A stretch of 58,208 nt of DNA from Bacteroidota bacterium (GTDB lineage Bacteria; Bacteroidota; Rhodothermia; Rhodothermales; JAHQVL01). The translations under genes and the position numbers were made by a program. The notes beneath the pieces were generated by a model. The model had not been told where the DNA came from. It did not search any database and was given only the letters and a program-made list of their open reading frames with translations. Shown one piece after another: positions 1 to 58,208 of the stretch; the first letter of the stretch is position 1; each line of letters opens with the position of its first letter. The stretch spans positions 1 through 58,208 of the forward strand of contig JBCCIM010000016.1 in the NCBI GenBank assembly GCA_039111535.1, read 5' to 3'.

Positions 1-142
1 CGGGGATGGACAAGTAGTGAAGTACTGAAGTCTTAACTTCTCAAGCATATTTTTATTGACCACCCACCTTGCGCAAAAATATGTGAAAAAATTAGGATTC
101 ATACAGGTGTCTGTGCATATTTTGTCTGAACATCGTATCCAG

Positions 143-550
143 TCAAAGCCCCGGCCCCGGCAAATGGCTGGCCCCGGCCCGATCGGGAGAAATCAACACA
201 GGAATACTGCTATTGAGCTGCTTTACCGCCAGTCGATCGAGTGATAGGGCGGGAGACGACAAAATGCTGCGAGATGGCTTTACCCATTCGATATTGGATA
301 ATTTGATCCGCCACTTGAACCGGCCTGACTGGATAAACAGCGTGTCAGCGGATACCGTGTATCTTGTATTGACATAGATGTCTATAATCAGCCATGCCAC
401 CCCTCCCATCAACAGGCTAAAGAGCGCCTTTAAGGAGATTGCAGTTTCAGGGTCCAGCCACAACGCGCCAATTGCAATTGCCATAAGACCCAGGCAAATC
501 CAATGTATGGCAACGTACCACTTGTCAATTTTGGTTTTGAACTGCGTCAT
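143..550 (-). CDS. Small membrane protein with bacterial PH domain (bPH_4-like)
   Basis: About 135 residues. Two hydrophobic segments lie near residues 10-30 and 40-60, followed by a short soluble beta-rich part containing SPALSLDRL and a terminal VLISP, the hallmark order of the bPH_4 membrane proteins. Function in the family is unknown; it probably sits in the inner membrane. I chose the ATG at 550 because family members start just before a K-x-K-I-D stretch, here FKTKIDKW. An in-frame GTG at 589 would add 13 residues and overlap the stop of the upstream barrel gene by one base (TAGTG), so coupling to that gene is possible. The C-terminus after ISPD is short and glycine/proline rich, where relatives usually have a further helix, so the end may be degenerate. 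Confidence 0.65.
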   Translation of the reverse strand: MTQFKTKIDKWYVAIHWICLGLMAIAIGALWLDPETAISLKALFSLLMGGVAWLIIDIYVNTRYTVSADTLFIQSGRFKWRIKLSNIEWVKPSRSILSSPALSLDRLAVKQLNSSIPVLISPDRAGASHLPGPGL

Positions 551-588
551 TGCTGCGTATAGAATCAGTGCTACAACAGCTGAACACA

Positions 589-1314
589 CTAGAAAACGAA
601 CGTGGCGCCAAGCTGAGGTAATACAAGATCTGTACGCGACCTTGTAATGTCAAAGGAAAGCTCACCATTCTCCCGTCCTGTAGAGCCCCGCTCCAGGTAT
701 TCTGCACTCCCACCCAGCAAATAGCGCGCACCAAGGTTTACCATAATGCTGAAGGGCCTGCTGTTGTCGTTGACGCCTTGAAAAACCCGAATATCAAGAC
801 CGCCCCCAAAACCATAACTGGACGCAAAGTCGTCAAAGTTTACAGATGCAGCAATAGATTCGCTGGACTGCCGATTTTCTACGGACGTGCGCGTAAAGAG
901 ATATTTGAAACCAAAGAGGGCTTCTGCATACGGCTGGAAGGCGCCGGTCTGTGGTTGAAACCGGAGAAACAAGTGACCAAAAGCAATGCTGTTTGTTGTT
1001 TCTACGTCCACAGTCACATCGGGAATTGTGGTACTGAAAGGCTCGGACCTACGCTCGTACCCATAAATCAGATACCCGAGATCAACGCCAATCATTACGG
1101 GTGCCGGTGAAAGGCCAATACCGCCATTAAGCGCAATGCCAAAACCAAGATTATCGACGTTATCCGCAAACTCTCCAACAGGAACCCCCATCATCAGATT
1201 AACGCTTGCTCGCGGGGTCACCTGGGCAGCTGCCGGTAGCGCCATAACCATAATAAGCATCACAAGCGCCATACAGGCAATCCTGGTCGATATACTGTTT
1301 TGCATACAACGCAT
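589..1314 (-). CDS. Outer-membrane beta-barrel protein, hypothetical
   Basis: 241 residues. A signal peptide of about 30 residues ends in PAAAQ. The mature part is built of alternating-polarity strands with many Gly/Phe/Tyr residues and ends in ATFVF, with the terminal aromatic expected of an outer-membrane barrel. It resembles the eight-stranded porin-like barrels common in Bacteroidota, but no specific role can be read. Start is the ATG at 1314 or the in-frame ATG three codons later. It is followed immediately by the PH-domain gene on the same strand, so the two are probably cotranscribed. Confidence 0.7.
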   Translation of the reverse strand: MRCMQNSISTRIACMALVMLIMVMALPAAAQVTPRASVNLMMGVPVGEFADNVDNLGFGIALNGGIGLSPAPVMIGVDLGYLIYGYERRSEPFSTTIPDVTVDVETTNSIAFGHLFLRFQPQTGAFQPYAEALFGFKYLFTRTSVENRQSSESIAASVNFDDFASSYGFGGGLDIRVFQGVNDNSRPFSIMVNLGARYLLGGSAEYLERGSTGRENGELSFDITRSRTDLVLPQLGATFVF

Positions 1315-1372
1315 GGCAAAGAGAGGTACAGGTTATGTGAATTACAGCTTCGGCTAACATACAGGAGCGTCA

Positions 1373-2542
1373 TCAGGTCAGCCGGTCAAATGTAAACAGG
1401 TTGTGGTTGGCCTGCTCCTCGGGGTCATCGTTAAGCGTGCCGGCAATCGTTTTACCAAACCTGAAGCCATATCCCATGCCATGCCCGTTAAACCCTGCAG
1501 CCCAGGATACCCCTGGGAAAGGATTGTCATGTGCAAACAAGGGTAAGCTATCCTGTGTAAAGCCCATGACACCGCTCCAGGAAAAGGCGGTACGCACAGC
1601 AGCAATATGTGGGAAATACTGCAACAAATACGATTGCAACGCGGCCTGAAGCTGTGGTGTGGTATAATCGTCATACCCCAGCTCTTCCTCTACAAAAAGA
1701 TGTCGCCCCCCCCCGAGCAACACCTCACCAGAGGCAAGCTGACGGATATAATAATATCCTTCATGGGAGTATACAGGGTACGGAAGCCAGTCCGGGCAAG
1801 ATGCAGTTGCCAGCATCTGCGCACGTACAGGTTTAATAAACGCGCTGATCTCAGGCATAAGCTGGGGCAGGTAAGCATTTGTACAGCATACAACGCGCGC
1901 TGCCTTAACTTCACGGTTTCGGCAGGCTACACCTATGTGATCCCCCTTGGGTGTAATCTCGTATACAGGATGATGCTCTAGCAAGATAGCACCACTGCGG
2001 CCGGCTATTTCTCGCACCAGTTTTTGAGAGTCGACACGTGCCCCGGATTCAATGAGGAGTCCACCGGCAAACCCTTTTCCCTGAATCTGTGCACTGATCT
2101 CTGCTTCTGACCAATAATGCACGCTTTCCCCTATTTCGTGAAGCAAGGCATACGATGCCACAAGCCGCTCTTTCTCCTCCAAACTACCAGCCAGTATCAA
2201 ACTCCCGCTCGCTTCAAACCCTGTTTTTTCTGGATCCAGCTCCGTCGCCAACAAATCCCTGTTCTCTTTTGTAAAAGCCCAGAGCTGAGCCGCTTTTTCC
2301 GACCCATACTTTACGATATCCGTGGCGTAATCAACCGCTGCGCCTTGAAGCAGAAAGCCGGCATTGCGGCCGGTAGCTCCGGCCCCTACCGTCGCAGCGT
2401 CAATGAGCACAACACGCGAGGAGGGATTGTATTTTTTCAGCCAGTATGCGGTTGATGTACCAACAATCCCGGCTCCAACTACTGCAATATCACAATGCAG
2501 GGTAGCCCCCGACTCTCCGCGTTGCCAGTATGAAAGGGTCAT
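1373..2542 (-). CDS. FAD-dependent amine/amino-acid oxidoreductase (DAO family)
   Basis: 389 residues. The N-terminal Rossmann motif is VVGAGIVGTSTAYWL with a following VVLIDA strand end, then GAGATGRNAGF, the FAD-binding pattern of the DAO family (glycine oxidase, sarcosine oxidase, gamma-glutamylputrescine oxidase). A C-terminal FNGHGMGYGF is the second FAD-contact motif. Such enzymes oxidise a primary or secondary amine, giving an imine and H2O2 or a reduced acceptor. The overall pattern is closest to PuuB-like amine oxidases, but the substrate is not determined. It starts 6 bases after the AcuI-type reductase gene, so the two form a probable operon. Length is normal. Confidence 0.85.
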   Translation of the reverse strand: MTLSYWQRGESGATLHCDIAVVGAGIVGTSTAYWLKKYNPSSRVVLIDAATVGAGATGRNAGFLLQGAAVDYATDIVKYGSEKAAQLWAFTKENRDLLATELDPEKTGFEASGSLILAGSLEEKERLVASYALLHEIGESVHYWSEAEISAQIQGKGFAGGLLIESGARVDSQKLVREIAGRSGAILLEHHPVYEITPKGDHIGVACRNREVKAARVVCCTNAYLPQLMPEISAFIKPVRAQMLATASCPDWLPYPVYSHEGYYYIRQLASGEVLLGGGRHLFVEEELGYDDYTTPQLQAALQSYLLQYFPHIAAVRTAFSWSGVMGFTQDSLPLFAHDNPFPGVSWAAGFNGHGMGYGFRFGKTIAGTLNDDPEEQANHNLFTFDRLT

Positions 2543-2548
2543 GGTGGT

Positions 2549-3535
2549 TTATCGGTTCAAATCTACAACAATACGGCCCTTGATATTACTGTCCATCATT
2601 CTTTTGCTTATCGCAAGCACCTCGGCCAGAGAGACAACTTCTGCAATCGCTTCGACTTGTGCGGCAGGCACTTCACCCAGGCGGGCCCAGACCTCACACC
2701 GGCGCTCGTATGCACACGTAGAGGTATCGATGCCCAGCAGGTTTACACCGCGCAGAATAAACGGAAAAACCGTGGTATCTAGGGCATGGCTGTTCGCAAG
2801 TCCACATGCCGCAACACTTCCATGACGCTTCATTTGGCTGATGATGGCAGAAAGCGCCGGCCCGCCGACACTATCAATTGCGCCAGCCCATTTGCCTTTA
2901 TCCAGCGGCCGCGATGGCCCATCCCCCAAAACAGACCGATCAATGATGCGTGAAGCACCAATAGACTTCAGGTAATCATGGGCATGCTTTTTCCCGGAAG
3001 AGGCAACCGCTTCAAAACCGAGTTGTGATAACAGCATCAGGCTGAAGCTCCCAACACCTCCTGTAGCACCCGTAACGACAACCTCGCCCCGTTCAGGAGT
3101 GAGGCCGTGCAACTCGAGGGAAATAACAGACAACATAGCAGTGAATCCTGCAGTCCCAAAGACCATTGCCTGCTTGCTCGTCATCCCTGCCGGCATAGGT
3201 ACCAGCGATTTTGACTTTACGCGCATACGTTGTGCGTATCCTCCCCAGTGTGCCTCTCCAAGTCCCCAGCCATTACCGATAACCTTGTCGCCCTCTTTAA
3301 ACGCGGGATCCCGGGACGCAACCACTTCGCCGGCCAAATCAATACCGGGCACAAAGGGGAAGTCTCCTCTCACTATTTTGCCGGTGCCCGTCACAGCCAG
3401 GGCATCTTTATAATTGATACTGGAGTAATCGACAGCCACCAGCACCTCATCATCCGGCAAATCTGTATCCGACAATTGCTGGATTTTCACGTCTGGTTCT
3501 TTATCAGTCTCGTGTAACACAAGGGCATTAAACAT
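2549..3535 (-). CDS. acuI: Acrylyl-CoA reductase-type MDR oxidoreductase (AcuI/YhdH)
   Basis: 328 residues, the usual length for AcuI/YhdH. The GroES-like N-terminal half has the family strings SSINYKDALAVTG and FPFVPGIDLAG, and GATGGVGSFSL is the NADPH-binding turn. AcuI reduces acryloyl-CoA to propionyl-CoA with NADPH, detoxifying acrylate, including that made from DMSP in marine bacteria; the paralogue YhdH has the same fold. It lacks the zinc-ligand pattern of alcohol dehydrogenases, as expected. It leads a two-gene minus-strand unit with the FAD oxidoreductase. The assignment to the family is firm; the physiological substrate here is inferred. Confidence 0.85.
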   Translation of the reverse strand: MFNALVLHETDKEPDVKIQQLSDTDLPDDEVLVAVDYSSINYKDALAVTGTGKIVRGDFPFVPGIDLAGEVVASRDPAFKEGDKVIGNGWGLGEAHWGGYAQRMRVKSKSLVPMPAGMTSKQAMVFGTAGFTAMLSVISLELHGLTPERGEVVVTGATGGVGSFSLMLLSQLGFEAVASSGKKHAHDYLKSIGASRIIDRSVLGDGPSRPLDKGKWAGAIDSVGGPALSAIISQMKRHGSVAACGLANSHALDTTVFPFILRGVNLLGIDTSTCAYERRCEVWARLGEVPAAQVEAIAEVVSLAEVLAISKRMMDSNIKGRIVVDLNR

Positions 3536-3645
3536 TGCAAATTTGACCGGCTGGTAATTTATTTAGTTATTGTTAAGACATCAGGGCAACCTGAGCACAA
3601 ATCAACCGTCTTCTTAGAGACAAGCAGGCAAAGTATACAGGTTCT

Positions 3646-4398
3646 ATGAATCAGAATCGAGACACCGAAAACTTTTGGGCACGCATCCATCGTCAGGGGT
3701 TACGCCCTGCTGATTCAGATCTACTTGGATCATCAGCAATTAGAACATCTCTTGGCTGGGTGCTCTCCCTGGCAATCCTGGTACTCGTTGCCAACCTCCC
3801 GATATATCCACGGCAACTCTCCATTGGTTGGTTACAAACCTGGCCAGAGCGTCAAATTGAATTGGTACCAGCTCCTTCAGATCGGGGTGACGATAATGCG
3901 TCGAGCTCTCCCGTCACAGCGTTTACGCAACCGGCCAAAATTGAATACCCGTTGCCTGATGTAAAAGAAAAAAAGAAGGCCGTTGAACTGCCTCCAGCAG
4001 AAGAAATCATCCGTCCACAAAAACTGGCAAAGATCGACCGAGGCCCTATCCTGGAATACGTCGATGAAAGTCCGGCCATTGTAGGTGGTTTGAGCACTCT
4101 GTATCTCAGCATCGACTATCCCAAAATAGCCCGCGATCAAGGTATTCAGGGGCTAACCGTGCTCATGTTTGTAGTTGAAAAAGATGGCTCAACGCGCGAC
4201 GTTGAAGTATTCAAGCCCCTGCATCCTGCGCTTGATTCTGCTGCTGTAGCAGCTGTGAGAAAGACCCTGTTTAAGCCGGGCCGACAAGATGGGAAAATTG
4301 TACGCGTAAAAATGCGGCTACCTATTCGCTTCAAGTTGATCAAACAGGAAGATGCTGCAAAAATAGATACGCTCGAATTGCCTGTTCAAAACCCGTAA
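3646..4398 (+). CDS. TonB-family energy transducer
   Basis: 250 residues. There is a cytosolic N-terminus of about 30 residues, one membrane helix near residues 30-50 (WVLSLAILVLVANL), a proline/acid/lysine-rich linker, then a C-terminal TonB domain from about residue 145. That domain contains YPKIARDQGIQG, VVEKDG and AVRKTLFKPG, the standard YP..A...GiqG...v...v..dG pattern. It would pass proton-motive energy to TonB-dependent receptors such as the one at 11.5-14.9 kb. No ExbB/ExbD genes are next to it. It converges on the lipoprotein gene with only 6 bases between stop codons. Confidence 0.88.
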   Translation: MNQNRDTENFWARIHRQGLRPADSDLLGSSAIRTSLGWVLSLAILVLVANLPIYPRQLSIGWLQTWPERQIELVPAPSDRGDDNASSSPVTAFTQPAKIEYPLPDVKEKKKAVELPPAEEIIRPQKLAKIDRGPILEYVDESPAIVGGLSTLYLSIDYPKIARDQGIQGLTVLMFVVEKDGSTRDVEVFKPLHPALDSAAVAAVRKTLFKPGRQDGKIVRVKMRLPIRFKLIKQEDAAKIDTLELPVQNP

Positions 4399-4404
4399 AA
4401 GTGG

Positions 4405-6018
4405 CTAGCGAGAACTCTCAGGTGGCCCTGATCCTTCTGGCCTGTAGTTCCTGTCTTTGGTCAGGATAATACGGTCGATATAAAAGCCATCTTCCCGCAT
4501 CCAAACGTTGAGTTCCTTCATGCCGGCTGAAGGGACGTCGATTCGCGCGGCGTCATCGCTATCCTGCCGCTGCTGGGTCCATACCCACGTGCGGTATGTA
4601 TCTGTACCAATGTAAGAGCTCGATCGATTTGCAGCCCCATTGATGCCCAGATGTACCGAGTTGCTGTTGTTATTGTCAGCCCATACCCGCATCCAGATAT
4701 AATATCGGCCAGGGTCTTCGAAATAAACCGGATAGGTAACTTCAGGACTTCTTTTATTGTATCGAGATCTAATTCTGACACCCCTGTCTGGCGAGACAAC
4801 AATAGCTCCTTGCCCGGTATATCCAGAGCGGTCGCGCTGCACCGTCCAGCGCTGGTTGTTATACGATCGCTCACCATCAAAATGCTCCGCTTCGATTACA
4901 ACCCGGCCTTTTTGCGCGTCGAATGCGCCCCTTCCGGCCGGCAACGAGGCAACAGCGACTTCACCTTGCGGCATGAGGTCCATCACATCACCGTTAACCC
5001 GTGAATTCCAGCGTTGGCGGGCGCGCTTGTTGCCATCAACATATTGGAAGGTAGCTTCTTCTCCAGACTCGGAGACTTCAAGTATCCCTTTGATACTATA
5101 TGTACTTCTGTTAAACAGTGCCCCTTTCCATTCAACTTCCATGTCAACCGTGTATGCCTTTTCGAAGGTATTGTAGGCCCACGAATCGATGTATACGGTA
5201 TTCCTCTTGCGTCGTAGAAACGGACTGAGTCGATCGACCAGCTTATCAGCAGCTTGCTCAACGAAGAGCGCAATGTCCTGCTTATGCTCATCTTCGGTTT
5301 TTACAAGGATCTCTTTTGCCGTTGTGGCAACAGCGTCAGTAAATCCTTCGAGGTCTACGTATACATCAAAGATTACATTGGCCGACTTATCATCAAGTAA
5401 TGCTGAATCAAGGTAGAATTTAAAATCTTTGTAATTCTGCTTGTATGCCAGGTTAAATCCACCTCTAGATTTGGAAAAGGGCAATTGAATAGCTGTCTCT
5501 TTTCTACCCTGCACGTAAGCTTCCAGATAACCATGGAGCGCTCCTGAAGGGTTAATTTTTTGCCAGGATGTATCTTGTCCCAGTCGTTCAACTATAAAAG
5601 GCAATTTATAGGCGCCTTCAAACACCTTTTTCCGGAGCGGGTAAGTAATATCGGGTTCGAGTGATACGCGTTTGGGGGAGGCCGCAACAATTGCTTGTTC
5701 GCAAACACGCAACAGTTTAACATCACCGCAGACTTCAACCAGCACCTGCTCTTCATTTCCCAGATCAATGTCGGGAATTCCAAAGACCGTCTCTTCGCCG
5801 GCGTAGAGGGTATCGTAGGAGGCATTGAATGCGACAATCCATTTGTTTGTCTCATCTACTGGCTGTATACCGCCTAGCACGGTTTGGCTTGCAAAGTCAA
5901 CATTAACCACCAGCGTATCCCACCCACGGTGCATGAGTGTGAGATCAGAGACAACAATTTCTTCCCGCGCTGTGCAGCTAGCTAGCAACAGGAAACTGAC
6001 AATGGCTAACGTTCTCAT
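4405..6018 (-). CDS. Lipoprotein with C-terminal carbohydrate-binding-like domain
   Basis: 537 residues from the ATG at 6018, which overlaps the stop of the upstream Nudix gene as ATGA; longer in-frame starts would bury the signal peptide. The signal ends with lipobox LLASC, so the mature protein is lipid-anchored. Residues ~20-360 match nothing I recognise, though the first part looks beta-rich. Residues ~375-530 begin VVIEAEHFDG and end NVWMREDGF followed by a RIILT strand and NYRPEGSGPPE. That resembles the beta-sandwich domains appended to carbohydrate-active and PKD-domain secreted proteins (CBM6 / GH115 C-terminal type). Likely a surface glycan-binding lipoprotein. No catalytic module is visible. 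Confidence 0.7.
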   Translation of the reverse strand: MRTLAIVSFLLLASCTAREEIVVSDLTLMHRGWDTLVVNVDFASQTVLGGIQPVDETNKWIVAFNASYDTLYAGEETVFGIPDIDLGNEEQVLVEVCGDVKLLRVCEQAIVAASPKRVSLEPDITYPLRKKVFEGAYKLPFIVERLGQDTSWQKINPSGALHGYLEAYVQGRKETAIQLPFSKSRGGFNLAYKQNYKDFKFYLDSALLDDKSANVIFDVYVDLEGFTDAVATTAKEILVKTEDEHKQDIALFVEQAADKLVDRLSPFLRRKRNTVYIDSWAYNTFEKAYTVDMEVEWKGALFNRSTYSIKGILEVSESGEEATFQYVDGNKRARQRWNSRVNGDVMDLMPQGEVAVASLPAGRGAFDAQKGRVVIEAEHFDGERSYNNQRWTVQRDRSGYTGQGAIVVSPDRGVRIRSRYNKRSPEVTYPVYFEDPGRYYIWMRVWADNNNSNSVHLGINGAANRSSSYIGTDTYRTWVWTQQRQDSDDAARIDVPSAGMKELNVWMREDGFYIDRIILTKDRNYRPEGSGPPESSR

Positions 6019-6575
6019 TGGGTGGTTTGTAGTTGTGGCAGCCATCCTTTTTGGCTGGCCCATAACAACGCAGTAAGGTGTATCCCGTGCACAAAATCTC
6101 CAGCATTTATCGTTTTGCCGAGCATTTCAGGGGAAAGCACCCGCACTGCAATATCTTCTTCTACGTCAAGTGCCTGTTTTTGTTGAACATACGCACCTTC
6201 AGCAAGATACAGGTAGGCATAGTTTGCATTATTACTTGGATCCGTAGCACACCGGCCGATTGCACGCCATCGGGGTGCTGCGTACCCGGTTTCTTCCAGC
6301 AATTCGCGCTTGGCGCCAAGGAGGGGGTCTTCTTCGGGTTCAATAACCCCTGCCGGCAGTTCCATACTAGAACGTCCGATACCGTGTCGGTATTGTTCGA
6401 CGAGTACAAAGTTGCCGGCTGTATCAACGCAGACGGTAGCAGCCCAGTTGGGGTATTCAACCACATGGAATTCTTCCATCTCTGCCCCACCAGGTAGCAC
6501 CACATGGTCCTCCCGAAGGCGTATCCATGGCCGCTCCAGTAAGTATCGACGTCGCTTTACCTGCCAGGGTTGCAT
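6015..6575 (-). CDS. Nudix hydrolase, ADP-ribose pyrophosphatase-like
   Basis: 186 residues. It carries a full Nudix box (GX5EX7REUXEEXGU) read as G-VIEPE-E-DPLLGAK-RELLEETGY around residues 76-98, which binds the metal ions and hydrolyses a nucleoside diphosphate linked to another moiety. The segment before it (EQYRHGIGRSSMELPAGVIE) is typical of ADP-ribose/NDP-sugar pyrophosphatases. It is cytosolic, with no signal peptide. It overlaps the downstream lipoprotein gene by four bases (ATGA), implying translational coupling between functionally unlike proteins. Confidence 0.88.
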   Translation of the reverse strand: MQPWQVKRRRYLLERPWIRLREDHVVLPGGAEMEEFHVVEYPNWAATVCVDTAGNFVLVEQYRHGIGRSSMELPAGVIEPEEDPLLGAKRELLEETGYAAPRWRAIGRCATDPSNNANYAYLYLAEGAYVQQKQALDVEEDIAVRVLSPEMLGKTINAGDFVHGIHLTALLWASQKGWLPQLQTTQ

Positions 6576-6671
6576 ATTCAGGTCAATTCAGTTGAAAAAA
6601 GCAGATACGCTGAGCGATGAGAACTGATTCCTGCGTTAATAGGCACAAGATATGAGCGTGGTTTTATAAAA

Positions 6672-6709
6672 CGCAAAAAGGCCTCCTGCGTATGCAGGAG
6701 GCCTTTGCG
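6672..6709 (-). terminator. Rho-independent terminator of the PorV operon
   Basis: The perfect stem AAAGGCCTCCTGC / GCAGGAGGCCTTT with a 3-4 base loop is followed, on the minus strand, by a run of T. It lies 20 bases past the stop of the PorV-type gene and ends the receptor/secreted-protein/PorV unit. Confidence 0.9.
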
Positions 6710-6729
6710 TGTGTCTTCCGGAACGATGG

Positions 6730-7806
6730 TTACAGTTTCACAGAAGCTGTGATATACTGTACATCAGAGAAGAAGTCAGTCGTCTGGTAAGCGTAGTCAA
6801 CCATGAGCTGAGTACCATTCAGGTCAAGCTTGAGGCCAGCACCAAAAGAAGGGCCAGTAAAGAAAGTCTGGTCCATGTCTTCTGTTGCAGAGTAGCCACC
6901 GCGTACATAAACGATGTCCATTACACCGAGCTCGAGGCCGCCGGCAAACTGGTCCTGCTCAAAAGAGTTTGAGCGGAAGTTACCGAGCACACGAACGAGT
7001 GCGTTGGCACCAACGTCTCTCGTGTAAGAGAGACCTACGTTAAGAAGCGTAGGCAGCTGAACACCTTCAGACTCGAGTACGAGCGTGTTGTTGTTGGCTG
7101 ATGGCTCCTGTCCAGGAATACGTACCTGACGGGCAAAACCAACACCAGAGAAGGTCAGTTCGTTACCGATGTTCTTCAGTGCAACACCAAGACGCAGACC
7201 TGATCCAGTAATGTCATAGGTCATACCAGCGTCAAACGCTACTGCGTTGGCGCTCACGTCATCGATGCTCTCACTAACGAGCTTCAACGTAGCACCCGCT
7301 GCGATACGGTCTGTCAACTGACGAGAGTAAGACAGGCCTGCAGTCAGGTAGTTAATGTTAAAGGTTACTTCAGAGATTTCAGGAGCAATTTCAGTTTGCT
7401 CTGCGATATCTCCAAAGTCCCAGGATGTAATTGTGAACGCGATGTTGTTGTAGCCGAAGCTCTGCGCAACACCGAGGTAGTTGATACCAATGTCAGCTAC
7501 GTATTCAACGCGGCTAAACATGGCAGCAGTACCATCATTCACAGACAGACCAGCTGGGTTAGCAAACAATGCTTCCAAACCGTTCATGTCTTCGATTCCA
7601 CTGGTGGTAGCACCACCGAGGGCGACATACCGGGCAGTTAGTGGCACTAGCAGTTCCTGCGCACCGGCAGTACCTGCACGGCTTCCAGACTCTCCAGTTG
7701 ATCCAGAATTGCCCTGTGCCCTAACCTCTACGGCCCCCATGCTCGTCATGCAAACCGCGAGCAAGAATAACCATAGCATGTTGGTTATGTTTGTTTTGGC
7801 TTTCAT
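6730..7806 (-). CDS. PorV/PorQ-family outer-membrane protein
   Basis: 358 residues. Signal peptide ends ..EVRAQ. The mature protein opens with AGAQELLVPLTARYVALGGA and then NPAGLS, the marker of the PorV/PorQ/FadL-like barrel family, and ends DVQYITASVKL. In T9SS bacteria PorV is an outer-membrane shuttle that takes cargo from the translocon to the attachment complex; many paralogues in Rhodothermota are encoded beside a single cargo. Here it follows the 1164-residue sorting-domain protein by 61 bases, consistent with a dedicated partner. Whether it is the general PorV or a paralogue cannot be told from one locus. Confidence 0.85.
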   Translation of the reverse strand: MKAKTNITNMLWLFLLAVCMTSMGAVEVRAQGNSGSTGESGSRAGTAGAQELLVPLTARYVALGGATTSGIEDMNGLEALFANPAGLSVNDGTAAMFSRVEYVADIGINYLGVAQSFGYNNIAFTITSWDFGDIAEQTEIAPEISEVTFNINYLTAGLSYSRQLTDRIAAGATLKLVSESIDDVSANAVAFDAGMTYDITGSGLRLGVALKNIGNELTFSGVGFARQVRIPGQEPSANNNTLVLESEGVQLPTLLNVGLSYTRDVGANALVRVLGNFRSNSFEQDQFAGGLELGVMDIVYVRGGYSATEDMDQTFFTGPSFGAGLKLDLNGTQLMVDYAYQTTDFFSDVQYITASVKL

Positions 7807-7867
7807 ATCTATAAACTTGTATTTGTATGAGAAAAAGGTGAGTTCACATAAGTGAGGGTTCGCTATG

Positions 7868-10800
7868 CTAGAAAGTGTTCAGTCTGAACGTTCTCATAGC
7901 AGCAGCAAACTTAATCACCTTTGTACCCATGTCCGTTTCTACGTGAACCAGGTAAACACCACTGGCAATCGGCAGATCATTTTCTGTCGTCAGGTCCCAG
8001 ACAAGTGTTCTATCCACGCTGTTTTTCTCGAAGGTCTTGATCAAAGAACCACTCAAGGTAAATACGCGGATGGTTGCCGTATTTGGCAGGTTCGTGAAAC
8101 GAACTTCAGGGATCAACTGGCTACGCTCATACTCAGAAGCACCTTTGTAAGGGTTTGGTGTGATACCAATGCTTTCAAGTGCAGCTTCAGATTCAGCCAG
8201 GTTCATTGCGCGTGTACCCAGACCAGCTGTGCTGACTGAGATAACATCACCTGGCTGGTTTGGCTTCAGCGTAAAGACTCTGAAGTTTGTACCAGCTTCA
8301 GGAAGTTCAGCGTCGTAGCGACCGCTTCCAACTTCTAGCATTGTAGAGTCAGGAGGCGTTGCACCACCGTTCCAGTTTACAATTACGGTACGAGCAAAAA
8401 TCTCACTACCTGTGCCTGCAGCGCCAAAGAAGAAGTTGTTGTAACCATCTTCCCCAGGAGTAGCACCTTCGTCTTCTGGATTGTACCAGTAGACCCAGTC
8501 TGTATATGGATCATTTTCGCCACCAGATACAGCGTGGTCAGTCAGACCAAGGTCGTAAGAAGCATCGTTGGTACCACCACCACAGAGGCCCTCACACATG
8601 ATTGGAATCATGCGGAAGTCGTCACTCTCGTCAGGCGATGTGCCACGGTTCCATAGCTCAAAAGGTACTTCAAATACGAACTCTGCTCCATTAAGGAACG
8701 CGTGGAAGCCAAGGCAATCACCAGGCTGAATGTCGCCATCGATAGCGTCGGCGCATTCTTGCGAGAATACCATGTCATAATCGTCAGAACCTACGATATC
8801 CAATCCATTACGGAGAGAACGGGCAACGAAGCTATTGGAAGAGCCATCGTCCCACTCAGAGCGGCCGCCACCACCGGTGTGCATACCCCATGCTGAGTTG
8901 TTCGTAGACTGCTGATAACCACGCTGCGGGCGGTCAGGAAATGACGTTCCCGGGATGGGTACATCATCGACGACGCCGTTAGCTAGCAGCTGTGGGAATC
9001 CGTTGGAGTTGAACGCAAAGGCACCCATATCGAATGGATCGAGCGGACCAGAAGCGTTGGCGGTTACACCAAAGCCTTTGATACCTGGAGGAGGACCTTC
9101 AACACTCCACTGGAGACCGTCAATTACAACTACATTTGAACGCTGTGGCGCAGGAGCACCAGCTGCCGTTCCATCAAATACAACGGTACCACCGCGCTTG
9201 ATGTCATAGGTAATACCAGTTGCTGCTGAGGCAGACTTATCGCTGATTTCACCGTTACGGGCAACCAGGACTTCGTCAACTTCTTTTTCGCCATCATCTT
9301 CAAGAGAGATAGGCTCGAAAGAAGCTTTCTCAGCAAACTCTGCTTCATAGAACTCAACGGTATATACTTCGCCGGTTACACGAGCAGGGTTAACAATGTC
9401 TACAGCTACAAAACCTTCACCTACACCAGCGTTCTCGACAACGATGTCGGGTACGCTGCTTACCTGTGCAGCTTCGATAGCCTCATCAGAAAGCACGTCT
9501 TCACTACGCGTTGGGATAACTTCAACACGTGTGATTGGGCTTGGGAATACTTTCGGGAAAGAAGGCTCATTGTAAGCATAAGCCTGTACACCGAAGTAGT
9601 ATGTTCTGTAGTTGGTCAGGTTATTGATGGCATGGAAAGTCTGAACGCCAGCATCCGTACCGGAAGCAACAACTTCAGTAGGCTCACCAGGGACACCATC
9701 GATAATGCGGGTTACGCCGTTAGGAACGTCGTAAGTCGCTACAACCTGTCCTACCTGGTCAGAAGCGTCAGCATACTGGATAACACGATATCCTTCGAAA
9801 TCGTAGTTTTTGTTATCGTCAGGTGCAAACGGATCTGATTCTGAGTAAGTCTCAAGGAAGTTGTTAGAACGTGGAGAGTTCTGCCATTCGAGAATGATCT
9901 GGCCATCCAGCTCTGTGACAGAAACTTCAGGAGACACTGGCGGAGAAGGCAGTTCGAAGTTTACATCGAACGCAGCCTGCGCAAGTGCATCAGCCTGACG
10001 CAGTCTCGTAATTGAATCGAGGTTGTCAGTACCACGTGCCCAAACGAGACCAAACACGATTTCCTGCACGTCACCAGGGTTAATGGTAAACGGACCTGTA
10101 GCCATAACGAAACGACGGTCAGCAGGGTCAATAGGACCAAGCGTACCACCAACCGGGTCAGGGTTAACTTCTGACCAACCGTTTCCAGTTACAGGGTCAC
10201 CAGGGAAGATAAACCGGGTAGGCTCTGTAGAGAAGTCACGACCGGTACCACCTACACTAAATGCCTGACCGTCTTTCCAGTTACCACGCATGTAGTTGTA
10301 GTAGTCAGTACCCGTAACAGGGTCACCGGTAACACCACCACCGTTGTTATAGAACGCAAACGTGGTCATTTTCAGGTTTCTGAAGTCTGGAATCCATTCG
10401 CCATCTACCAAGGCGGAGTCGCCTGCGGAAGGTACAATTGGTCCCTGGAAGAAGTCATAACCTGCTGCTGGAGGTGACTGACCGTACCCTTCACCACCTT
10501 CATCATCGTTGTCTGCGTTGTAGACATAACCCATACCGAGGCTTGTGTCAGCACCAACGTAGTCATCGTCAAAGTTACCAAGGTCAGGATCAGAGAAAAT
10601 ACCCAAGAATGCATTCTCAAGTGGCACGTCTCCTTTGTAGAAGAGGTTGTACTTGTAGAATGTCGTATTTCCAATGTCGCCAGCGGTGTTGAACGCAAAC
10701 GCAGTACCGTGTACTTCGAGGCCGATAGGCGCCGCATCGGTAGCTTCGTGGATGTTACCACGGTCGTTCATTACCCACCACAGGGTCATGTCACCAAGAA

Positions 10801-11362
10801 TTGCTGGACGCTCGCCACCGGCAAGGTCAACAACACGGTTTACGCGGTCTGCAAGAGGAACAGTAACATCAAACTCAATCATGTCACCGTTTGCATCCAG
10901 CGTAGGCGCGCCAAGGCCAGTTGGCCAGTCGCGAAGGTCTGGAGTAGCAGTCCCCGAAACGTCATAAGTTTCAACGTCGGCTTTGCTTACTTTGAATACT
11001 TTATCAAAGATAGAGCAATCAGCCGGCGCGTTGCCGTTTTCGTCAAGAGGACCAGCCCAGAATTCCCACGGGCCGTAACGTGAAGCCGCTGCACGAAGCT
11101 GTCCACCAACCTCACCAGCAAGCCAGATACCTGAAGCAAAGATCGCGTTTGAACCGCCACCTTTAGGTACTTCATAAACGTGGGGTGAACCGCGCCAAAA
11201 GAGACCGCCATTATTGAGGATCCTTGCGCGCACATTGTTCACATCCAGAAATGCCTCACCGAGGGCACCCTGACAGTTACTTGTCGCCTGCGCATTTGCA
11301 TCAACAAGTCCCAAGCCGAGCACTAGAGGCAGCAAAAGTAATATTCTGCTCAAAAGTCGCAT
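7868..11362 (-). CDS. Large secreted protein with T9SS-type C-terminal sorting domain
   Basis: 1164 residues. The signal peptide ends VDANAQ. The central region has a fibronectin-III-like stretch near residue 480 (VTELDGQIILEWQNS) and is acidic, with many Asp/Gly-rich calcium-site-like turns. The last ~85 residues read GITPNPYKG ... VRFTNLPNTATIRVFTLSG ... SGVYLVHVET ... KVIKFAAA, the layout of a type-A T9SS sorting domain (secretion and surface-anchoring signal). About ten extra residues follow the usual end of the domain. I recognise no enzyme motif; it is probably a surface or cargo protein working with the adjacent receptor and PorV. Synonymous-codon choice (GGT, CCA, GCA/GCT) differs from most of the window and matches its two operon partners, suggesting high expression. 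Confidence 0.8.
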   Translation of the reverse strand: MRLLSRILLLLPLVLGLGLVDANAQATSNCQGALGEAFLDVNNVRARILNNGGLFWRGSPHVYEVPKGGGSNAIFASGIWLAGEVGGQLRAAASRYGPWEFWAGPLDENGNAPADCSIFDKVFKVSKADVETYDVSGTATPDLRDWPTGLGAPTLDANGDMIEFDVTVPLADRVNRVVDLAGGERPAILGDMTLWWVMNDRGNIHEATDAAPIGLEVHGTAFAFNTAGDIGNTTFYKYNLFYKGDVPLENAFLGIFSDPDLGNFDDDYVGADTSLGMGYVYNADNDDEGGEGYGQSPPAAGYDFFQGPIVPSAGDSALVDGEWIPDFRNLKMTTFAFYNNGGGVTGDPVTGTDYYNYMRGNWKDGQAFSVGGTGRDFSTEPTRFIFPGDPVTGNGWSEVNPDPVGGTLGPIDPADRRFVMATGPFTINPGDVQEIVFGLVWARGTDNLDSITRLRQADALAQAAFDVNFELPSPPVSPEVSVTELDGQIILEWQNSPRSNNFLETYSESDPFAPDDNKNYDFEGYRVIQYADASDQVGQVVATYDVPNGVTRIIDGVPGEPTEVVASGTDAGVQTFHAINNLTNYRTYYFGVQAYAYNEPSFPKVFPSPITRVEVIPTRSEDVLSDEAIEAAQVSSVPDIVVENAGVGEGFVAVDIVNPARVTGEVYTVEFYEAEFAEKASFEPISLEDDGEKEVDEVLVARNGEISDKSASAATGITYDIKRGGTVVFDGTAAGAPAPQRSNVVVIDGLQWSVEGPPPGIKGFGVTANASGPLDPFDMGAFAFNSNGFPQLLANGVVDDVPIPGTSFPDRPQRGYQQSTNNSAWGMHTGGGGRSEWDDGSSNSFVARSLRNGLDIVGSDDYDMVFSQECADAIDGDIQPGDCLGFHAFLNGAEFVFEVPFELWNRGTSPDESDDFRMIPIMCEGLCGGGTNDASYDLGLTDHAVSGGENDPYTDWVYWYNPEDEGATPGEDGYNNFFFGAAGTGSEIFARTVIVNWNGGATPPDSTMLEVGSGRYDAELPEAGTNFRVFTLKPNQPGDVISVSTAGLGTRAMNLAESEAALESIGITPNPYKGASEYERSQLIPEVRFTNLPNTATIRVFTLSGSLIKTFEKNSVDRTLVWDLTTENDLPIASGVYLVHVETDMGTKVIKFAAAMRTFRLNTF

Positions 11363-11416
11363 GGTAGTAATTTATAAAAGTTGAGAGAATCGCTTCTCTA
11401 AATCAGATCAAAAGGT

Positions 11417-11451
11417 CTTCATCCCCCACCCCGCCGGAGCGGGGGATGAAG
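11417..11451 (-). terminator. Strong hairpin between receptor gene and secreted-protein gene
   Basis: Arms CTTCATCCCCC and GGGGGATGAAG pair perfectly (11 bp); an alternative inner stem CCCCGC/GCGGGG closes a CGGA loop. On the minus strand it is followed by ACCTTTTGAT, only a weak T tract. It sits 20 bases past the receptor stop and 55 bases before the next start. An attenuator, or an RNA-stabilising hairpin that sets the ratio of the two products, is more likely than a full stop. Confidence 0.7.
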
Positions 11452-11471
11452 CAATACTGGAGATCTGCTAT

Positions 11472-14400
11472 CTAGAAGTCCACACGGAGACCGATACGCG
11501 TCAAACGCGGAATACCGACCCAGTTTAGGACTCTGTTGTCATGTTCGTATGCAGCATTTGCAAACGGTACAGAGTCACCAAGGAAACGCTGTCCGGCAGC
11601 TGTTGACAGGAAGCCATCGTTATCAGGCAGGCCTGTGAAGCGCCATACATCGTTGGTGTTGTTGTTTCCGAACAGGTTCTGTACCCAGAGGAATGCTGTT
11701 ACACTTGCACGGTTCGTTACGTCGAAGCGACGGTCAACACGGATGTCAACACGGTTGCTCCAAGGCATACGAGCGCTGTTGATACCACCAGACGGAGACG
11801 CGGCGCGTGCACCACCTGCTGCGTTGAATGGCTCAACAACCGGCGTGTAAGGGAATCCACTTCCAGCTTTGGCAAGCACGTTAACACCGAAGTTTTCGAA
11901 GATGTTAATGCCACCAATTTCAGGACCTTCACCTTTGCCCAGACGATAGTCGAGAGACAGGTTCAGGTTATGACGCTGGTCGAAATCGAGCGGGCTGATG
12001 AAGTTCGGAGGCGTCTCATCAATCCAAACGATTGTAGAAGTCGTACGGTCACCAGAACCAGTACCGTCAGCAAATGACAGCGTGTAGTTCAGGTTTGCAA
12101 GGAAACCGTTTGTACGGCGAAGGTCGAAAGCAAACTCAAGACCTTTAACTGTACCGAAGTCTACGTTTTCGTAGCTGCTGTATGCGTTTGGTGTAGCACC
12201 ACGGATATCGCGCAGCTGGATCAAGTTTTCGATCTGGTTAAAGAAACCAGAGATCGTGAGCGCAGAGCGGTCACCAAGACGCTGGCGGAAGCCGAGCTCA
12301 TACTTGGTTGTTTTCTCTGGCTGCAGGTTGGTGTTGTTGATTGTACCAGTTCCTTCGATGGCACCCAGCGTAGCAAAGGTGCGAGAAGAAGGACGCTGTG
12401 CAACAATACCGTAGCTCGCGAAGAATACCGCCTGGTCAGTAACAGGGAAGCTGATACCGATACGAGGCATGATATTCAACACAGGATCGTAGTCGCCAAA
12501 CTGATCTTCAGTGATCAGGTTGCTGGTCTGACGAGCCTGGCCATTTAGACGGATATCACCAGCAGTAGACTCGTCACCTGTAGAGCTGAAGAAGTTACCT
12601 TCGGTGTCACGGTATCCAACGATATCGCTACCGCTATAGAATACTGTGTGATCGTCTTCGATACCTGCAGGAACGCTACCAGAGCCACAATCAACACCGT
12701 TAACTGTAGAGCCAACATCTCCAGCGCGACATACAGGACGACGCGCGAAGCGGTCGTTGAATACGCGGGTGTTGTTGTCAAATACGTCAGCACGGATACC
12801 AACGTTCAGTACGATGTCATTGAACTCGATTTTGTCCTGAACATAACCGCCGTAGTAAATTGGCTCGTATGGTTTCAGGTTGTATGCATCGAGTGGCTTG
12901 CTTGTATCCTGGTTCAGGAACGCGCCGAAGTCTTCTGAATCAACTTCGTTCTGGCCACGCAGATCGTATCCGTAGTAGCTAACAGCCGTATCAAGCAGCT
13001 GCAGCGGGATAGAATCGTAGGTAGAGTAACCAGCAGGATTCAGGTTCGGGTTGTTAGGATCGATCTGCTCAGGGTTGCCATCCGCTACGAAGCGAGACAA
13101 GTTAGCAGCACCGATGCTCCAGAAACGGTTCGTGTCTTTTTCGAACTCACCACCAAACTCAATCTGATGGATGCCATACTGTCCAGTGAATGAACCAGAA
13201 ACACGGAACTGCTCGCTTTTGAACTTGCTGTATCCGTTGAAACGGCCACCAGGAATCTGCACGAGGCTAGCTACAACTTCATCAGAGGTAGCTGGGCCAG
13301 CGCCGTCAGCATAGGTGTTTGAGAACGTAGGAATACGAACGGTGAACTCGGTATCGTCAGATGGATCATCTGGCGTGCCATGCTCATCAATCCGAATTTC
13401 GTTTGTAAAGCCGAGGTCTTTGTATCCGCGAAGCGTGGCAAATGCTGCGTTGTCAATGTTGCCATACTCGAGGAAATCGTCAAATCCAGTACCAAAACGA
13501 GGGTCATAAGTCTCGTTAAAGTTGTTTGAGTAATCAGCCTGGATCTGGAAGAAAGACGTATTAGACAGACGGTGTGTATAGGTACCAAAAACCTGGTAGT
13601 TTTCGTTGTCCGTAACCGTTGTCATTTCCGGCGCAAACACTACCCGGCGGGAAGATACGTTTGAGTCGAAAGAACGATCTCTGTAACGACCACCAACACG
13701 CAGACGTCCGTTGTCGAACAGTTCAAACGTAAGGTTACCAATCAAAGAAAGGTTGTCGTCGTTACGCTTACGCTTGCCTTTCTCTACAGAGTACTGGTCC
13801 TGAGACAGGTACTCAGCGCGGATAACCGGCGTAAGGTTGATGTTTGAAGCATCTACACCATCAGGAACGGCAACAGAGGTGCCATCGCTAAATGTGAGTG
13901 CACCACCATTAACGATAACGGTACCGTTATCATCAACTGGCAGCGTAGCACCGTCAGTCAGGCCGGCAGGAATTGGCATAAACAATTCGTTGCCCGCTGC
14001 ATCTGTGCCGCGGAATGCTGTTGGGAAAGCGCGCAGGTTGTCCAGTACAGCGTCATCAATCTGAAGCTGACCGAAAGCGCGCGGAGATCCGTCGTCTTCG
14101 AAAGTGTACTCACCAGCGAGGAAGAAACTTACTTTGTCTTTGATGATCGGACCGCCAAACGTACCTGATACGAGGTTATATCCGTATGCATCAATTTCTT
14201 GAGAAGTAATGCCTTCCAATGAGCCAAAGAATTCTGGCGCACCTGACTTGGTGGTAATGTTGATTACACCTGACATCACGTCACCGTAACGGGCGCTGAT
14301 GTTACCAAGCTGCATTTCCTGCTGTTCAATGGCAGACTGTGGCAGTGAAACACCACCAGAGCCAAATTTGATACCATCTACATAGTATGCAACCTCTCCA

Positions 14401-14912
14401 GAACGGCCACCACGAATGTTAAGTGCGTCACTTCCCTCCTGGGAAACAACACCGGCCTGGATTTTAGCAACGTCTGCAGCACCACGAACCGGCAGGTTCA
14501 CGATATCTTCAGATGTAACAATTTTCGGAACACCAATAGCATCCTTCTGGATGAGTGGTTGTTCGTACTCTACAACAACTTCGTCGAGCTCAACACCAGG
14601 AAGCAGATCAAAGTTGAGTTCACGCGTGTAACCAGCGTTAATCTCAACACCTTGAACTAGTTCAGAAGCGTACCCAACAAAAGAAGACTGAACGGCGTAA
14701 GTACCTACAGGCACACCGATGATAACGTAGTTACCATCAAGGTCTGTGGTAGCACCGATGTTTGTGCCTTGTAAGATTACGTTGGCACCAGGCAATCCGT
14801 CGCCTGTTGACCCATCGGTTACTCGTCCTGACAATTTCCCACTGCTCTGTGCAAAGAGCATTGTGGGCATCGACAGCAACAAGAGCAAAAGAATACCCCA
14901 ATTGCGTAGCAT
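11472..14912 (-). CDS. TonB-dependent receptor with CarboxypepD_reg-like N-domain
   Basis: 1146 residues from the ATG at 14912, supported by a GGAGGT Shine-Dalgarno and a signal peptide ending PTMLFAQ; an upstream in-frame start would add 26 non-signal residues. Mature residues ~25-105 form the beta-sandwich regulatory-like domain (GKLSGRVTDGSTGDGLPGAN ... VGTYAVQSSFVGY). Next comes a plug domain (VDGIKFGSGG, ISARYGDVMSGVINITTKSG), then a long 22-strand-type barrel ending GLRVDF. It imports a bulky nutrient at the outer membrane using TonB energy. It lacks a SusD partner; instead it is followed by a sorting-domain protein and PorV, an arrangement of the Rhodothermota/Ignavibacteria kind. Substrate unknown. 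Confidence 0.92.
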   Translation of the reverse strand: MLRNWGILLLLLLSMPTMLFAQSSGKLSGRVTDGSTGDGLPGANVILQGTNIGATTDLDGNYVIIGVPVGTYAVQSSFVGYASELVQGVEINAGYTRELNFDLLPGVELDEVVVEYEQPLIQKDAIGVPKIVTSEDIVNLPVRGAADVAKIQAGVVSQEGSDALNIRGGRSGEVAYYVDGIKFGSGGVSLPQSAIEQQEMQLGNISARYGDVMSGVINITTKSGAPEFFGSLEGITSQEIDAYGYNLVSGTFGGPIIKDKVSFFLAGEYTFEDDGSPRAFGQLQIDDAVLDNLRAFPTAFRGTDAAGNELFMPIPAGLTDGATLPVDDNGTVIVNGGALTFSDGTSVAVPDGVDASNINLTPVIRAEYLSQDQYSVEKGKRKRNDDNLSLIGNLTFELFDNGRLRVGGRYRDRSFDSNVSSRRVVFAPEMTTVTDNENYQVFGTYTHRLSNTSFFQIQADYSNNFNETYDPRFGTGFDDFLEYGNIDNAAFATLRGYKDLGFTNEIRIDEHGTPDDPSDDTEFTVRIPTFSNTYADGAGPATSDEVVASLVQIPGGRFNGYSKFKSEQFRVSGSFTGQYGIHQIEFGGEFEKDTNRFWSIGAANLSRFVADGNPEQIDPNNPNLNPAGYSTYDSIPLQLLDTAVSYYGYDLRGQNEVDSEDFGAFLNQDTSKPLDAYNLKPYEPIYYGGYVQDKIEFNDIVLNVGIRADVFDNNTRVFNDRFARRPVCRAGDVGSTVNGVDCGSGSVPAGIEDDHTVFYSGSDIVGYRDTEGNFFSSTGDESTAGDIRLNGQARQTSNLITEDQFGDYDPVLNIMPRIGISFPVTDQAVFFASYGIVAQRPSSRTFATLGAIEGTGTINNTNLQPEKTTKYELGFRQRLGDRSALTISGFFNQIENLIQLRDIRGATPNAYSSYENVDFGTVKGLEFAFDLRRTNGFLANLNYTLSFADGTGSGDRTTSTIVWIDETPPNFISPLDFDQRHNLNLSLDYRLGKGEGPEIGGINIFENFGVNVLAKAGSGFPYTPVVEPFNAAGGARAASPSGGINSARMPWSNRVDIRVDRRFDVTNRASVTAFLWVQNLFGNNNTNDVWRFTGLPDNDGFLSTAAGQRFLGDSVPFANAAYEHDNRVLNWVGIPRLTRIGLRVDF

Positions 14913-14916
14913 GTTT

Positions 14917-14922
14917 ACCTCC
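14917..14922 (-). promoter_or_regulatory. Shine-Dalgarno site of the TonB receptor
   Basis: The minus strand reads GGAGGT, five bases before the ATG at 14912. Most genes here have weak or no Shine-Dalgarno match, as is usual in Bacteroidota, so this full-strength site is notable. It decides the start. Confidence 0.85.
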
Positions 14923-15206
14923 AGTATAAGTTGATAATCAGGAAGGAAGGTTAAAAAACTCCTCGGATGAACCAACGCTTGATCAGCCAAGAAGTAGTGA
15001 GTGCAAGGATTGAGACCTGTGCGAATACAGAAGTGCTGTGCTCTGACCAGAAGGGGGTTCTGACAAAAGCCTAAACTTTCCTTTTATCAACTCAGTGGGA
15101 TTTTCCATCCACGCAGGGCAATAAATATATAAGGTCCTGCGTTCTACCATTGATAACGTGTTTAGCACAAACTTCCGATTTGCGGTCTCTGGACCATTTT
15201 GAAAGC

Positions 15207-15234
15207 TTTACACTTCCATAACGTGTAGTGTAAA
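15207..15234. promoter_or_regulatory. Inverted repeat TTTACACT-N12-AGTGTAAA
   Basis: Perfect 8-bp arms at 15207-15214 and 15227-15234. The spacer contains one copy of the repeated 9-mer ATAACGTGT. The arms and spacing would suit a dimeric regulator; operator function is inferred. Confidence 0.45.
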
Positions 15235-15253
15235 TTTGGTCTTTTCTTATCAA

Positions 15254-15285
15254 TAAAACGACTGAACATCTCGTCAGTCGTCTTA
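15254..15285. promoter_or_regulatory. Stem-loop in divergent region
   Basis: TAAAACGACTGA and TCAGTCGTCTTA pair over 12 bp, one position being G-U when read as RNA, with an 8-base loop. There is no clear T-run on either strand, so it may be an operator or RNA leader structure rather than a terminator. Confidence 0.5.
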
Positions 15286-15290
15286 TTTCC

Positions 15291-15327
15291 GTGGTTAACG
15301 GTTACAAAACGGTGGTTAATTGTAATC
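15291..15327. promoter_or_regulatory. Tandem direct repeats 21 bp apart
   Basis: GTGGTTAACGGTTAC (15291-15305) and GTGGTTAATTGTAATC (15312-15327) share GTGGTTAA and start 21 bases apart, two helical turns. This is the geometry of a tandem activator or two-component response-regulator site. Confidence 0.45.
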
Positions 15328-15497
15328 CGCCAAAGATAGCCGGGGCACTTTTCATTGTCAAGGAATTGTTACCCCCCTCCTTCTACAATTCATTCTACAT
15401 TAGCATTCGCTTTGCATCTTACCGTTCGCTAAATCGTTCATGAACTGTCTTTTTGGCGCCTCCTGGCATCTTCCTCACCAAAAAAGGGCTTTTTTAT

Positions 15498-16103
15498 ATG
15501 TATTTAAGGCTATCGTTTCTTAGCGTAGTTTTTACACTGTCTTTCTTTCTCAGTCAGACCTCAAAGGCCCAGGTGGCCTTCAATCCGCAAGTCGGACTCA
15601 GCGCGTCCATGCTCTCCACCGACCCCGAGGGTTCTGAGGCAAGCGCCCGGTTTGGCTACCAGGTTGGGGCAACCCTCCGCATCGGCAACCAACTGTACCT
15701 GCAACCCGGCCTTTTCTGGCAGCGATCCGGCACAGAACTCCGCACAACAGATGAAATCAACTTCGAAACATTGAAAGACGAAGTTGACCTGGATGCCATT
15801 TTTGTCCCGATTTCGCTGGGCTACAACCTCCTTGATACCCAAACGCTCGTCTTGCGTATTAACGGCGGTGTCGCCGGCACCCTCATCTTAAATGTGCAAG
15901 ACAACCTGCTCGGGCTCGAACTCGACAATTTCAACGGCATCCTTGCCGGCGCTCCCGTTGGTGTTGGTGTTGACCTGTTTGGCCTGCTCACTGTAGATGT
16001 CAGCTACGAATTTGGCCTTACCAACGTGTTTGATGAGATTTTTGGCCTTACCGTTGATGCCACCAACAATGTTTTCCGCTTCAATGTCGGACTCATTTTT
16101 TAA
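15498..16103 (+). CDS. Small outer-membrane beta-barrel (porin-like) protein
   Basis: 201 residues from the ATG at 15498 (MYLRLSFLSVVFTLSFFLSQ..), chosen because the signal peptide begins there and ends SKAQ; an in-frame start at 15453 adds 15 non-signal residues. The mature part is strand-rich (FGYQVGATLRIGNQLYLQPGLFW) and ends FRFNVGLIF, with the terminal aromatic expected of a barrel. This is the OMP_b-brl_2-like PorT-family layout. It lies 21 bases before the SCO gene, so it probably leads the copper operon. Function unknown. Confidence 0.75.
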   Translation: MYLRLSFLSVVFTLSFFLSQTSKAQVAFNPQVGLSASMLSTDPEGSEASARFGYQVGATLRIGNQLYLQPGLFWQRSGTELRTTDEINFETLKDEVDLDAIFVPISLGYNLLDTQTLVLRINGGVAGTLILNVQDNLLGLELDNFNGILAGAPVGVGVDLFGLLTVDVSYEFGLTNVFDEIFGLTVDATNNVFRFNVGLIF

Positions 16104-16124
16104 CGCTCCCCTCCCCCAGGCATC

Positions 16125-16745
16125 ATGCGCAAAACCGTCCGGGCAATTCTCCCCTTGATTTTCGGCCTTTTGTTGTTCAGCGGCTGCAAAGGCAAAGTTT
16201 ACCCCGCGCTATACGGTACATGGGTAGCGCCCCCTGTCCAACTCGACACCTTTACCTTGCTTACCGACAGCGGCCCAGTCAACAGCACCGGCTTCGAAGG
16301 GCAACTTGTGGTACTCGCTTTTGGGTACACCCATTGCCCCGATGCCTGCCCAACAACCATGGCGCGGCTCGCCAAAGCCATGCAATTGCTCGGTGATGAG
16401 GCGAAAAACGTACAGGTTGTCCTTATTTCGGTGGATACAGCCCGCGACACCCCTGCCCTCCTTGGGCGATATGTGCATGCGTTCAATCCGGACTTCATCG
16501 GAGCAACCATCGAAGAACCTGGCCAAGAGCCGTTGTACAAGGCACTCGGTATTTTTGTGGAAAAAGCGTCTTCTGATGGCACAACACCCAGTGATGCAGA
16601 GGCGCCGGCTACCTCCGGATACCTCGTTGACCACACAACCAGCACAGCTGTCCTCGACCGATCCGGCAATTGGCAACTGGTCTGGAACTTCGAAGTAACG
16701 GCGGAAGAAATGGCTGATGACTTACGCACGTTGATCAACCGGTAG
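16125..16745 (+). CDS. SCO1/SenC-family copper chaperone lipoprotein
   Basis: 206 residues. Lipobox LLFSGC anchors it at the membrane. The thioredoxin-like fold carries HCPDACP (CxxxC) and a later VDHTTS histidine, the three ligands that bind copper in SCO proteins. These proteins reduce and load the CuA site of cytochrome c oxidase. The family strings FGYTHCPDACPTTM and LISVDTARDTPALLGRYV are intact. It is followed three bases later by a PCuAC gene, the classical partner in CuA assembly. Confidence 0.93.
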   Translation: MRKTVRAILPLIFGLLLFSGCKGKVYPALYGTWVAPPVQLDTFTLLTDSGPVNSTGFEGQLVVLAFGYTHCPDACPTTMARLAKAMQLLGDEAKNVQVVLISVDTARDTPALLGRYVHAFNPDFIGATIEEPGQEPLYKALGIFVEKASSDGTTPSDAEAPATSGYLVDHTTSTAVLDRSGNWQLVWNFEVTAEEMADDLRTLINR

Positions 16746-16748
16746 CCT

Positions 16749-17195
16749 ATGCCGTACCGCCTCCACCTCCTGACAATTTTATTCGTTGTATCGTGGCTTA
16801 TAGGGTGCACGCAACCCAAACCGGCAACGTTGGAAGTGACCAATGCCTGGATTCGCCCCGTTGACGCGTCGCTCGGGATCGCCGGCGCGTTGTATCTCAC
16901 AATCAGCAACAATACATTAGCGCCAATCACCCTGCTAGGCGCTAAAACTGCAATTGCAAATCCGGTAGAACTCCACCAGAGTACCATGACAAACAACATC
17001 ATGCGCATGCGGCCAGTTGATGCATTCCACATTGCATCTGGTGCGCAGCTATCCTTTGCTCCTGGCGGAAATCATCTTATGCTCAAAAACCTCTCGTCAA
17101 GCCTGTTGCCTGGTGACTCGCTGGCCTTTACGCTCCAATTTGACCAACACGCGCCAGTGAAGGCTTATGCACTCGTCCAGTGGGAAAAGCCCTAA
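16749..17195 (+). CDS. Copper chaperone PCu(A)C
   Basis: 148 residues with a lipoprotein-type signal (WLIGC). Copper ligands follow the family H-x(n)-M...H-x-M layout: HQSTMTNNIMRM and, about 22 residues later, a histidine and methionine in GGNHLMLKNL. PCuAC binds Cu(I) outside the cytoplasmic membrane and hands it to SCO or directly to cytochrome oxidase. The stop codon overlaps the stop of the convergent heme lipoprotein gene by two bases. Confidence 0.93.
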   Translation: MPYRLHLLTILFVVSWLIGCTQPKPATLEVTNAWIRPVDASLGIAGALYLTISNNTLAPITLLGAKTAIANPVELHQSTMTNNIMRMRPVDAFHIASGAQLSFAPGGNHLMLKNLSSSLLPGDSLAFTLQFDQHAPVKAYALVQWEKP

Positions 17196-18142
17196 AACGT
17201 ACCTATCTCATCTAACAATGCCTGTTCAGCAGCTGTACGGGCTTCACCTTTAAGCAACAGCTCGCCTAAATATCGCGTGGCATAAAGCCCCAACACGGAA
17301 TCACTGCGTTTGGTATGCTCATCAAGCGTTTCTACAAGCACAGCGTCGTATGGCGTCGTAGGTAGATCAATCCCCCGTGGTCCGTGCGGCCCTGGAGATG
17401 CCGGTTCTGGATAACTACGCGCTGGCTCAAACTGTTTGTCACCAAAATGGCACCCGACACACCGCGTGGGTACGGCCAGCGGACGAGGCTCTGTTGCCGT
17501 TGCCGTCATAAGCATACCGGCTGCATCGTATACAAAGTAATCCCACATGCCGTCAGCTCGCTTTTTCATTACCGTCGTTTCCACCACCCTTTCATCGGCA
17601 ACATGGTCACCCACAATGACGGTCCCTTCCGGATAGATGATGCGCCGGTTCTGCGCGGCATACTGTGCCAGCGCCGCAGCAACCTTCTCTCGTTCTATAT
17701 AGATTTGCCGGCGGGCTGTTGTCATCACACCATCTACAGGCAACATCATCCATGCGCCCTCTCCTGATCGAAATAAATCCGGCGAAATCAGAGCTTCCAG
17801 TGTAGCAGGCGCTGATCGCGCACTGTAATAGGTTTGCTGAAGAAATGGCTCAAGTTCATCCCAATTCAATACGCCATCGGCAGCAGCGTCATCCAATTGT
17901 CCGCGGTATCCCTCATCCAGTAATGCCGGATTCAGGAAATATCCGTCCGTTTGCGCGACTATGAGGCCCGTTGCCATCGGATCGGCGGCATCCGGCGCTG
18001 CATATCCGCCAAAATAGAACTTGAGCAAGCGTTCCGGGCTTGACTTGCCCAGGTCTATGCGCACCAGATCTGTTTTATTGCCACAGCCCGCCAGTAACAC
18101 GAGCCCTGCCAGCAAGAGCATGCGTTTCATATACTCATTCAT
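17192..18142 (-). CDS. Lipoprotein with single CxxCH heme-c motif, hypothetical
   Basis: 316 residues. Lipobox LLAGC at the N-terminus. The first ATG is at 18142; the ATG at 18130 gives a tighter signal peptide and is equally plausible. One heme-binding motif, RCVGCH, lies at about residue 236; a methionine axial ligand is not obvious. Residues 40-130 carry an EF-hand-like DAAADGVLNWDELEPF. It is probably a periplasmic mono-heme protein in the cytochrome chain. It lies 44 bases downstream of the 7-heme TPR gene on the same strand, so the two are likely expressed together, facing the SCO/PCuAC genes. Confidence 0.75.
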   Translation of the reverse strand: MNEYMKRMLLLAGLVLLAGCGNKTDLVRIDLGKSSPERLLKFYFGGYAAPDAADPMATGLIVAQTDGYFLNPALLDEGYRGQLDDAAADGVLNWDELEPFLQQTYYSARSAPATLEALISPDLFRSGEGAWMMLPVDGVMTTARRQIYIEREKVAAALAQYAAQNRRIIYPEGTVIVGDHVADERVVETTVMKKRADGMWDYFVYDAAGMLMTATATEPRPLAVPTRCVGCHFGDKQFEPARSYPEPASPGPHGPRGIDLPTTPYDAVLVETLDEHTKRSDSVLGLYATRYLGELLLKGEARTAAEQALLDEIGTF

Positions 18143-18186
18143 TTATGCGCACTCATGGGCGATTCTTCTTGATTCGGATGGTCTGC

Positions 18187-20247
18187 CTACAGCGCCTCGA
18201 GCTCCCGAAGCAAAGCAAGTGCATTACGGTCTCCGGGCTGGACAGTAAGGAGCCGGCGCAGGGTGTCTTTTGCTTCTTCGATTCGCCCTTGCTGTCGGTA
18301 CACCAGGCTCAAGTTACCCAAGGCCGGTACATAAGCAGGATCAGCACGCAACGCCTGTTCAAATTTCCCAGCTGCCTCATCAAACGCGTTGATCATCAGA
18401 TGCACCGTGCCGGCGTTTGCCCAGGCTGTCGCCAGATCTGGATCCAACGCTGTAGCACGCTCAAACATCTCACTTGCTTCGTCCAGGCGCTGTGTTTGCA
18501 GATACACAAATCCAAGATTATTCCAGGCATCAGGCAGATGGATGGGATTGTCTGCGATCACCTCGCGCAAGGTCTGCTCAGCCGCATCCAATTGCTGCGC
18601 GTTTGAATAAGCGGAACCAAGCTTCATCTTGGCCTGCAAGAAGGCCGGGGCCAAAGACGCTGCATTGCTGAAAGCAGCAATTGCACCGGTATAGTCTTGC
18701 TGCATTTGCTTTACTTCCCCAAGCCAGAAAAAGAGCCTGGCATGATCAGGGTACACCTGAAGCGCAGCATCCAGCACTTGCTGCGCAGCGCGTAGAGAAT
18801 CTTGTTCAATGAGGGCCCGCGCCATAACCAGTCGGGCTTCAACATGGTCGGCTCCTGTAGCCAACCCCGAACGTACACGCTGCGTTATAATCGGTAGATA
18901 CCCCGGGTGACGGTGTTCAGTATCATAAAAGTTGAAATAGGCAATGGCTTGTTCAAGTTGGGCGTCTCCTGTGTTAGAAGCATCGTCCGATTCAAGCCGG
19001 ACCAATTCAAAAGGAGTCTCCTGCACGAGGCTTCTGTTGATGCTCTCAGGTGCCCGCGCTGGCGGCAGTGTACGACGGATCCAGTGATCCGTGAAAGTAA
19101 CATGCGGTATATCGCTAGTGCCGCTTTTCTGCAGATGACAGCTGACACAGTTGCCCGTCATAGCCTCTGCTTCGTCCGCCAGGTCATCGCGGCTGCAAAC
19201 CGCAACCTGTTCATCTTCTGCCGGCGTATGGCAACTGATACAGGCTGCATTGAAATAGTCTTCATCAAGCGTTGCGACGGGTTCGTGTGGGTTATGACAG
19301 GTGACACATGTCATTTCACTCTGCTCAAAACACGCGCTCCGTGCCAGGCGTTGTGCGTGTGAGGCAATGCCAAACGATTCAGGGTCCGCCAACTGCTCTT
19401 CAATCACGAATACGCTACGGTGCGCTGCGAGCAATTCTCCAGGCTGAAAGCTCCCCATCGCTTCGCCGGCATTCAGCACAGTTGTGCCGGTCAGATGGCA
19501 CTGCTGACAAACCGACAATTGCAGGTCTCTTGTAAGATGGGCGGGATTTACGATAGATTCGTCAACAGCTCCGTCATCAGGACCCAGGCCAGCCAGGCGC
19601 AATTCAACGTGTTCACTCCCCGGCCCGTGGCAACGCTCGCACGAAATGCCCAGCGGCACGTCTGTATAGTGGTTTTGCGAGAACGGACTGAATTCAGGCA
19701 ATCCATTGTGGCAGGTCATACACTCTTCGCCAATCGGCCGTTCAAAGCGAAAATTCTGTTGTTCGTACGCCGGACTCATGTCCCATTGCGCTTTGTCCAC
19801 GTACCAGGTCAGCGGCATCTGGGTGACGTGGCCCTGCACGTTCATCAGGTAGGAACGGGTGGCGTTGCCCGAACCAATTACCCATTCAGCAGCATGGATA
19901 CGTTCGTGGGTAATATTGCCGGCGGCATCTTTACGAAACTCTCGCTGGTACAGCGTATCGCCGCGCAACAGGGGTGCATAGTAGTAGTCAAAGCGGGCAT
20001 TGTACACTTCAGGCTGCCCGGAAAACGACTCGGGGGCAGTTGCAGGATCGAAGCGCGTGACAGACCGCCCCATGCCCGTCTCTATATAAGAGGTATAAAT
20101 ATCTTCATGACAACCGCCACATGCAGCGTTGCCAACATAGGTAGCCGGGGCTTCAGCTACGGTTGGAGCATCTGATTGCGACTTTGCACAACCAGCACCC
20201 ATCACCAGTAAAACACAACAGAAAAGGGAAGCAATTTGTTTGAACAT
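18187..20247 (-). CDS. Multiheme c-type cytochrome (7 CxxCH) with C-terminal TPR repeats
   Basis: 686 residues from the ATG at 20247, chosen for the lipoprotein-like signal MFKQIASLF..GAGC; a longer start would put 36 residues before it. Seven CxxCH heme sites occur in order: CGGCH, CMTCH, CERCH, CQQCH, CVTCH, CISCH, CVSCH, spread over residues ~40-380. From about residue 455 onward the protein is TPR helices, ending in VQPGDRNALALLRELEAL. Related two-part proteins are widespread in Rhodothermota, Planctomycetes and Acidobacteria; heme part for electron transfer or oxyanion reduction, TPR part for docking. Substrate unknown. Confidence 0.88.
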   Translation of the reverse strand: MFKQIASLFCCVLLVMGAGCAKSQSDAPTVAEAPATYVGNAACGGCHEDIYTSYIETGMGRSVTRFDPATAPESFSGQPEVYNARFDYYYAPLLRGDTLYQREFRKDAAGNITHERIHAAEWVIGSGNATRSYLMNVQGHVTQMPLTWYVDKAQWDMSPAYEQQNFRFERPIGEECMTCHNGLPEFSPFSQNHYTDVPLGISCERCHGPGSEHVELRLAGLGPDDGAVDESIVNPAHLTRDLQLSVCQQCHLTGTTVLNAGEAMGSFQPGELLAAHRSVFVIEEQLADPESFGIASHAQRLARSACFEQSEMTCVTCHNPHEPVATLDEDYFNAACISCHTPAEDEQVAVCSRDDLADEAEAMTGNCVSCHLQKSGTSDIPHVTFTDHWIRRTLPPARAPESINRSLVQETPFELVRLESDDASNTGDAQLEQAIAYFNFYDTEHRHPGYLPIITQRVRSGLATGADHVEARLVMARALIEQDSLRAAQQVLDAALQVYPDHARLFFWLGEVKQMQQDYTGAIAAFSNAASLAPAFLQAKMKLGSAYSNAQQLDAAEQTLREVIADNPIHLPDAWNNLGFVYLQTQRLDEASEMFERATALDPDLATAWANAGTVHLMINAFDEAAGKFEQALRADPAYVPALGNLSLVYRQQGRIEEAKDTLRRLLTVQPGDRNALALLRELEAL

Positions 20248-20277
20248 CGCATTTGATGTATGACGGGAATCGAATAA

Positions 20278-20347
20278 CGAATATCGAACAAGGAATATTG
20301 AATGTCGAAGGGTTTCTCCATTATTCATTATTCCTTGCCGATATTCG
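20278..20347. repeat. Imperfect inverted repeat, GAATATCGAAC family
   Basis: The left arm CGAATATCGAACAAGGAATA (20278-20297) is matched by TATTCCTTGCCGATATTCG (20329-20347), whose complement is CGAATATCGGCAAGGAATA. The 31-base middle also pairs partly. It lies in the upstream region of the cytochrome gene, past the end of msrB. A related element is at 40241-40276. Confidence 0.8.
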
Positions 20348-20389
20348 CGATTCAATGGTCAATCAGCAACGCCTGAATAGCGTCGTTGG

Positions 20390-20797
20390 TCATTCGTCTT
20401 CGCGTTTCTCAAAATTGAGGGCAGCTGAATTGATGCAGTAGCGCATCCCTGTTGGTTTTGGCCCATCGGGAAAAACGTGTCCAAGGTGCGCACCACACGA
20501 TGAACAAACCACTTCAGTTCTACGCATAAGCAGACTATAATCAGCCTCTTCACCTACATGCGCTGGATCAACAGGTTTGTAAAAACTTGGCCAGCCTGAC
20601 CCTGAATCGTACTTGGTTTCAGAATCAAACAGGGCTTCGCCACACGCGACACATTTGTACATGCCGTCGTCTTTCTTGTCCCAGTAACGCCCTGTAAATG
20701 CACGCTCAGTTCCTTTTTCCTGCGTGATCCGATACTCTTCCGGACTCAACTCAGCTCTCAACTGTGCGTCGCTTTTCTGAACTTTGCGCTGTGTCAT
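20390..20797 (-). CDS. msrB: Peptide-methionine (R)-S-oxide reductase MsrB
   Basis: 135 residues, full length for MsrB. Zinc-binding pairs CVAC and CSSC, the core GSGWPSF, HLGHVF, and catalytic RYCINSAAL are all present. It reduces the R-epimer of methionine sulfoxide in proteins or free methionine, using thioredoxin. No signal peptide, so cytosolic. It stands alone on the minus strand, with no MsrA nearby. The stop codon lies close to the GAATATCGAAC inverted repeat. Confidence 0.96.
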
Positions 20798-20922
20798 ATG
20801 CTTTTACCCTAAATCTATGTAACCATGTGATCTTGCACGTCTGATGCGCCGGCTTTGTTCATCAATAAAACAACATGTTGATGGCGCCGTACATCACCTT
20901 GTTAGATGTATGTTAGCCCTCC

Positions 20923-22275
20923 TTGTTACACATGAAGACCACGTATCAGCCATCAGAAATCCCACAGCTTAAACAGCGTTTTCCGGGCGAGGTTTTGCTT
21001 CGCTTTCGCCGCAATCCCCTAACAGTGTTGGAGGAAATGGCCGGCATGGGAGACGTAAGTACTTTGCGCCTGCTGAACTTCCGTTTTTTCATGATCAACG
21101 ACCCGGTGTTGATCAAAGAAATACTGGTCACGCAACAAGATGCATTTATAAAAGGCCGGCCCGTCCAATTTCTTGGTTACCTGCTCGGCAAGGGGCTCCT
21201 CAACAGCGAAGGCGCTTTCCATCGCCAGCAGAGAAAACTTGTGCTCCCGGCTTTTCACCATCACAAAATCAAAGCGTACGCTGAGGCCATGGCAACATGC
21301 GCTGAGCGGATGAATCAAAACTGGCAATCCGGCACTGTCCTCAACATGGGCGAGGAAATGATGGCGCTCACGCTGGAAGTCGTAGGCCGCACCCTTTTTG
21401 GATCTGACGTATCCGGCGAGGCTGAAGAAATAGGCGAAGTTTTGTCTGAAGCCCAGGAAATGTTCAAAAACATCGCCAATCCGCTGGCAGAAATCATACT
21501 CAAATTCCCTTTTCCAGCAACAAAACGTATCGAGCGCATTGTTGCCCGCATGGATGCCACCATTTACAGACTGATTGAAGAACACAGAAGCGCGCCAGAG
21601 CGGTATACAGACTTACTCTCTATGCTGCTAGCTGCACAGGATGAAGAGACGGGCGAAGGCATGTCCGACGAACAGGTGCGGGACGAAGCCATGACGCTTT
21701 TTACCGCCGGCCACGAAACCACCGCCATTGCAATGATGTGGACCTGGTTTCTGCTATCACAAAATCCAAAGGCTGAGCAGAAACTGCACGCTGAACTGGA
21801 TCGCGTCCTCAACGGCCGCATACCCACCTTCGACGACTTGCCGGCGCTTCCTTATACAAGACAGGTATTTAGCGAATCGCTTCGCCTCTATCCCCCTGCC
21901 TGGGCCGTCACCCGCGAAGCTAAACGCGACCTCCACCTCGGCTCCTACTTCATCCCACAGGGTGCGGCGCTCGACTTTTGCCCTTTTATTCTCCACCGCG
22001 ACGCCCGCTTCTGGCCCGACCCGCTCCGCTTTGATCCCGACAGGTTTGCTCCAGACAAGAAAAAATCCATAGACAAGTTCACCTATTTGCCTTTCAGCCT
22101 CGGGGTTCGCGGGTGTGTTGGCGAGCAATTTGCATGGACAGAGGGCATTATCCTGCTGGCTACCATCGCCCAAAAGTGGCGTTTTGAGCTGTGCAGCGAC
22201 CCTAACCCAGAACTCCGACCCATAGTGACGTTACATCCCGCCAAGCCTGTAAAAATGCGGGTGCTCAAGCGCTAA
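20923..22275 (+). CDS. Cytochrome P450
   Basis: 450 residues. All P450 landmarks are present: oxygen-binding I-helix AGHETT, K-helix ESLR, and the heme-thiolate loop FSLGVRGCVG (FxxGxxxCxG). The protein is soluble with no membrane anchor. The N-terminal motif PGEVLLRFRRNPL and the overall layout resemble bacterial long-chain/CYP4-like monooxygenases, but the substrate cannot be assigned. Start at 20923 or the ATG three codons later. No ferredoxin or reductase gene is adjacent, so electrons must come from elsewhere. Confidence 0.93.
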   Translation: MLHMKTTYQPSEIPQLKQRFPGEVLLRFRRNPLTVLEEMAGMGDVSTLRLLNFRFFMINDPVLIKEILVTQQDAFIKGRPVQFLGYLLGKGLLNSEGAFHRQQRKLVLPAFHHHKIKAYAEAMATCAERMNQNWQSGTVLNMGEEMMALTLEVVGRTLFGSDVSGEAEEIGEVLSEAQEMFKNIANPLAEIILKFPFPATKRIERIVARMDATIYRLIEEHRSAPERYTDLLSMLLAAQDEETGEGMSDEQVRDEAMTLFTAGHETTAIAMMWTWFLLSQNPKAEQKLHAELDRVLNGRIPTFDDLPALPYTRQVFSESLRLYPPAWAVTREAKRDLHLGSYFIPQGAALDFCPFILHRDARFWPDPLRFDPDRFAPDKKKSIDKFTYLPFSLGVRGCVGEQFAWTEGIILLATIAQKWRFELCSDPNPELRPIVTLHPAKPVKMRVLKR

Positions 22276-22462
22276 CCAACAGGAAGGAAGTACGCCAGCG
22301 GTACATGGGCTGCCAGCAGGCGAAACAGTTTCACAGGTAGATGGTAGGCTTTTTCCGCCATTAACCAGGGCCGACTTATTGTTGCTGCTGCTACAGCTTG
22401 CGCAATTGCCCAGATGGCATAGCGACCCGCAACTTTCTCAATCAGTACACGATCGTTTTTCG

Positions 22463-24808
22463 ATGGTAGATATTCCGGCATTTCTGAGCAAAGAGCTCTC
22501 AATTCAACCCTGGCAAGTAAAAAACACACTTGATCTGTTCAACGAAGGTGGCACCATTCCCTTCGTGGCGCGCTACCGAAAGGAGCGTACCGGTGAACTC
22601 GATGAAATTGTGCTTCGCCGGCTGCACGATCGCTACAAGTATCTTACAGAGCTTACTGAACGCAAGACGGCAATCCTGAAGTCCATCGAAGAGCAGGGCA
22701 AGCTCACCGATGAACTCAAGGCTACCATCGAAGCCACAACGCAAAAGGCTGAGCTCGAAGACCTCTATCTGCCCTACAAACCCAAGCGCCGCACGCGTGC
22801 TACAACAGCACGGGAAAAAGGGCTCGAGCCGCTGGCAGAATGGATCAAAGGCGAAAACAAACCCGGACATCTCAGCCAATCCCTTGAAACGGCCGCTGCG
22901 CCGTATGTAGACGCAGAAAAAGGCATTGAATCAGCTGACGACGCGCTACAGGGTGCTGCAGACATTATTGCTGAAGAAATTGCAGAAAAAGCAGAGCACC
23001 GCACGTATATCCGCGACTACTTCTTTGCCCAGGGCAAGTTTGCTTCTCAAATTAAGAAAGAGCACGCGGAAGGCTCCACGCAATACGAGCTTTACCGTGA
23101 CTACAGCGTGCCCGTAAACAAAATTGCAGCGCACAACATGCTGGCGTTGCGCCGCGCTGAATCAGAGGGCATTCTGTTTTTTGATCTCGAATTCGACGAA
23201 AGCTATGTTGCCAACTATTTGCGCGGCAAAGAAATCCGCACCGATGACGAAACCCTCCGTGCATTCTACGAAACGCTGATTGAAGATGGATTTCGCCGAC
23301 TCATGCGCAACACGCTCATTGGCGAAATCAGGCTCCAGAAAAAAGAAGAAGCCGACCTCGAGTCAATCAAAACCTTTGCCGCCAACCTGCGAGAGTTGCT
23401 GCTCGCCAGCCCCGCCGGCCTCCGCCCCACGTTAGGCATTGACCCCGGCTTTCGCACAGGCTGCAAGGTGGCTGTGCTCGATAAAACGGGTAAGTATATC
23501 GATTATACGCCCATATTTCCTCATACAGGCGCAGGCAAGCGCGCAGCTGCTGAGAAGACCCTGCTTGAGCTTATCACCAAACACGATGTCGAATTGGTGG
23601 CTGTGGGCAATGGTACCGCCGGCAGAGAAACCGACAAGTTTGTATCCGACTGCCTCGCCAAGTTGGACAAAAAACCAATCAAAGTGCTTGTTAACGAGTC
23701 CGGGGCTTCCGTGTACTCAGCAAGCGAAGTAGCTATCGAAGAGTTTCCCAAGCTCGATATCACGGTCCGCGGCGCCATCAGTATTGGCCGGCGGTTGCAA
23801 GATCCCTTGGCCGAGCTCGTAAAAATTGACCCCAAGTCTATTGGCGTTGGGCAATACCAGCACGACGTAGACCAGACCCTGCTCCGCGAGAAGCTTGAGG
23901 AAACGGTAGAAAGCTGTGTAAACTTTGTTGGCGTGAACCTGAACACGGCATCCAAAGAGCTGCTCCGGTTTGCTTCTGGCATTTCGCCTACCCTCGCGAA
24001 AAACATAGTGGATTTCCGAAATGAAAACGGGCCCTACAAACAGCGCGCAGAATTGCTAAACGTCCCCCGATTCGGCCCCAAAGCTTACGAACAGGCTGCC
24101 GGCTTCCTTCGGATTACAGATGGTGCCAACCCGCTAGACAATACAGCGGTACACCCGGAACGCTACGCGGTAGTGGAGCGCATGGCCGGCGACATCGGCC
24201 TGCCGGCCGGCGACATCACAGGGTCAGCCGAAAAACTCAAGGAGGTCAAGCTTTCAAACTATGTCACAGACGACATCGGGCTACCAACTTTGAAAGACAT
24301 CATGGAAGAACTCAAAAAACCGGGCCGCGACCCCCGCTCTACTTTTGAGTATGCTTCCTTCCGGGAGGATGTGATGGAGATGAAAGACCTGAAAACAGGG
24401 ATGATTCTCGAAGGCGTGGTGACCAACGTGACCAAATTTGGGGCCTTTGTTGATATTGGCGTGCACCGCGATGGACTGGTCCACATCTCTCAGTTGGCCG
24501 ATAAGTTTGTGAGCGATCCGACTGAAGTGGTTAAGGTTGGCCAGGTAGTGAAAGTGCGGGTAACTGAGATCAATGAGAAACTAAAACGTATTGGGTTGTC
24601 GATGCGGCTGGAAGACAAGCCGGCTGGCGGTAAACCCAAAAGCAAGCGTCCGAAAGGCGGCCCCAACAAGGGCAACCAGAACAAAGGCAATCAGTCAAAA
24701 GGCAATCAGTCAAAAGGCAATCGGTCAAAAGGCAATCAGCGAAGAGAGCGTCCCAAAAAGAAAGAAGCAACAATCGAAGACCTGATGCGGAAATTCAACA
24801 CCCGCTAA
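22463..24808 (+). CDS. tex: Tex-family RNA-binding transcription accessory protein
   Basis: 781 residues from the ATG at 22463 (MVDIPAFLSKELSI..); an earlier in-frame start adds 28 unrelated residues. Domain order matches Tex: N-terminal helical domain (GGTIPFVARYRKERTGELDE), YqgF-like nuclease fold (TLGIDPGFRTGCKVAVLD), helix-hairpin-helix (LNTASKELL), and a C-terminal S1 domain (GMILEGVVTNVTKFGAFVDIG). Tex contacts RNA and the transcription machinery. The S1 domain is followed by an unusual ~50-residue basic tail rich in Lys/Gly/Asn and encoded by a 15-bp tandem repeat, ending TIEDLMRKFNTR. Confidence 0.95.
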   Translation: MVDIPAFLSKELSIQPWQVKNTLDLFNEGGTIPFVARYRKERTGELDEIVLRRLHDRYKYLTELTERKTAILKSIEEQGKLTDELKATIEATTQKAELEDLYLPYKPKRRTRATTAREKGLEPLAEWIKGENKPGHLSQSLETAAAPYVDAEKGIESADDALQGAADIIAEEIAEKAEHRTYIRDYFFAQGKFASQIKKEHAEGSTQYELYRDYSVPVNKIAAHNMLALRRAESEGILFFDLEFDESYVANYLRGKEIRTDDETLRAFYETLIEDGFRRLMRNTLIGEIRLQKKEEADLESIKTFAANLRELLLASPAGLRPTLGIDPGFRTGCKVAVLDKTGKYIDYTPIFPHTGAGKRAAAEKTLLELITKHDVELVAVGNGTAGRETDKFVSDCLAKLDKKPIKVLVNESGASVYSASEVAIEEFPKLDITVRGAISIGRRLQDPLAELVKIDPKSIGVGQYQHDVDQTLLREKLEETVESCVNFVGVNLNTASKELLRFASGISPTLAKNIVDFRNENGPYKQRAELLNVPRFGPKAYEQAAGFLRITDGANPLDNTAVHPERYAVVERMAGDIGLPAGDITGSAEKLKEVKLSNYVTDDIGLPTLKDIMEELKKPGRDPRSTFEYASFREDVMEMKDLKTGMILEGVVTNVTKFGAFVDIGVHRDGLVHISQLADKFVSDPTEVVKVGQVVKVRVTEINEKLKRIGLSMRLEDKPAGGKPKSKRPKGGPNKGNQNKGNQSKGNQSKGNRSKGNQRRERPKKKEATIEDLMRKFNTR
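24668..24742 (+). repeat. Five 15-bp in-frame tandem repeats in the tex tail
   Basis: Units start at 24668, 24683, 24698, 24713 and 24728. The consensus is AAAGGCAATCAGTCA, translated K-G-N-Q-S; units 2 and 3 are identical. As the unit is a multiple of three, gain or loss of copies would change tail length without a frameshift. Confidence 0.9.
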
Positions 24809-24815
24809 CGCGGGT
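24800..24815 (+). terminator. Short hairpin over the tex stop codon
   Basis: ACCCGC-TAAC-GCGGGT spans the TAA stop of tex and is followed by GGGTTT. The stem is only 6 bp and the T tract is weak, so termination is uncertain. Confidence 0.4.
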
Positions 24816-24821
24816 GGGTTT

Positions 24822-24841
24822 AAGGTTGCAGGTTAAAGGTT
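24822..24841. repeat. GGTTAAAGGTT-type intergenic repeat, copy A
   Basis: AAGGTTGCAGGTTAAAGGTT lies in the 37-base gap between the convergent tex and mgsA genes. Related copies are at 46785-46862 and 58101-58130. Confidence 0.6.
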
Positions 24842-24845
24842 CTTG

Positions 24846-25298
24846 CTATTCGGCGGGTATGGGGCGCTTGAGGTAGTTGTCGAAGTCGGGTAATTTGCGC
24901 TCGTAGGAGCGCCCCATTAGCGGAGAGGTGATTAGAAAATCTGCTGATGAGCGGTTGCAGGCAATGGGAATATTCCAAACGGCAGCAATCCTTAGTAGTG
25001 CCTTCACGTCAGGATCGTGCGGCATCGGTTGCAGGGGGTCCCAGAAGAAGATCATCACGTCAATCTCCCCTTCTGCAATTTTTGCACCCAGCTGCTGATC
25101 TCCTCCAAGCGGTCCACTTTTCAGTTTGATAACGGGTTTTCGCAGGCGCTCCTCCACCAACTTACCTGTTGTGCCCGTTGCGTAGAGCACATGTGGATTC
25201 AGCGCATCACTGTTGTAGTCTACCCAATCGAGGAGTTGCTGCTTCATGTGGTCATGGGCAACAAGTGCAATGCGTTTCTGGCTTGAAAATACGGACAT
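24846..25298 (-). CDS. mgsA: Methylglyoxal synthase
   Basis: 150 residues, full length. It converts dihydroxyacetone phosphate to methylglyoxal and phosphate, a bypass of lower glycolysis. Family strings are intact: ALVAHDHMK (substrate pocket), ATGTTG (phosphate-binding loop), [12 protein letters not shown] with catalytic Asp, [14 protein letters not shown], and [16 protein letters not shown]. Cytosolic, standing alone on the minus strand. No glyoxalase I/II gene is next to it. Confidence 0.97.
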
Positions 25299-25535
25299 GG
25301 ATGATTCTCCGGGTTTGAAAGCTGTGCAAGGCGCGTACTTGTGATATCGGTATACGTTTCAACAAGATCTGTTGAACGGCTTCCTGGCAAAATAAAGCCA
25401 GACAACACCGTCAGATGACCAGTTTTTTTATGCAATAATTTGGAATGCGGTGATTTTCATCTTACATTCTACTGCACATACCGTACTACACATACAATAC
25501 GCTACATAAAGTAGCACTGACACATCAGCTTTTTT

Positions 25536-25922
25536 ATGAGAAAAAAGCCTTCATTGGCTCCGCTGGGAGAATCAGAACTCGAACTGCTGCAACTGGTCTG
25601 GGAAACAGGGCCGGCAACCGTCTCGGAAATACACGATCGTATTTTGCCCACGCGCAAAATCGCGTATACAACCGTTATGAGCGCGCTGCGCAAGCTGGCA
25701 GACAAAGGATATTTGCAATTCAAGCAGGAGGGCAACGCGTACGTGTACAGTACAGCACGGCCGCCGCAGGAAGTCAAACACAATTTGCTTTCGAGCATTT
25801 TGAAGAAAGTGTTTCTGGGCTCCCCAGTCGAACTCGTCGAATCCCTGGTCAAACACGAAAGCCTCTCCCCGGCCGAGCTTGACGCAATCAAACAGCTTAT
25901 CGAAAAACTGGACAACAAATGA
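25536..25922 (+). CDS. BlaI/MecI/CopY-family transcriptional repressor
   Basis: 128 residues. The winged helix-turn-helix fills the first ~80 residues (LGESELELLQLVWETGPATVSE ... YTTVMSALRKLADKGYL), followed by a C-terminal helix pair for dimerisation and protease control. BlaI repressors are cleaved or inactivated through an adjacent M56 membrane protease when the sensor is triggered. It lies about 100 bases before the M56 gene on the same strand, the classical blaI-blaR1 order. Confidence 0.93.
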   Translation: MRKKPSLAPLGESELELLQLVWETGPATVSEIHDRILPTRKIAYTTVMSALRKLADKGYLQFKQEGNAYVYSTARPPQEVKHNLLSSILKKVFLGSPVELVESLVKHESLSPAELDAIKQLIEKLDNK

Positions 25923-26025
25923 GGATTGTCGATTTGCCAATGCCGATTGATGTTCTTAATCCCAGGTATCTAAACGACGATAGCGGCAACGGAGAAACGA
26001 AATCCCGAAGAACCTAAACAGATTT

Positions 26026-27816
26026 ATGGATTGGCATACATTTCTATCCGTGATCGGCGAAGTAAGTATTACGTACATCTGGATCCCGATCGGACTGTGG
26101 ACCCTCGCAGCGCTCCCTCTTTTCGTATTTACTCGCTGCCTGGGTAAAGCGGCCCCTCACATACACTACCTGGGATGCCTTGCGTTACTTATTGCGCTAC
26201 CAGTGGGATTTCTGGCCATGCCCTGGACCACAACGGTACTGCAACCGTTTGTCCAACCTGTCCAGCAGTTTGTGTCCTTCCCTACAAATAACAGCACAGC
26301 AGGCTTTACATCGACAAACACACGCGCATCAGCCACAGGCAACAGCGCTACTGCTGGTACGACAATCAATCCGTCTGGTGCCGCATCAACTGCCCCCGTG
26401 CAGGCTGCCGAACATGGGCCAGTGTTTGCCGGCACTTTTACCCTTTTTGCGTTACTGGCAAGTGTTTTTGGGTTGCTGAATATGGGGTTTCAATGGGTCA
26501 GACTCAACCCGTTGATGACCAGATTTGCGCACATCAACCACCCTGATGCTGTTGCCCAACTCGAACGCACAGCACAGCAACTACGGATATCCAGGTCGCT
26601 CAGATTTAAAAGTGCACCTGAGCATATTGCCCCTTTTACGTATGGAGTGGTCCGCCCGTCGATTGTTGTGCCGGCAAATATCCTCGAAGAAAAGGACGCA
26701 CTGCACACCGCGTTGTATCATGAACTGATTCACGTGAAGCGCAATGACTACGGTGCCGGCCTTGTCGCACATTTCCTAGCCGCCTGTTTCATTTTCCACC
26801 CGATGGTGTGGCTGCTGAGCCGGCACATCGCAACCTACCGCGAATTGTCGTGTGATAAAGCGCTGCTACAACAGACCAACACTTCCCCAGCTGACTACGC
26901 GAGACTCCTGCTTAGATTCAATCAGCATAACCGCCTCCGGTATGTGGTCAGTATGCGTCATTCCACATCTAATTTAAAGCAGCGCGTGCAATACATGGCC
27001 GATTACCCGGATTCACCGCTTGTCTACGAGCGCAAATGGGTGAAGATTGCGCTGGTCTGCCTGGGCACCGCACTGCCTGTCGGTCTCATGTCTTGCAGTG
27101 AACAGCCCGTAACCACGGGTTTGACTTTATCTCACCCTAGCACAGGTGCATTGGAAGAGCTGGGTTTGACGATGGAGGTTGCCAATGGTTGGAGGTTAGT
27201 AGACACAACTCGCTTTGTAGCAGGAATCAGTTGGGAACGGAGATTAAATGAATGGCCAGAAAATATCCGCGATGTTTATTTGCGTCAGGTACCCAAACCA
27301 AAAATCGCGGATGAACTCACATTTGGCATAAACTATTATCAATTTACAGATATCCTGACAGCAGATGACATCTACGATATTTCGTACGGAAGAAAAACGG
27401 AGTTCTACAAATACGAGCTCTTCATAGAACTACGCGGAAAAAGAAAACCCACTGCGCTGGCATTATGGAAGGAAGGCAAGTGTATGTATTCAGATTTGCC
27501 AGTTCCGCAACCATGCACCAGAAACTTTGACTCCTATCGCTTGATAAAGCGCTTAACCGAAGCAGAACTTCCTTTTGGTGCAGATTCAGGTTATCTCTAT
27601 GAATCCGAATTTCACTATAGCTATGATAGCCATGGAGAACAATTGACAACTCCCAGGCTCAGCTACCACTTCTACATCGTTCGCGAAAACCGCGCCTACT
27701 TAATCCGCTTTTTTGCCTATGCAACCGATCCTGATAAGGCGCATCTGATTACGAAGAAGAGCGTGCTTAAAGAACCAGCGATTGCGGAGATGCTGGCAAG
27801 TATTCAATTTGAATAA
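26026..27816 (+). CDS. M56 (BlaR1-type) sensor metalloprotease with unfamiliar sensor domain
   Basis: 596 residues. Membrane helices lie near residues 15-40, 45-65 and 135-160, then the zinc-protease site HELIH at about residue 231 with the later SCDKALL (a family Glu/Asp ligand region), then a fourth helix near 335-355 (CLGTALPVGLMSC). The remaining ~235 residues face outside. In BlaR1 this part is a penicillin-binding domain; here I see no serine-lysine transpeptidase pattern beyond a chance SVLK near the end. The end (AYLIRFFAYATDPDKAHLITK.. IAEMLASIQFE) resembles the alpha/beta DcrB/PsbP-like folds instead. The input signal is therefore unlikely to be a beta-lactam. Confidence 0.85.
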   Translation: MDWHTFLSVIGEVSITYIWIPIGLWTLAALPLFVFTRCLGKAAPHIHYLGCLALLIALPVGFLAMPWTTTVLQPFVQPVQQFVSFPTNNSTAGFTSTNTRASATGNSATAGTTINPSGAASTAPVQAAEHGPVFAGTFTLFALLASVFGLLNMGFQWVRLNPLMTRFAHINHPDAVAQLERTAQQLRISRSLRFKSAPEHIAPFTYGVVRPSIVVPANILEEKDALHTALYHELIHVKRNDYGAGLVAHFLAACFIFHPMVWLLSRHIATYRELSCDKALLQQTNTSPADYARLLLRFNQHNRLRYVVSMRHSTSNLKQRVQYMADYPDSPLVYERKWVKIALVCLGTALPVGLMSCSEQPVTTGLTLSHPSTGALEELGLTMEVANGWRLVDTTRFVAGISWERRLNEWPENIRDVYLRQVPKPKIADELTFGINYYQFTDILTADDIYDISYGRKTEFYKYELFIELRGKRKPTALALWKEGKCMYSDLPVPQPCTRNFDSYRLIKRLTEAELPFGADSGYLYESEFHYSYDSHGEQLTTPRLSYHFYIVRENRAYLIRFFAYATDPDKAHLITKKSVLKEPAIAEMLASIQFE

Positions 27817-27900
27817 ACCCAGTTATTCTTTGTTAGCCTTGTTTAACACAAGGGGGCAACTCCTATCAGGATTCAAGCATCTTTATAAGGCTCATTTCGC

Positions 27901-27970
27901 CCAACCGTTCTCTGGATACCAGATCAAGTCCGGCATGACGTGGAGGGTGATGGACGCGCAAGTGCCCCAT
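27901..27970. repeat. Degenerate ~70-bp repeat, copy 1
   Basis: This copy lies in the 363-base gene-free stretch after the M56 gene. It matches 28035-28105 at about 78% by eye. The core CCAGATCAAGTCCGGCATGACG resembles the CCGGATCAAGTCCGGG-type intergenic repeats known from many bacteria (recalled, not searched). Confidence 0.6.
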
Positions 27971-28034
27971 TTCTGCAGAACGTCTCCCTGAACCTGATTC
28001 AGGACTCAGACAAATTGAAAGGGGTCTCATTTCA

Positions 28035-28105
28035 CCCTATCGTTCTCTATATACCAGATCTAGCCCAGTATGACGTGGAAGATGAAGGGCGTGCAAGGTG
28101 CCCCA
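28035..28105. repeat. Degenerate ~70-bp repeat, copy 2
   Basis: Same orientation as copy 1 and about 134 bases downstream. It shares CGTTCTCT, ATACCAGATC, TATGACGTGGA and GTGCCCCA with copy 1. The rest of 27817-28179 shows no gene. Confidence 0.6.
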
Positions 28106-28128
28106 TCCCTGGGGCGGTCGTGTTTTTT
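28100..28128 (+). terminator. Possible terminator overlapping repeat copy 2
   Basis: Perfect 6-bp stem GCCCCA/TGGGGC with a TCCC loop, then after seven bases a TTTTTT run. It is about 285 bases past the M56 stop and before the small membrane-protein gene. Confidence 0.5.
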
Positions 28129-28179
28129 ATGTGGCAGTAGCTGTATACTGTAACGCAAATTCAAAACTATAGCTACACC

Positions 28180-28596
28180 ATGAGACGCAGACTCCTCCTC
28201 CGCATCGCTGCCGGCCTTGCACTTCTTACTTGCCTTGCCCATTTGGCCGGTACGTTTATGGAAATCCCGCCTGAGCAAACGGCTGTACTGGAGGCGGTTG
28301 AGGTGATGGAGGAAACCATGGTGCCCATGCCTGTTGGCAGTGCCAAGAGCTACAAGCAGATTCTGGATGGCAACAACCTGAGTACAGCGTTACTCCTGCT
28401 CTTATGCAGCCTGCTGCTTTTTGCGGCTTCAGGCAGTCCCAAAGACGCTGCTACAGACCGGACCATCTTGTTGGCTGCGCTTGGTCTTATTGGATTTGCG
28501 GTATTGAGTATCATGTACTTCTTCCCCGTGCCGGCTGTGTCCACGGGTGTGGCAGCTGTGTTGGCATTGATAGCGCGTTCCAATAGCGATAGGTAG
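28180..28596 (+). CDS. Small four-helix membrane protein, hypothetical
   Basis: 138 residues with hydrophobic segments near residues 5-24, 68-86, 95-113 and 117-132, and a soluble loop (VEVMEETMVPMPVGSAKSYKQI) between the first two. The layout resembles the small LIC_13387-type family of unknown function, but identity is only tentative. No catalytic motif visible. It stands alone, convergent with the sigma-factor gene. Confidence 0.65.
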   Translation: MRRRLLLRIAAGLALLTCLAHLAGTFMEIPPEQTAVLEAVEVMEETMVPMPVGSAKSYKQILDGNNLSTALLLLLCSLLLFAASGSPKDAATDRTILLAALGLIGFAVLSIMYFFPVPAVSTGVAAVLALIARSNSDR

Positions 28597-28704
28597 GATG
28601 CCGCATCTCAACGCGAACTGCTTGCGCAAAATGTGGCGGCTGCATGACCGCACTTTACAGGCCTCCCTGAACTGATGCAGCAATACACGACACACAGCCT
28701 CCCC

Positions 28705-29259
28705 TCACTCGTCACCTAACTCACGCTTTAGCCAAGCCCGGGCCATACGCCAGTCGTTTGACACCGTGCCATGCGAGATATCGAGAAATTCGGCGGTTTC
28801 TTCGATGTTCAATCCGGAAAAGTAGCGGCACTCGACCACCCGTACCCAGCGTGGTCGAATTTCTTCGAGTCGTTTGAGCGCGTCGTCTATCTCAAGCAGT
28901 TCATCGACTGAAACAGAGGCGCTGGCGCCCGCCATCGTTAAGCTTACCACTTCACCACTGCGTTTGTTGGCCGATTTGCTCCGCGCGTGATCCACAAGGA
29001 TACGCCGCATGGTCTGGGCTGCTGCGCCATAGAAATGGGTGCGCCCCTTCCATTTTACATCCTGGTACCGGACAAGCTTGAGGTAGGCCTCATGTACCAG
29101 ATCGGTCGATTGCAGTGTGATGTTTGCCGGCTGATCCCTCAATCGCGCCCGTGCGATATCACGCAATGCAGGATACACCACGTTCAACAATCGCTCAAAA
29201 GCATCTTTCTGCTTGGCTTCAACATCTTGCAGGAGTTTGGTGATATCTGCTTCTTCCAT
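28705..29259 (-). CDS. ECF-type RNA polymerase sigma factor (TIGR02999-like)
   Basis: 184 residues from the ATG at 29259 (MEEADITKLLQD..), preferred because family members start here; an in-frame ATG at 29325 adds 22 residues. Region 2 is RLRDQPANITLQSTDLVHEAYLKLV with RTHFYGAAAQTMRRILVDHAR, and region 4 is VVECRYFSGLNIEETAEFLDIS with GTVSNDWRMARAWL. This matches the ECF subgroup that in other phyla sits beside Ser/Thr kinases. No anti-sigma factor or kinase gene is adjacent here. It is divergent from the lipoprotein gene at 29508. Confidence 0.92.
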   Translation of the reverse strand: MEEADITKLLQDVEAKQKDAFERLLNVVYPALRDIARARLRDQPANITLQSTDLVHEAYLKLVRYQDVKWKGRTHFYGAAAQTMRRILVDHARSKSANKRSGEVVSLTMAGASASVSVDELLEIDDALKRLEEIRPRWVRVVECRYFSGLNIEETAEFLDISHGTVSNDWRMARAWLKRELGDE

Positions 29260-29507
29260 GGGATTACAGGTGCGCTTGGTCGGGCTATACGATGCTCTAA
29301 AATAGAAAAAACATCGCTGCATCACAGCCTTTCTAATACGCCGGCCCCATGCAGATGGTACGCAGGGAGTAAAAGCACAACTTTATCAATTTACCTTTGG
29401 GAGATGCACTGCCTTTCGCGTCTTGGGTTTTCAGAGCAGCTTGATGCAAAAACGCAAAACACTGCTCGACTATATCAAACAAAAACAAAGACTTAGAAGG
29501 TATAAAA

Positions 29508-30164
29508 ATGAAAACCCAATCTTTCTCTTCTTTACTCGCCCTGGTATTTGTATTTGCTGCATTGATCACAACAGGCTGTGATTCTGTTAACCTGGATGAC
29601 AGCGCGCCAGAGCTTGAAGCACCTGCAGAGCGCAACAACCCACGGCTCTCAACAGCTGCCATGTACAAGTTTGGTGACTCCCTGGAGATTGGTACCTCTG
29701 CCCTGCGTCGCGGCGCAGAAGCAGTGGTACTCGATATCGAGACAAGTGAACTCAAGCCTGGCTATGCGTACACGGTATGGTGGGTAGTATTTGACGAGCC
29801 AACAGCATGTACCGACTACGACTGCAGTTCTGACGATGTCGCAGCAGCAATGGCCGGCGGCCCAAACCTTGCCGACCTGTCTATCATCGGCGCAGCTGAC
29901 GGCAGCGTTGTGGGAGCTGACGGCAACGCACGCTACCGCGGTATGCTGGAGCAAAATGATGTCACTGGCGCTGTATTTGGCAATGGTCTGGACAACCCGG
30001 CAACTGCAGAAATCCACTATGTCATCCGCAGCCACGGTCCGGCAATCCCTGGCCTAATCAAAGAACAGACCACTACATTCAACGGCGGTTGCCTTGAAGG
30101 CCAGGGCAACGAAGGAGAATGTGTAAACGTGCAGTTTGCCATCCACGAAGCAACAGGCCGTTAA
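29508..30164 (+). CDS. Lipoprotein of unknown function
   Basis: 218 residues. Shine-Dalgarno-like AGAAGG precedes the ATG. Lipobox LITTGC gives an anchored mature protein. The body has AYTVWWVVFDEPTAC, GNARYRGML, AEIHYVIRSHGPAIPG and TTTFNGGC, strings I associate with a family of secreted hypothetical proteins in Bacteroidota and Cyanobacteria; function is unknown. Four cysteines (CTDYDC; GGC/GEC) may form two disulfides. Being divergent from the ECF sigma gene it could be one of its targets, an inference only. Confidence 0.7.
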   Translation: MKTQSFSSLLALVFVFAALITTGCDSVNLDDSAPELEAPAERNNPRLSTAAMYKFGDSLEIGTSALRRGAEAVVLDIETSELKPGYAYTVWWVVFDEPTACTDYDCSSDDVAAAMAGGPNLADLSIIGAADGSVVGADGNARYRGMLEQNDVTGAVFGNGLDNPATAEIHYVIRSHGPAIPGLIKEQTTTFNGGCLEGQGNEGECVNVQFAIHEATGR

Positions 30165-30191
30165 ACATGCAACGACACCTTTGTCTCATCC

Positions 30192-30227
30192 AATGGTCTG
30201 CCGGCTTCCGCTGGCAGGCCATTTTTT
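30192..30227 (+). terminator. Rho-independent terminator after the lipoprotein gene
   Basis: Stem AATGGTCTGCC / GGCAGGCCATT (11 bp with one G-U pair), then TTTTTT, starting 28 bases past the stop codon. Confidence 0.9.
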
Positions 30228-30344
30228 ATAGCACAGACTTTATACCGACCCATTTTTCACCCGCTTTGATCTGCCTGCACTTGTAACTCCCCCAAACATT
30301 TCTAAATTCTAGGAATCCTTTCAACCCGGCCCGCGGATAACGCC

Positions 30345-32645
30345 ATGGACAATACGTCTCCGAACCCCGAACCACCTGAGGAAGCGCCGAACTTCACCCA
30401 CAAAAAGCCTCCCGGGGGTGCCGCTGGTCTTACGGCAATCAAATCAACACTCAAACACGCGAAAGACGAACTGGGTGTGTTTCGCGGACTGAAAATTCTA
30501 CAGCAGGCCAACCAGACCACGGGCTTTGATTGCCCGGGATGCGCCTGGCCTGACCCGGCCGCTGCAGAGCGATCTGCGCTGGGTGAGTACTGCGAAAATG
30601 GCGCTAAAGCCGTCGCTGAAGAAGCCACGCTTAAACGGGTGACTCCAGATTTCTTTGCAAAACACAGCCTGCAGGAGCTGTCCGAACAGTCTGATATGTG
30701 GCTGGGCAAACAGGGCCGGCTCACGCATCCCATGATCCGACAGCCCGGTGCATCACATTACAGCCCCATTCAATGGGACGAAGCACTTGCCCTGATTGGC
30801 AATACCCTGAACGAGCTGGCAACACCCGACGAAGCCATTTTTTACACCTCTGGCCGGACGAGCAACGAAGCCGCTTTTCTGTTCCAGCTATTTGGCCGGC
30901 TATTCGGCACCAACAACTTCCCCGACTGCTCCAACATGTGCCATGAGTCCAGCGGCACAGGCCTTTCGGAAGTCATAGGCATCGGCAAAGGCACCGTAAA
31001 ACTCGAAGATTTCTACATTGCTGACACTGTTGTCGTGATCGGCCAGAACCCGGGCACCAACCATCCGCGCATGCTGTCTGCACTCCAAAAGGCCAAACGC
31101 AACGGATGCAAAATCCTGCACATCAATCCGTTGCCAGAAACCGGACTCAAACGGTTCAAACATCCGCAAGAAGTACTCAACTGGGTGGGACGCGGCACTA
31201 CGCTCGCCGATATGTTTTTGCAAGTGCGCATCAATGGCGATGTGGCTTTACTGAAAGGGATGATGAAAGCCCTGGTTGAAGCAGAAGACGGGCAGCCAGG
31301 CAGTGCACTTGCAGCAGATTTCATCGCAGCAAAAACGGCCGGCAGCGTACCTTTTCTCGACGACTTGCGCGCGGCTGATTGGGGCGCCCTTGTTACCAAC
31401 AGTGGCATTTCCAAAGCGGCGATGGAAGAAGCTGCTCAATTGCTGATGGCGTCTGACAAAATTATTGTCTGCTGGGCGATGGGATTAACGCAACACAAAA
31501 ATGCAGTTGCCAATGTGCAGTCTTGCGTCAACCTGCTACTGATGCGCGGCAGCATAGGCAAACCCGGTGCCGGGGCTTGTCCGGTTCGCGGGCACAGCAA
31601 TGTACAAGGAGACAGAACGGTGGGCATCACGGCCAGGCCCAAGCCGGCGTTCTTAAAATCGCTGGGCGCCAATTTTGAATTTGACCCACCCAGAAATCAC
31701 GGATACGATACGGTTGAAGCAATTCATGCCATGCACAGCGGTAAAGCCCGTGTATTCTTTGCACTGGGTGGCAACTTCCTTTCAGCCACCCCGGACACCC
31801 ACTATACTGCAGCGGCATTGTCACGCTGCAAGCTCACTGTCCAGGTATCCACCAAACTTAATCGATCTCACCTGATTACCGGCGAAACAGCGCTTATTCT
31901 CCCCTGTCTCGGCCGAACAGAACGCGATGTACAAACGGGTAAAACGCAGTTTGTGACTGTTGAGAATTCCATGGGGTTTGTGCACAAATCTGAAGGACAG
32001 CTTGCGCCGGCTTCGCAACAGCTTAGAAGCGAGCCGGCCATTGTGTGTGACCTCGCCATGGCAACGTTGGGCGATCAATCCAGTCTCGACTGGGGTGCCA
32101 TGAAAAACAATTACGATGCCATCCGCACGGCCATAGCTGCCACCATTCCGGGCTTCTCTAATTACAATACACGCGTGCGTGAAGATGGATTTTACCTGCC
32201 CAATGGCCCCCGTGAAGGCAATTTCACCACACCGGACGGCAAAGCCCACTTTACCGTACATCCGTTACCCGAACACAACATGGCGGCTGATGAATACATG
32301 ATGATGACCATACGCAGCCACGATCAATTTAACACAACCATTTACGGGCTTGACGATCGCTACCGCGGTATACGCGGCGGTCGGCGGGTGGTGTTGATGC
32401 ATCCCAAAGATATGCAGGCCGCCAGATTCAAAAGTAAAGATGCCGTAGATCTGATCAGTACGTACGCCGGCAAAACGCGGCGCGCCAAACGATTTTTTGT
32501 TGTGCCTTTTTCAATACCCAGACGGTGTGTTGCCACGTATTTCCCCGAAGCCAATGTATTGGTGCCTGCTGAACTGACCGCAGCCAGAAGCAATACACCA
32601 GCATCCAAGTCGGTTGTCATCACGATCGTAGCTGCTACTTCCTAA
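30345..32645 (+). CDS. FdhF/YdeP-family molybdopterin oxidoreductase
   Basis: 766 residues, typical of the YdeP group of formate-dehydrogenase-like enzymes. The N-terminal family string GFDCPGCAWPDP replaces the classical four-cysteine iron-sulfur motif. There follow the molybdopterin-binding parts (YTSGRTSNEAAF, CHESSGTGL, VVIGQNPGTNHPR, CPVRGHSNVQGDRT) and a C-terminal MopB-fold domain (MTIRSHDQFNTTIYG). It uses a bis-guanine-dinucleotide molybdenum cofactor; the substrate of YdeP proteins is not settled, some linking to acid resistance. No Tat signal, so cytosolic. mobA follows after six bases. Confidence 0.93.
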   Translation: MDNTSPNPEPPEEAPNFTHKKPPGGAAGLTAIKSTLKHAKDELGVFRGLKILQQANQTTGFDCPGCAWPDPAAAERSALGEYCENGAKAVAEEATLKRVTPDFFAKHSLQELSEQSDMWLGKQGRLTHPMIRQPGASHYSPIQWDEALALIGNTLNELATPDEAIFYTSGRTSNEAAFLFQLFGRLFGTNNFPDCSNMCHESSGTGLSEVIGIGKGTVKLEDFYIADTVVVIGQNPGTNHPRMLSALQKAKRNGCKILHINPLPETGLKRFKHPQEVLNWVGRGTTLADMFLQVRINGDVALLKGMMKALVEAEDGQPGSALAADFIAAKTAGSVPFLDDLRAADWGALVTNSGISKAAMEEAAQLLMASDKIIVCWAMGLTQHKNAVANVQSCVNLLLMRGSIGKPGAGACPVRGHSNVQGDRTVGITARPKPAFLKSLGANFEFDPPRNHGYDTVEAIHAMHSGKARVFFALGGNFLSATPDTHYTAAALSRCKLTVQVSTKLNRSHLITGETALILPCLGRTERDVQTGKTQFVTVENSMGFVHKSEGQLAPASQQLRSEPAIVCDLAMATLGDQSSLDWGAMKNNYDAIRTAIAATIPGFSNYNTRVREDGFYLPNGPREGNFTTPDGKAHFTVHPLPEHNMAADEYMMMTIRSHDQFNTTIYGLDDRYRGIRGGRRVVLMHPKDMQAARFKSKDAVDLISTYAGKTRRAKRFFVVPFSIPRRCVATYFPEANVLVPAELTAARSNTPASKSVVITIVAATS

Positions 32646-32651
32646 AAACAC

Positions 32652-33257
32652 ATGGGCATCAACGCTGCGCAAGCAAGCGCTTTGATTCTAGCCGGCGGGC
32701 AGAGCCGGCGATTCGGGAGCAACAAAGCCCACGCACGGGTACATGGCAAACCCATGGTAAATCGCGTGTTTGATGTGCTCGATGCGTGCTTTAAGGACGT
32801 TGCAATCAGCACTGCTGATCCGTCAATTTCTTTTGATGTGCCGGCACCCCACATCCCTGACGTTTATCCGAATACAGGCCCTCTCAGCGGCTTGTATTCC
32901 GGATTCATCCGCACAACCGCACCCTGGCTATTCGTAGCTGCAGTTGATTTACCTTTTATCACGACCCAGGCTGTTCATCTGATGCTGGAGGCCTGTGAAA
33001 ATACCGTGGATGGTGTAATTGCAACAGATGGCAAGAAAGCACAACCGCTATTCGGCTGTTACCATTCCCGAATCACCCCGGCTTTAGAAGCATTCCTCAA
33101 ACAGGGTGAGCGTGCCGTTTTTAGTTTTATCAAGACACAAAACATCAACACCGTACAACTGCCGGCTGCTGTATTGCAGAATATCAACCGCCCAGCTGAT
33201 CTACCCAAACATCAGGCAAATTTCAAGCAAACGGGTGATGGCACCTCTACACGTTGA
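32652..33257 (+). CDS. mobA: Molybdenum cofactor guanylyltransferase MobA
   Basis: 201 residues. The nucleotide-binding N-terminus LILAGGQSRRFGSNKA follows the family LAGG.S.RfG..KA pattern; later GPLSGLYSGF and VDLPFI supply the metal-binding Asp. It attaches GMP to molybdopterin to make the MGD cofactor used by the enzyme encoded just upstream. Its final ~46 bases overlap the 3' end of the convergent lactonase gene, so the C-terminal ~15 residues (..TGDGTSTR) are shared antisense coding sequence. Confidence 0.93.
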   Translation: MGINAAQASALILAGGQSRRFGSNKAHARVHGKPMVNRVFDVLDACFKDVAISTADPSISFDVPAPHIPDVYPNTGPLSGLYSGFIRTTAPWLFVAAVDLPFITTQAVHLMLEACENTVDGVIATDGKKAQPLFGCYHSRITPALEAFLKQGERAVFSFIKTQNINTVQLPAAVLQNINRPADLPKHQANFKQTGDGTSTR

Positions 33258-34399
33258 CCTGTAGACGCTAGCAGTCCGGTTTCAGCATTTCGCTTGAAGA
33301 CAAAAATGGTGTTGCTGTTCTGGTTGGCCACCAAAAGAAAATTACCGGTAGGATCAAGCGTGAAGTTTCTCGGTGTTTTGCCTTTTGTCGATTCGTGCCC
33401 AACAACTTCCAGATTCCCCGCTACTGCGTCGAAGCTGGCAATGGCAATGCTGTCGTGCCCCCGGTTGGAGCCGTATACAAAACGGCCATCGGGTGAAACA
33501 TGGATATCTGCGCAGTAACTGGTGCCGGCGAAGGTATCAGGCAGCGTAGAAATTGTATCTAGCAGCTCAAATCCGCCTGTGTCCGGCATATACTGCAACG
33601 CCAACATCGTCGAATCCAGTTCGTTGATTACAAACGCATGTTTTCCATCCGGGTGAAAAGCCACATGGCGAGGGCCGGCGCCGGCATTAATAAAAAAGGG
33701 CATCTTTGTTGGCGTTAAGGCACCTGTGTTGGCGTCCAGGTTGTAAGTAACCAGCTGATCAATGCCAAGATCAGCAACTACGGCGCGCTGATTTCCAGGG
33801 TCGAGCACCACGGCGTGCGCATGGGGTCCCTCCTGGCGCTTTTCATTCACACTAGACCCCGAATGTGACGCCAGGGCCGCCATGTTACCCAACATCCCGC
33901 CTTCTTCCACGGGGTATACCGCAACATTGCCTCCCATGTAATTGGCAACGAGTACCCATTGTCCGGTTGCATCTACGCTGACATAACAGGGCGCGCCGCC
34001 TTGCGAAGAAAGCTGGTTGAGTTGCAGCAACTCACCGGAGTCTGGCGCAATGGCATAAGCAGTAACGGACCCACTCACTTCTCCTTCGTATTCCATCAAC
34101 TCATTAACAGCATAAAGCCATTGACCTGATGGATGCAAAGCGAGGAACGAAGGATTTTCGGCTACAGCCACAAGTTGCGGCTCATCGAGCAACCCGGTGT
34201 CAGGATCCATGCGCAATCTGTAGATGCCCCTGCTGTCGCCGGCCGTATAGGTACCAACATATAGTGTGATCAAACCAGTCATCGCGGATGGATTGGTGCA
34301 ACCCGCAGTCAGGCTGCTGCCCATTACACCCAGGGTACCCGCAGCAACTTGCTGTATAAATTGCCGGCGAGACGGATTGCTTTTGATTTTAGAGGGCAT
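33212..34399 (-). CDS. Lactonase-family (7-bladed propeller) protein with Tat lipoprotein signal
   Basis: 395 residues. The N-terminus carries a twin-arginine signal (SRRQFIQQ) and a lipobox-like TAGC, so it is probably exported folded and anchored. The mature part has the repeated HPDGKHAFVINE, DPTGNFLLVANQ, SPDGRFVYGSNRG blades of the 6-phosphogluconolactonase/YbhE propeller family. Family function is lactone hydrolysis, but exported members are often of unknown role. It lies 11 bases past the M28 peptidase gene on the same strand. Confidence 0.88.
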   Translation of the reverse strand: MPSKIKSNPSRRQFIQQVAAGTLGVMGSSLTAGCTNPSAMTGLITLYVGTYTAGDSRGIYRLRMDPDTGLLDEPQLVAVAENPSFLALHPSGQWLYAVNELMEYEGEVSGSVTAYAIAPDSGELLQLNQLSSQGGAPCYVSVDATGQWVLVANYMGGNVAVYPVEEGGMLGNMAALASHSGSSVNEKRQEGPHAHAVVLDPGNQRAVVADLGIDQLVTYNLDANTGALTPTKMPFFINAGAGPRHVAFHPDGKHAFVINELDSTMLALQYMPDTGGFELLDTISTLPDTFAGTSYCADIHVSPDGRFVYGSNRGHDSIAIASFDAVAGNLEVVGHESTKGKTPRNFTLDPTGNFLLVANQNSNTIFVFKRNAETGLLASTGQRVEVPSPVCLKFA

Positions 34400-34410
34400 C
34401 TGAAGCTGAA

Positions 34411-35643
34411 TTAAAATTGGATATCTTTTTCAACACGCTTGTCGCCCCGCTTCACTACAACCGTAGTTTTCTGGCCTTTTTCAAGCTTGCCCAATGCCAT
34501 CATATAATCGTTGATGTTATTGATCTCGAACTCATCCAGTTTAACGACAATGTCTCCCCGTTCGAGGCCCGCTTTTGCTGCAGGACGATCGTCCATTACG
34601 GCATCGATACGTAGGCCCACACCGTCCGCTACATAATCCGGCATAATGCCCATGCTTACCTTGAAGGTACTGCGCATGGTCTGCTCGTCTTTCGTTTTGG
34701 TAAACGCGATCGCTTCAGGGCTATCAAGCGCTTCGATGACGTCAACAACATAAGAAGCAATCTGCTCAATACCGGCAAAATTGACCAACGGGCTATCATC
34801 TGATGCCTTGTGGTAGTCGGGATGCTGTCCTGTAAAGAAGTGTAGCGCAGGAATGTCTTCAAGGTAGAATGAGGTATGATCAGATGCGCCTACACCTGAT
34901 TCATGTTTTTTGAGATCAAAGCCGGCCGGCTTCGTACGTTCAAGCACCTCATCCCATACTGGTGACGTACCGGTTCCGTTGATGGCCAGCACGTTGTTTT
35001 CATTGAGTCGGCCCACCATATCGAGGTTGATCATATAGTTGACCTTGTCGAGATCCGGGATATCCTGTTTTACAAAAGCTTTTGAGCCATACAAACCAAG
35101 TTCTTCACCAGAAAAGCCAACAAAGAGGTAGTTGTTGCCTGTTGCATTTGCAGCTTTGAGTTGGCGTGCAATTTCGATAACACCGGCAACTCCGCTTGCG
35201 TTATCATCTGCCCCGTTATGAATGGCAGGCTCATTGGGCTGACGCGAACCAAAAGCGCCATGCCCAAGGTGGTCGTAATGCGCACCAACAATGACGGTAT
35301 GGTCCGCATTGTTGTCGATATAGCCGGCGACATTTACTCCTACACGCGCTTCGCCTGAACCGGGTGCTGCATGCGGATTGCTGCTGTAGGTAAAATCAAA
35401 TTTGTGATACCAGGATCCGTTATAAGGCTCCAGGCCGAGTGTTTCAAACCGATTTGCGATATAGGCAGCGGCACGCGCTTCTCCATCTGTGCCTGTTTCA
35501 CGGCCTTCGAGATAATCAGAAGCGAGATATACCACATCCACTTCGATGGATAACCGTGTTTCTTGCGCAAGCGCTGGCAGGGATAGCATAGTGCCCAGCA
35601 CAACACAGACAGCAATTCGGGAAAAGCTTCTATATAGAGTCAT
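34411..35643 (-). CDS. M28-family zinc aminopeptidase with C-terminal PDZ domain
   Basis: 410 residues from the ATG at 35643, chosen because a signal peptide (..LSLPALAQ) begins there; an upstream ATG would add 24 residues. The M28 metal sites are visible: HYDHLG, DDNASGVAG, GEELGLYGS, NLDMVGR and a late LHFFTGQHPDYH. After about residue 315 a PDZ-like module follows (GLRIDAVMDDRPAAKAGLERGDIVVKL). It is an exported peptidase cleaving N-terminal residues of peptides. Cotranscribed with the lactonase. Confidence 0.92.
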   Translation of the reverse strand: MTLYRSFSRIAVCVVLGTMLSLPALAQETRLSIEVDVVYLASDYLEGRETGTDGEARAAAYIANRFETLGLEPYNGSWYHKFDFTYSSNPHAAPGSGEARVGVNVAGYIDNNADHTVIVGAHYDHLGHGAFGSRQPNEPAIHNGADDNASGVAGVIEIARQLKAANATGNNYLFVGFSGEELGLYGSKAFVKQDIPDLDKVNYMINLDMVGRLNENNVLAINGTGTSPVWDEVLERTKPAGFDLKKHESGVGASDHTSFYLEDIPALHFFTGQHPDYHKASDDSPLVNFAGIEQIASYVVDVIEALDSPEAIAFTKTKDEQTMRSTFKVSMGIMPDYVADGVGLRIDAVMDDRPAAKAGLERGDIVVKLDEFEINNINDYMMALGKLEKGQKTTVVVKRGDKRVEKDIQF

Positions 35644-35771
35644 AAGATGTATACAATCCAAAAGGTTAATGCTCTTTTTTAAAAGACGCTTTGACGTACG
35701 AGTTTCCGTAAACACGCACGCCTATTTTTTTGCAGCTGTTTATTATAACGCTATTTACTTTCTGCGCAGTT

Positions 35772-36743
35772 TTATTTCCTCAATGAAGCTACCTGCTCTC
35801 CGACAAGCGCCGGCATAAGGGCAGCAACATCACCGATCGCTTTCCCGTGTGTTGTGGCTTGCACCTGACAAACAGCAACGGCCGGCGCGAGGGCTTCACG
35901 GGCAAGTTCTGCACGAGCCGGCCCTAAAATTCGATCACCAAGCACAACAGCCAGCGTCCCCAACACAATGGCCTGCGGATTGAGTAAGTCTACTAACAGG
36001 GCAAGGCCGCGTCCCATCCACTTGCCGGCTTCTGTTGCAACCTGCAACGCTTCCGGATCGTCGGCCAACATCGCATCAACCAGTTCGCGAATTGTGGTAT
36101 TTGCCTGCCATCGCGTTGGATTGTGGAGATGGGCAAGCGCTACCAGTCCGGCGCCGGAAGCAAAACCTTCCCAGGAGCCTGTTTTACCAAACCCGGTTGG
36201 GCCACGTTCTGCCAATCGCCAATGCCCTATTTCGCCGGCCGTCTCACTCCGGCCATACAACACCTGTCCGTTGATGATCACGCCGGCGCCAATCCCGGTG
36301 CCAAATGTCAAAAACACCAGGTCTCTAATTTCAGGCTGTTGACGCCCAATCCCAAAGTGGTACGCAGCAAGTGCGCCGGCATTGCCATCGTGCTCGATGT
36401 ACACGGGCAAGAGCGGAAAGGCATCCATTAGGTGCTGTTTGAGGGATACACCATGCCACCCGGGCAAATGCGGGGGGTTCACCAGTTCGCCGGCTTCAAC
36501 GCGCAACGGTCCTCCAATCGACACCCCAATGGCCTGCATCTTGCGGCCGGCAGACCGCGCATGCGACCGTATTTCTCTGGCTATATCCAACATGGTCGGA
36601 AAAGTATTGCCGAACGGCGTCTCTGCGTTGGTGGGCATTTCAACGCGTTGTAGAATTTCACCTTCCACTGTGCCTTCTACAATGGCAGTTTTGGTACCGC
36701 CTATATCAAATCCGAGAATCGTCTGGGTTAATGCCCGCAGCAC
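35772..36743 (-). CDS. ROK-family sugar kinase-like protein lacking zinc cysteines
   Basis: 323 residues from a GTG start. The ATP phosphate loop GFDIGGTKTAI, the catalytic EHDGNAGALAAY region and TFGTGIGAG are intact, so kinase activity is plausible. The zinc site, normally GH-x9-CxCGxxGCxE, here reads GHWRLAERGPTGFGKTGSWE: all three cysteines are replaced. No helix-turn-helix domain precedes it, so it is the kinase rather than repressor type. Substrate unknown. Between the M28 peptidase and DsbD genes, 112 bases past dsbD. Confidence 0.88.
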   Translation of the reverse strand: MLRALTQTILGFDIGGTKTAIVEGTVEGEILQRVEMPTNAETPFGNTFPTMLDIAREIRSHARSAGRKMQAIGVSIGGPLRVEAGELVNPPHLPGWHGVSLKQHLMDAFPLLPVYIEHDGNAGALAAYHFGIGRQQPEIRDLVFLTFGTGIGAGVIINGQVLYGRSETAGEIGHWRLAERGPTGFGKTGSWEGFASGAGLVALAHLHNPTRWQANTTIRELVDAMLADDPEALQVATEAGKWMGRGLALLVDLLNPQAIVLGTLAVVLGDRILGPARAELAREALAPAVAVCQVQATTHGKAIGDVAALMPALVGEQVASLRK

Positions 36744-36855
36744 AGCCAGCTTCAGGTTAGTTATATGATTTTGAGGTGATCCGCAACTTTAAAATGAAGA
36801 CTTTGGGGTAGTTCGCAGATCCCTAGTAGCTCACGTAAAGTGTGGGATGCGGCGC

Positions 36856-38865
36856 CTAGTTGGACAAGGCGAGGTTTTTCGAGAATGACGCAGTGCCGCC
36901 ATCCAGAAAATCCCGAAACTCATCAACAGAAGCAGTGCCACTCATGCGCGCCAGCAAGATCTGCGTTGCAGGATGCACAACGGCATAGGTGGGGAGCGCA
37001 ACTGTGCCTGTAAGGTTCAATTGATAGCGCTGAAGCGTTGGGCCTTCATCGATATCATCGGTGTAGAGCCGCAGCAACACAAAGTCGTTTTCAAAGCGCT
37101 CGGTGATCGACTGGTGCAAAAACACAGTGGACTCCATTTGCCGGCAATTGGTGCAGGTATAACCGGTAAAATCGATAAACACAGGCTTGCCGGCTGTTGC
37201 AGCAGCAGCAAAAGCAGCGTCAATGTCTTCATACCAGTTTTCGTCACCTATACTTTCGCCTGCGGTGCGCGGCAAGGCAGCCAGCAAACTAATGTCGGTA
37301 CCCTGTCGAGGTGGCAAAAAGGCATCCAGGTTATTTAGGGGTGCACCGAGCAATCCGGGTAGCATGTACAATGAAAGACCAAAAAATCCGATAGCCGTGA
37401 TCAGCCGGAGCGTCCCAATTTCCTGGTCTGCAGGTTCGTGCTTGAGCCGTAGTTTGCCGATTAAATAAATCCCTGTGAGGAAGAAGATGACTACAATCAC
37501 GGCAATGGCAAGCGGACGAGAAATCAAATTCCATCCCCATACCAGGTCGGCGTTTGACAGAAACTTGATGGCAGCAGCCAGCTCAATAAAGCCGAAGACA
37601 ACTTTCAGGGTATTCATCCAGTTGCCCGAAGCCGGCAGCCGGGAGAGCCCAGAAGGAAACATGGCAAATAGCACAAAAGGCAGCGCGAATGTGGCGCTAA
37701 AAATCAACATCCCAATAACAGGATATATCCACTCTCCGCCGGCTGTTGCGGCCAGCAATGTGCCGACAAAAGGTGCCGTACACGAGAAAGAAACGAGCGT
37801 AAGCGTTGCCCCCATGAACAACACGCCAGCATACCCTTTTTGCTCGTTGCTCTGCCGGTTAAAGTAGTTCAATAAGCCGTTAGGCAAGCGTAGCTCAAAC
37901 AATCCAAGTAAGGACAGTGCAAATACAATAAACACCAACCCGATCAGCAGATTCACCCAGGGATTTGCAGCAATGACTTGTGCACCCGAGGCGCCAATCA
38001 GGAAAGACATCAAAACGCCAAGGCCCGTAAAAATCACAATAATCGATAGGCCATACACGCTGGCCATCCGAAAGGCTTCACCACGATCGCTGCTGTGCTT
38101 GGTAAAGTAGGAGACCGTGAGCGGAATCATCGGGAAGGTGCACGGCATCAGCAACGCACCAAGGCCGGCGCCAATGGCAAGCAACAAAAAGCCCCAGAAG
38201 CCGCCGGCGCGGGACCCCAGAGAGCCTACCGATGCGACACTGTTTTCGGGCGCGGTCGCCGTTGGTGCAGATTCGGTTGGCGCTATGCCCCCAGGCGCAA
38301 TTTCGATGGGTGCTACTTCGGGTGAAGCTATTTCCGCTAGGGCGCCAGAAACGGGAGCACCAACGCCGTTTCGGACTTCGTATCCTACGCTAAACTCGCC
38401 TTTAGCGGGCGGTAAACAGATACCCAGTTCATCGCTACAGATCTGAAACCCTACAAAGCCGGCCAGTGCATTTTTGCCATTAACTACGTCTTCGTTTATA
38501 TCGTAGCGCACATCAAGCAAGACGTTGTCAAGGAAGTACTCAACATCCATTTTGAAGTTTTTGTCGAATGCTTGCCTGGGTGTCGACTGAATCACTTCAC
38601 CTTGCTGCACAAATCCGGCGGGCAGGGCCTCGAGGTTGAACGTCATGCCACGGATGGGCTTCGGAGAATCCATGGCGTACATTTTCCAGCCTTCTGCAAT
38701 CGTTGCCTCAACTTTGAGGTCAATTTCATCACCGGGCTGCAAAACATCCTCCGACAAGCTGGCACGCCAATTCACATAATCAGCGGGTGGGCCAATTTGC
38801 TGGGCTCCAGCAGTGCCGGCGAGCCAACTGGAAACGAGGAGGAAAAGTAGGGTACGCAGATACAT
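36856..38865 (-). CDS. dsbD: Thiol:disulfide interchange protein DsbD
   Basis: 669 residues from the ATG at 38865 (MYLRTLLFLLVSSWLAG..); the frame stays open 108 codons further upstream but that part reaches into the rplI region and has no signal. N-terminal periplasmic domain with CSDELGICLPP cysteines, an alanine/proline-rich linker, a central eight-helix DsbD/CcdA-type domain (GALLMPCTFPMIPLTVSYF), and a C-terminal thioredoxin-like domain with CTNC (TGYTCTNCRQME). It moves electrons from cytosolic thioredoxin to periplasmic thiols, which may include the copper and heme proteins encoded here. Confidence 0.93.
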   Translation of the reverse strand: MYLRTLLFLLVSSWLAGTAGAQQIGPPADYVNWRASLSEDVLQPGDEIDLKVEATIAEGWKMYAMDSPKPIRGMTFNLEALPAGFVQQGEVIQSTPRQAFDKNFKMDVEYFLDNVLLDVRYDINEDVVNGKNALAGFVGFQICSDELGICLPPAKGEFSVGYEVRNGVGAPVSGALAEIASPEVAPIEIAPGGIAPTESAPTATAPENSVASVGSLGSRAGGFWGFLLLAIGAGLGALLMPCTFPMIPLTVSYFTKHSSDRGEAFRMASVYGLSIIVIFTGLGVLMSFLIGASGAQVIAANPWVNLLIGLVFIVFALSLLGLFELRLPNGLLNYFNRQSNEQKGYAGVLFMGATLTLVSFSCTAPFVGTLLAATAGGEWIYPVIGMLIFSATFALPFVLFAMFPSGLSRLPASGNWMNTLKVVFGFIELAAAIKFLSNADLVWGWNLISRPLAIAVIVVIFFLTGIYLIGKLRLKHEPADQEIGTLRLITAIGFFGLSLYMLPGLLGAPLNNLDAFLPPRQGTDISLLAALPRTAGESIGDENWYEDIDAAFAAAATAGKPVFIDFTGYTCTNCRQMESTVFLHQSITERFENDFVLLRLYTDDIDEGPTLQRYQLNLTGTVALPTYAVVHPATQILLARMSGTASVDEFRDFLDGGTASFSKNLALSN

Positions 38866-38948
38866 TAACCGTGAGCGTTTGAATACCAAGAATCCACCAA
38901 CACCCGCAACAGTGTTTAACGTGGACAACCGTACATACAGAATACAAA

Positions 38949-38987
38949 AAAAGGTGCTCGAAACCGTATCGGTAACGAACACCTTTT
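38949..38987 (-). terminator. Terminator of the rpsF-rpsR-rplI operon
   Basis: AAAAGGTG / CACCTTTT outer stem continued by TCG/CGA and an inner ACCG-TAT-CGGT, with a long T run on the minus strand. It lies 30 bases past the rplI stop. Confidence 0.88.
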
Positions 38988-39016
38988 CTGAATGTTGCAA
39001 GCCTGAAGGCGCGTAC

Positions 39017-39481
39017 TTACGCCTCTTCTGCCGGCTCCTGAATGGGCTCAACACGCACTTTAACGCTTGTTGCGATATCAGAAGTGAGCTTGATACTGGC
39101 AGTGTATACACCAAGTACCTTGATCTCTTCGTCCATGTCGATGCGCCGGCGGTCGATTTCGTATCCCTGCTTGGCAAGCTGCACGGCAACCTGCGTTGGG
39201 GTTACGGTGCCAAAGATGCGATTTTCTTCACCAACTTTGACTTCTACTACAACTTCGACTTTTTCCAGTGCTGCTGCGAGCTTTTCATTCTCTTCCCTAC
39301 GCTGGGTAATCCGGCGGGAAGCCTGGCGCATCATCTCTTCGTGCTCTCTGATTGCGCCTTCTGTAGCAAGCTTGGCAAGTCCCTGGGGGATCAGGTAATT
39401 ACGTCCAAATCCGTTTTTTACGGTGACGATTTGTCCCTCATCACCCAGCTTGGGGATGTCTTTTTTAAGTATGACTTTCAT
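39017..39481 (-). CDS. rplI: 50S ribosomal protein L9
   Basis: 154 residues from the ATG at 39481. N-terminal domain MKVILKKDIPKLGDEGQIV and KNGFGRNYLIPQGLA is diagnostic, followed by the long central helix (REHEEMMRQASRRITQRREENEKL) and the C-terminal domain. The protein ends in an acidic tail (EPIQEPAEEA), slightly longer than in E. coli. Starts two bases past rpsR. Confidence 0.98.
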   Translation of the reverse strand: MKVILKKDIPKLGDEGQIVTVKNGFGRNYLIPQGLAKLATEGAIREHEEMMRQASRRITQRREENEKLAAALEKVEVVVEVKVGEENRIFGTVTPTQVAVQLAKQGYEIDRRRIDMDEEIKVLGVYTASIKLTSDIATSVKVRVEPIQEPAEEA

Positions 39482-39482
39482 A

Positions 39483-39731
39483 TTATCGTACCGTATCAGA
39501 AACGAAAGGAATAAGCGCAAGGTGGCGCGCTCGTTTGATTGCACGGGTCAGCTGCCGTTGCTGTTTGGCGGTAACGCCTGTAATACGGCGAGGCAGAATT
39601 TTGCCCTGCTCGTTTACAAAACGGAGCAGCAAGTCCGTGTCCTTATAATCGATGTACTCCATGTCGCTGAGCGCTGCTCCTTTGTCAGCAGACTCGTTAT
39701 CAGGCTTTTTTGTTGGTTTTTTGTCACTCAT
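39483..39731 (-). CDS. rpsR: 30S ribosomal protein S18
   Basis: 82 residues from the ATG at 39731; a start four codons earlier is possible. The core [47 protein letters not shown] is intact. The N-terminus carries a lysine/acid-rich extension. Middle gene of rpsF-rpsR-rplI. Confidence 0.98.
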
Positions 39732-39765
39732 CGCTTTTATCAAGTTTTGGTCTTATACCCGGTGG

Positions 39766-40125
39766 TTATTCTGCTGCTGCGACTGCTGCAGGAGTGCTTT
39801 TGCGCTGTTCGTAGCTACGCACCATTTTGGCGTCCATACGAAGCGTCATGTAGCGCAAGATGTCGTCGTCGATTTCGAGCGCGCGCTCAATTTTAACGAT
39901 GACTTCGCCCGGCAAATCCAAATAGATATTGACGTAATAGCCGTTGCGCTTCTTGTTGATGGGATAAGCAAGTCGGCGTGAACCCCACTCGTCAGTCTCC
40001 TTAATCTCTCCGCCGTTTTCCTTGATCAGTTTATTAACGCGTTCTACGACTGCCTTGATCTGGTCTTCGCTTAGAACCGCATTAATGATATAAGTGAACT
40101 CGTAGGCATTTTTTTGTGCTGCCAT
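39766..40125 (-). CDS. rpsF: 30S ribosomal protein S6
   Basis: 119 residues. YEFTYIINAVLSEDQIKAV, DEWGSRRLAYPINKKRNGYYV and ILRYMTLRMDAKMV are diagnostic. It leads the operon; ssb, which sits between rpsF and rpsR in many bacteria, is absent, as in many Bacteroidota. Confidence 0.98.
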   Translation of the reverse strand: MAAQKNAYEFTYIINAVLSEDQIKAVVERVNKLIKENGGEIKETDEWGSRRLAYPINKKRNGYYVNIYLDLPGEVIVKIERALEIDDDILRYMTLRMDAKMVRSYEQRKSTPAAVAAAE

Positions 40126-40240
40126 ATGATCCCTCCGGAATGAGTTATATCATGCCCCTGACGTTCAGGAGCAGGGATGAGCGGCATGATAGTCACTAAC
40201 GAGGGAGAAGATCCGAATGAGGGGGATTTTCACAGTATTT

Positions 40241-40276
40241 GAATATCGAACACCGAACCAGGGGTGTTCGATATTC
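40241..40276. repeat. Perfect inverted repeat, GAATATCGAAC family
   Basis: Arms GAATATCGAACACC (40241-40254) and GGTGTTCGATATTC (40263-40276) pair over 14 bp with an 8-base loop. It lies directly past the prfA stop and is not followed by a T run. It shares GAATATCGAAC with the element at 20278-20347. Confidence 0.85.
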
Positions 40277-40277
40277 T

Positions 40278-41354
40278 CTAGAGATTCGCCATGCGATCTG
40301 CGTGCTCTGCTGTCCGCAGGGCATTGATCACATCTTCCAGGTCGCCATTCACAATTTTCTGGAGCGGATAGTTTTTGCTATCGCCCTGCAACCGGTGATC
40401 GGTGACGCGATCCTGGGGCCAGTTGTACGTTCGGATTTTACCGGAGCGGTCTCCCGAGCCTACCATGGAGCGGCGCGCTTCACTTCGCTCCGCGTTTCGT
40501 TTCGCAATTTCCATTTCATACAACCGCGAACGCAACACACGCAACGCTTTGTCTTTGTTTTTGTGCTGGCTCTTTTCATCCTGACACGTCACAACCAAAC
40601 CTGTTGGGATGTGCGTAATGCGTACCGCAGAGTCGGTTGTGTTTACCGACTGCCCGCCAGGGCCGCTCGAGCGGTATACATCAATTTTGAGGTCGTTTGC
40701 GTGAATGTCTACATCCACCTCATCTGCTTCCGGCAGCACGGCCACCGTAGCTGCTGAGGTATGAATGCGGCCACTGGACTCGGTAGCCGGCACGCGTTGT
40801 ACGCGGTGCACCCCGCTCTCAAACTTCATCATTCCAAACGCATTGGCGCCTTTGAGCTCAAAAATCACTTCCTTGAATCCGCCCTGGGTACCGTGCGACG
40901 TTTCCAGCAGCTCAACTTTCCATTTATGCTTTTCAGCAAAGCGGTTGTACAGGCGGAAGAGGTCACCGGCAAAGAGCGCTGCTTCATCTCCGCCCGTGCC
41001 TGCGCGAATCTCCACGATGGCATTTTTAGAGTCTTCAGGATCTTTCGGAATCAACAGCAAGTGCAGCGCATCTTCCATCGCCGGAATTTTGGTCTCAAGC
41101 GCTTCCGATTCTTCTTTGGCCATTGCAACAAGATCAGGATCGTCCTCCCCATCAAGCATGTCTTTCAAATCGCTAAGCTCTTTTAGCGCATCCTCGTAAT
41201 CTTTAATCGCTGCAACGACTACTCTAAGGTCAGTATGCTCTTTACCAAGCGCGGCCATCTGCTTCACATCTGTTGCAACCTCGGGCTGCGACATCAAGTT
41301 GGTGACATCCGCAAATCGCTTTTTGATTTCCTGTAGAGACTCAATATTGATCAT
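40278..41354 (-). CDS. prfA: Peptide chain release factor 1
   Basis: 358 residues, full length. The peptidyl-transferase motif GGQ is near residue 234 (SSGPGGQSVNTTD), and the stop-codon motif PAT (RVPATESSGRIHTS) identifies RF1 rather than RF2. It releases polypeptides at UAA and UAG. Usual partner prmC is not next to it. Divergent from the coiled-coil pair. Confidence 0.97.
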   Translation of the reverse strand: MINIESLQEIKKRFADVTNLMSQPEVATDVKQMAALGKEHTDLRVVVAAIKDYEDALKELSDLKDMLDGEDDPDLVAMAKEESEALETKIPAMEDALHLLLIPKDPEDSKNAIVEIRAGTGGDEAALFAGDLFRLYNRFAEKHKWKVELLETSHGTQGGFKEVIFELKGANAFGMMKFESGVHRVQRVPATESSGRIHTSAATVAVLPEADEVDVDIHANDLKIDVYRSSGPGGQSVNTTDSAVRITHIPTGLVVTCQDEKSQHKNKDKALRVLRSRLYEMEIAKRNAERSEARRSMVGSGDRSGKIRTYNWPQDRVTDHRLQGDSKNYPLQKIVNGDLEDVINALRTAEHADRMANL

Positions 41355-41535
41355 AGATCGTTCCAGCTGCTTTTTTCATCCGGTTCTGACCGGCATGATT
41401 TCAATAAACCAACCCGTTAACGCACAATACCCGGACTTGTTGGTCTTCTCAACATGTTTTTCCTGATTTCACGCGATCTGCCGACAATCAACCGGGTCCG
41501 ATACGTGCCGCCAAGGCCCAACAAAACCTACCCGC

Positions 41536-41943
41536 ATGAAAAAGTCTCAGCCTATCTGGATGTTTATTGTCATCGCTTCCTTGAGCGCAATAACCGCCAT
41601 TGCTGTTGAGCGAAGCATTTTTGGCGGGTCAACCGACCGGCTCGATCAGAATATTCTCGCACTGGAAAAGCAGTTGGCCTGGTCGCAAGCACAACGAGAC
41701 TCGCTCAATTCCTTGCTTGCGCAACACCAGGATACCTTGCGGGCGCTTGTTTCCCAGGAGGGCAGCCTGCTCAACAATCTCGATGCATTGCGCTTTCAAT
41801 TGGCCAAACAAGACTCCCTTATTGATCACCTCCGCACAGATGCACCTAACCATGACATCACAACTGATTCGTTACTGCACGACCTTAACAATATTGTTCG
41901 CGACATGCACTCCCACAATGGCCCAGGAGATAACTCCGATTGA
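41536..41943 (+). CDS. Membrane-anchored coiled-coil protein, hypothetical (first of overlapping pair)
   Basis: 135 residues. One membrane helix near residues 8-28 (WMFIVIASLSAITAIAV) is followed by a long heptad-like, Gln/Leu-rich region (residues 35-115, NILALEKQLAWSQAQRDSLNSLL..) and an Asp/His-rich end (DMHSHNGPGDNSD). No family is recognised. Its 3' end overlaps the start of the next gene in another frame by 26 bases, so the two are surely translated as a pair. Confidence 0.7.
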   Translation: MKKSQPIWMFIVIASLSAITAIAVERSIFGGSTDRLDQNILALEKQLAWSQAQRDSLNSLLAQHQDTLRALVSQEGSLLNNLDALRFQLAKQDSLIDHLRTDAPNHDITTDSLLHDLNNIVRDMHSHNGPGDNSD

Positions 41944-42391
41944 CGCGCGAACAGTTGAGCCTGCCGGCGTAGCAGAACGCGAACTTGTAGGCCATGTGCC
42001 GGCAGACAGCGTTCGCATGGTGGTCTTGCCAGAGACGGGCGAAGTGGGCTTCATTGTACCAAAATCTGTTGCCCTACACTACCGCAACCTCGTCCTGGAT
42101 TTGTTGCCGGCGCTTGAGCAAAAGATCCAGTTGCTGGAGGACGCCTCCGCACAACAGCTTTCTTTATCTGCAAACCGGCTCGAACAAATTGAACATCTGG
42201 CAACACAGCGCGATATGCTGCAAGAACAGGTAACCCTCTATGCCGCGGACGCTACAGCATTGAAAAATCAGTTGGACGAGGTCAATAAAGCACGCAAACG
42301 CGAAATCGTAAAAAAGAAGTTCTGGCGCAGCAGCAATTACCTGTTTATGGGGACAACAGCCATTCTTTCAGTTGTTCTAATTGCCCGCTAA
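41918..42391 (+). CDS. Coiled-coil protein with C-terminal membrane helix, hypothetical (second of pair)
   Basis: 157 residues from the ATG at 41918 inside the previous gene; the frame is open upstream but earlier starts would lie deep within the first coding region. The soluble N-terminus (MAQEITPIDARTVEPAG..) is followed by PETGEVGFIVPKSVALHYR, then a coiled-coil-like stretch (residues 55-125), a basic patch (KARKREIVKKKFWR) and one C-terminal helix (YLFMGTTAILSVVLIAR). Its anchoring is the mirror image of its partner's. Function unknown. Confidence 0.65.
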   Translation: MAQEITPIDARTVEPAGVAERELVGHVPADSVRMVVLPETGEVGFIVPKSVALHYRNLVLDLLPALEQKIQLLEDASAQQLSLSANRLEQIEHLATQRDMLQEQVTLYAADATALKNQLDEVNKARKREIVKKKFWRSSNYLFMGTTAILSVVLIAR

Positions 42392-42413
42392 TATGCATCG
42401 AACGATGCTTGAT

Positions 42414-43226
42414 TTACTGTTTTTTCAGTAAATAGATGTCTTGTCGGAGGTGGTCTTCATCACGGCCCGGAATAAAGCCAAGCAAATCAAATCCGGTACA
42501 CAGCTTTTCTTCGACATACGCCTTGCCGGCATAGGTGGTGCAAAGGTTTTCGCCCGCACGAGACGAATACAACACCACCAGTTCTCCGCGCTGCATTGCA
42601 GTACGCTGGTTTTCTGTCAGTCCCCCGGCAACGCGGTCCCCATGCATGGTCAGATAAAGCACACCACCCGGCCGCATCACCCGGCGTAACTCAGCAATCC
42701 ATGCCTCTTGTGTTTCTGCCGGAAGGTGGGTGAATACGGAGCGGGCATAGACAAAGTCGAAGGAAGCCGGCGCAAACGTAAAAGGCGGCAATAGCTGGTT
42801 CACAGAGAAACTGGCAAATGAAAGATGGGTCTGGCACCACGCAATGAGCGACGCGTTGTAGTCAGACCCTGTCAGGATCGCGTCCGTGTGCTTCTGCACA
42901 TGCCTGATAAGCCGGCCGCATCCGCAACCAAAATCCAGAATGGATGAGAAGTCCTGCAGAGGATGTCCAAATTGCGCCAATTGCGCGGCCATGTCATCAA
43001 CAACCTTCTGCCCAGAATCCAGGAATACAGCCTGCCAACGCGATGCAATCACATCATACATGAGATTGGGTGGCGGCAAGGGATAGCCGTCGGCCCCCCG
43101 ATTATCTTTGACTTGCAATTGGCGCCACAATACAGACGGGCTGGCAGACTTCAGGTTGAAGTATACGCGTTCGCCAAAATTGAGCAGGCCTACCTTGTGT
43201 AATCCCGCCTTGATGGCTCTTTTCAT
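42414..43226 (-). CDS. Class I SAM-dependent methyltransferase
   Basis: 270 residues. The SAM-binding loop is ILDFGCGCGRLIRHV near residue 90; later FDFVYARSVFTHLP and ELRRVMRPGGVLYLTMHG complete the methyltransferase_11/25 pattern. The N-terminal ~85 residues are typical of the glycan/lipid-associated methyltransferases often near sugar genes. Substrate not determined. Cytosolic. A lone minus-strand gene. Confidence 0.88.
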   Translation of the reverse strand: MKRAIKAGLHKVGLLNFGERVYFNLKSASPSVLWRQLQVKDNRGADGYPLPPPNLMYDVIASRWQAVFLDSGQKVVDDMAAQLAQFGHPLQDFSSILDFGCGCGRLIRHVQKHTDAILTGSDYNASLIAWCQTHLSFASFSVNQLLPPFTFAPASFDFVYARSVFTHLPAETQEAWIAELRRVMRPGGVLYLTMHGDRVAGGLTENQRTAMQRGELVVLYSSRAGENLCTTYAGKAYVEEKLCTGFDLLGFIPGRDEDHLRQDIYLLKKQ

Positions 43227-43346
43227 GGTACGCTATCCTTTCCGGGAGAATCAACTGGTAAATACTAAACCTGTGTATTGAAATCCAATCCACTTTTCAA
43301 TTTACCACGGTACCACATTTACACACTGCTACATCACTTAGCAAAC

Positions 43347-44162
43347 TTAGCCGCTAACCTTGCGTTTTATCGCATGCCGATCAAGCAAGTCGTCCGTTGC
43401 TACAGCATCATCCATCGTCATCACATCACCAAGTTGCCCGTCAACTAACTGCGGTTCTTCCACAGACAAGGACGCCGACATCCCAAGGGTTGCATGCACC
43501 TTATCTACCAGGACATTGAGCTTCTCTTTTTGCTTTTGTACCCAGAGCCCAAGCCCAAAGCGAAACGTAGCCATGCCCCCCACTACGCCAGCGATCACCA
43601 ATAACAGGCTCATGATATCAGAAACGCCGCTCCCATCCAGAAAAATGCCGGCTACCACGCCACCAATCATCACACTGAACATGTAGCCAATAAAGGCAAG
43701 CCCTGTATAGCCACGCCGGCCTTCAAGAATGGTTGACTGGTCTTTCTCCCGAATGGATACCAGAATTTGATCAAGCGTCGAACCCATGTCTTTGATTTCC
43801 CGCGACCATATGCGCGCGCGACCATCGTGCCGGCTGCGGCCTCTACTCCCAGTAGTACGGCGGATCGCCTCCACAGCTTCTTCCCATTCTTCGTCGGAAA
43901 AATGGCCATCGAGTACACGGACCATGTTAATGGAAAACGGACCACCCAAAATACCTTTCTCCGTCGCTGGTTTATCCAATTCAAGTGCCGCTGCACGCAA
44001 ACTTGCTTCGTCGATGCCAAATTCAGCAGCTATTTCGCCAACTTCTTCAATTGACAGGCCGTTGGTATCATTCGCAGGGACACCCTTCTGGATTTCAGTT
44101 GCGCGTTGTATTAGCGCACCAATTTCTTTTTCGCTGTAGCGTCGTTTGTCTCCCGTTGCCAT
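43347..44162 (-). CDS. Two-helix membrane protein with N-terminal helical (SHOCT-like) region, hypothetical
   Basis: 271 residues from the ATG at 44162 (MATGDKRRYSEKEIG..). The first ~65 residues (YSEKEIGALIQRATEIQ ... LSIEEVGEIAAEFGIDEASLRAAALEL) form a short helical module found at the N-terminus of several bacterial membrane proteins. A soluble middle follows, then helices near residues 157-180 and 185-210, and an acidic Asp-rich tail (DVMTMDDAVATDDLLD). No enzymatic motif. Divergent from the HAD nucleotidase gene, whose start is about 180 bases away. Confidence 0.7.
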   Translation of the reverse strand: MATGDKRRYSEKEIGALIQRATEIQKGVPANDTNGLSIEEVGEIAAEFGIDEASLRAAALELDKPATEKGILGGPFSINMVRVLDGHFSDEEWEEAVEAIRRTTGSRGRSRHDGRARIWSREIKDMGSTLDQILVSIREKDQSTILEGRRGYTGLAFIGYMFSVMIGGVVAGIFLDGSGVSDIMSLLLVIAGVVGGMATFRFGLGLWVQKQKEKLNVLVDKVHATLGMSASLSVEEPQLVDGQLGDVMTMDDAVATDDLLDRHAIKRKVSG

Positions 44163-44343
44163 TTTCTTCAGTTGCCGTAGTGTGTTTTCCGATATCCAAC
44201 TGTTTACGAGCAATGCAACAATCGGTTACGAGGGATTCTACTTGACACCGGGTGTAATAACTTTTAGTAAAGCCGGCAACCCGGTGTACCGTTTCATAGT
44301 AAACGACTCGCAATTCACATTACCAAGTCGAAAAAATAGTTAT

Positions 44344-45807
44344 ATGCCCAATATCCCGCTTAAAAGTGGCCTTTTTTGTAACCGCACAACTAACCTCAGA
44401 AGCATAGCAGCAGTAGGCTATGACATGGATTATACACTGATCCATTACGACGTAGCCGCATGGGAAGAGCGCGCGTACACGTATCTCAGAGAAGGACTCA
44501 AGGCCCTGGGCTGGCCGGTTGACCATCTGCGATTTGATTACGACATGGCTATGCAGGGCCTCATTATCGACCTGCAAGAAGGCAACGTGTTAAAAGCCAA
44601 CAGGTTTGGCTACGTTCGCCGTGCCTACCACGGCACCAAACCGCTAGACTTCAAAGCACAGCGTGAACTGTACCGCGGCACGCTTATCAACCTGAGTGAA
44701 GCGCGCTGGAAATTTATGAATACGCAGTTTTCGATTTCTGAAATCTGCATGTACATGCAGCTCGTTGAGTTGCTCGATGAAGGCAAACTCCCTCCTTCTG
44801 TAGGCTATGAACACCTGTATCGCTGGACGCGGCGCGTACTTGATGAAGCACATCTTGAAGGCCTGTTGAAGCAGGAGATCATTTCTGATCCTGATCGTTT
44901 TGTTGAGCTCGACCCGGAAATGCCGCTTGCGCTACTGGACCAACGCGAATCAGGCAAAAAGGTAATTTTGATCACCAACTCCGAGTGGAGTTATGCCAGC
45001 CCAATGCTCACCTACGCATTTGATCAATTTTTGCCAGGCGACATGACGTGGAAAGACTTGTTCGAGTTTTCCATTTTCGGATCGCGCAAACCCAGTTTCT
45101 TTGAAAGCAAATCGCCAGCTTTTGAAATCGTGGATGAGTCTGGCTTGCTGCGCGAACACAAAGGCCCGCTCAAAAAGGGGGGGATGTATGTCGGCGCCAA
45201 TGCCTCGCTTGTAGAAGAATCGCTCAATTTACCGGGAGAGCGCATTCTGTATGTAGGCGACCATATTTATTCTGATGTCCGGGTGAGCAAGAATCTGCAC
45301 CGCTGGCGTACCGCATTAATCATGCGTGAGCTGGAGGACGAAATAGATGCGCTCAGAAGTTTTGAGCAAGCGCAGGAAGAATTGTCCAGCAAAATGGTGC
45401 AGAAAGAGGAAATGGAAGCCTCCTATTCCGCACTCCGGCTTGATCTGCAGCGCCAGCGAAAAGGATATGGCCCGCGCTCCGATCGTGCGATGGATGAAAC
45501 CGAGCGGATGATGGTGAACTTGAAACAGGAAATCGTGGCACTCGACGAAACGATTGCGCCGCTGGCTTCATCAGCCACTACGCTATTGAATCCCAACTGG
45601 GGTTTGCTGATGCAAGCCGGCAACGAGAAAAGCCATTTTGCCCGTCAGGTTGAACGGTCAGCAGACCTGTATACTTCGCGTGTATCAAATTTTTTGCATT
45701 ACACCCCGTTTGTCTACCTCCGTTCATTCCGCGGGAGCCTGCCCCACAATCCAATAGACAGCTCTGACTATCAGGAAATCAGCCGAAGAACAACCGAAAT
45801 CACCTGA
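44344..45807 (+). CDS. HAD-IG family 5'-nucleotidase
   Basis: 487 residues from the ATG at 44344; the frame is open 66 codons further upstream, but that part overlaps the divergent neighbour and has no family similarity. HAD motif I reads VGYDMDYTLIHY (DxDxT) at about residue 28, and the late YVGDHIYSDV supplies the metal-binding Asp of motif IV. The layout matches the eukaryote-like cytosolic purine 5'-nucleotidase (HAD-IG) family, which removes phosphate from IMP/GMP-type nucleotides. A coiled-coil stretch lies near residues 340-400. Confidence 0.9.
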   Translation: MPNIPLKSGLFCNRTTNLRSIAAVGYDMDYTLIHYDVAAWEERAYTYLREGLKALGWPVDHLRFDYDMAMQGLIIDLQEGNVLKANRFGYVRRAYHGTKPLDFKAQRELYRGTLINLSEARWKFMNTQFSISEICMYMQLVELLDEGKLPPSVGYEHLYRWTRRVLDEAHLEGLLKQEIISDPDRFVELDPEMPLALLDQRESGKKVILITNSEWSYASPMLTYAFDQFLPGDMTWKDLFEFSIFGSRKPSFFESKSPAFEIVDESGLLREHKGPLKKGGMYVGANASLVEESLNLPGERILYVGDHIYSDVRVSKNLHRWRTALIMRELEDEIDALRSFEQAQEELSSKMVQKEEMEASYSALRLDLQRQRKGYGPRSDRAMDETERMMVNLKQEIVALDETIAPLASSATTLLNPNWGLLMQAGNEKSHFARQVERSADLYTSRVSNFLHYTPFVYLRSFRGSLPHNPIDSSDYQEISRRTTEIT

Positions 45808-45809
45808 GC

Positions 45810-46781
45810 TTAATCGAGCGACGCGAGGTATTCCCAGGCGAGGGCACCTGTACCCAACACGCCGGCATGGTCCTGCAGTTTTGAAATCACGATGGGCACC
45901 GGCTCATCCGTTGGGTAACGGAAAATGTGGCTGTTCACATGCTGCTTGAGCGGCTCCAGGAAATGACGGGCTGCATTGCTTGCGCCACCACTCAAAATGA
46001 TTTTCTCCGGTGCATATACGTGAATGGTACTCACCAGTAACCAGCCTAGCTGTTCAGTCCATACATTCAGTTCGTCCGTACACAGACGATCTCCCTGCTC
46101 AACAGCCACTATGATGGCCTTAAAATCCACGGTTCGAGGGTCGGTGAAATAAGCATCACTCAGCACAGACTCAATGCCCCGCGCCAGACCATCGCGTACG
46201 TTCATCGCCAATGCGGTAGCAGAACAAAACATTTCAGCTGTTCCTCGTGCGTTGGTGATACAGAGTCGGCCGCCGGCTTGTTGTACGATATGCCCCATCT
46301 GGGTGCCAAACTGGAGGTGCGGATCCCGGAGGATCTTCCCATCCAACATCACCCCGGAGCCTACCCCGGTACCGAGGGTGATGGTCACGGCCCACTTGCA
46401 GTCTTGTGCCTGTCCAAAAGCAGCCTCTGCGTAAATGGAAATACGCCCGTCATTATCCGCAATAACCGGCACACCAAGCCGCTGCTCAAGCTCCTCAACG
46501 ATAGGATAACCTTCAAGTCCTTTCACTTTGCCGGGCAGGTACACCACCCCTTTGCGGGGATCAACAGCGCCGGAAAAGGCAAGGCCCACAGCCTGCGGAC
46601 CCTTGCCATTTTCCTCGCTAATGCGCTCAACTTCTTCCACATACGTTTTGATCAGGGTAGCCGGCACCATGTGGTACCCGGAAGGCTGAATGCCGGCAGC
46701 ACCCACTTCACCAGTACGGCTCACCGCGCCACTCTTCAGCCGCGTCCCCCCAAGATCAAACCCGATTACATACTCTTTCAT
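45810..46781 (-). CDS. ROK-family sugar kinase, partial zinc motif
   Basis: 323 residues. ATP loop GFDLGGTRLKSG, catalytic ADNDGRISIYAEAAFG and TLGTGVGSGVML are intact. The zinc site reads GHIVQQAGGRLCITNARGTAE, keeping only one of the three usual cysteines. Ends two bases past the stop of the HAD gene (convergent). The SIS-domain gene lies 122 bases upstream on the same strand, so the two may act on one amino- or acetylated sugar. Confidence 0.9.
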   Translation of the reverse strand: MKEYVIGFDLGGTRLKSGAVSRTGEVGAAGIQPSGYHMVPATLIKTYVEEVERISEENGKGPQAVGLAFSGAVDPRKGVVYLPGKVKGLEGYPIVEELEQRLGVPVIADNDGRISIYAEAAFGQAQDCKWAVTITLGTGVGSGVMLDGKILRDPHLQFGTQMGHIVQQAGGRLCITNARGTAEMFCSATALAMNVRDGLARGIESVLSDAYFTDPRTVDFKAIIVAVEQGDRLCTDELNVWTEQLGWLLVSTIHVYAPEKIILSGGASNAARHFLEPLKQHVNSHIFRYPTDEPVPIVISKLQDHAGVLGTGALAWEYLASLD

Positions 46782-46784
46782 TTT

Positions 46785-46862
46785 GGTTGAAAGTTAAAGG
46801 TTAAAGGTTGTCTCACGACGTAATGTCGTGCGACAAGGTTGAAGGTTTTTGAGCTTGTAGGT
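46785..46862. repeat. GGTTGAAGGTT-type intergenic repeat with inserted hairpin, copy B
   Basis: GGTTGAAAGTTAAAGGTTAA starts the element; AAGGTTGAAGGTTTTTG (46835-46851) ends its core. Between them sits the stem TGTCTCACGAC / GTCGTGCGACA (46809-46819, 46825-46835; one mismatch, GTAAT loop). It shares GGTTGAAAGTTA and GGTTGAAGGTTTTTG with 58101-58130. Confidence 0.7.
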
Positions 46863-46903
46863 TCGCAATATGCTGAAGGACAAAACACGTTAAACTTTTT
46901 TAA

Positions 46904-47674
46904 CTAACGATACAGATGGGCGAGGCTCTTCCGGTAGGCTTCGTAGAAGCGGTCGAGCTGTTCGTCGGCGCTGGTGTTGCCTACAAACTGATGGCTGGGG
47001 AGCAGTTCGGGTTTTACGCCGCGGGCGAGCAGTTTTTCAGCTACATCAACGCGAAGCATGTTCATCAGCATCCCCCCCAATACCGTTGAGGTCGGACCGG
47101 TGCGCCATTCGAGGCCTTCCAGTTCGAGCAGGCAATCTCCTGGCGGGCAATGGTTGTTCAATACTACATCTGCGATATCGATGAGTTTTTTGCCTGAAGA
47201 ATGCGCCGGCTTCGAATTTTCGCAGTGTGGCCGAGATACAACACCAATCACGGGCATGCCGCGTTTTTTTGCACCTAGCGCCATTTCCACAATCAGTGGC
47301 CGGATACCGCTCGTAGAAATAAGAATAAACGCATCATGCGGCCCAAATTTAAAGCTTTGCAAAATCTCTTCCGCATAGCCCTCATACTTCTCAAGATACA
47401 GCGGGCCCCGCAACCCGTTCATGCCTACGATAGAAGCGTGATTTGAAACCGCCTGCTCTACGAGCGCATAGAAACCAACGAAGCCTCCCTGTCGCGGTGT
47501 AATTTCCTCGACCATCATCCGAGAGTGTCCTGCACCAAACAGGAAAACGAGCCCTCCGTTTGCAATACTCTCCGCACAAACTGATGCAGCAGCATCAATG
47601 TTGTCCATTTCAGATTCCCTGAGGTCATTCAGCAGGGCCATCGTTTTTTCAAAATACTCTTGTCCCGCGCGCAT
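46904..47674 (-). CDS. SIS-domain sugar isomerase-like protein (UPF0309-type)
   Basis: 256 residues. The phosphosugar-binding SIS fold is marked by VFLFGAGHSRMMVEE and ILISTSGIRPLIVEMALGAKKRGMPVIGVVS. The layout is that of the UPF0309/sugar-phosphate SIS proteins usually found with ROK kinases or amino-sugar genes. There is no etherase motif of MurQ. Probably isomerises or deaminates a phosphorylated sugar made by the adjacent kinase. Cytosolic. Confidence 0.88.
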   Translation of the reverse strand: MRAGQEYFEKTMALLNDLRESEMDNIDAAASVCAESIANGGLVFLFGAGHSRMMVEEITPRQGGFVGFYALVEQAVSNHASIVGMNGLRGPLYLEKYEGYAEEILQSFKFGPHDAFILISTSGIRPLIVEMALGAKKRGMPVIGVVSRPHCENSKPAHSSGKKLIDIADVVLNNHCPPGDCLLELEGLEWRTGPTSTVLGGMLMNMLRVDVAEKLLARGVKPELLPSHQFVGNTSADEQLDRFYEAYRKSLAHLYR

Positions 47675-47919
47675 GTTGTTTTAGGTTGGATGATTGATGC
47701 AGCCAGCTGCTGCGAATCAGCGAATTGGGTACCAGCTATACATTCTGTTCTACAGTGATGCCGGCGCCCGAAGTTAACCTTCTTCCCCCGGCAACGTCAA
47801 GCACTCAATAAACTCTTTACGTTGCAGCGCATTACAATAACACGTACCCTGTTTACTGCTGTTATCTTTTTGGGCTGTCTTGCGTATATCTCTTCTCCCA
47901 AAGCACTACAAATTTCGGC
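47675..47919. other. Divergent intergenic region
   Basis: 245 bases between the SIS gene and the VPS10/BNR gene, holding both promoters. I see no repeat or other recognisable element. Confidence 0.4.
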
Positions 47920-50900
47920 ATGACCCTCCTTCTTCTTTTGTTGTTGCTCACATGCAGCACTACCGTATTTGCCCAGGAGTCTGACTCGACAGACCAGTAT
48001 GCCGCCGCAATGCTACAACCATTGGAATACCGCATGGTTGGTCCGTTCAGGGGCGGCCGTGTCACTGCTGTCGCCGGCACCGGCGGTCATACGCCAACCC
48101 TGTTTATGGGATCTACAGGGGGCGGCATCTGGCGGTCTACCAATAATGGACTCAGTTACGCCAACGTAAGCGATGGATACTTTGAAGTAGGTTCTATCGG
48201 CGCCATTGCCATTGCGCCGGCAGATTCCAACGTGGTGTATGTCGGCACAGGGTCTGCCGGTATCCGTAGCAATGTTTCTACGGGAAAAGGGGTTTACAAG
48301 TCGCTGGACCAGGGGGCTTCATGGATCTACATGGGGTTGCCAGAAGCCGGCCAGATGGGCGAAGTTGCTGTACATCCACAAGAACCAGATATCGTCTTTG
48401 TTGCTGCACTCGGGCATGTATTTGGCCCAAACCCCGAACGCGGTGTTTTCCGCTCCATTGATGGCGGCAATTCATGGGAGCACGTGCTCTATGTTTCCGA
48501 TAGCACGGGCGCTGCATCCGTGGTTATAAACCCGGAAAACCCGGATGAAATTTTCGCCTCGATGTGGCGCGCAGAACGAAAGCCATGGACCATCATCAGT
48601 GGCGGTGTAGAAAGCGGGGTGTACAAATCTGTAGATGGCGGTGATACCTGGACACAACTCACAGAAGGCTTACCATCTGGTGTCGTTGGAAAAATTGACC
48701 TGGCCATTTCACCTGTAGACCCCTCTCGGATTTATGCCCTACTAGAAGCACCTGATGGCAAAGGCGGCCTCTACAGATCTGACGACGGTGGTGCTTCGTT
48801 TGCCTTTATCAACGACCAGAAAAGCCTTGTTTATCGCCCGTTTTACTACACCCATGTACACGCAGACCCGGTAGACGCTTCGGTCGTTTATGTAAGCAAT
48901 GAGTCGTTTTTCAAGTCAACCAATGGCGGCAAGTCCTTTGCAAGCATCCGGACACCACATGGCGACCATCATGCGCTTTGGATCAATCCGGACAACAACA
49001 GCTACTTATTCCAGGGCAATGACGGTGGCGCCACTGTCACCCTCGATGGGGGCAACACATGGTCTTCCATCAATAACCAGGCAACGGGTGAGTTTTACCA
49101 TGTCGTAGTCGACAACCAGTTTCCGTACAACCTCTACGGGGAGCAGCAGGACAATACGACCATCATGATTCCCAACCTGCCCCCAACAGCCAGCCGGCCG
49201 CTTGACCCCAAACAAAACTGGCGAGAGATAGCCGGCTGCGAAACGGGCCCAATCGCTGTGCATCCCAACAAGCCCAACATCATTTATGGCGGCTGCAAAG
49301 GACGATTCAGCAGATATAACCTGCAAACCGGACAGGAAAAGCAGTACTGGGTTTACCCGCACTTTAACTATGGCCACGCAGCACGTGAAATGCCGTATCG
49401 CTTCCAGCGGACAGCCCCCATCGAACTTTCCCCACATAACCCGGATGTGATTTACCATGCTTCTCAGTACGTACACAAAACCACAAACGAAGGGGTAAAC
49501 TGGACCACCATCAGTCCGGACCTGACCGCTTTTGAGCCAGACAAACAGGGCTTTTCGGGTGAGCCCATTACACGCGATATCACCGGCGAAGAAGTGTACA
49601 GTGCTATCTACCAGATTCGCGAGTCAATACAAGAAGAAGGCGTGATCTGGACCGGTTCAAATGACGGGCTGCTTTTTGTGACGCAAGATGGCGGGACCTC
49701 ATGGAATGACGTTACACCAGATTCATTACCGCCTGGCGGCCGCGTGCAAACCATCGATCCGTCGCCACACCGCGCCGGCAGTGCATACGCGGCCATTTAC
49801 CGGTACATGCTGGACGACTGGCAACCGTACATCTATCATACGGATGATTATGGCGAAACCTGGCAGTTGCTCACCGACAGCAGCAGCGGCATGCCCATGG
49901 ATCATCCGACACGTGTTGTGCGCGAAGATCCGGTTCGCCCGGGCTTGCTGTATGCCGGCACCGAGTTTGGGCTGTTCATATCGTTCAACAACGGTACAAG
50001 CTGGCAACCCTTCCAACAAAACTTGCCGGCAACGCCTGTAACCGACATCAGATTCCAGCGGGGCGACATGATCCTCTCGACGATGGGTCGTGCGTTCTGG
50101 ATTATGGATGATCTGTCTGCTTTGCGCTCACTAACACCAGAAATTGCGGCAGCTGAAACACACTTATTCAAACCAGAAGACATTCACCGCTTGCGATGGA
50201 CTGCTGCCCGCGTGCGCTTCGATGGCGCAGCGCCTGAATATCCGGACTATGGTATCGCATTCCACTATGCACTGGATGGAAAAAGCGATACGCCTTTGCG
50301 CTTGACCCTGGTTGGCCCAGATGGTGAGACGGTCCGAACCTTCACAAGTGACACCCTGGCATCGCCGGATACAGACCGTGAGCCAGGTATGGTACACCAA
50401 TATTTTGATGAACCGAAAACAGAATCTACACTGCCGAATCATGCCGGCCTGAATCGGTTTGTCTGGGACCTCCGACACTATGGCCCCGCCAGCCTCGACG
50501 CAGACGGACGCGGCGAACGCGGTCCGCTTGTTGCACCCGGAAAATACCGGGTGGAATTACAACGGGGAGAAGACCGGTTCACACAATCGTTTGACGTTTT
50601 GCTCGACCCTCGTGTAGCTGCTGATGAAGTAACGCCGGCTGACATTTCAGCACAGACCTTCCTCTCCCTCAAAATACGAGATCAACTAACCGCGCTGCGC
50701 AAAGCAGTAGCACAAATCCGGCAAGAACGGCAAGCCATTAAGGGCAGCGATAACGCCGAGACCCAGCAAGCTCGTCTGACTGCTTTAAACACGCTAGAAG
50801 AAGCCCTTATTCAGACACGCGAAGGGAAAGTAGGCGCCCAGCTCAAACCTAAGCTAATGCGCCAGTTCACGTACCTTTACGGCATGCTCAACGTGGCTGA

Positions 50901-51018
50901 CCAGCGCCCCGGTGAAGACGCCTACCTGCGACTGGCTGACCTGGAATCCCAGTTGGATGAACACCTGATTTCCCTCAATGACCTGCTAAATACCCCAAAC
51001 GCCGGTACGAGCGACTGA
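47920..51018 (+). CDS. Secreted VPS10/BNR-repeat (sortilin-like, glycosyl-hydrolase-fold) protein
   Basis: 1032 residues. Signal peptide ends TTVFAQ. The body is two six/seven-bladed propellers with about eleven Asp-box-like turns, among them GGGIWRSTNNG, GVYKSLDQGASW, GVFRSIDGGNSW, GVYKSVDGGDTW and FVTQDGGTSW. The last ~270 residues are a beta-sandwich plus a helical end (KIRDQLTALRKAVAQIRQERQAIK). The family is common in Bacteroidota; it is thought to bind or process glycans or peptides but catalysis is not proven. The stop codon adjoins the stop of the convergent DUF4395 gene with no gap. Confidence 0.9.
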   Translation: MTLLLLLLLLTCSTTVFAQESDSTDQYAAAMLQPLEYRMVGPFRGGRVTAVAGTGGHTPTLFMGSTGGGIWRSTNNGLSYANVSDGYFEVGSIGAIAIAPADSNVVYVGTGSAGIRSNVSTGKGVYKSLDQGASWIYMGLPEAGQMGEVAVHPQEPDIVFVAALGHVFGPNPERGVFRSIDGGNSWEHVLYVSDSTGAASVVINPENPDEIFASMWRAERKPWTIISGGVESGVYKSVDGGDTWTQLTEGLPSGVVGKIDLAISPVDPSRIYALLEAPDGKGGLYRSDDGGASFAFINDQKSLVYRPFYYTHVHADPVDASVVYVSNESFFKSTNGGKSFASIRTPHGDHHALWINPDNNSYLFQGNDGGATVTLDGGNTWSSINNQATGEFYHVVVDNQFPYNLYGEQQDNTTIMIPNLPPTASRPLDPKQNWREIAGCETGPIAVHPNKPNIIYGGCKGRFSRYNLQTGQEKQYWVYPHFNYGHAAREMPYRFQRTAPIELSPHNPDVIYHASQYVHKTTNEGVNWTTISPDLTAFEPDKQGFSGEPITRDITGEEVYSAIYQIRESIQEEGVIWTGSNDGLLFVTQDGGTSWNDVTPDSLPPGGRVQTIDPSPHRAGSAYAAIYRYMLDDWQPYIYHTDDYGETWQLLTDSSSGMPMDHPTRVVREDPVRPGLLYAGTEFGLFISFNNGTSWQPFQQNLPATPVTDIRFQRGDMILSTMGRAFWIMDDLSALRSLTPEIAAAETHLFKPEDIHRLRWTAARVRFDGAAPEYPDYGIAFHYALDGKSDTPLRLTLVGPDGETVRTFTSDTLASPDTDREPGMVHQYFDEPKTESTLPNHAGLNRFVWDLRHYGPASLDADGRGERGPLVAPGKYRVELQRGEDRFTQSFDVLLDPRVAADEVTPADISAQTFLSLKIRDQLTALRKAVAQIRQERQAIKGSDNAETQQARLTALNTLEEALIQTREGKVGAQLKPKLMRQFTYLYGMLNVADQRPGEDAYLRLADLESQLDEHLISLNDLLNTPNAGTSD

Positions 51019-51516
51019 TTAGCTGTTAACAGGTTTACGTGTTATCGGCTGGGCAAAAACAGCGCGGTAAACCATTGACGGGATACAGATATCCGTCAGC
51101 GCAACAAGGGTTGCCATGGCTGTTAGCGTACCGCCCCGAATATATCCCATAAGCAAGGCACCCTGTTGAAAACACAGCGCTGTCACACCTAGCCACACAA
51201 CACCAGTACCACAAGTAACCCTGCTGGGCGTCCCTCTTTTGGGGATGGGTCCGGTTTGTCGGATATACCGAATGAAGTGGTTGTAAATCAGGTCGAACGG
51301 ATGTACGGGAAAAATGGCTGCGAGTGCTGCAATCGGCATGAGTGCATACAAAAATACAGGAGAGGCCAAGCTGGTACCGAGCCCGGCCAATAGCGCACAT
51401 CCAGCAAAGGCCATTCTATTCCACGGCGCAATGGCTGACAGATTGGTAACCGGAACGGTATCAAATCCCTGGACATCCAGTCGGTGCAGCGTTTGATCAG
51501 AAATCTTCTTTTTCAT
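51019..51516 (-). CDS. DUF4395-family membrane protein
   Basis: 165 residues from the ATG at 51516; a longer frame reaching 51618 would cover the downstream terminator. Four hydrophobic stretches follow a soluble N-terminus (VQGFDTVPVTNLSAIAPWNRMAFAG). The length and layout match DUF4395, a four-helix family sometimes linked to thiol or rhodanese proteins; function is unknown. Lies between the VPS10 gene and the prolyl oligopeptidase. Confidence 0.7.
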   Translation of the reverse strand: MKKKISDQTLHRLDVQGFDTVPVTNLSAIAPWNRMAFAGCALLAGLGTSLASPVFLYALMPIAALAAIFPVHPFDLIYNHFIRYIRQTGPIPKRGTPSRVTCGTGVVWLGVTALCFQQGALLMGYIRGGTLTAMATLVALTDICIPSMVYRAVFAQPITRKPVNS

Positions 51517-51596
51517 GTTTATATCATTGAATTTAAATCGTGATATAAACAGAGACGAAAAAAACGCTGTTTTCCCCAAAAACAGCTCAAATATGT

Positions 51597-51643
51597 AAAA
51601 TCCCCAATCTTCAATCAAAAATTGATTGCGGATTGGGGATTTT
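51597..51643 (-). terminator. Terminator of the prolyl oligopeptidase gene
   Basis: AAAATCCCCAATC / GATTGGGGATTTT (13 bp perfect) encloses a second stem CAATCA/TGATTG. On the minus strand it reads GATTGGGGATTTT as the second arm. It lies 31 bases past the oligopeptidase stop. A second hairpin GCTGTTTT-CCCC-AAAAACAGC is at 51566-51586. Confidence 0.85.
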
Positions 51644-51673
51644 CAAATTCCGACTGGAGCGTTTAGCGCGTTC

Positions 51674-53887
51674 CTATTCTATATCTAGCTGGGTTGCTTC
51701 ACATTCTGGCGCCCAGGCCCCTTCTGCATCACAATCATTCAGGTAGCGGACCGGCGCATTGAGGTTGTAAAATGCAAACGCCATTTTATCAGCCTGCTCC
51801 TGGATAATTTTGTAGGTCGGCTTGCCAGCACCGTGACCCGCATTGGTTTCGATACGGATGAGCGTAGGCTGCTCACAAGTCGCCTGGGCTTGCTGAAGGG
51901 CTGCGCCAAACTTGAACGAATGCGCCGGCACTACGCGGTCGTCGTGGTCACCGGTTGTAACCATCGTTGCAGGATAACACGTTCCTGCTTTCAGGTTATG
52001 GTACGGAGAATATCCTTTCAGGTAGGCGAACATTTCAGGACTCTCTTCAGCTGTGCCATAATCGTATGCCCAGCCGGCGCCGGCGGTGAACTTGTCGTAC
52101 CGCAGCATATCCAGCACGCCAACCGCAGGTAACGCCACCTTGGCCAGATCGGGCCGCTGCGTCATCGTAGCGCCTACGAGCAGGCCTCCATTTGATCCGC
52201 CGGAAATGGCAAGCTTTTCAGACGAGGTATACCCTTCGTCAATCAGAAATTCAGCAGCAGCAATAAAATCGTCGAACACATTCTGCTTTTGCATTTTGGT
52301 GCCGGAGACGTGCCATGCTTTACCGTACTCCCCACCGCCGCGCAAATTGGGTACGGCATAAACACCGCCGTTTTCCAACCAGATGATATTGGTTGTGCTA
52401 AATCCGGGGGTGAGGCTGACGTTGAATCCACCGTATCCATAAAGCATCGCAGGGTTGTTGCCGTCGAGCTTGAGGCCTTTACGGTGCGTGATCATCATTG
52501 GCACGCGGGTGCCGTCTTTGGATTCGTAGAAGACTTGTTTTGATGTGTAGTTCTCCGGGTTAAACGAAACACCGTTGCGTTTGTAAACGGCTGAAGCGCC
52601 GGCTTCTACGTCGTACGAAAAAATGGTGCTCGGCGTGATGTAATCGACATAGGTATAGTACAACAGGTTTTCAGCCCACTTGCCGCCGAAGCCATAAACC
52701 GATCCTTTGCCGGGAAGCGCAACTTCGCGTACCACGGTGCCTTCCAGGTCAACCTGTTGCACAACCGAAATTGCATCGCGCAGGTATTCTGCAAAGAAAT
52801 AGCCACCCCCCGTGCTAATACTCAACGGCTCATTGGCCTCGGGAATCACATCTTCCCAGTTCACAGGCGCAGGATTGGCTGCATATACCTTGACAAGCCG
52901 CTGGTTTGGCGCGTCCATGTTCGTCACAATGTACAGGGTCTCCCCTTCTGCATGGGCAACGTAGCTGTCGCTGTCAAAATTCTCAACAACAGGTACGATG
53001 GGAGCATTGGCGACCGACAAATCCTGGACATAAAGTTCGTTACCTGAAGTAGACGTAGCAGCAGAGATCACGAGCCATCGGTTGTCTTCCGTCACGCTGG
53101 CAAAGATGTAGCGGCGCGGTGTGGCTTCTCCACCAAAAACGAGCGCATCAGCATCCTGAGGGGTCCCGAGTTGGTGGTAATATAGCTTATGAAATTCGGT
53201 TTTACCGGAGAGATCGCTACCTTCATCGGGTTTGTCGTACGAGCTATAGTACAGGCCTTCGTTGCCTTTCCAGGAAATCCCCGAGAACTTGATGTCTACC
53301 AGCGTATCTTCGATAACCGACATATCCTCTGTATCGATCACAATGACCTTACGCCAATCTGATCCGCCTTCAGAGATAGAGTAGGCTGCCATGCTGCCAT
53401 CTTCAGTAAAGGAGATGCCTGACAGCGAGGTTGTCCCATCTTCAGAAAAACTATTGGGATCCAGAAATACTGTTGGGTCCTCGTTTCCTTTCTGCCGGTA
53501 CAAGACGTATTGGTTCTGCAGGCCATCGTTTTTATAGAAGTAGGTATAATCTCCTTCTTTGAAGGGTGCGCTGTACTTCTCAAAATTCCACAGTTTCTCC
53601 AGCCGGCTCCGGATGGCTTCTCTAAATGGAATTTGTTCAAGGTATCCGAAGGTGGCTTCGTTTTGACGGCCTACCCAATCAGTTGTCTCATCAGCCATGT
53701 CATCTTCGAGCCATCTGTAGGCATCTTCTACCGTTTCGTCATGGTAGGTATCAGAGACAGGAATTTTTTCCGTTTCTGGATAAGAAACCGGAATAGGATC
53801 ATAGTCGGCCATTGGTGCTTCGTTTTTCGCCGTACACCCTACAAGGGCAACGCATAACATACAGGATACAAGGGATTTGTAGTGCAT
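51674..53887 (-). CDS. Prolyl oligopeptidase-family serine peptidase (S9A), lipoprotein
   Basis: 737 residues from the ATG at 53887 (MHYKSLVSC..), whose lipobox VALVGC anchors it. The N-terminal propeller half is preceded by the usual DTYHDETVEDAYRWLED. The catalytic triad is visible: Ser in ISGGSNGGLLVGA (~562), Asp in TGDHDDRVVPAHS (~647), His in NAGHGAGKPTYK (~686). It cleaves short peptides after proline. The upstream start would add 20 non-signal residues. Confidence 0.95.
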   Translation of the reverse strand: MHYKSLVSCMLCVALVGCTAKNEAPMADYDPIPVSYPETEKIPVSDTYHDETVEDAYRWLEDDMADETTDWVGRQNEATFGYLEQIPFREAIRSRLEKLWNFEKYSAPFKEGDYTYFYKNDGLQNQYVLYRQKGNEDPTVFLDPNSFSEDGTTSLSGISFTEDGSMAAYSISEGGSDWRKVIVIDTEDMSVIEDTLVDIKFSGISWKGNEGLYYSSYDKPDEGSDLSGKTEFHKLYYHQLGTPQDADALVFGGEATPRRYIFASVTEDNRWLVISAATSTSGNELYVQDLSVANAPIVPVVENFDSDSYVAHAEGETLYIVTNMDAPNQRLVKVYAANPAPVNWEDVIPEANEPLSISTGGGYFFAEYLRDAISVVQQVDLEGTVVREVALPGKGSVYGFGGKWAENLLYYTYVDYITPSTIFSYDVEAGASAVYKRNGVSFNPENYTSKQVFYESKDGTRVPMMITHRKGLKLDGNNPAMLYGYGGFNVSLTPGFSTTNIIWLENGGVYAVPNLRGGGEYGKAWHVSGTKMQKQNVFDDFIAAAEFLIDEGYTSSEKLAISGGSNGGLLVGATMTQRPDLAKVALPAVGVLDMLRYDKFTAGAGWAYDYGTAEESPEMFAYLKGYSPYHNLKAGTCYPATMVTTGDHDDRVVPAHSFKFGAALQQAQATCEQPTLIRIETNAGHGAGKPTYKIIQEQADKMAFAFYNLNAPVRYLNDCDAEGAWAPECEATQLDIE

Positions 53888-54079
53888 GGAACAACACAAT
53901 TTGAGTGGGTGAAGACAAGAGCCAACAAGAAGCCTGCCGGCTCTCAATTACACAGCAACGCTACCCGCACAGGTGAATTGCAGGTAGCTCGCGTGTATTC
54001 AAAAAATGGATAGAGGGTTAAGTTCGCCTGTTCAGGCCCGTTTCTGTACGAGCCTATCGACAGGAAGTTGGCAATCAGG

Positions 54080-54469
54080 CTAAACAGTGATTTCGATTCT
54101 GTTGCCCTCCGGATCGAGCACAACGCTTTCGTAATAGCCATCCCCTGTACGGCGTGGCCCATCGATAACACGAAAGCCATCTTTTTTCAGTCGTGCGGTC
54201 AGGTCATCAACACGCTGCATCGAGCCAGTTGCAAAGGCAAGGTGAATGATACCTGTATACTGGGCTTCAATATCGTTTTTGTTTTCCGGGATGGTGGGCA
54301 TATACATCAACTCAAGGTTTGCGCCGGAAGCAAACGTGAGGAAATAAGACTCAAAATTCTTTTTCGTATTGGTGTACTTGGCGCCGGCCATACCGTCGAA
54401 ATAGGTTTCATAGAACTGCCGGAGTTGTTCAAGGTGTTGCGTCCAGATGGCAACATGATCAATTCGCAT
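54080..54469 (-). CDS. VOC-superfamily (glyoxalase/bleomycin-resistance-type) protein
   Basis: 129 residues. RIDHVAIWTQHLEQLRQFYE, GIIHLAFATGS and ESVVLDPEGNRIEI give the paired beta-alpha-beta-beta-beta units and metal-binding residues (His, Glu) of VOC enzymes. Substrate not determinable; with mgsA in the window a glyoxalase-I role is possible but unproven. Cytosolic, 33 bases past the RDD gene and likely cotranscribed with it. Confidence 0.88.
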   Translation of the reverse strand: MRIDHVAIWTQHLEQLRQFYETYFDGMAGAKYTNTKKNFESYFLTFASGANLELMYMPTIPENKNDIEAQYTGIIHLAFATGSMQRVDDLTARLKKDGFRVIDGPRRTGDGYYESVVLDPEGNRIEITV

Positions 54470-54501
54470 GGGCTAGAGCTGAGTGGAATGGTAAAAAACT
54501 A

Positions 54502-55098
54502 TCAAGAATGTACAACACGGGTACCGGCTGCCAGATCGTGCAACCCTCGTCGCTGACGATGTACAACTACACTCACCATTAATCCTCCCATGAGTATGCC
54601 ACAGGCAACAAAACCCCACCGAAAATCGGGGGCTTCAGCATACATCAAGGGCACAGGCAAGTTGTTCGCCAGATGTGCCAGCTCCCAGGGCAACAGCTTT
54701 ACTGCATTGCGCAATACGGCCTGTTTGGTGCTGATCCGTTTGAGTCCTGCTACTGTCCGTACCCGCAAGCCTAACAATTTCTTGCCGGGCGTAGTGCCAG
54801 ACGCCGCCTTTTCAAACAGTATAAAGTACAACCAGACAGGAAGGGAAACGGTGACGAGCGTATACATTTCTGTGTGCACGCCATCGTGAAACCAGGTTGC
54901 AGGGATGCCAATGAATTCACGCAGGGGCACCAATATAAGCAGTTGCGTAAGTACAAAGAAAGCAAAAGCGATAAAACAATCTGCGCCGTAGGCCAATCCT
55001 CTTTTTAAAAATCGTGCAGAAGTGGCTTCATCATGGGCGGTATCGCGTTGTTTTTTTGCTCCTGTCATACGTGTAGATCTCAAGTTACACCTTCTCAT
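54502..55098 (-). CDS. RDD-family membrane protein
   Basis: 198 residues from the ATG at 55098, with an alternative ATG at 55068. A basic N-terminus precedes helices near 40-60 and 80-100, and the conserved family pattern TPGKKLLGLRV and LRNAVKLLP is present; the end LHDLAAGTRVV is also characteristic. Function of RDD proteins is unknown, possibly transport-linked. Confidence 0.88.
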   Translation of the reverse strand: MRRCNLRSTRMTGAKKQRDTAHDEATSARFLKRGLAYGADCFIAFAFFVLTQLLILVPLREFIGIPATWFHDGVHTEMYTLVTVSLPVWLYFILFEKAASGTTPGKKLLGLRVRTVAGLKRISTKQAVLRNAVKLLPWELAHLANNLPVPLMYAEAPDFRWGFVACGILMGGLMVSVVVHRQRRGLHDLAAGTRVVHS

Positions 55099-55323
55099 TG
55101 CACGTTTACAAAGACCCAGAATACCCCCTGAAAAACTGGTTTCAATTTTTTAATACTGGCGTAACAAAATGATAACCGCCAGGGGCTTTTCGGATGACTA
55201 TGTAGCCATGTTTTTTCCTTATCTAAAAGACAGTTAAGCGTAGGCCATCTGCCTGTACGGGTCAGGCCCGAATACCTCTCTTGAATGACCAGATCAAGCA
55301 CTTGTGAATCTGCGCGACACCAA

Positions 55324-55345
55324 CCAGCCAAAAGAAACAGGCTGG
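55324..55345. promoter_or_regulatory. Short hairpin upstream of choice-of-anchor protein
   Basis: CCAGCC / GGCTGG 6-bp stem, 10-base loop, within the 294-base divergent gap 55099-55392 that otherwise holds no gene or clear promoter. No T tract. Confidence 0.35.
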
Positions 55346-55392
55346 CAGTCCTCTCTCAATGATAATCATACAATAGTACCCAACACAATCCC

Positions 55393-57285
55393 ATGACAAT
55401 AACCTGTTACAGAATAAGCCGGCACCTGCTTGCTGCCTTGACCCTGCTGTTTTTCTTCAGCGTACCTGCTACAGCCCAAATCTCACTGGAGAAAATTGGC
55501 GGCTATGAAACGGGCATCTTCGACGAAGGCGCTGCCGAAATTAGCACGTACGACGCGGCAACCTACCGGTTGTATGTGACCAATGCAGACGAAAAAACAA
55601 TCGACGTACTTGATCTGTCGGTACCTACGCATCCCCAGTTCCTGTTTTCCATTGACATCGAAGCGTACGGCGGGAACGTCAACAGCATAGATTTCTACGG
55701 AGATCGACTTGCAGCAGCTATTGAGGCAGACAATGCCCAGGCGCCGGGCGCCGTTGTATTCTTCGATGGAGAAGGCAATTACCTCAGCCAGGTCACAGTT
55801 GGCGCACTACCCGACATGCTGACCTTTACACCCAATGGCCGTTACGTCCTTGTTGCAAACGAAGGCGAACCTGACGATGACTATGTTGTGGATCCTGAGG
55901 GATCGGTAAGCATTATCCGCGTGCCGCACAAAGCCGGCAACGAGGAAGTAAGAACACTTGGCTTTAGTGCCTATAACTACGCCAAACTCGATAACAGCAT
56001 TCGCATCTTTGGCCCCGGTGCTACGGTGGCACAAGACCTCGAACCAGAGTATATCGCTGTATCTGACGACTCGCGTTACGCCTATGTTGCGCTCCAGGAG
56101 AACAATGCACTGGCCATCATCGACATCAAAAGCGCTAAGATCGTTGCGCTGAAAGGCCTCGGCTTTAAAGACCACAGCCTCTACGGCAACGGCATCGATG
56201 CGAGCAACAGAGATGATGCCATCAACATCGCCAACTGGCCCGTGTATGGCATCTACCATCCCGATGCAATTGATTACTACACAACCGGCGGTAACGGGTT
56301 TATCATCTCTGCAAACGAAGGGGACTCGCGCGATTACGATGGATATTCTGAAGAAGAACGTATCGGCGATCTGATGCTGGATCCTGCTGCATTTCCAAAT
56401 GCGGCCTACCTGCAGGAAGACGAAAACCTTGGCCGGCTGAAAATCACCCTCGCAAACGGCGACAAAAACGGAGATGGCTACTATGAAAAGCTGTTTGCTT
56501 ACGGCGCCCGTTCTTTCTCTATCTGGGATACAAGGGGTAACCAGGTGTATGACAGCGGCGACGAATTTGAGCAGATCACGGCTGACCTGATCCCCGACGA
56601 TTTCAACTCAACCAACGACGAAAACGACTCTTTCGATAACCGGAGCGACGACAAAGGTCCGGAGCCAGAAGGCATTGTGGTTGGTAAAGTGGATGGCACA
56701 CCTTACGCATTCATCGGCCTGGAGCGCGTTGGGGGCATCATGGTTTACAACGTTGCCCGTGCCAGAAACCCGCACTTTGTACAGTACGTCAACTCACGCG
56801 ATTTCAGCGGTGACGCAGAAGCCGGCACAGCGGGCGACCTCGCCCCCGAAGGGCTTGTATTTATTCCTGCCCATGACAGTCCAAACGGCTATCCGCTGCT
56901 GGTTGTCTCTTACGAAGTAAGTGGTTCTGTGGCAATTTTTCAGGTCAACAACGCCCACGCTGGTGTTGCTGGCGATCAGGGACGCGACATACTCGAACTG
57001 CAGACGGATACTACAACGCCCGAAGCATTTGAACTTGCGCCGGCATACCCGAACCCGTTCAACCCTTCAGCGCAGATTGCATTCAGTGTACCTGAAGCAA
57101 GCAATGTACGCGTGGCGGTATACAATACACTTGGCCAGGAAGTAAGCTTGCTCTTGCAGGGCGAAGTTGCCGCCGGCCGGCACGAAGTGACCTTCAATGC
57201 CGGCAACCTACCAAGCGGTGCCTACCTCGTGCGCATGCAGACCGCGGCCGGTGTATTTACCCAGCGGGTTACGCTCCTGAAGTAA
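55393..57285 (+). CDS. Choice-of-anchor-I protein with T9SS type-A sorting domain
   Basis: 630 residues. Signal peptide ends PATAQ. The body is a propeller of the choice-of-anchor-I family (YRLYVTNADEKTIDVLDLS, TPNGRYVLVANEGEPDDDY, GFIISANEGDSRDYDGY, FIGLERVGGIMVYNV). The last ~80 residues are the T9SS tail: PAYPNPFNPSAQIAFSVP, VRVAVYNTLGQEVSLL, AGRHEVTFNAGNLPSGAYLV, VTLLK. It should be exported through the type IX system and remain on the surface or be released. Phosphatase-like function is guessed for relatives only. Confidence 0.92.
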   Translation: MTITCYRISRHLLAALTLLFFFSVPATAQISLEKIGGYETGIFDEGAAEISTYDAATYRLYVTNADEKTIDVLDLSVPTHPQFLFSIDIEAYGGNVNSIDFYGDRLAAAIEADNAQAPGAVVFFDGEGNYLSQVTVGALPDMLTFTPNGRYVLVANEGEPDDDYVVDPEGSVSIIRVPHKAGNEEVRTLGFSAYNYAKLDNSIRIFGPGATVAQDLEPEYIAVSDDSRYAYVALQENNALAIIDIKSAKIVALKGLGFKDHSLYGNGIDASNRDDAINIANWPVYGIYHPDAIDYYTTGGNGFIISANEGDSRDYDGYSEEERIGDLMLDPAAFPNAAYLQEDENLGRLKITLANGDKNGDGYYEKLFAYGARSFSIWDTRGNQVYDSGDEFEQITADLIPDDFNSTNDENDSFDNRSDDKGPEPEGIVVGKVDGTPYAFIGLERVGGIMVYNVARARNPHFVQYVNSRDFSGDAEAGTAGDLAPEGLVFIPAHDSPNGYPLLVVSYEVSGSVAIFQVNNAHAGVAGDQGRDILELQTDTTTPEAFELAPAYPNPFNPSAQIAFSVPEASNVRVAVYNTLGQEVSLLLQGEVAAGRHEVTFNAGNLPSGAYLVRMQTAAGVFTQRVTLLK

Positions 57286-57316
57286 TATCTTTTATTTGAT
57301 GCTGCACAGTTAACAG

Positions 57317-57357
57317 CAGAAAGCCTGGCCGGTACGCGGTCAGGCTTTCTGTTTTTT
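57317..57357 (+). terminator. Rho-independent terminator
   Basis: CAGAAAGCCTG / CAGGCTTTCTG (11 bp perfect), followed by TTTTTT, 31 bases past the stop codon of the choice-of-anchor gene. Confidence 0.93.
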
Positions 57358-57674
57358 ACAGACCAGATTCAATAACAATGGCAGGTGGATAAACCCCGGG
57401 TATTGGATGCCAACAGCCCATCCCTTTTCCGCATCACATACCAGACGTACTGAACAATCTTTTGAGGAAATAAATTCTACCTGCTGAAGCAAATCATCGC
57501 CCCCGCTTGCCCGGCATCCCAAAGCGCACCTCCCCCCAAGAGCACATCAAGGACGCGCTTGACTCCACAGCGACTCGATCGCGTCGACCCACACGTATCC
57601 TGGCCCATACGTGACTGAGTATTCTCTGGCAACACATACACGATGTCCCTTTGCCCTTGCCATATTACTGCACT
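57358..57674. other. Gene-free stretch before the receiver gene
   Basis: 317 bases with no convincing gene or repeat; presumably carries the promoter of the receiver-domain gene. A minus-strand open frame across it is antisense to the receiver and has no signature. Confidence 0.4.
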
Positions 57675-58064
57675 ATGGAAATCCCAGTATCGCTTGAAAT
57701 CCTTCTTGTAGAAGACAACGAATTGCACCAGGAGCTTATCGTCCGGATGCTGGAACTGGTCGGCTACTCTGCAGACGTTGTAAACAGCGGAGAAGAAGCC
57801 CTTGAGGCGATCCAGAAAAAGGACTACACCCTCATCCTGATGGACCTCGCCATGCCGCGGCTCGATGGCTTTGCTACCACACAACACATCAGCAACAACG
57901 ATTTGCCCGATGATCCTTACATCATCGCCGTTACAGCGCTAACCATGGACAACCCACGGGAAGCCTGCAGGAAAGCCGGCATGGACGATGTATTGCAAAA
58001 ACCTGTACTCATCGACGACTTCCGCGCAGCACTCGCCCGCTTCTACACAACACAGTACTCCTGA
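57675..58064 (+). CDS. CheY-like single-domain response regulator
   Basis: 129 residues from the ATG at 57675 (MEIPVSLEILLVEDN..); a TTG eight codons earlier is less likely. Phosphoacceptor Asp in LILMDLAMPRLDG, acidic pair in LVEDN, Thr in AVTAL, Lys in QKPV. There is no output domain, so it acts on a partner such as a histidine phosphotransferase or hybrid kinase, none of which is adjacent. Confidence 0.93.
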   Translation: MEIPVSLEILLVEDNELHQELIVRMLELVGYSADVVNSGEEALEAIQKKDYTLILMDLAMPRLDGFATTQHISNNDLPDDPYIIAVTALTMDNPREACRKAGMDDVLQKPVLIDDFRAALARFYTTQYS

Positions 58065-58100
58065 AAAAATGACCAAATCCTGTGGGATTGGGTCTGTTAC

Positions 58101-58130
58101 AGGTTGAAAGTTACTGGTTGAAGGTTTTTG
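58101..58130. repeat. GGTTGAAGGTT-type intergenic repeat, copy C
   Basis: AGGTTGAAAGTTACTGGTTG and GGTTGAAGGTTTTTG, overlapping, between the receiver gene and the convergent partial gene. Matches copy B without its hairpin. Confidence 0.7.
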
Positions 58131-58143
58131 GGTTTGCTCGGGG

Positions 58144-58208
58144 TTAGTCTTCGGCTTGCATCCTGGTGGCGATGTGTTCTACTTCTGTCCAGGCCCGCAG
58201 GTAGTTGC
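58144..58208 (-). CDS. 3' end of an unidentified gene (partial)
   Basis: The last 20 codons of a minus-strand reading frame running off the window: NYLRAWTEVEHIATRMQAED then TAA at 58144-58146. Too short to identify. It converges on the receiver gene. Confidence 0.5.
   Translation of the reverse strand, partial: NYLRAWTEVEHIATRMQAED

Follow-up and report, generated by a model that had tools for sequence, protein, structure and literature searches.

Two-component spanins are encoded in phage lysis cassettes by two genes. The i-spanin is a type II protein with an N-terminal transmembrane segment and a periplasmic domain, and the o-spanin is an outer-membrane lipoprotein carrying a lipobox. The second gene may be separate, or it begins inside the first in a shifted frame, either overlapping it, as in LysB/LysC of P2, or embedded in it, as in Rz/Rz1 of lambda, and the shared DNA codes for the second signal sequence. 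Unimolecular spanins (u-spanins) of the T1 gp11 type are beta-rich single proteins with an N-terminal lipobox and a C-terminal transmembrane segment. In the survey by Kongari et al. (2018; PMC6139136), overlapped spanins are a recognised class, periplasmic cysteines are termed ubiquitous in two-component spanins, deviating lipoboxes are reported to exist, and 91 of 677 phages are left without an identified spanin; type I inner-membrane or outer-membrane proteins are mentioned as possible spanins that the survey left unconsidered. A 2025 census (PMC12596118) states that o-spanin candidates without a lipid box were discarded and that Bacteroidetes phages have u-spanins only. Phage-type lysis genes also occur on bacterial chromosomes, as in the type 10 secretion systems of Yersinia and Salmonella.

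The window analyzed here is a stretch of 58,208 nucleotides of a Rhodothermales bacterium with a 6.6 Mb genome (G000; assembly GCA_039111535.1, contig JBCCIM010000016.1, C16 in our numbering). Two of its genes, designated A and B (Table 1), are read here, with moderate confidence, as a putative two-component, spanin-like pair that would disrupt the cell envelope. This reading is drawn from viral-type cassettes in which the pair lies behind holin-like and endolysin genes, from the homology between the viral-type and chromosomal copies, and from the overlapping architecture of the two genes. An A/B pair was accepted at five loci. Three are chromosomal, in the window's genome, in a genome of another genus of the same family (G001), and in Roseithermus sacchariphilus (G009); two are viral-type, on contig C46 of a relative's assembly in the order (G104) and on a viral contig (L063).

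Table 1. Coordinates of the A/B locus and its flanking genes in the window
Feature	Position	Strand	Description and basis
Gene A	41536..41943	+	135 aa; N-terminal membrane helix (predicted type II), then long helix; i-spanin-like
A residues 7-28, membrane helix	41554..41619	+	AF2 (block pLDDT 56-72), hydrophobicity
A residues 32-105, single long helix (coiled coil)	41629..41850	+	AF2, mostly pLDDT over 90
A residues 112-127, short C-terminal helix	41869..41916	+	AF2; carries DSL(L/V)xDLN motif
Gene B, corrected start	41852..42391	+	179 aa; signal peptide, beta-hairpin, long helix, C-terminal hydrophobic end (predicted)
A/B overlap	41852..41943	+	92 bases; B in +1 frame relative to A
B residues 1-24, putative signal peptide	41852..41923	+	By-eye cleavage TMA|Q; cysteines at 9 and 19 (FATC)
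B residues 54-70, predicted beta-hairpin	42011..42061	+	AF2; block conserved in part
B residues 71-158, long helix (coiled coil)	42062..42325	+	AF2; continues into basic KARKREIVKKKFWR stretch
B residues 160-178, C-terminal hydrophobic segment	42329..42385	+	Last residue before stop left outside segment
prfA (release factor 1), flank	40278..41354	-	Divergent neighbour; flanks pair in G001 too
HAD-IG 5'-nucleotidase, flank	44320..45807	+	Other flank in common with G001

The initial annotation had described a pair of overlapping reading frames, and both frames, A at 41536-41943 and a +1 frame ending at 42391, were borne out. Its overlap of 26 bases, counted from an ATG at 41918, did not hold, for an in-frame ATG lies upstream at 41852 and lengthens the overlap to 92 bases. 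The upstream start adds 22 residues that read like a signal peptide, and B of G001 has a signal-peptide-like start at the matching position. Because of these export-signal-like residues and the matching start in G001, gene B most likely begins at 41852 rather than at 41918, which would make B hydrophobic at both ends. The layout given for A, an N-terminal helix and a coiled coil, was recovered as an N-terminal hydrophobic segment followed by a helix. For B, the long helix and the C-terminal hydrophobic segment were as described and the signal-peptide-like start had been overlooked; the picture of two oppositely anchored proteins thus accounts for one end of B and is incomplete for the other.

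Coding potential rejected neither frame. With a codon-usage model trained on 14 ORFs of the window, A scored +0.102 and B +0.183 per codon in their non-shared parts, each the best of the six frames, and in the shared part the two frames scored about equally (-0.196 and -0.205), above the remaining four. Within the shared stretch, of 28 codons only, the bases conserved between G000 and G001 tracked the codon phase of B, at 0.79, 0.54, and 0.32 for positions 1, 2, and 3; for G009 the values were 0.61, 0.32, and 0.39, and the B-phase pattern was not clear. Outside the overlap, third codon positions were the least conserved. The two genes were found together, in the same order and frame, at all five loci where B was accepted, overlapping in +1 by 65-119 bases; the five pairs share common descent and hence are not independent cases.

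Both viral-type copies follow lysis genes. On contig C46 of G104, an ORF matching tail proteins is followed by a holin-like ORF, a CHAP endolysin gene, A, and B, and the pair ends this 10 kb contig; the assembly is 78% complete, and C46 may be a binned virus instead of a prophage. On L063, a holin-like ORF, the endolysin gene, A, and B lie consecutively. The term holin-like is used here as a label from position and hydrophobicity, and those scanned had no library match above cut-off. In a two-sequence comparison, the holin-like protein of L063 matched one encoded on another contig of the window's genome, C38, at E 2e-10. L063 was reached via the endolysin family of C46, in a search of viral contigs that gave 178 confirmed stretches, the best 80 of which were analyzed, and it was recovered again when queried with the two viral B proteins.

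The 80 loci contain 4,663 ORFs, of which an HMM of the three chromosomal B proteins placed B of L063 first (E 0.0017); the chromosomal A HMM placed A of L063 second, but at E 0.86. Against B of G104, the B HMM scored 26.4 bits (E 1.7e-6), compared with 10.5 for the best of 500 shuffles and 18.1 for the best unrelated background ORF, the latter among loci partly fetched as weak matches. The score of the A HMM against A of G104 (9.5 bits, E 0.27) was not significant, and one shuffled B scored higher (14.8). Profile comparison by hhalign gave 96% for chromosomal against viral B (E 4.6e-9, 121 columns) and 88% for chromosomal against viral A (E 3.4e-6, 113 columns). As a control, chromosomal A against another N-terminally membrane-anchored coiled coil gave 1.7% (E 0.029). 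Further controls used B', a look-alike of B encoded on C38, and gave 11% with chromosomal B (E 0.0028) and 0.2% with viral B (E 0.29). At these values B' was not supported as a B homologue, the likeness being one of layout alone. Since the single HMM was not significant for A, the link between chromosomal and viral A is taken from profile comparison together with position. No relative of B from the window, G104, or L063, nor of B', was returned by tblastn (E up to 1) from 50,697 phage records, and viral scans with the chromosomal B alignment, B of G104, and B' likewise returned none. A topology scan for such pairs proved too crude: it recovered the G001 pair and the C38 look-alike but missed the window pair, listed chance pairs, and for L009 and L027 chose A with an incorrect frame or start. 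That it gave no credible pair in RM378, B124-14, or P2559S therefore carries little weight.

The 80 loci fell into 29 endolysin clusters at 85% identity, and a crude scan was made of the slot directly behind the endolysin gene. Lipoprotein spanins occupied this slot in five clusters and A/B in a single one (L063), leaving 23 in which neither a known kind of spanin nor A/B was recognised. The u-spanin layout, a lipoprotein with a C-terminal membrane segment, was present in four clusters (L067, L069, L070, and L125, the INAC setting of L125 having been missed by the script and assigned by eye), and L065 had an i-spanin and lipoprotein pair, the first gene of which matched the PHROG Rz-like spanin (E 1.3e-8). 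From these slot contents, the A/B pair sits at a place used for spanins in some related phages. The script also flagged lipoboxes in 64-residue proteins of L082 and L134, flags that were taken as false. The L065 genes, at 529-1283, look like a classical i-spanin and lipoprotein o-spanin pair behind an endolysin related to those of Rhodothermales, which would depart from the report of u-spanins only if the host belongs to the Bacteroidetes.

Single-chain AF2 models, each made from four sequences, had mean pLDDT values of 76 for A and 75.5 for B. In A they gave helices at residues 7-28, 32-105 (74 residues), and 112-127; in B, a signal helix at 2-18, a disordered stretch at 19-49, the hairpin at 54-70, and one helix at 71-178 (108 residues). 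The DSL(L/V)xDLN motif of A (DSLL in the window) is common to the three chromosomal copies and weaker in the viral ones. A structure search with the B model gave no E below 1.9, as expected for a protein that is mainly one helix.

Compared with two-component spanins, A resembles an i-spanin in having an N-terminal transmembrane segment followed by a helix, with hydrophobicity and the AF2 model both fitting and the type II orientation predicted. B likewise begins inside the first gene in a shifted frame, its putative signal sequence encoded in the shared DNA, and the viral-type pairs likewise stand behind an endolysin gene within a lysis cassette; the window copy does not lie in one. B differs from o-spanins in its signal, which resembles a signal peptidase I type and lacks a consensus lipobox, in its long helix, and in its C-terminal hydrophobic end. 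The consensus [LVI][ASTVI][GAS]C matched none of the five B proteins. Those of G001, G104, and L063 have no cysteine whatever; those of the window (9 and 19) and of G009 (4, 5, 11, and 12; SIAC) have cysteines in non-consensus, lipobox-like settings. Because deviating lipoboxes have been reported, these two B proteins might nonetheless be lipidated. No B has a cysteine after its signal region, four of the five A proteins, including that of the window, have none, and the one in A of G104 lies in the membrane helix, so that periplasmic cysteines for intermolecular disulfides, as in two-component spanins, are lacking in both partners. With lipobox and periplasmic cysteines both absent, A/B fall outside the spanin definition, and the pair may be a new variant, possibly working like a spanin, rather than a member of the class as defined.

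B also shares with u-spanins an N-terminal export signal, a C-terminal hydrophobic segment, and the absence of periplasmic cysteines. It differs in having no consensus N-terminal lipobox (with the caveat of the non-consensus cysteines in two of the five), in being predicted helical rather than beta-rich, and in having a partner. The C-terminal hydrophobic segment is present in all five B proteins (KD 1.48-2.27; 3-9 Gly plus Ala in 19 residues), and the 15 residues preceding it carry a net charge of +3 to +8, compared with +1 or +2 in the four u-spanin-like slot proteins, which have 1-7 Gly plus Ala. A basic stretch directly before the segment fits poorly with an ordinary type I stop-transfer anchor and would be compatible with insertion from the periplasmic side.

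The initial annotation had recognised no family, and profile searches agreed: A and B of the window had no match above cut-off or at E < 0.001 in Pfam, NCBIfam, or PHROG, only weak matches (SlyX, SMC, and others) below cut-off. Nor did A or B of the window, G104, or L063 match PHROG or Pfam spanin families at E < 0.001 or above curated cut-offs, or B of G001 and G009, scanned against PHROGs only, any PHROG at these thresholds; the spanin-family scans left out A of G001 and G009, and L065 served as positive control with its match to the Rz-like spanin. Among the literature matches listed, whose titles and abstracts covered few subscription papers, no such pair was described. The proposal of an undescribed pair able to bridge two membranes is supported in so far as the pairing is kept, no family is matched, and viral relatives occupy the spanin slot; the bridging itself is putative.

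Were the pair to act as a spanin-like device, A would be the inner-membrane subunit, with its N-terminus in the cytoplasm and its helix extending into the periplasm. The signal peptide of B would direct its export, so that the hairpin near the N-terminus and the long helix come to lie in the periplasm, and the C-terminal end, basic and often Gly/Ala-rich, would insert in a membrane. In phages, the holin and endolysin would act first; after the cell wall has been cut, A and B would bind each other and pull the envelope membranes together, perhaps to fusion. The host might use the pair with a separate holin-like and endolysin cluster of the same genome or on some other trigger, which is a guess.

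A more specific version, which we consider rather improbable, is that A/B represent a third kind of spanin, anchored at the outer-membrane side by a protein segment rather than a lipid, and that Rhodothermales hosts have retained it to open the envelope in a controlled way, independently of a cassette. The C-terminal end of B, basic and then hydrophobic and mostly Gly/Ala-rich, would in that case enter the outer membrane like a fusion peptide. The non-consensus cysteines found in two of the five B proteins slightly reduced the weight given to this version. If it were true, a third kind might account for part of the phages without a spanin, as searches have required a lipobox. Spanin surveys identify the second subunit via the lipobox, and a conserved pair without a consensus lipobox in a spanin slot makes that gap testable.

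The chromosomal copies are rare. Single-protein queries found B in three of 60 genomes, its own included, and A immediately upstream in each of them; a further weak match to A in G043 (E 8e-4) lies inside an 838 aa frame and is outside this count. A three-row B profile found B in four of the 114 genomes of the order (G000, G001, G009, and G104), and a fifth, weak match in G023, which sits within a larger ORF, was dropped. Searches of 244 genomes of the class and of a 394-genome sample of the phylum gave no convincing further case. In the class search, eight of 12 matches were dropped as weak (E 0.002-0.009), G023 and G063 being the ones inspected, and that of G063 was judged on reading an unrelated repeat coiled coil. 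Three of the five phylum matches were dropped: G400 has stops within the matched stretch, the match in G291 is antisense to an oxidoreductase-like ORF, and that in G469 is a short, soluble-looking protein with no signal and no C-terminal hydrophobic end. A genome-contig search for B relatives had Roseithermus as its sole match.

Both G000 and G001 have the pair between prfA and the HAD 5'-nucleotidase gene; in G009 it lies about 380 kb from prfA, between genes for rhodanese-type and potassium-channel-like proteins, as read by eye from the translations. In the window, B and the nucleotidase gene are separated by two further genes, one for a 288 aa protein (43347-44213, minus strand) with by-eye membrane segments and no Pfam match at E 1, the other for a methyltransferase; both are missing there in G001. 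Such settings, with syntenic copies in two genera, another copy in Roseithermus, and no phage-type neighbours among those read, would also suit a tether or scaffold of the cell envelope that has nothing to do with lysis, in which a periplasmic A/B bundle joins the inner membrane to another layer and which phages borrowed. The five-taxon tree, which separates chromosomal from viral copies (100 of 100 bootstraps for B, 83 for A), is compatible with this, although it does not tell the direction of transfer. We regard a tether as unlikely, since only three chromosomal cases and one phage-like contig were found in the 114 genomes of the order, the pair is missing at the same site in G002 of the same family, where prfA and the nucleotidase gene are 213 bases apart, and both viral-type cases are placed behind an endolysin gene.

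The window pair has no adjacent lysis gene, and six neighbouring genes scanned gave no phage-type match. Consisting of just the two terminal genes of a lysis cassette, the pair might be a decaying prophage remnant, useless to the host. Decay fits poorly with frames that stay open between genera at about 30-44% identity with conserved motifs, with the constraint on codon positions outside the overlap, with a site kept in both G000 and G001, and with A and B both scoring as coding; a remnant is quite unlikely, and the window copy is probably a chromosomal copy retained by the host. On the spanin-like reading, such copies pose the question why bacteria retain the outer-membrane step of phage lysis.

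If B instead started at 41918, it could be a cytoplasmic, tail-anchored protein, and the membrane would separate the two coiled coils, which would never meet. The basic residues before its C-terminal segment (+7 in the window) suit an N-in, C-out anchor, and the hydrophobic stretch at the start of the window's B is weak (KD 1.07). All five B proteins, however, have signal-peptide-like N-termini, strongest in L063, ending by eye in x-A followed by Q or R, and the conservation phase of the overlap in G000/G001 follows B. A tail-anchored B is thus very unlikely, and the coiled coil of B is, from its signal-peptide-like start, probably located in the periplasm. That two unrelated coiled-coil genes overlap by chance is largely refuted by five pairs that agree in gene order and frame and by profile comparisons far above controls, even if coiled coils yield weak false matches, as the class and phylum searches did.

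A separate lysis-like cluster lies elsewhere on the host chromosome, on C38 (L047, 5528-9077). Its members are a holin-like gene, two genes for CHAP endolysins, of which one starts like a lipoprotein and the other is fused to an N-terminal membrane coiled coil, two further genes for coiled coils with N-terminal membrane segments, and B', in which a signal and a coiled coil are followed by a hydrophobic C-terminus. In G001 these parts are spread over two contigs (L048 on C133, 2591-5243, and L049 on C232, 5298-6369), the set being kept in two genera. The seven ORFs scanned next to the C38 and C133 clusters gave matches to ordinary bacterial families in every case. Our guess is that the window pair and the C38 cluster both serve controlled envelope opening. 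Compared with the type 10 secretion systems, the window pair stands alone, with the holin-like and endolysin genes on C38, and has no known secreted cargo. A link to the release of contractile injection particles was unsupported for the window's genome in a search of five genomes for PF04984 only, which had no match in G000, G001, G002, or G104 and one in G009.

Other candidate genes were seen near the endolysins. In Croceibacter phage P2559S (L060), which is listed as spanin-less, a gene for a coiled coil with an N-terminal membrane segment (27300-27674) lies directly behind the endolysin gene and is followed by a short ORF with an aromatic tail like that of outer-membrane proteins; the two, at 27300-28065, are possible spanin candidates. 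A further protein recurs near such endolysins (L068, 4485-5078; L073, 4468-5052; L139, 1346-2068; L053, 7599-8192); it has a membrane helix at the N-terminus, and its C-terminal part resembles, by eye, a beta-hairpin of an outer-membrane protein.
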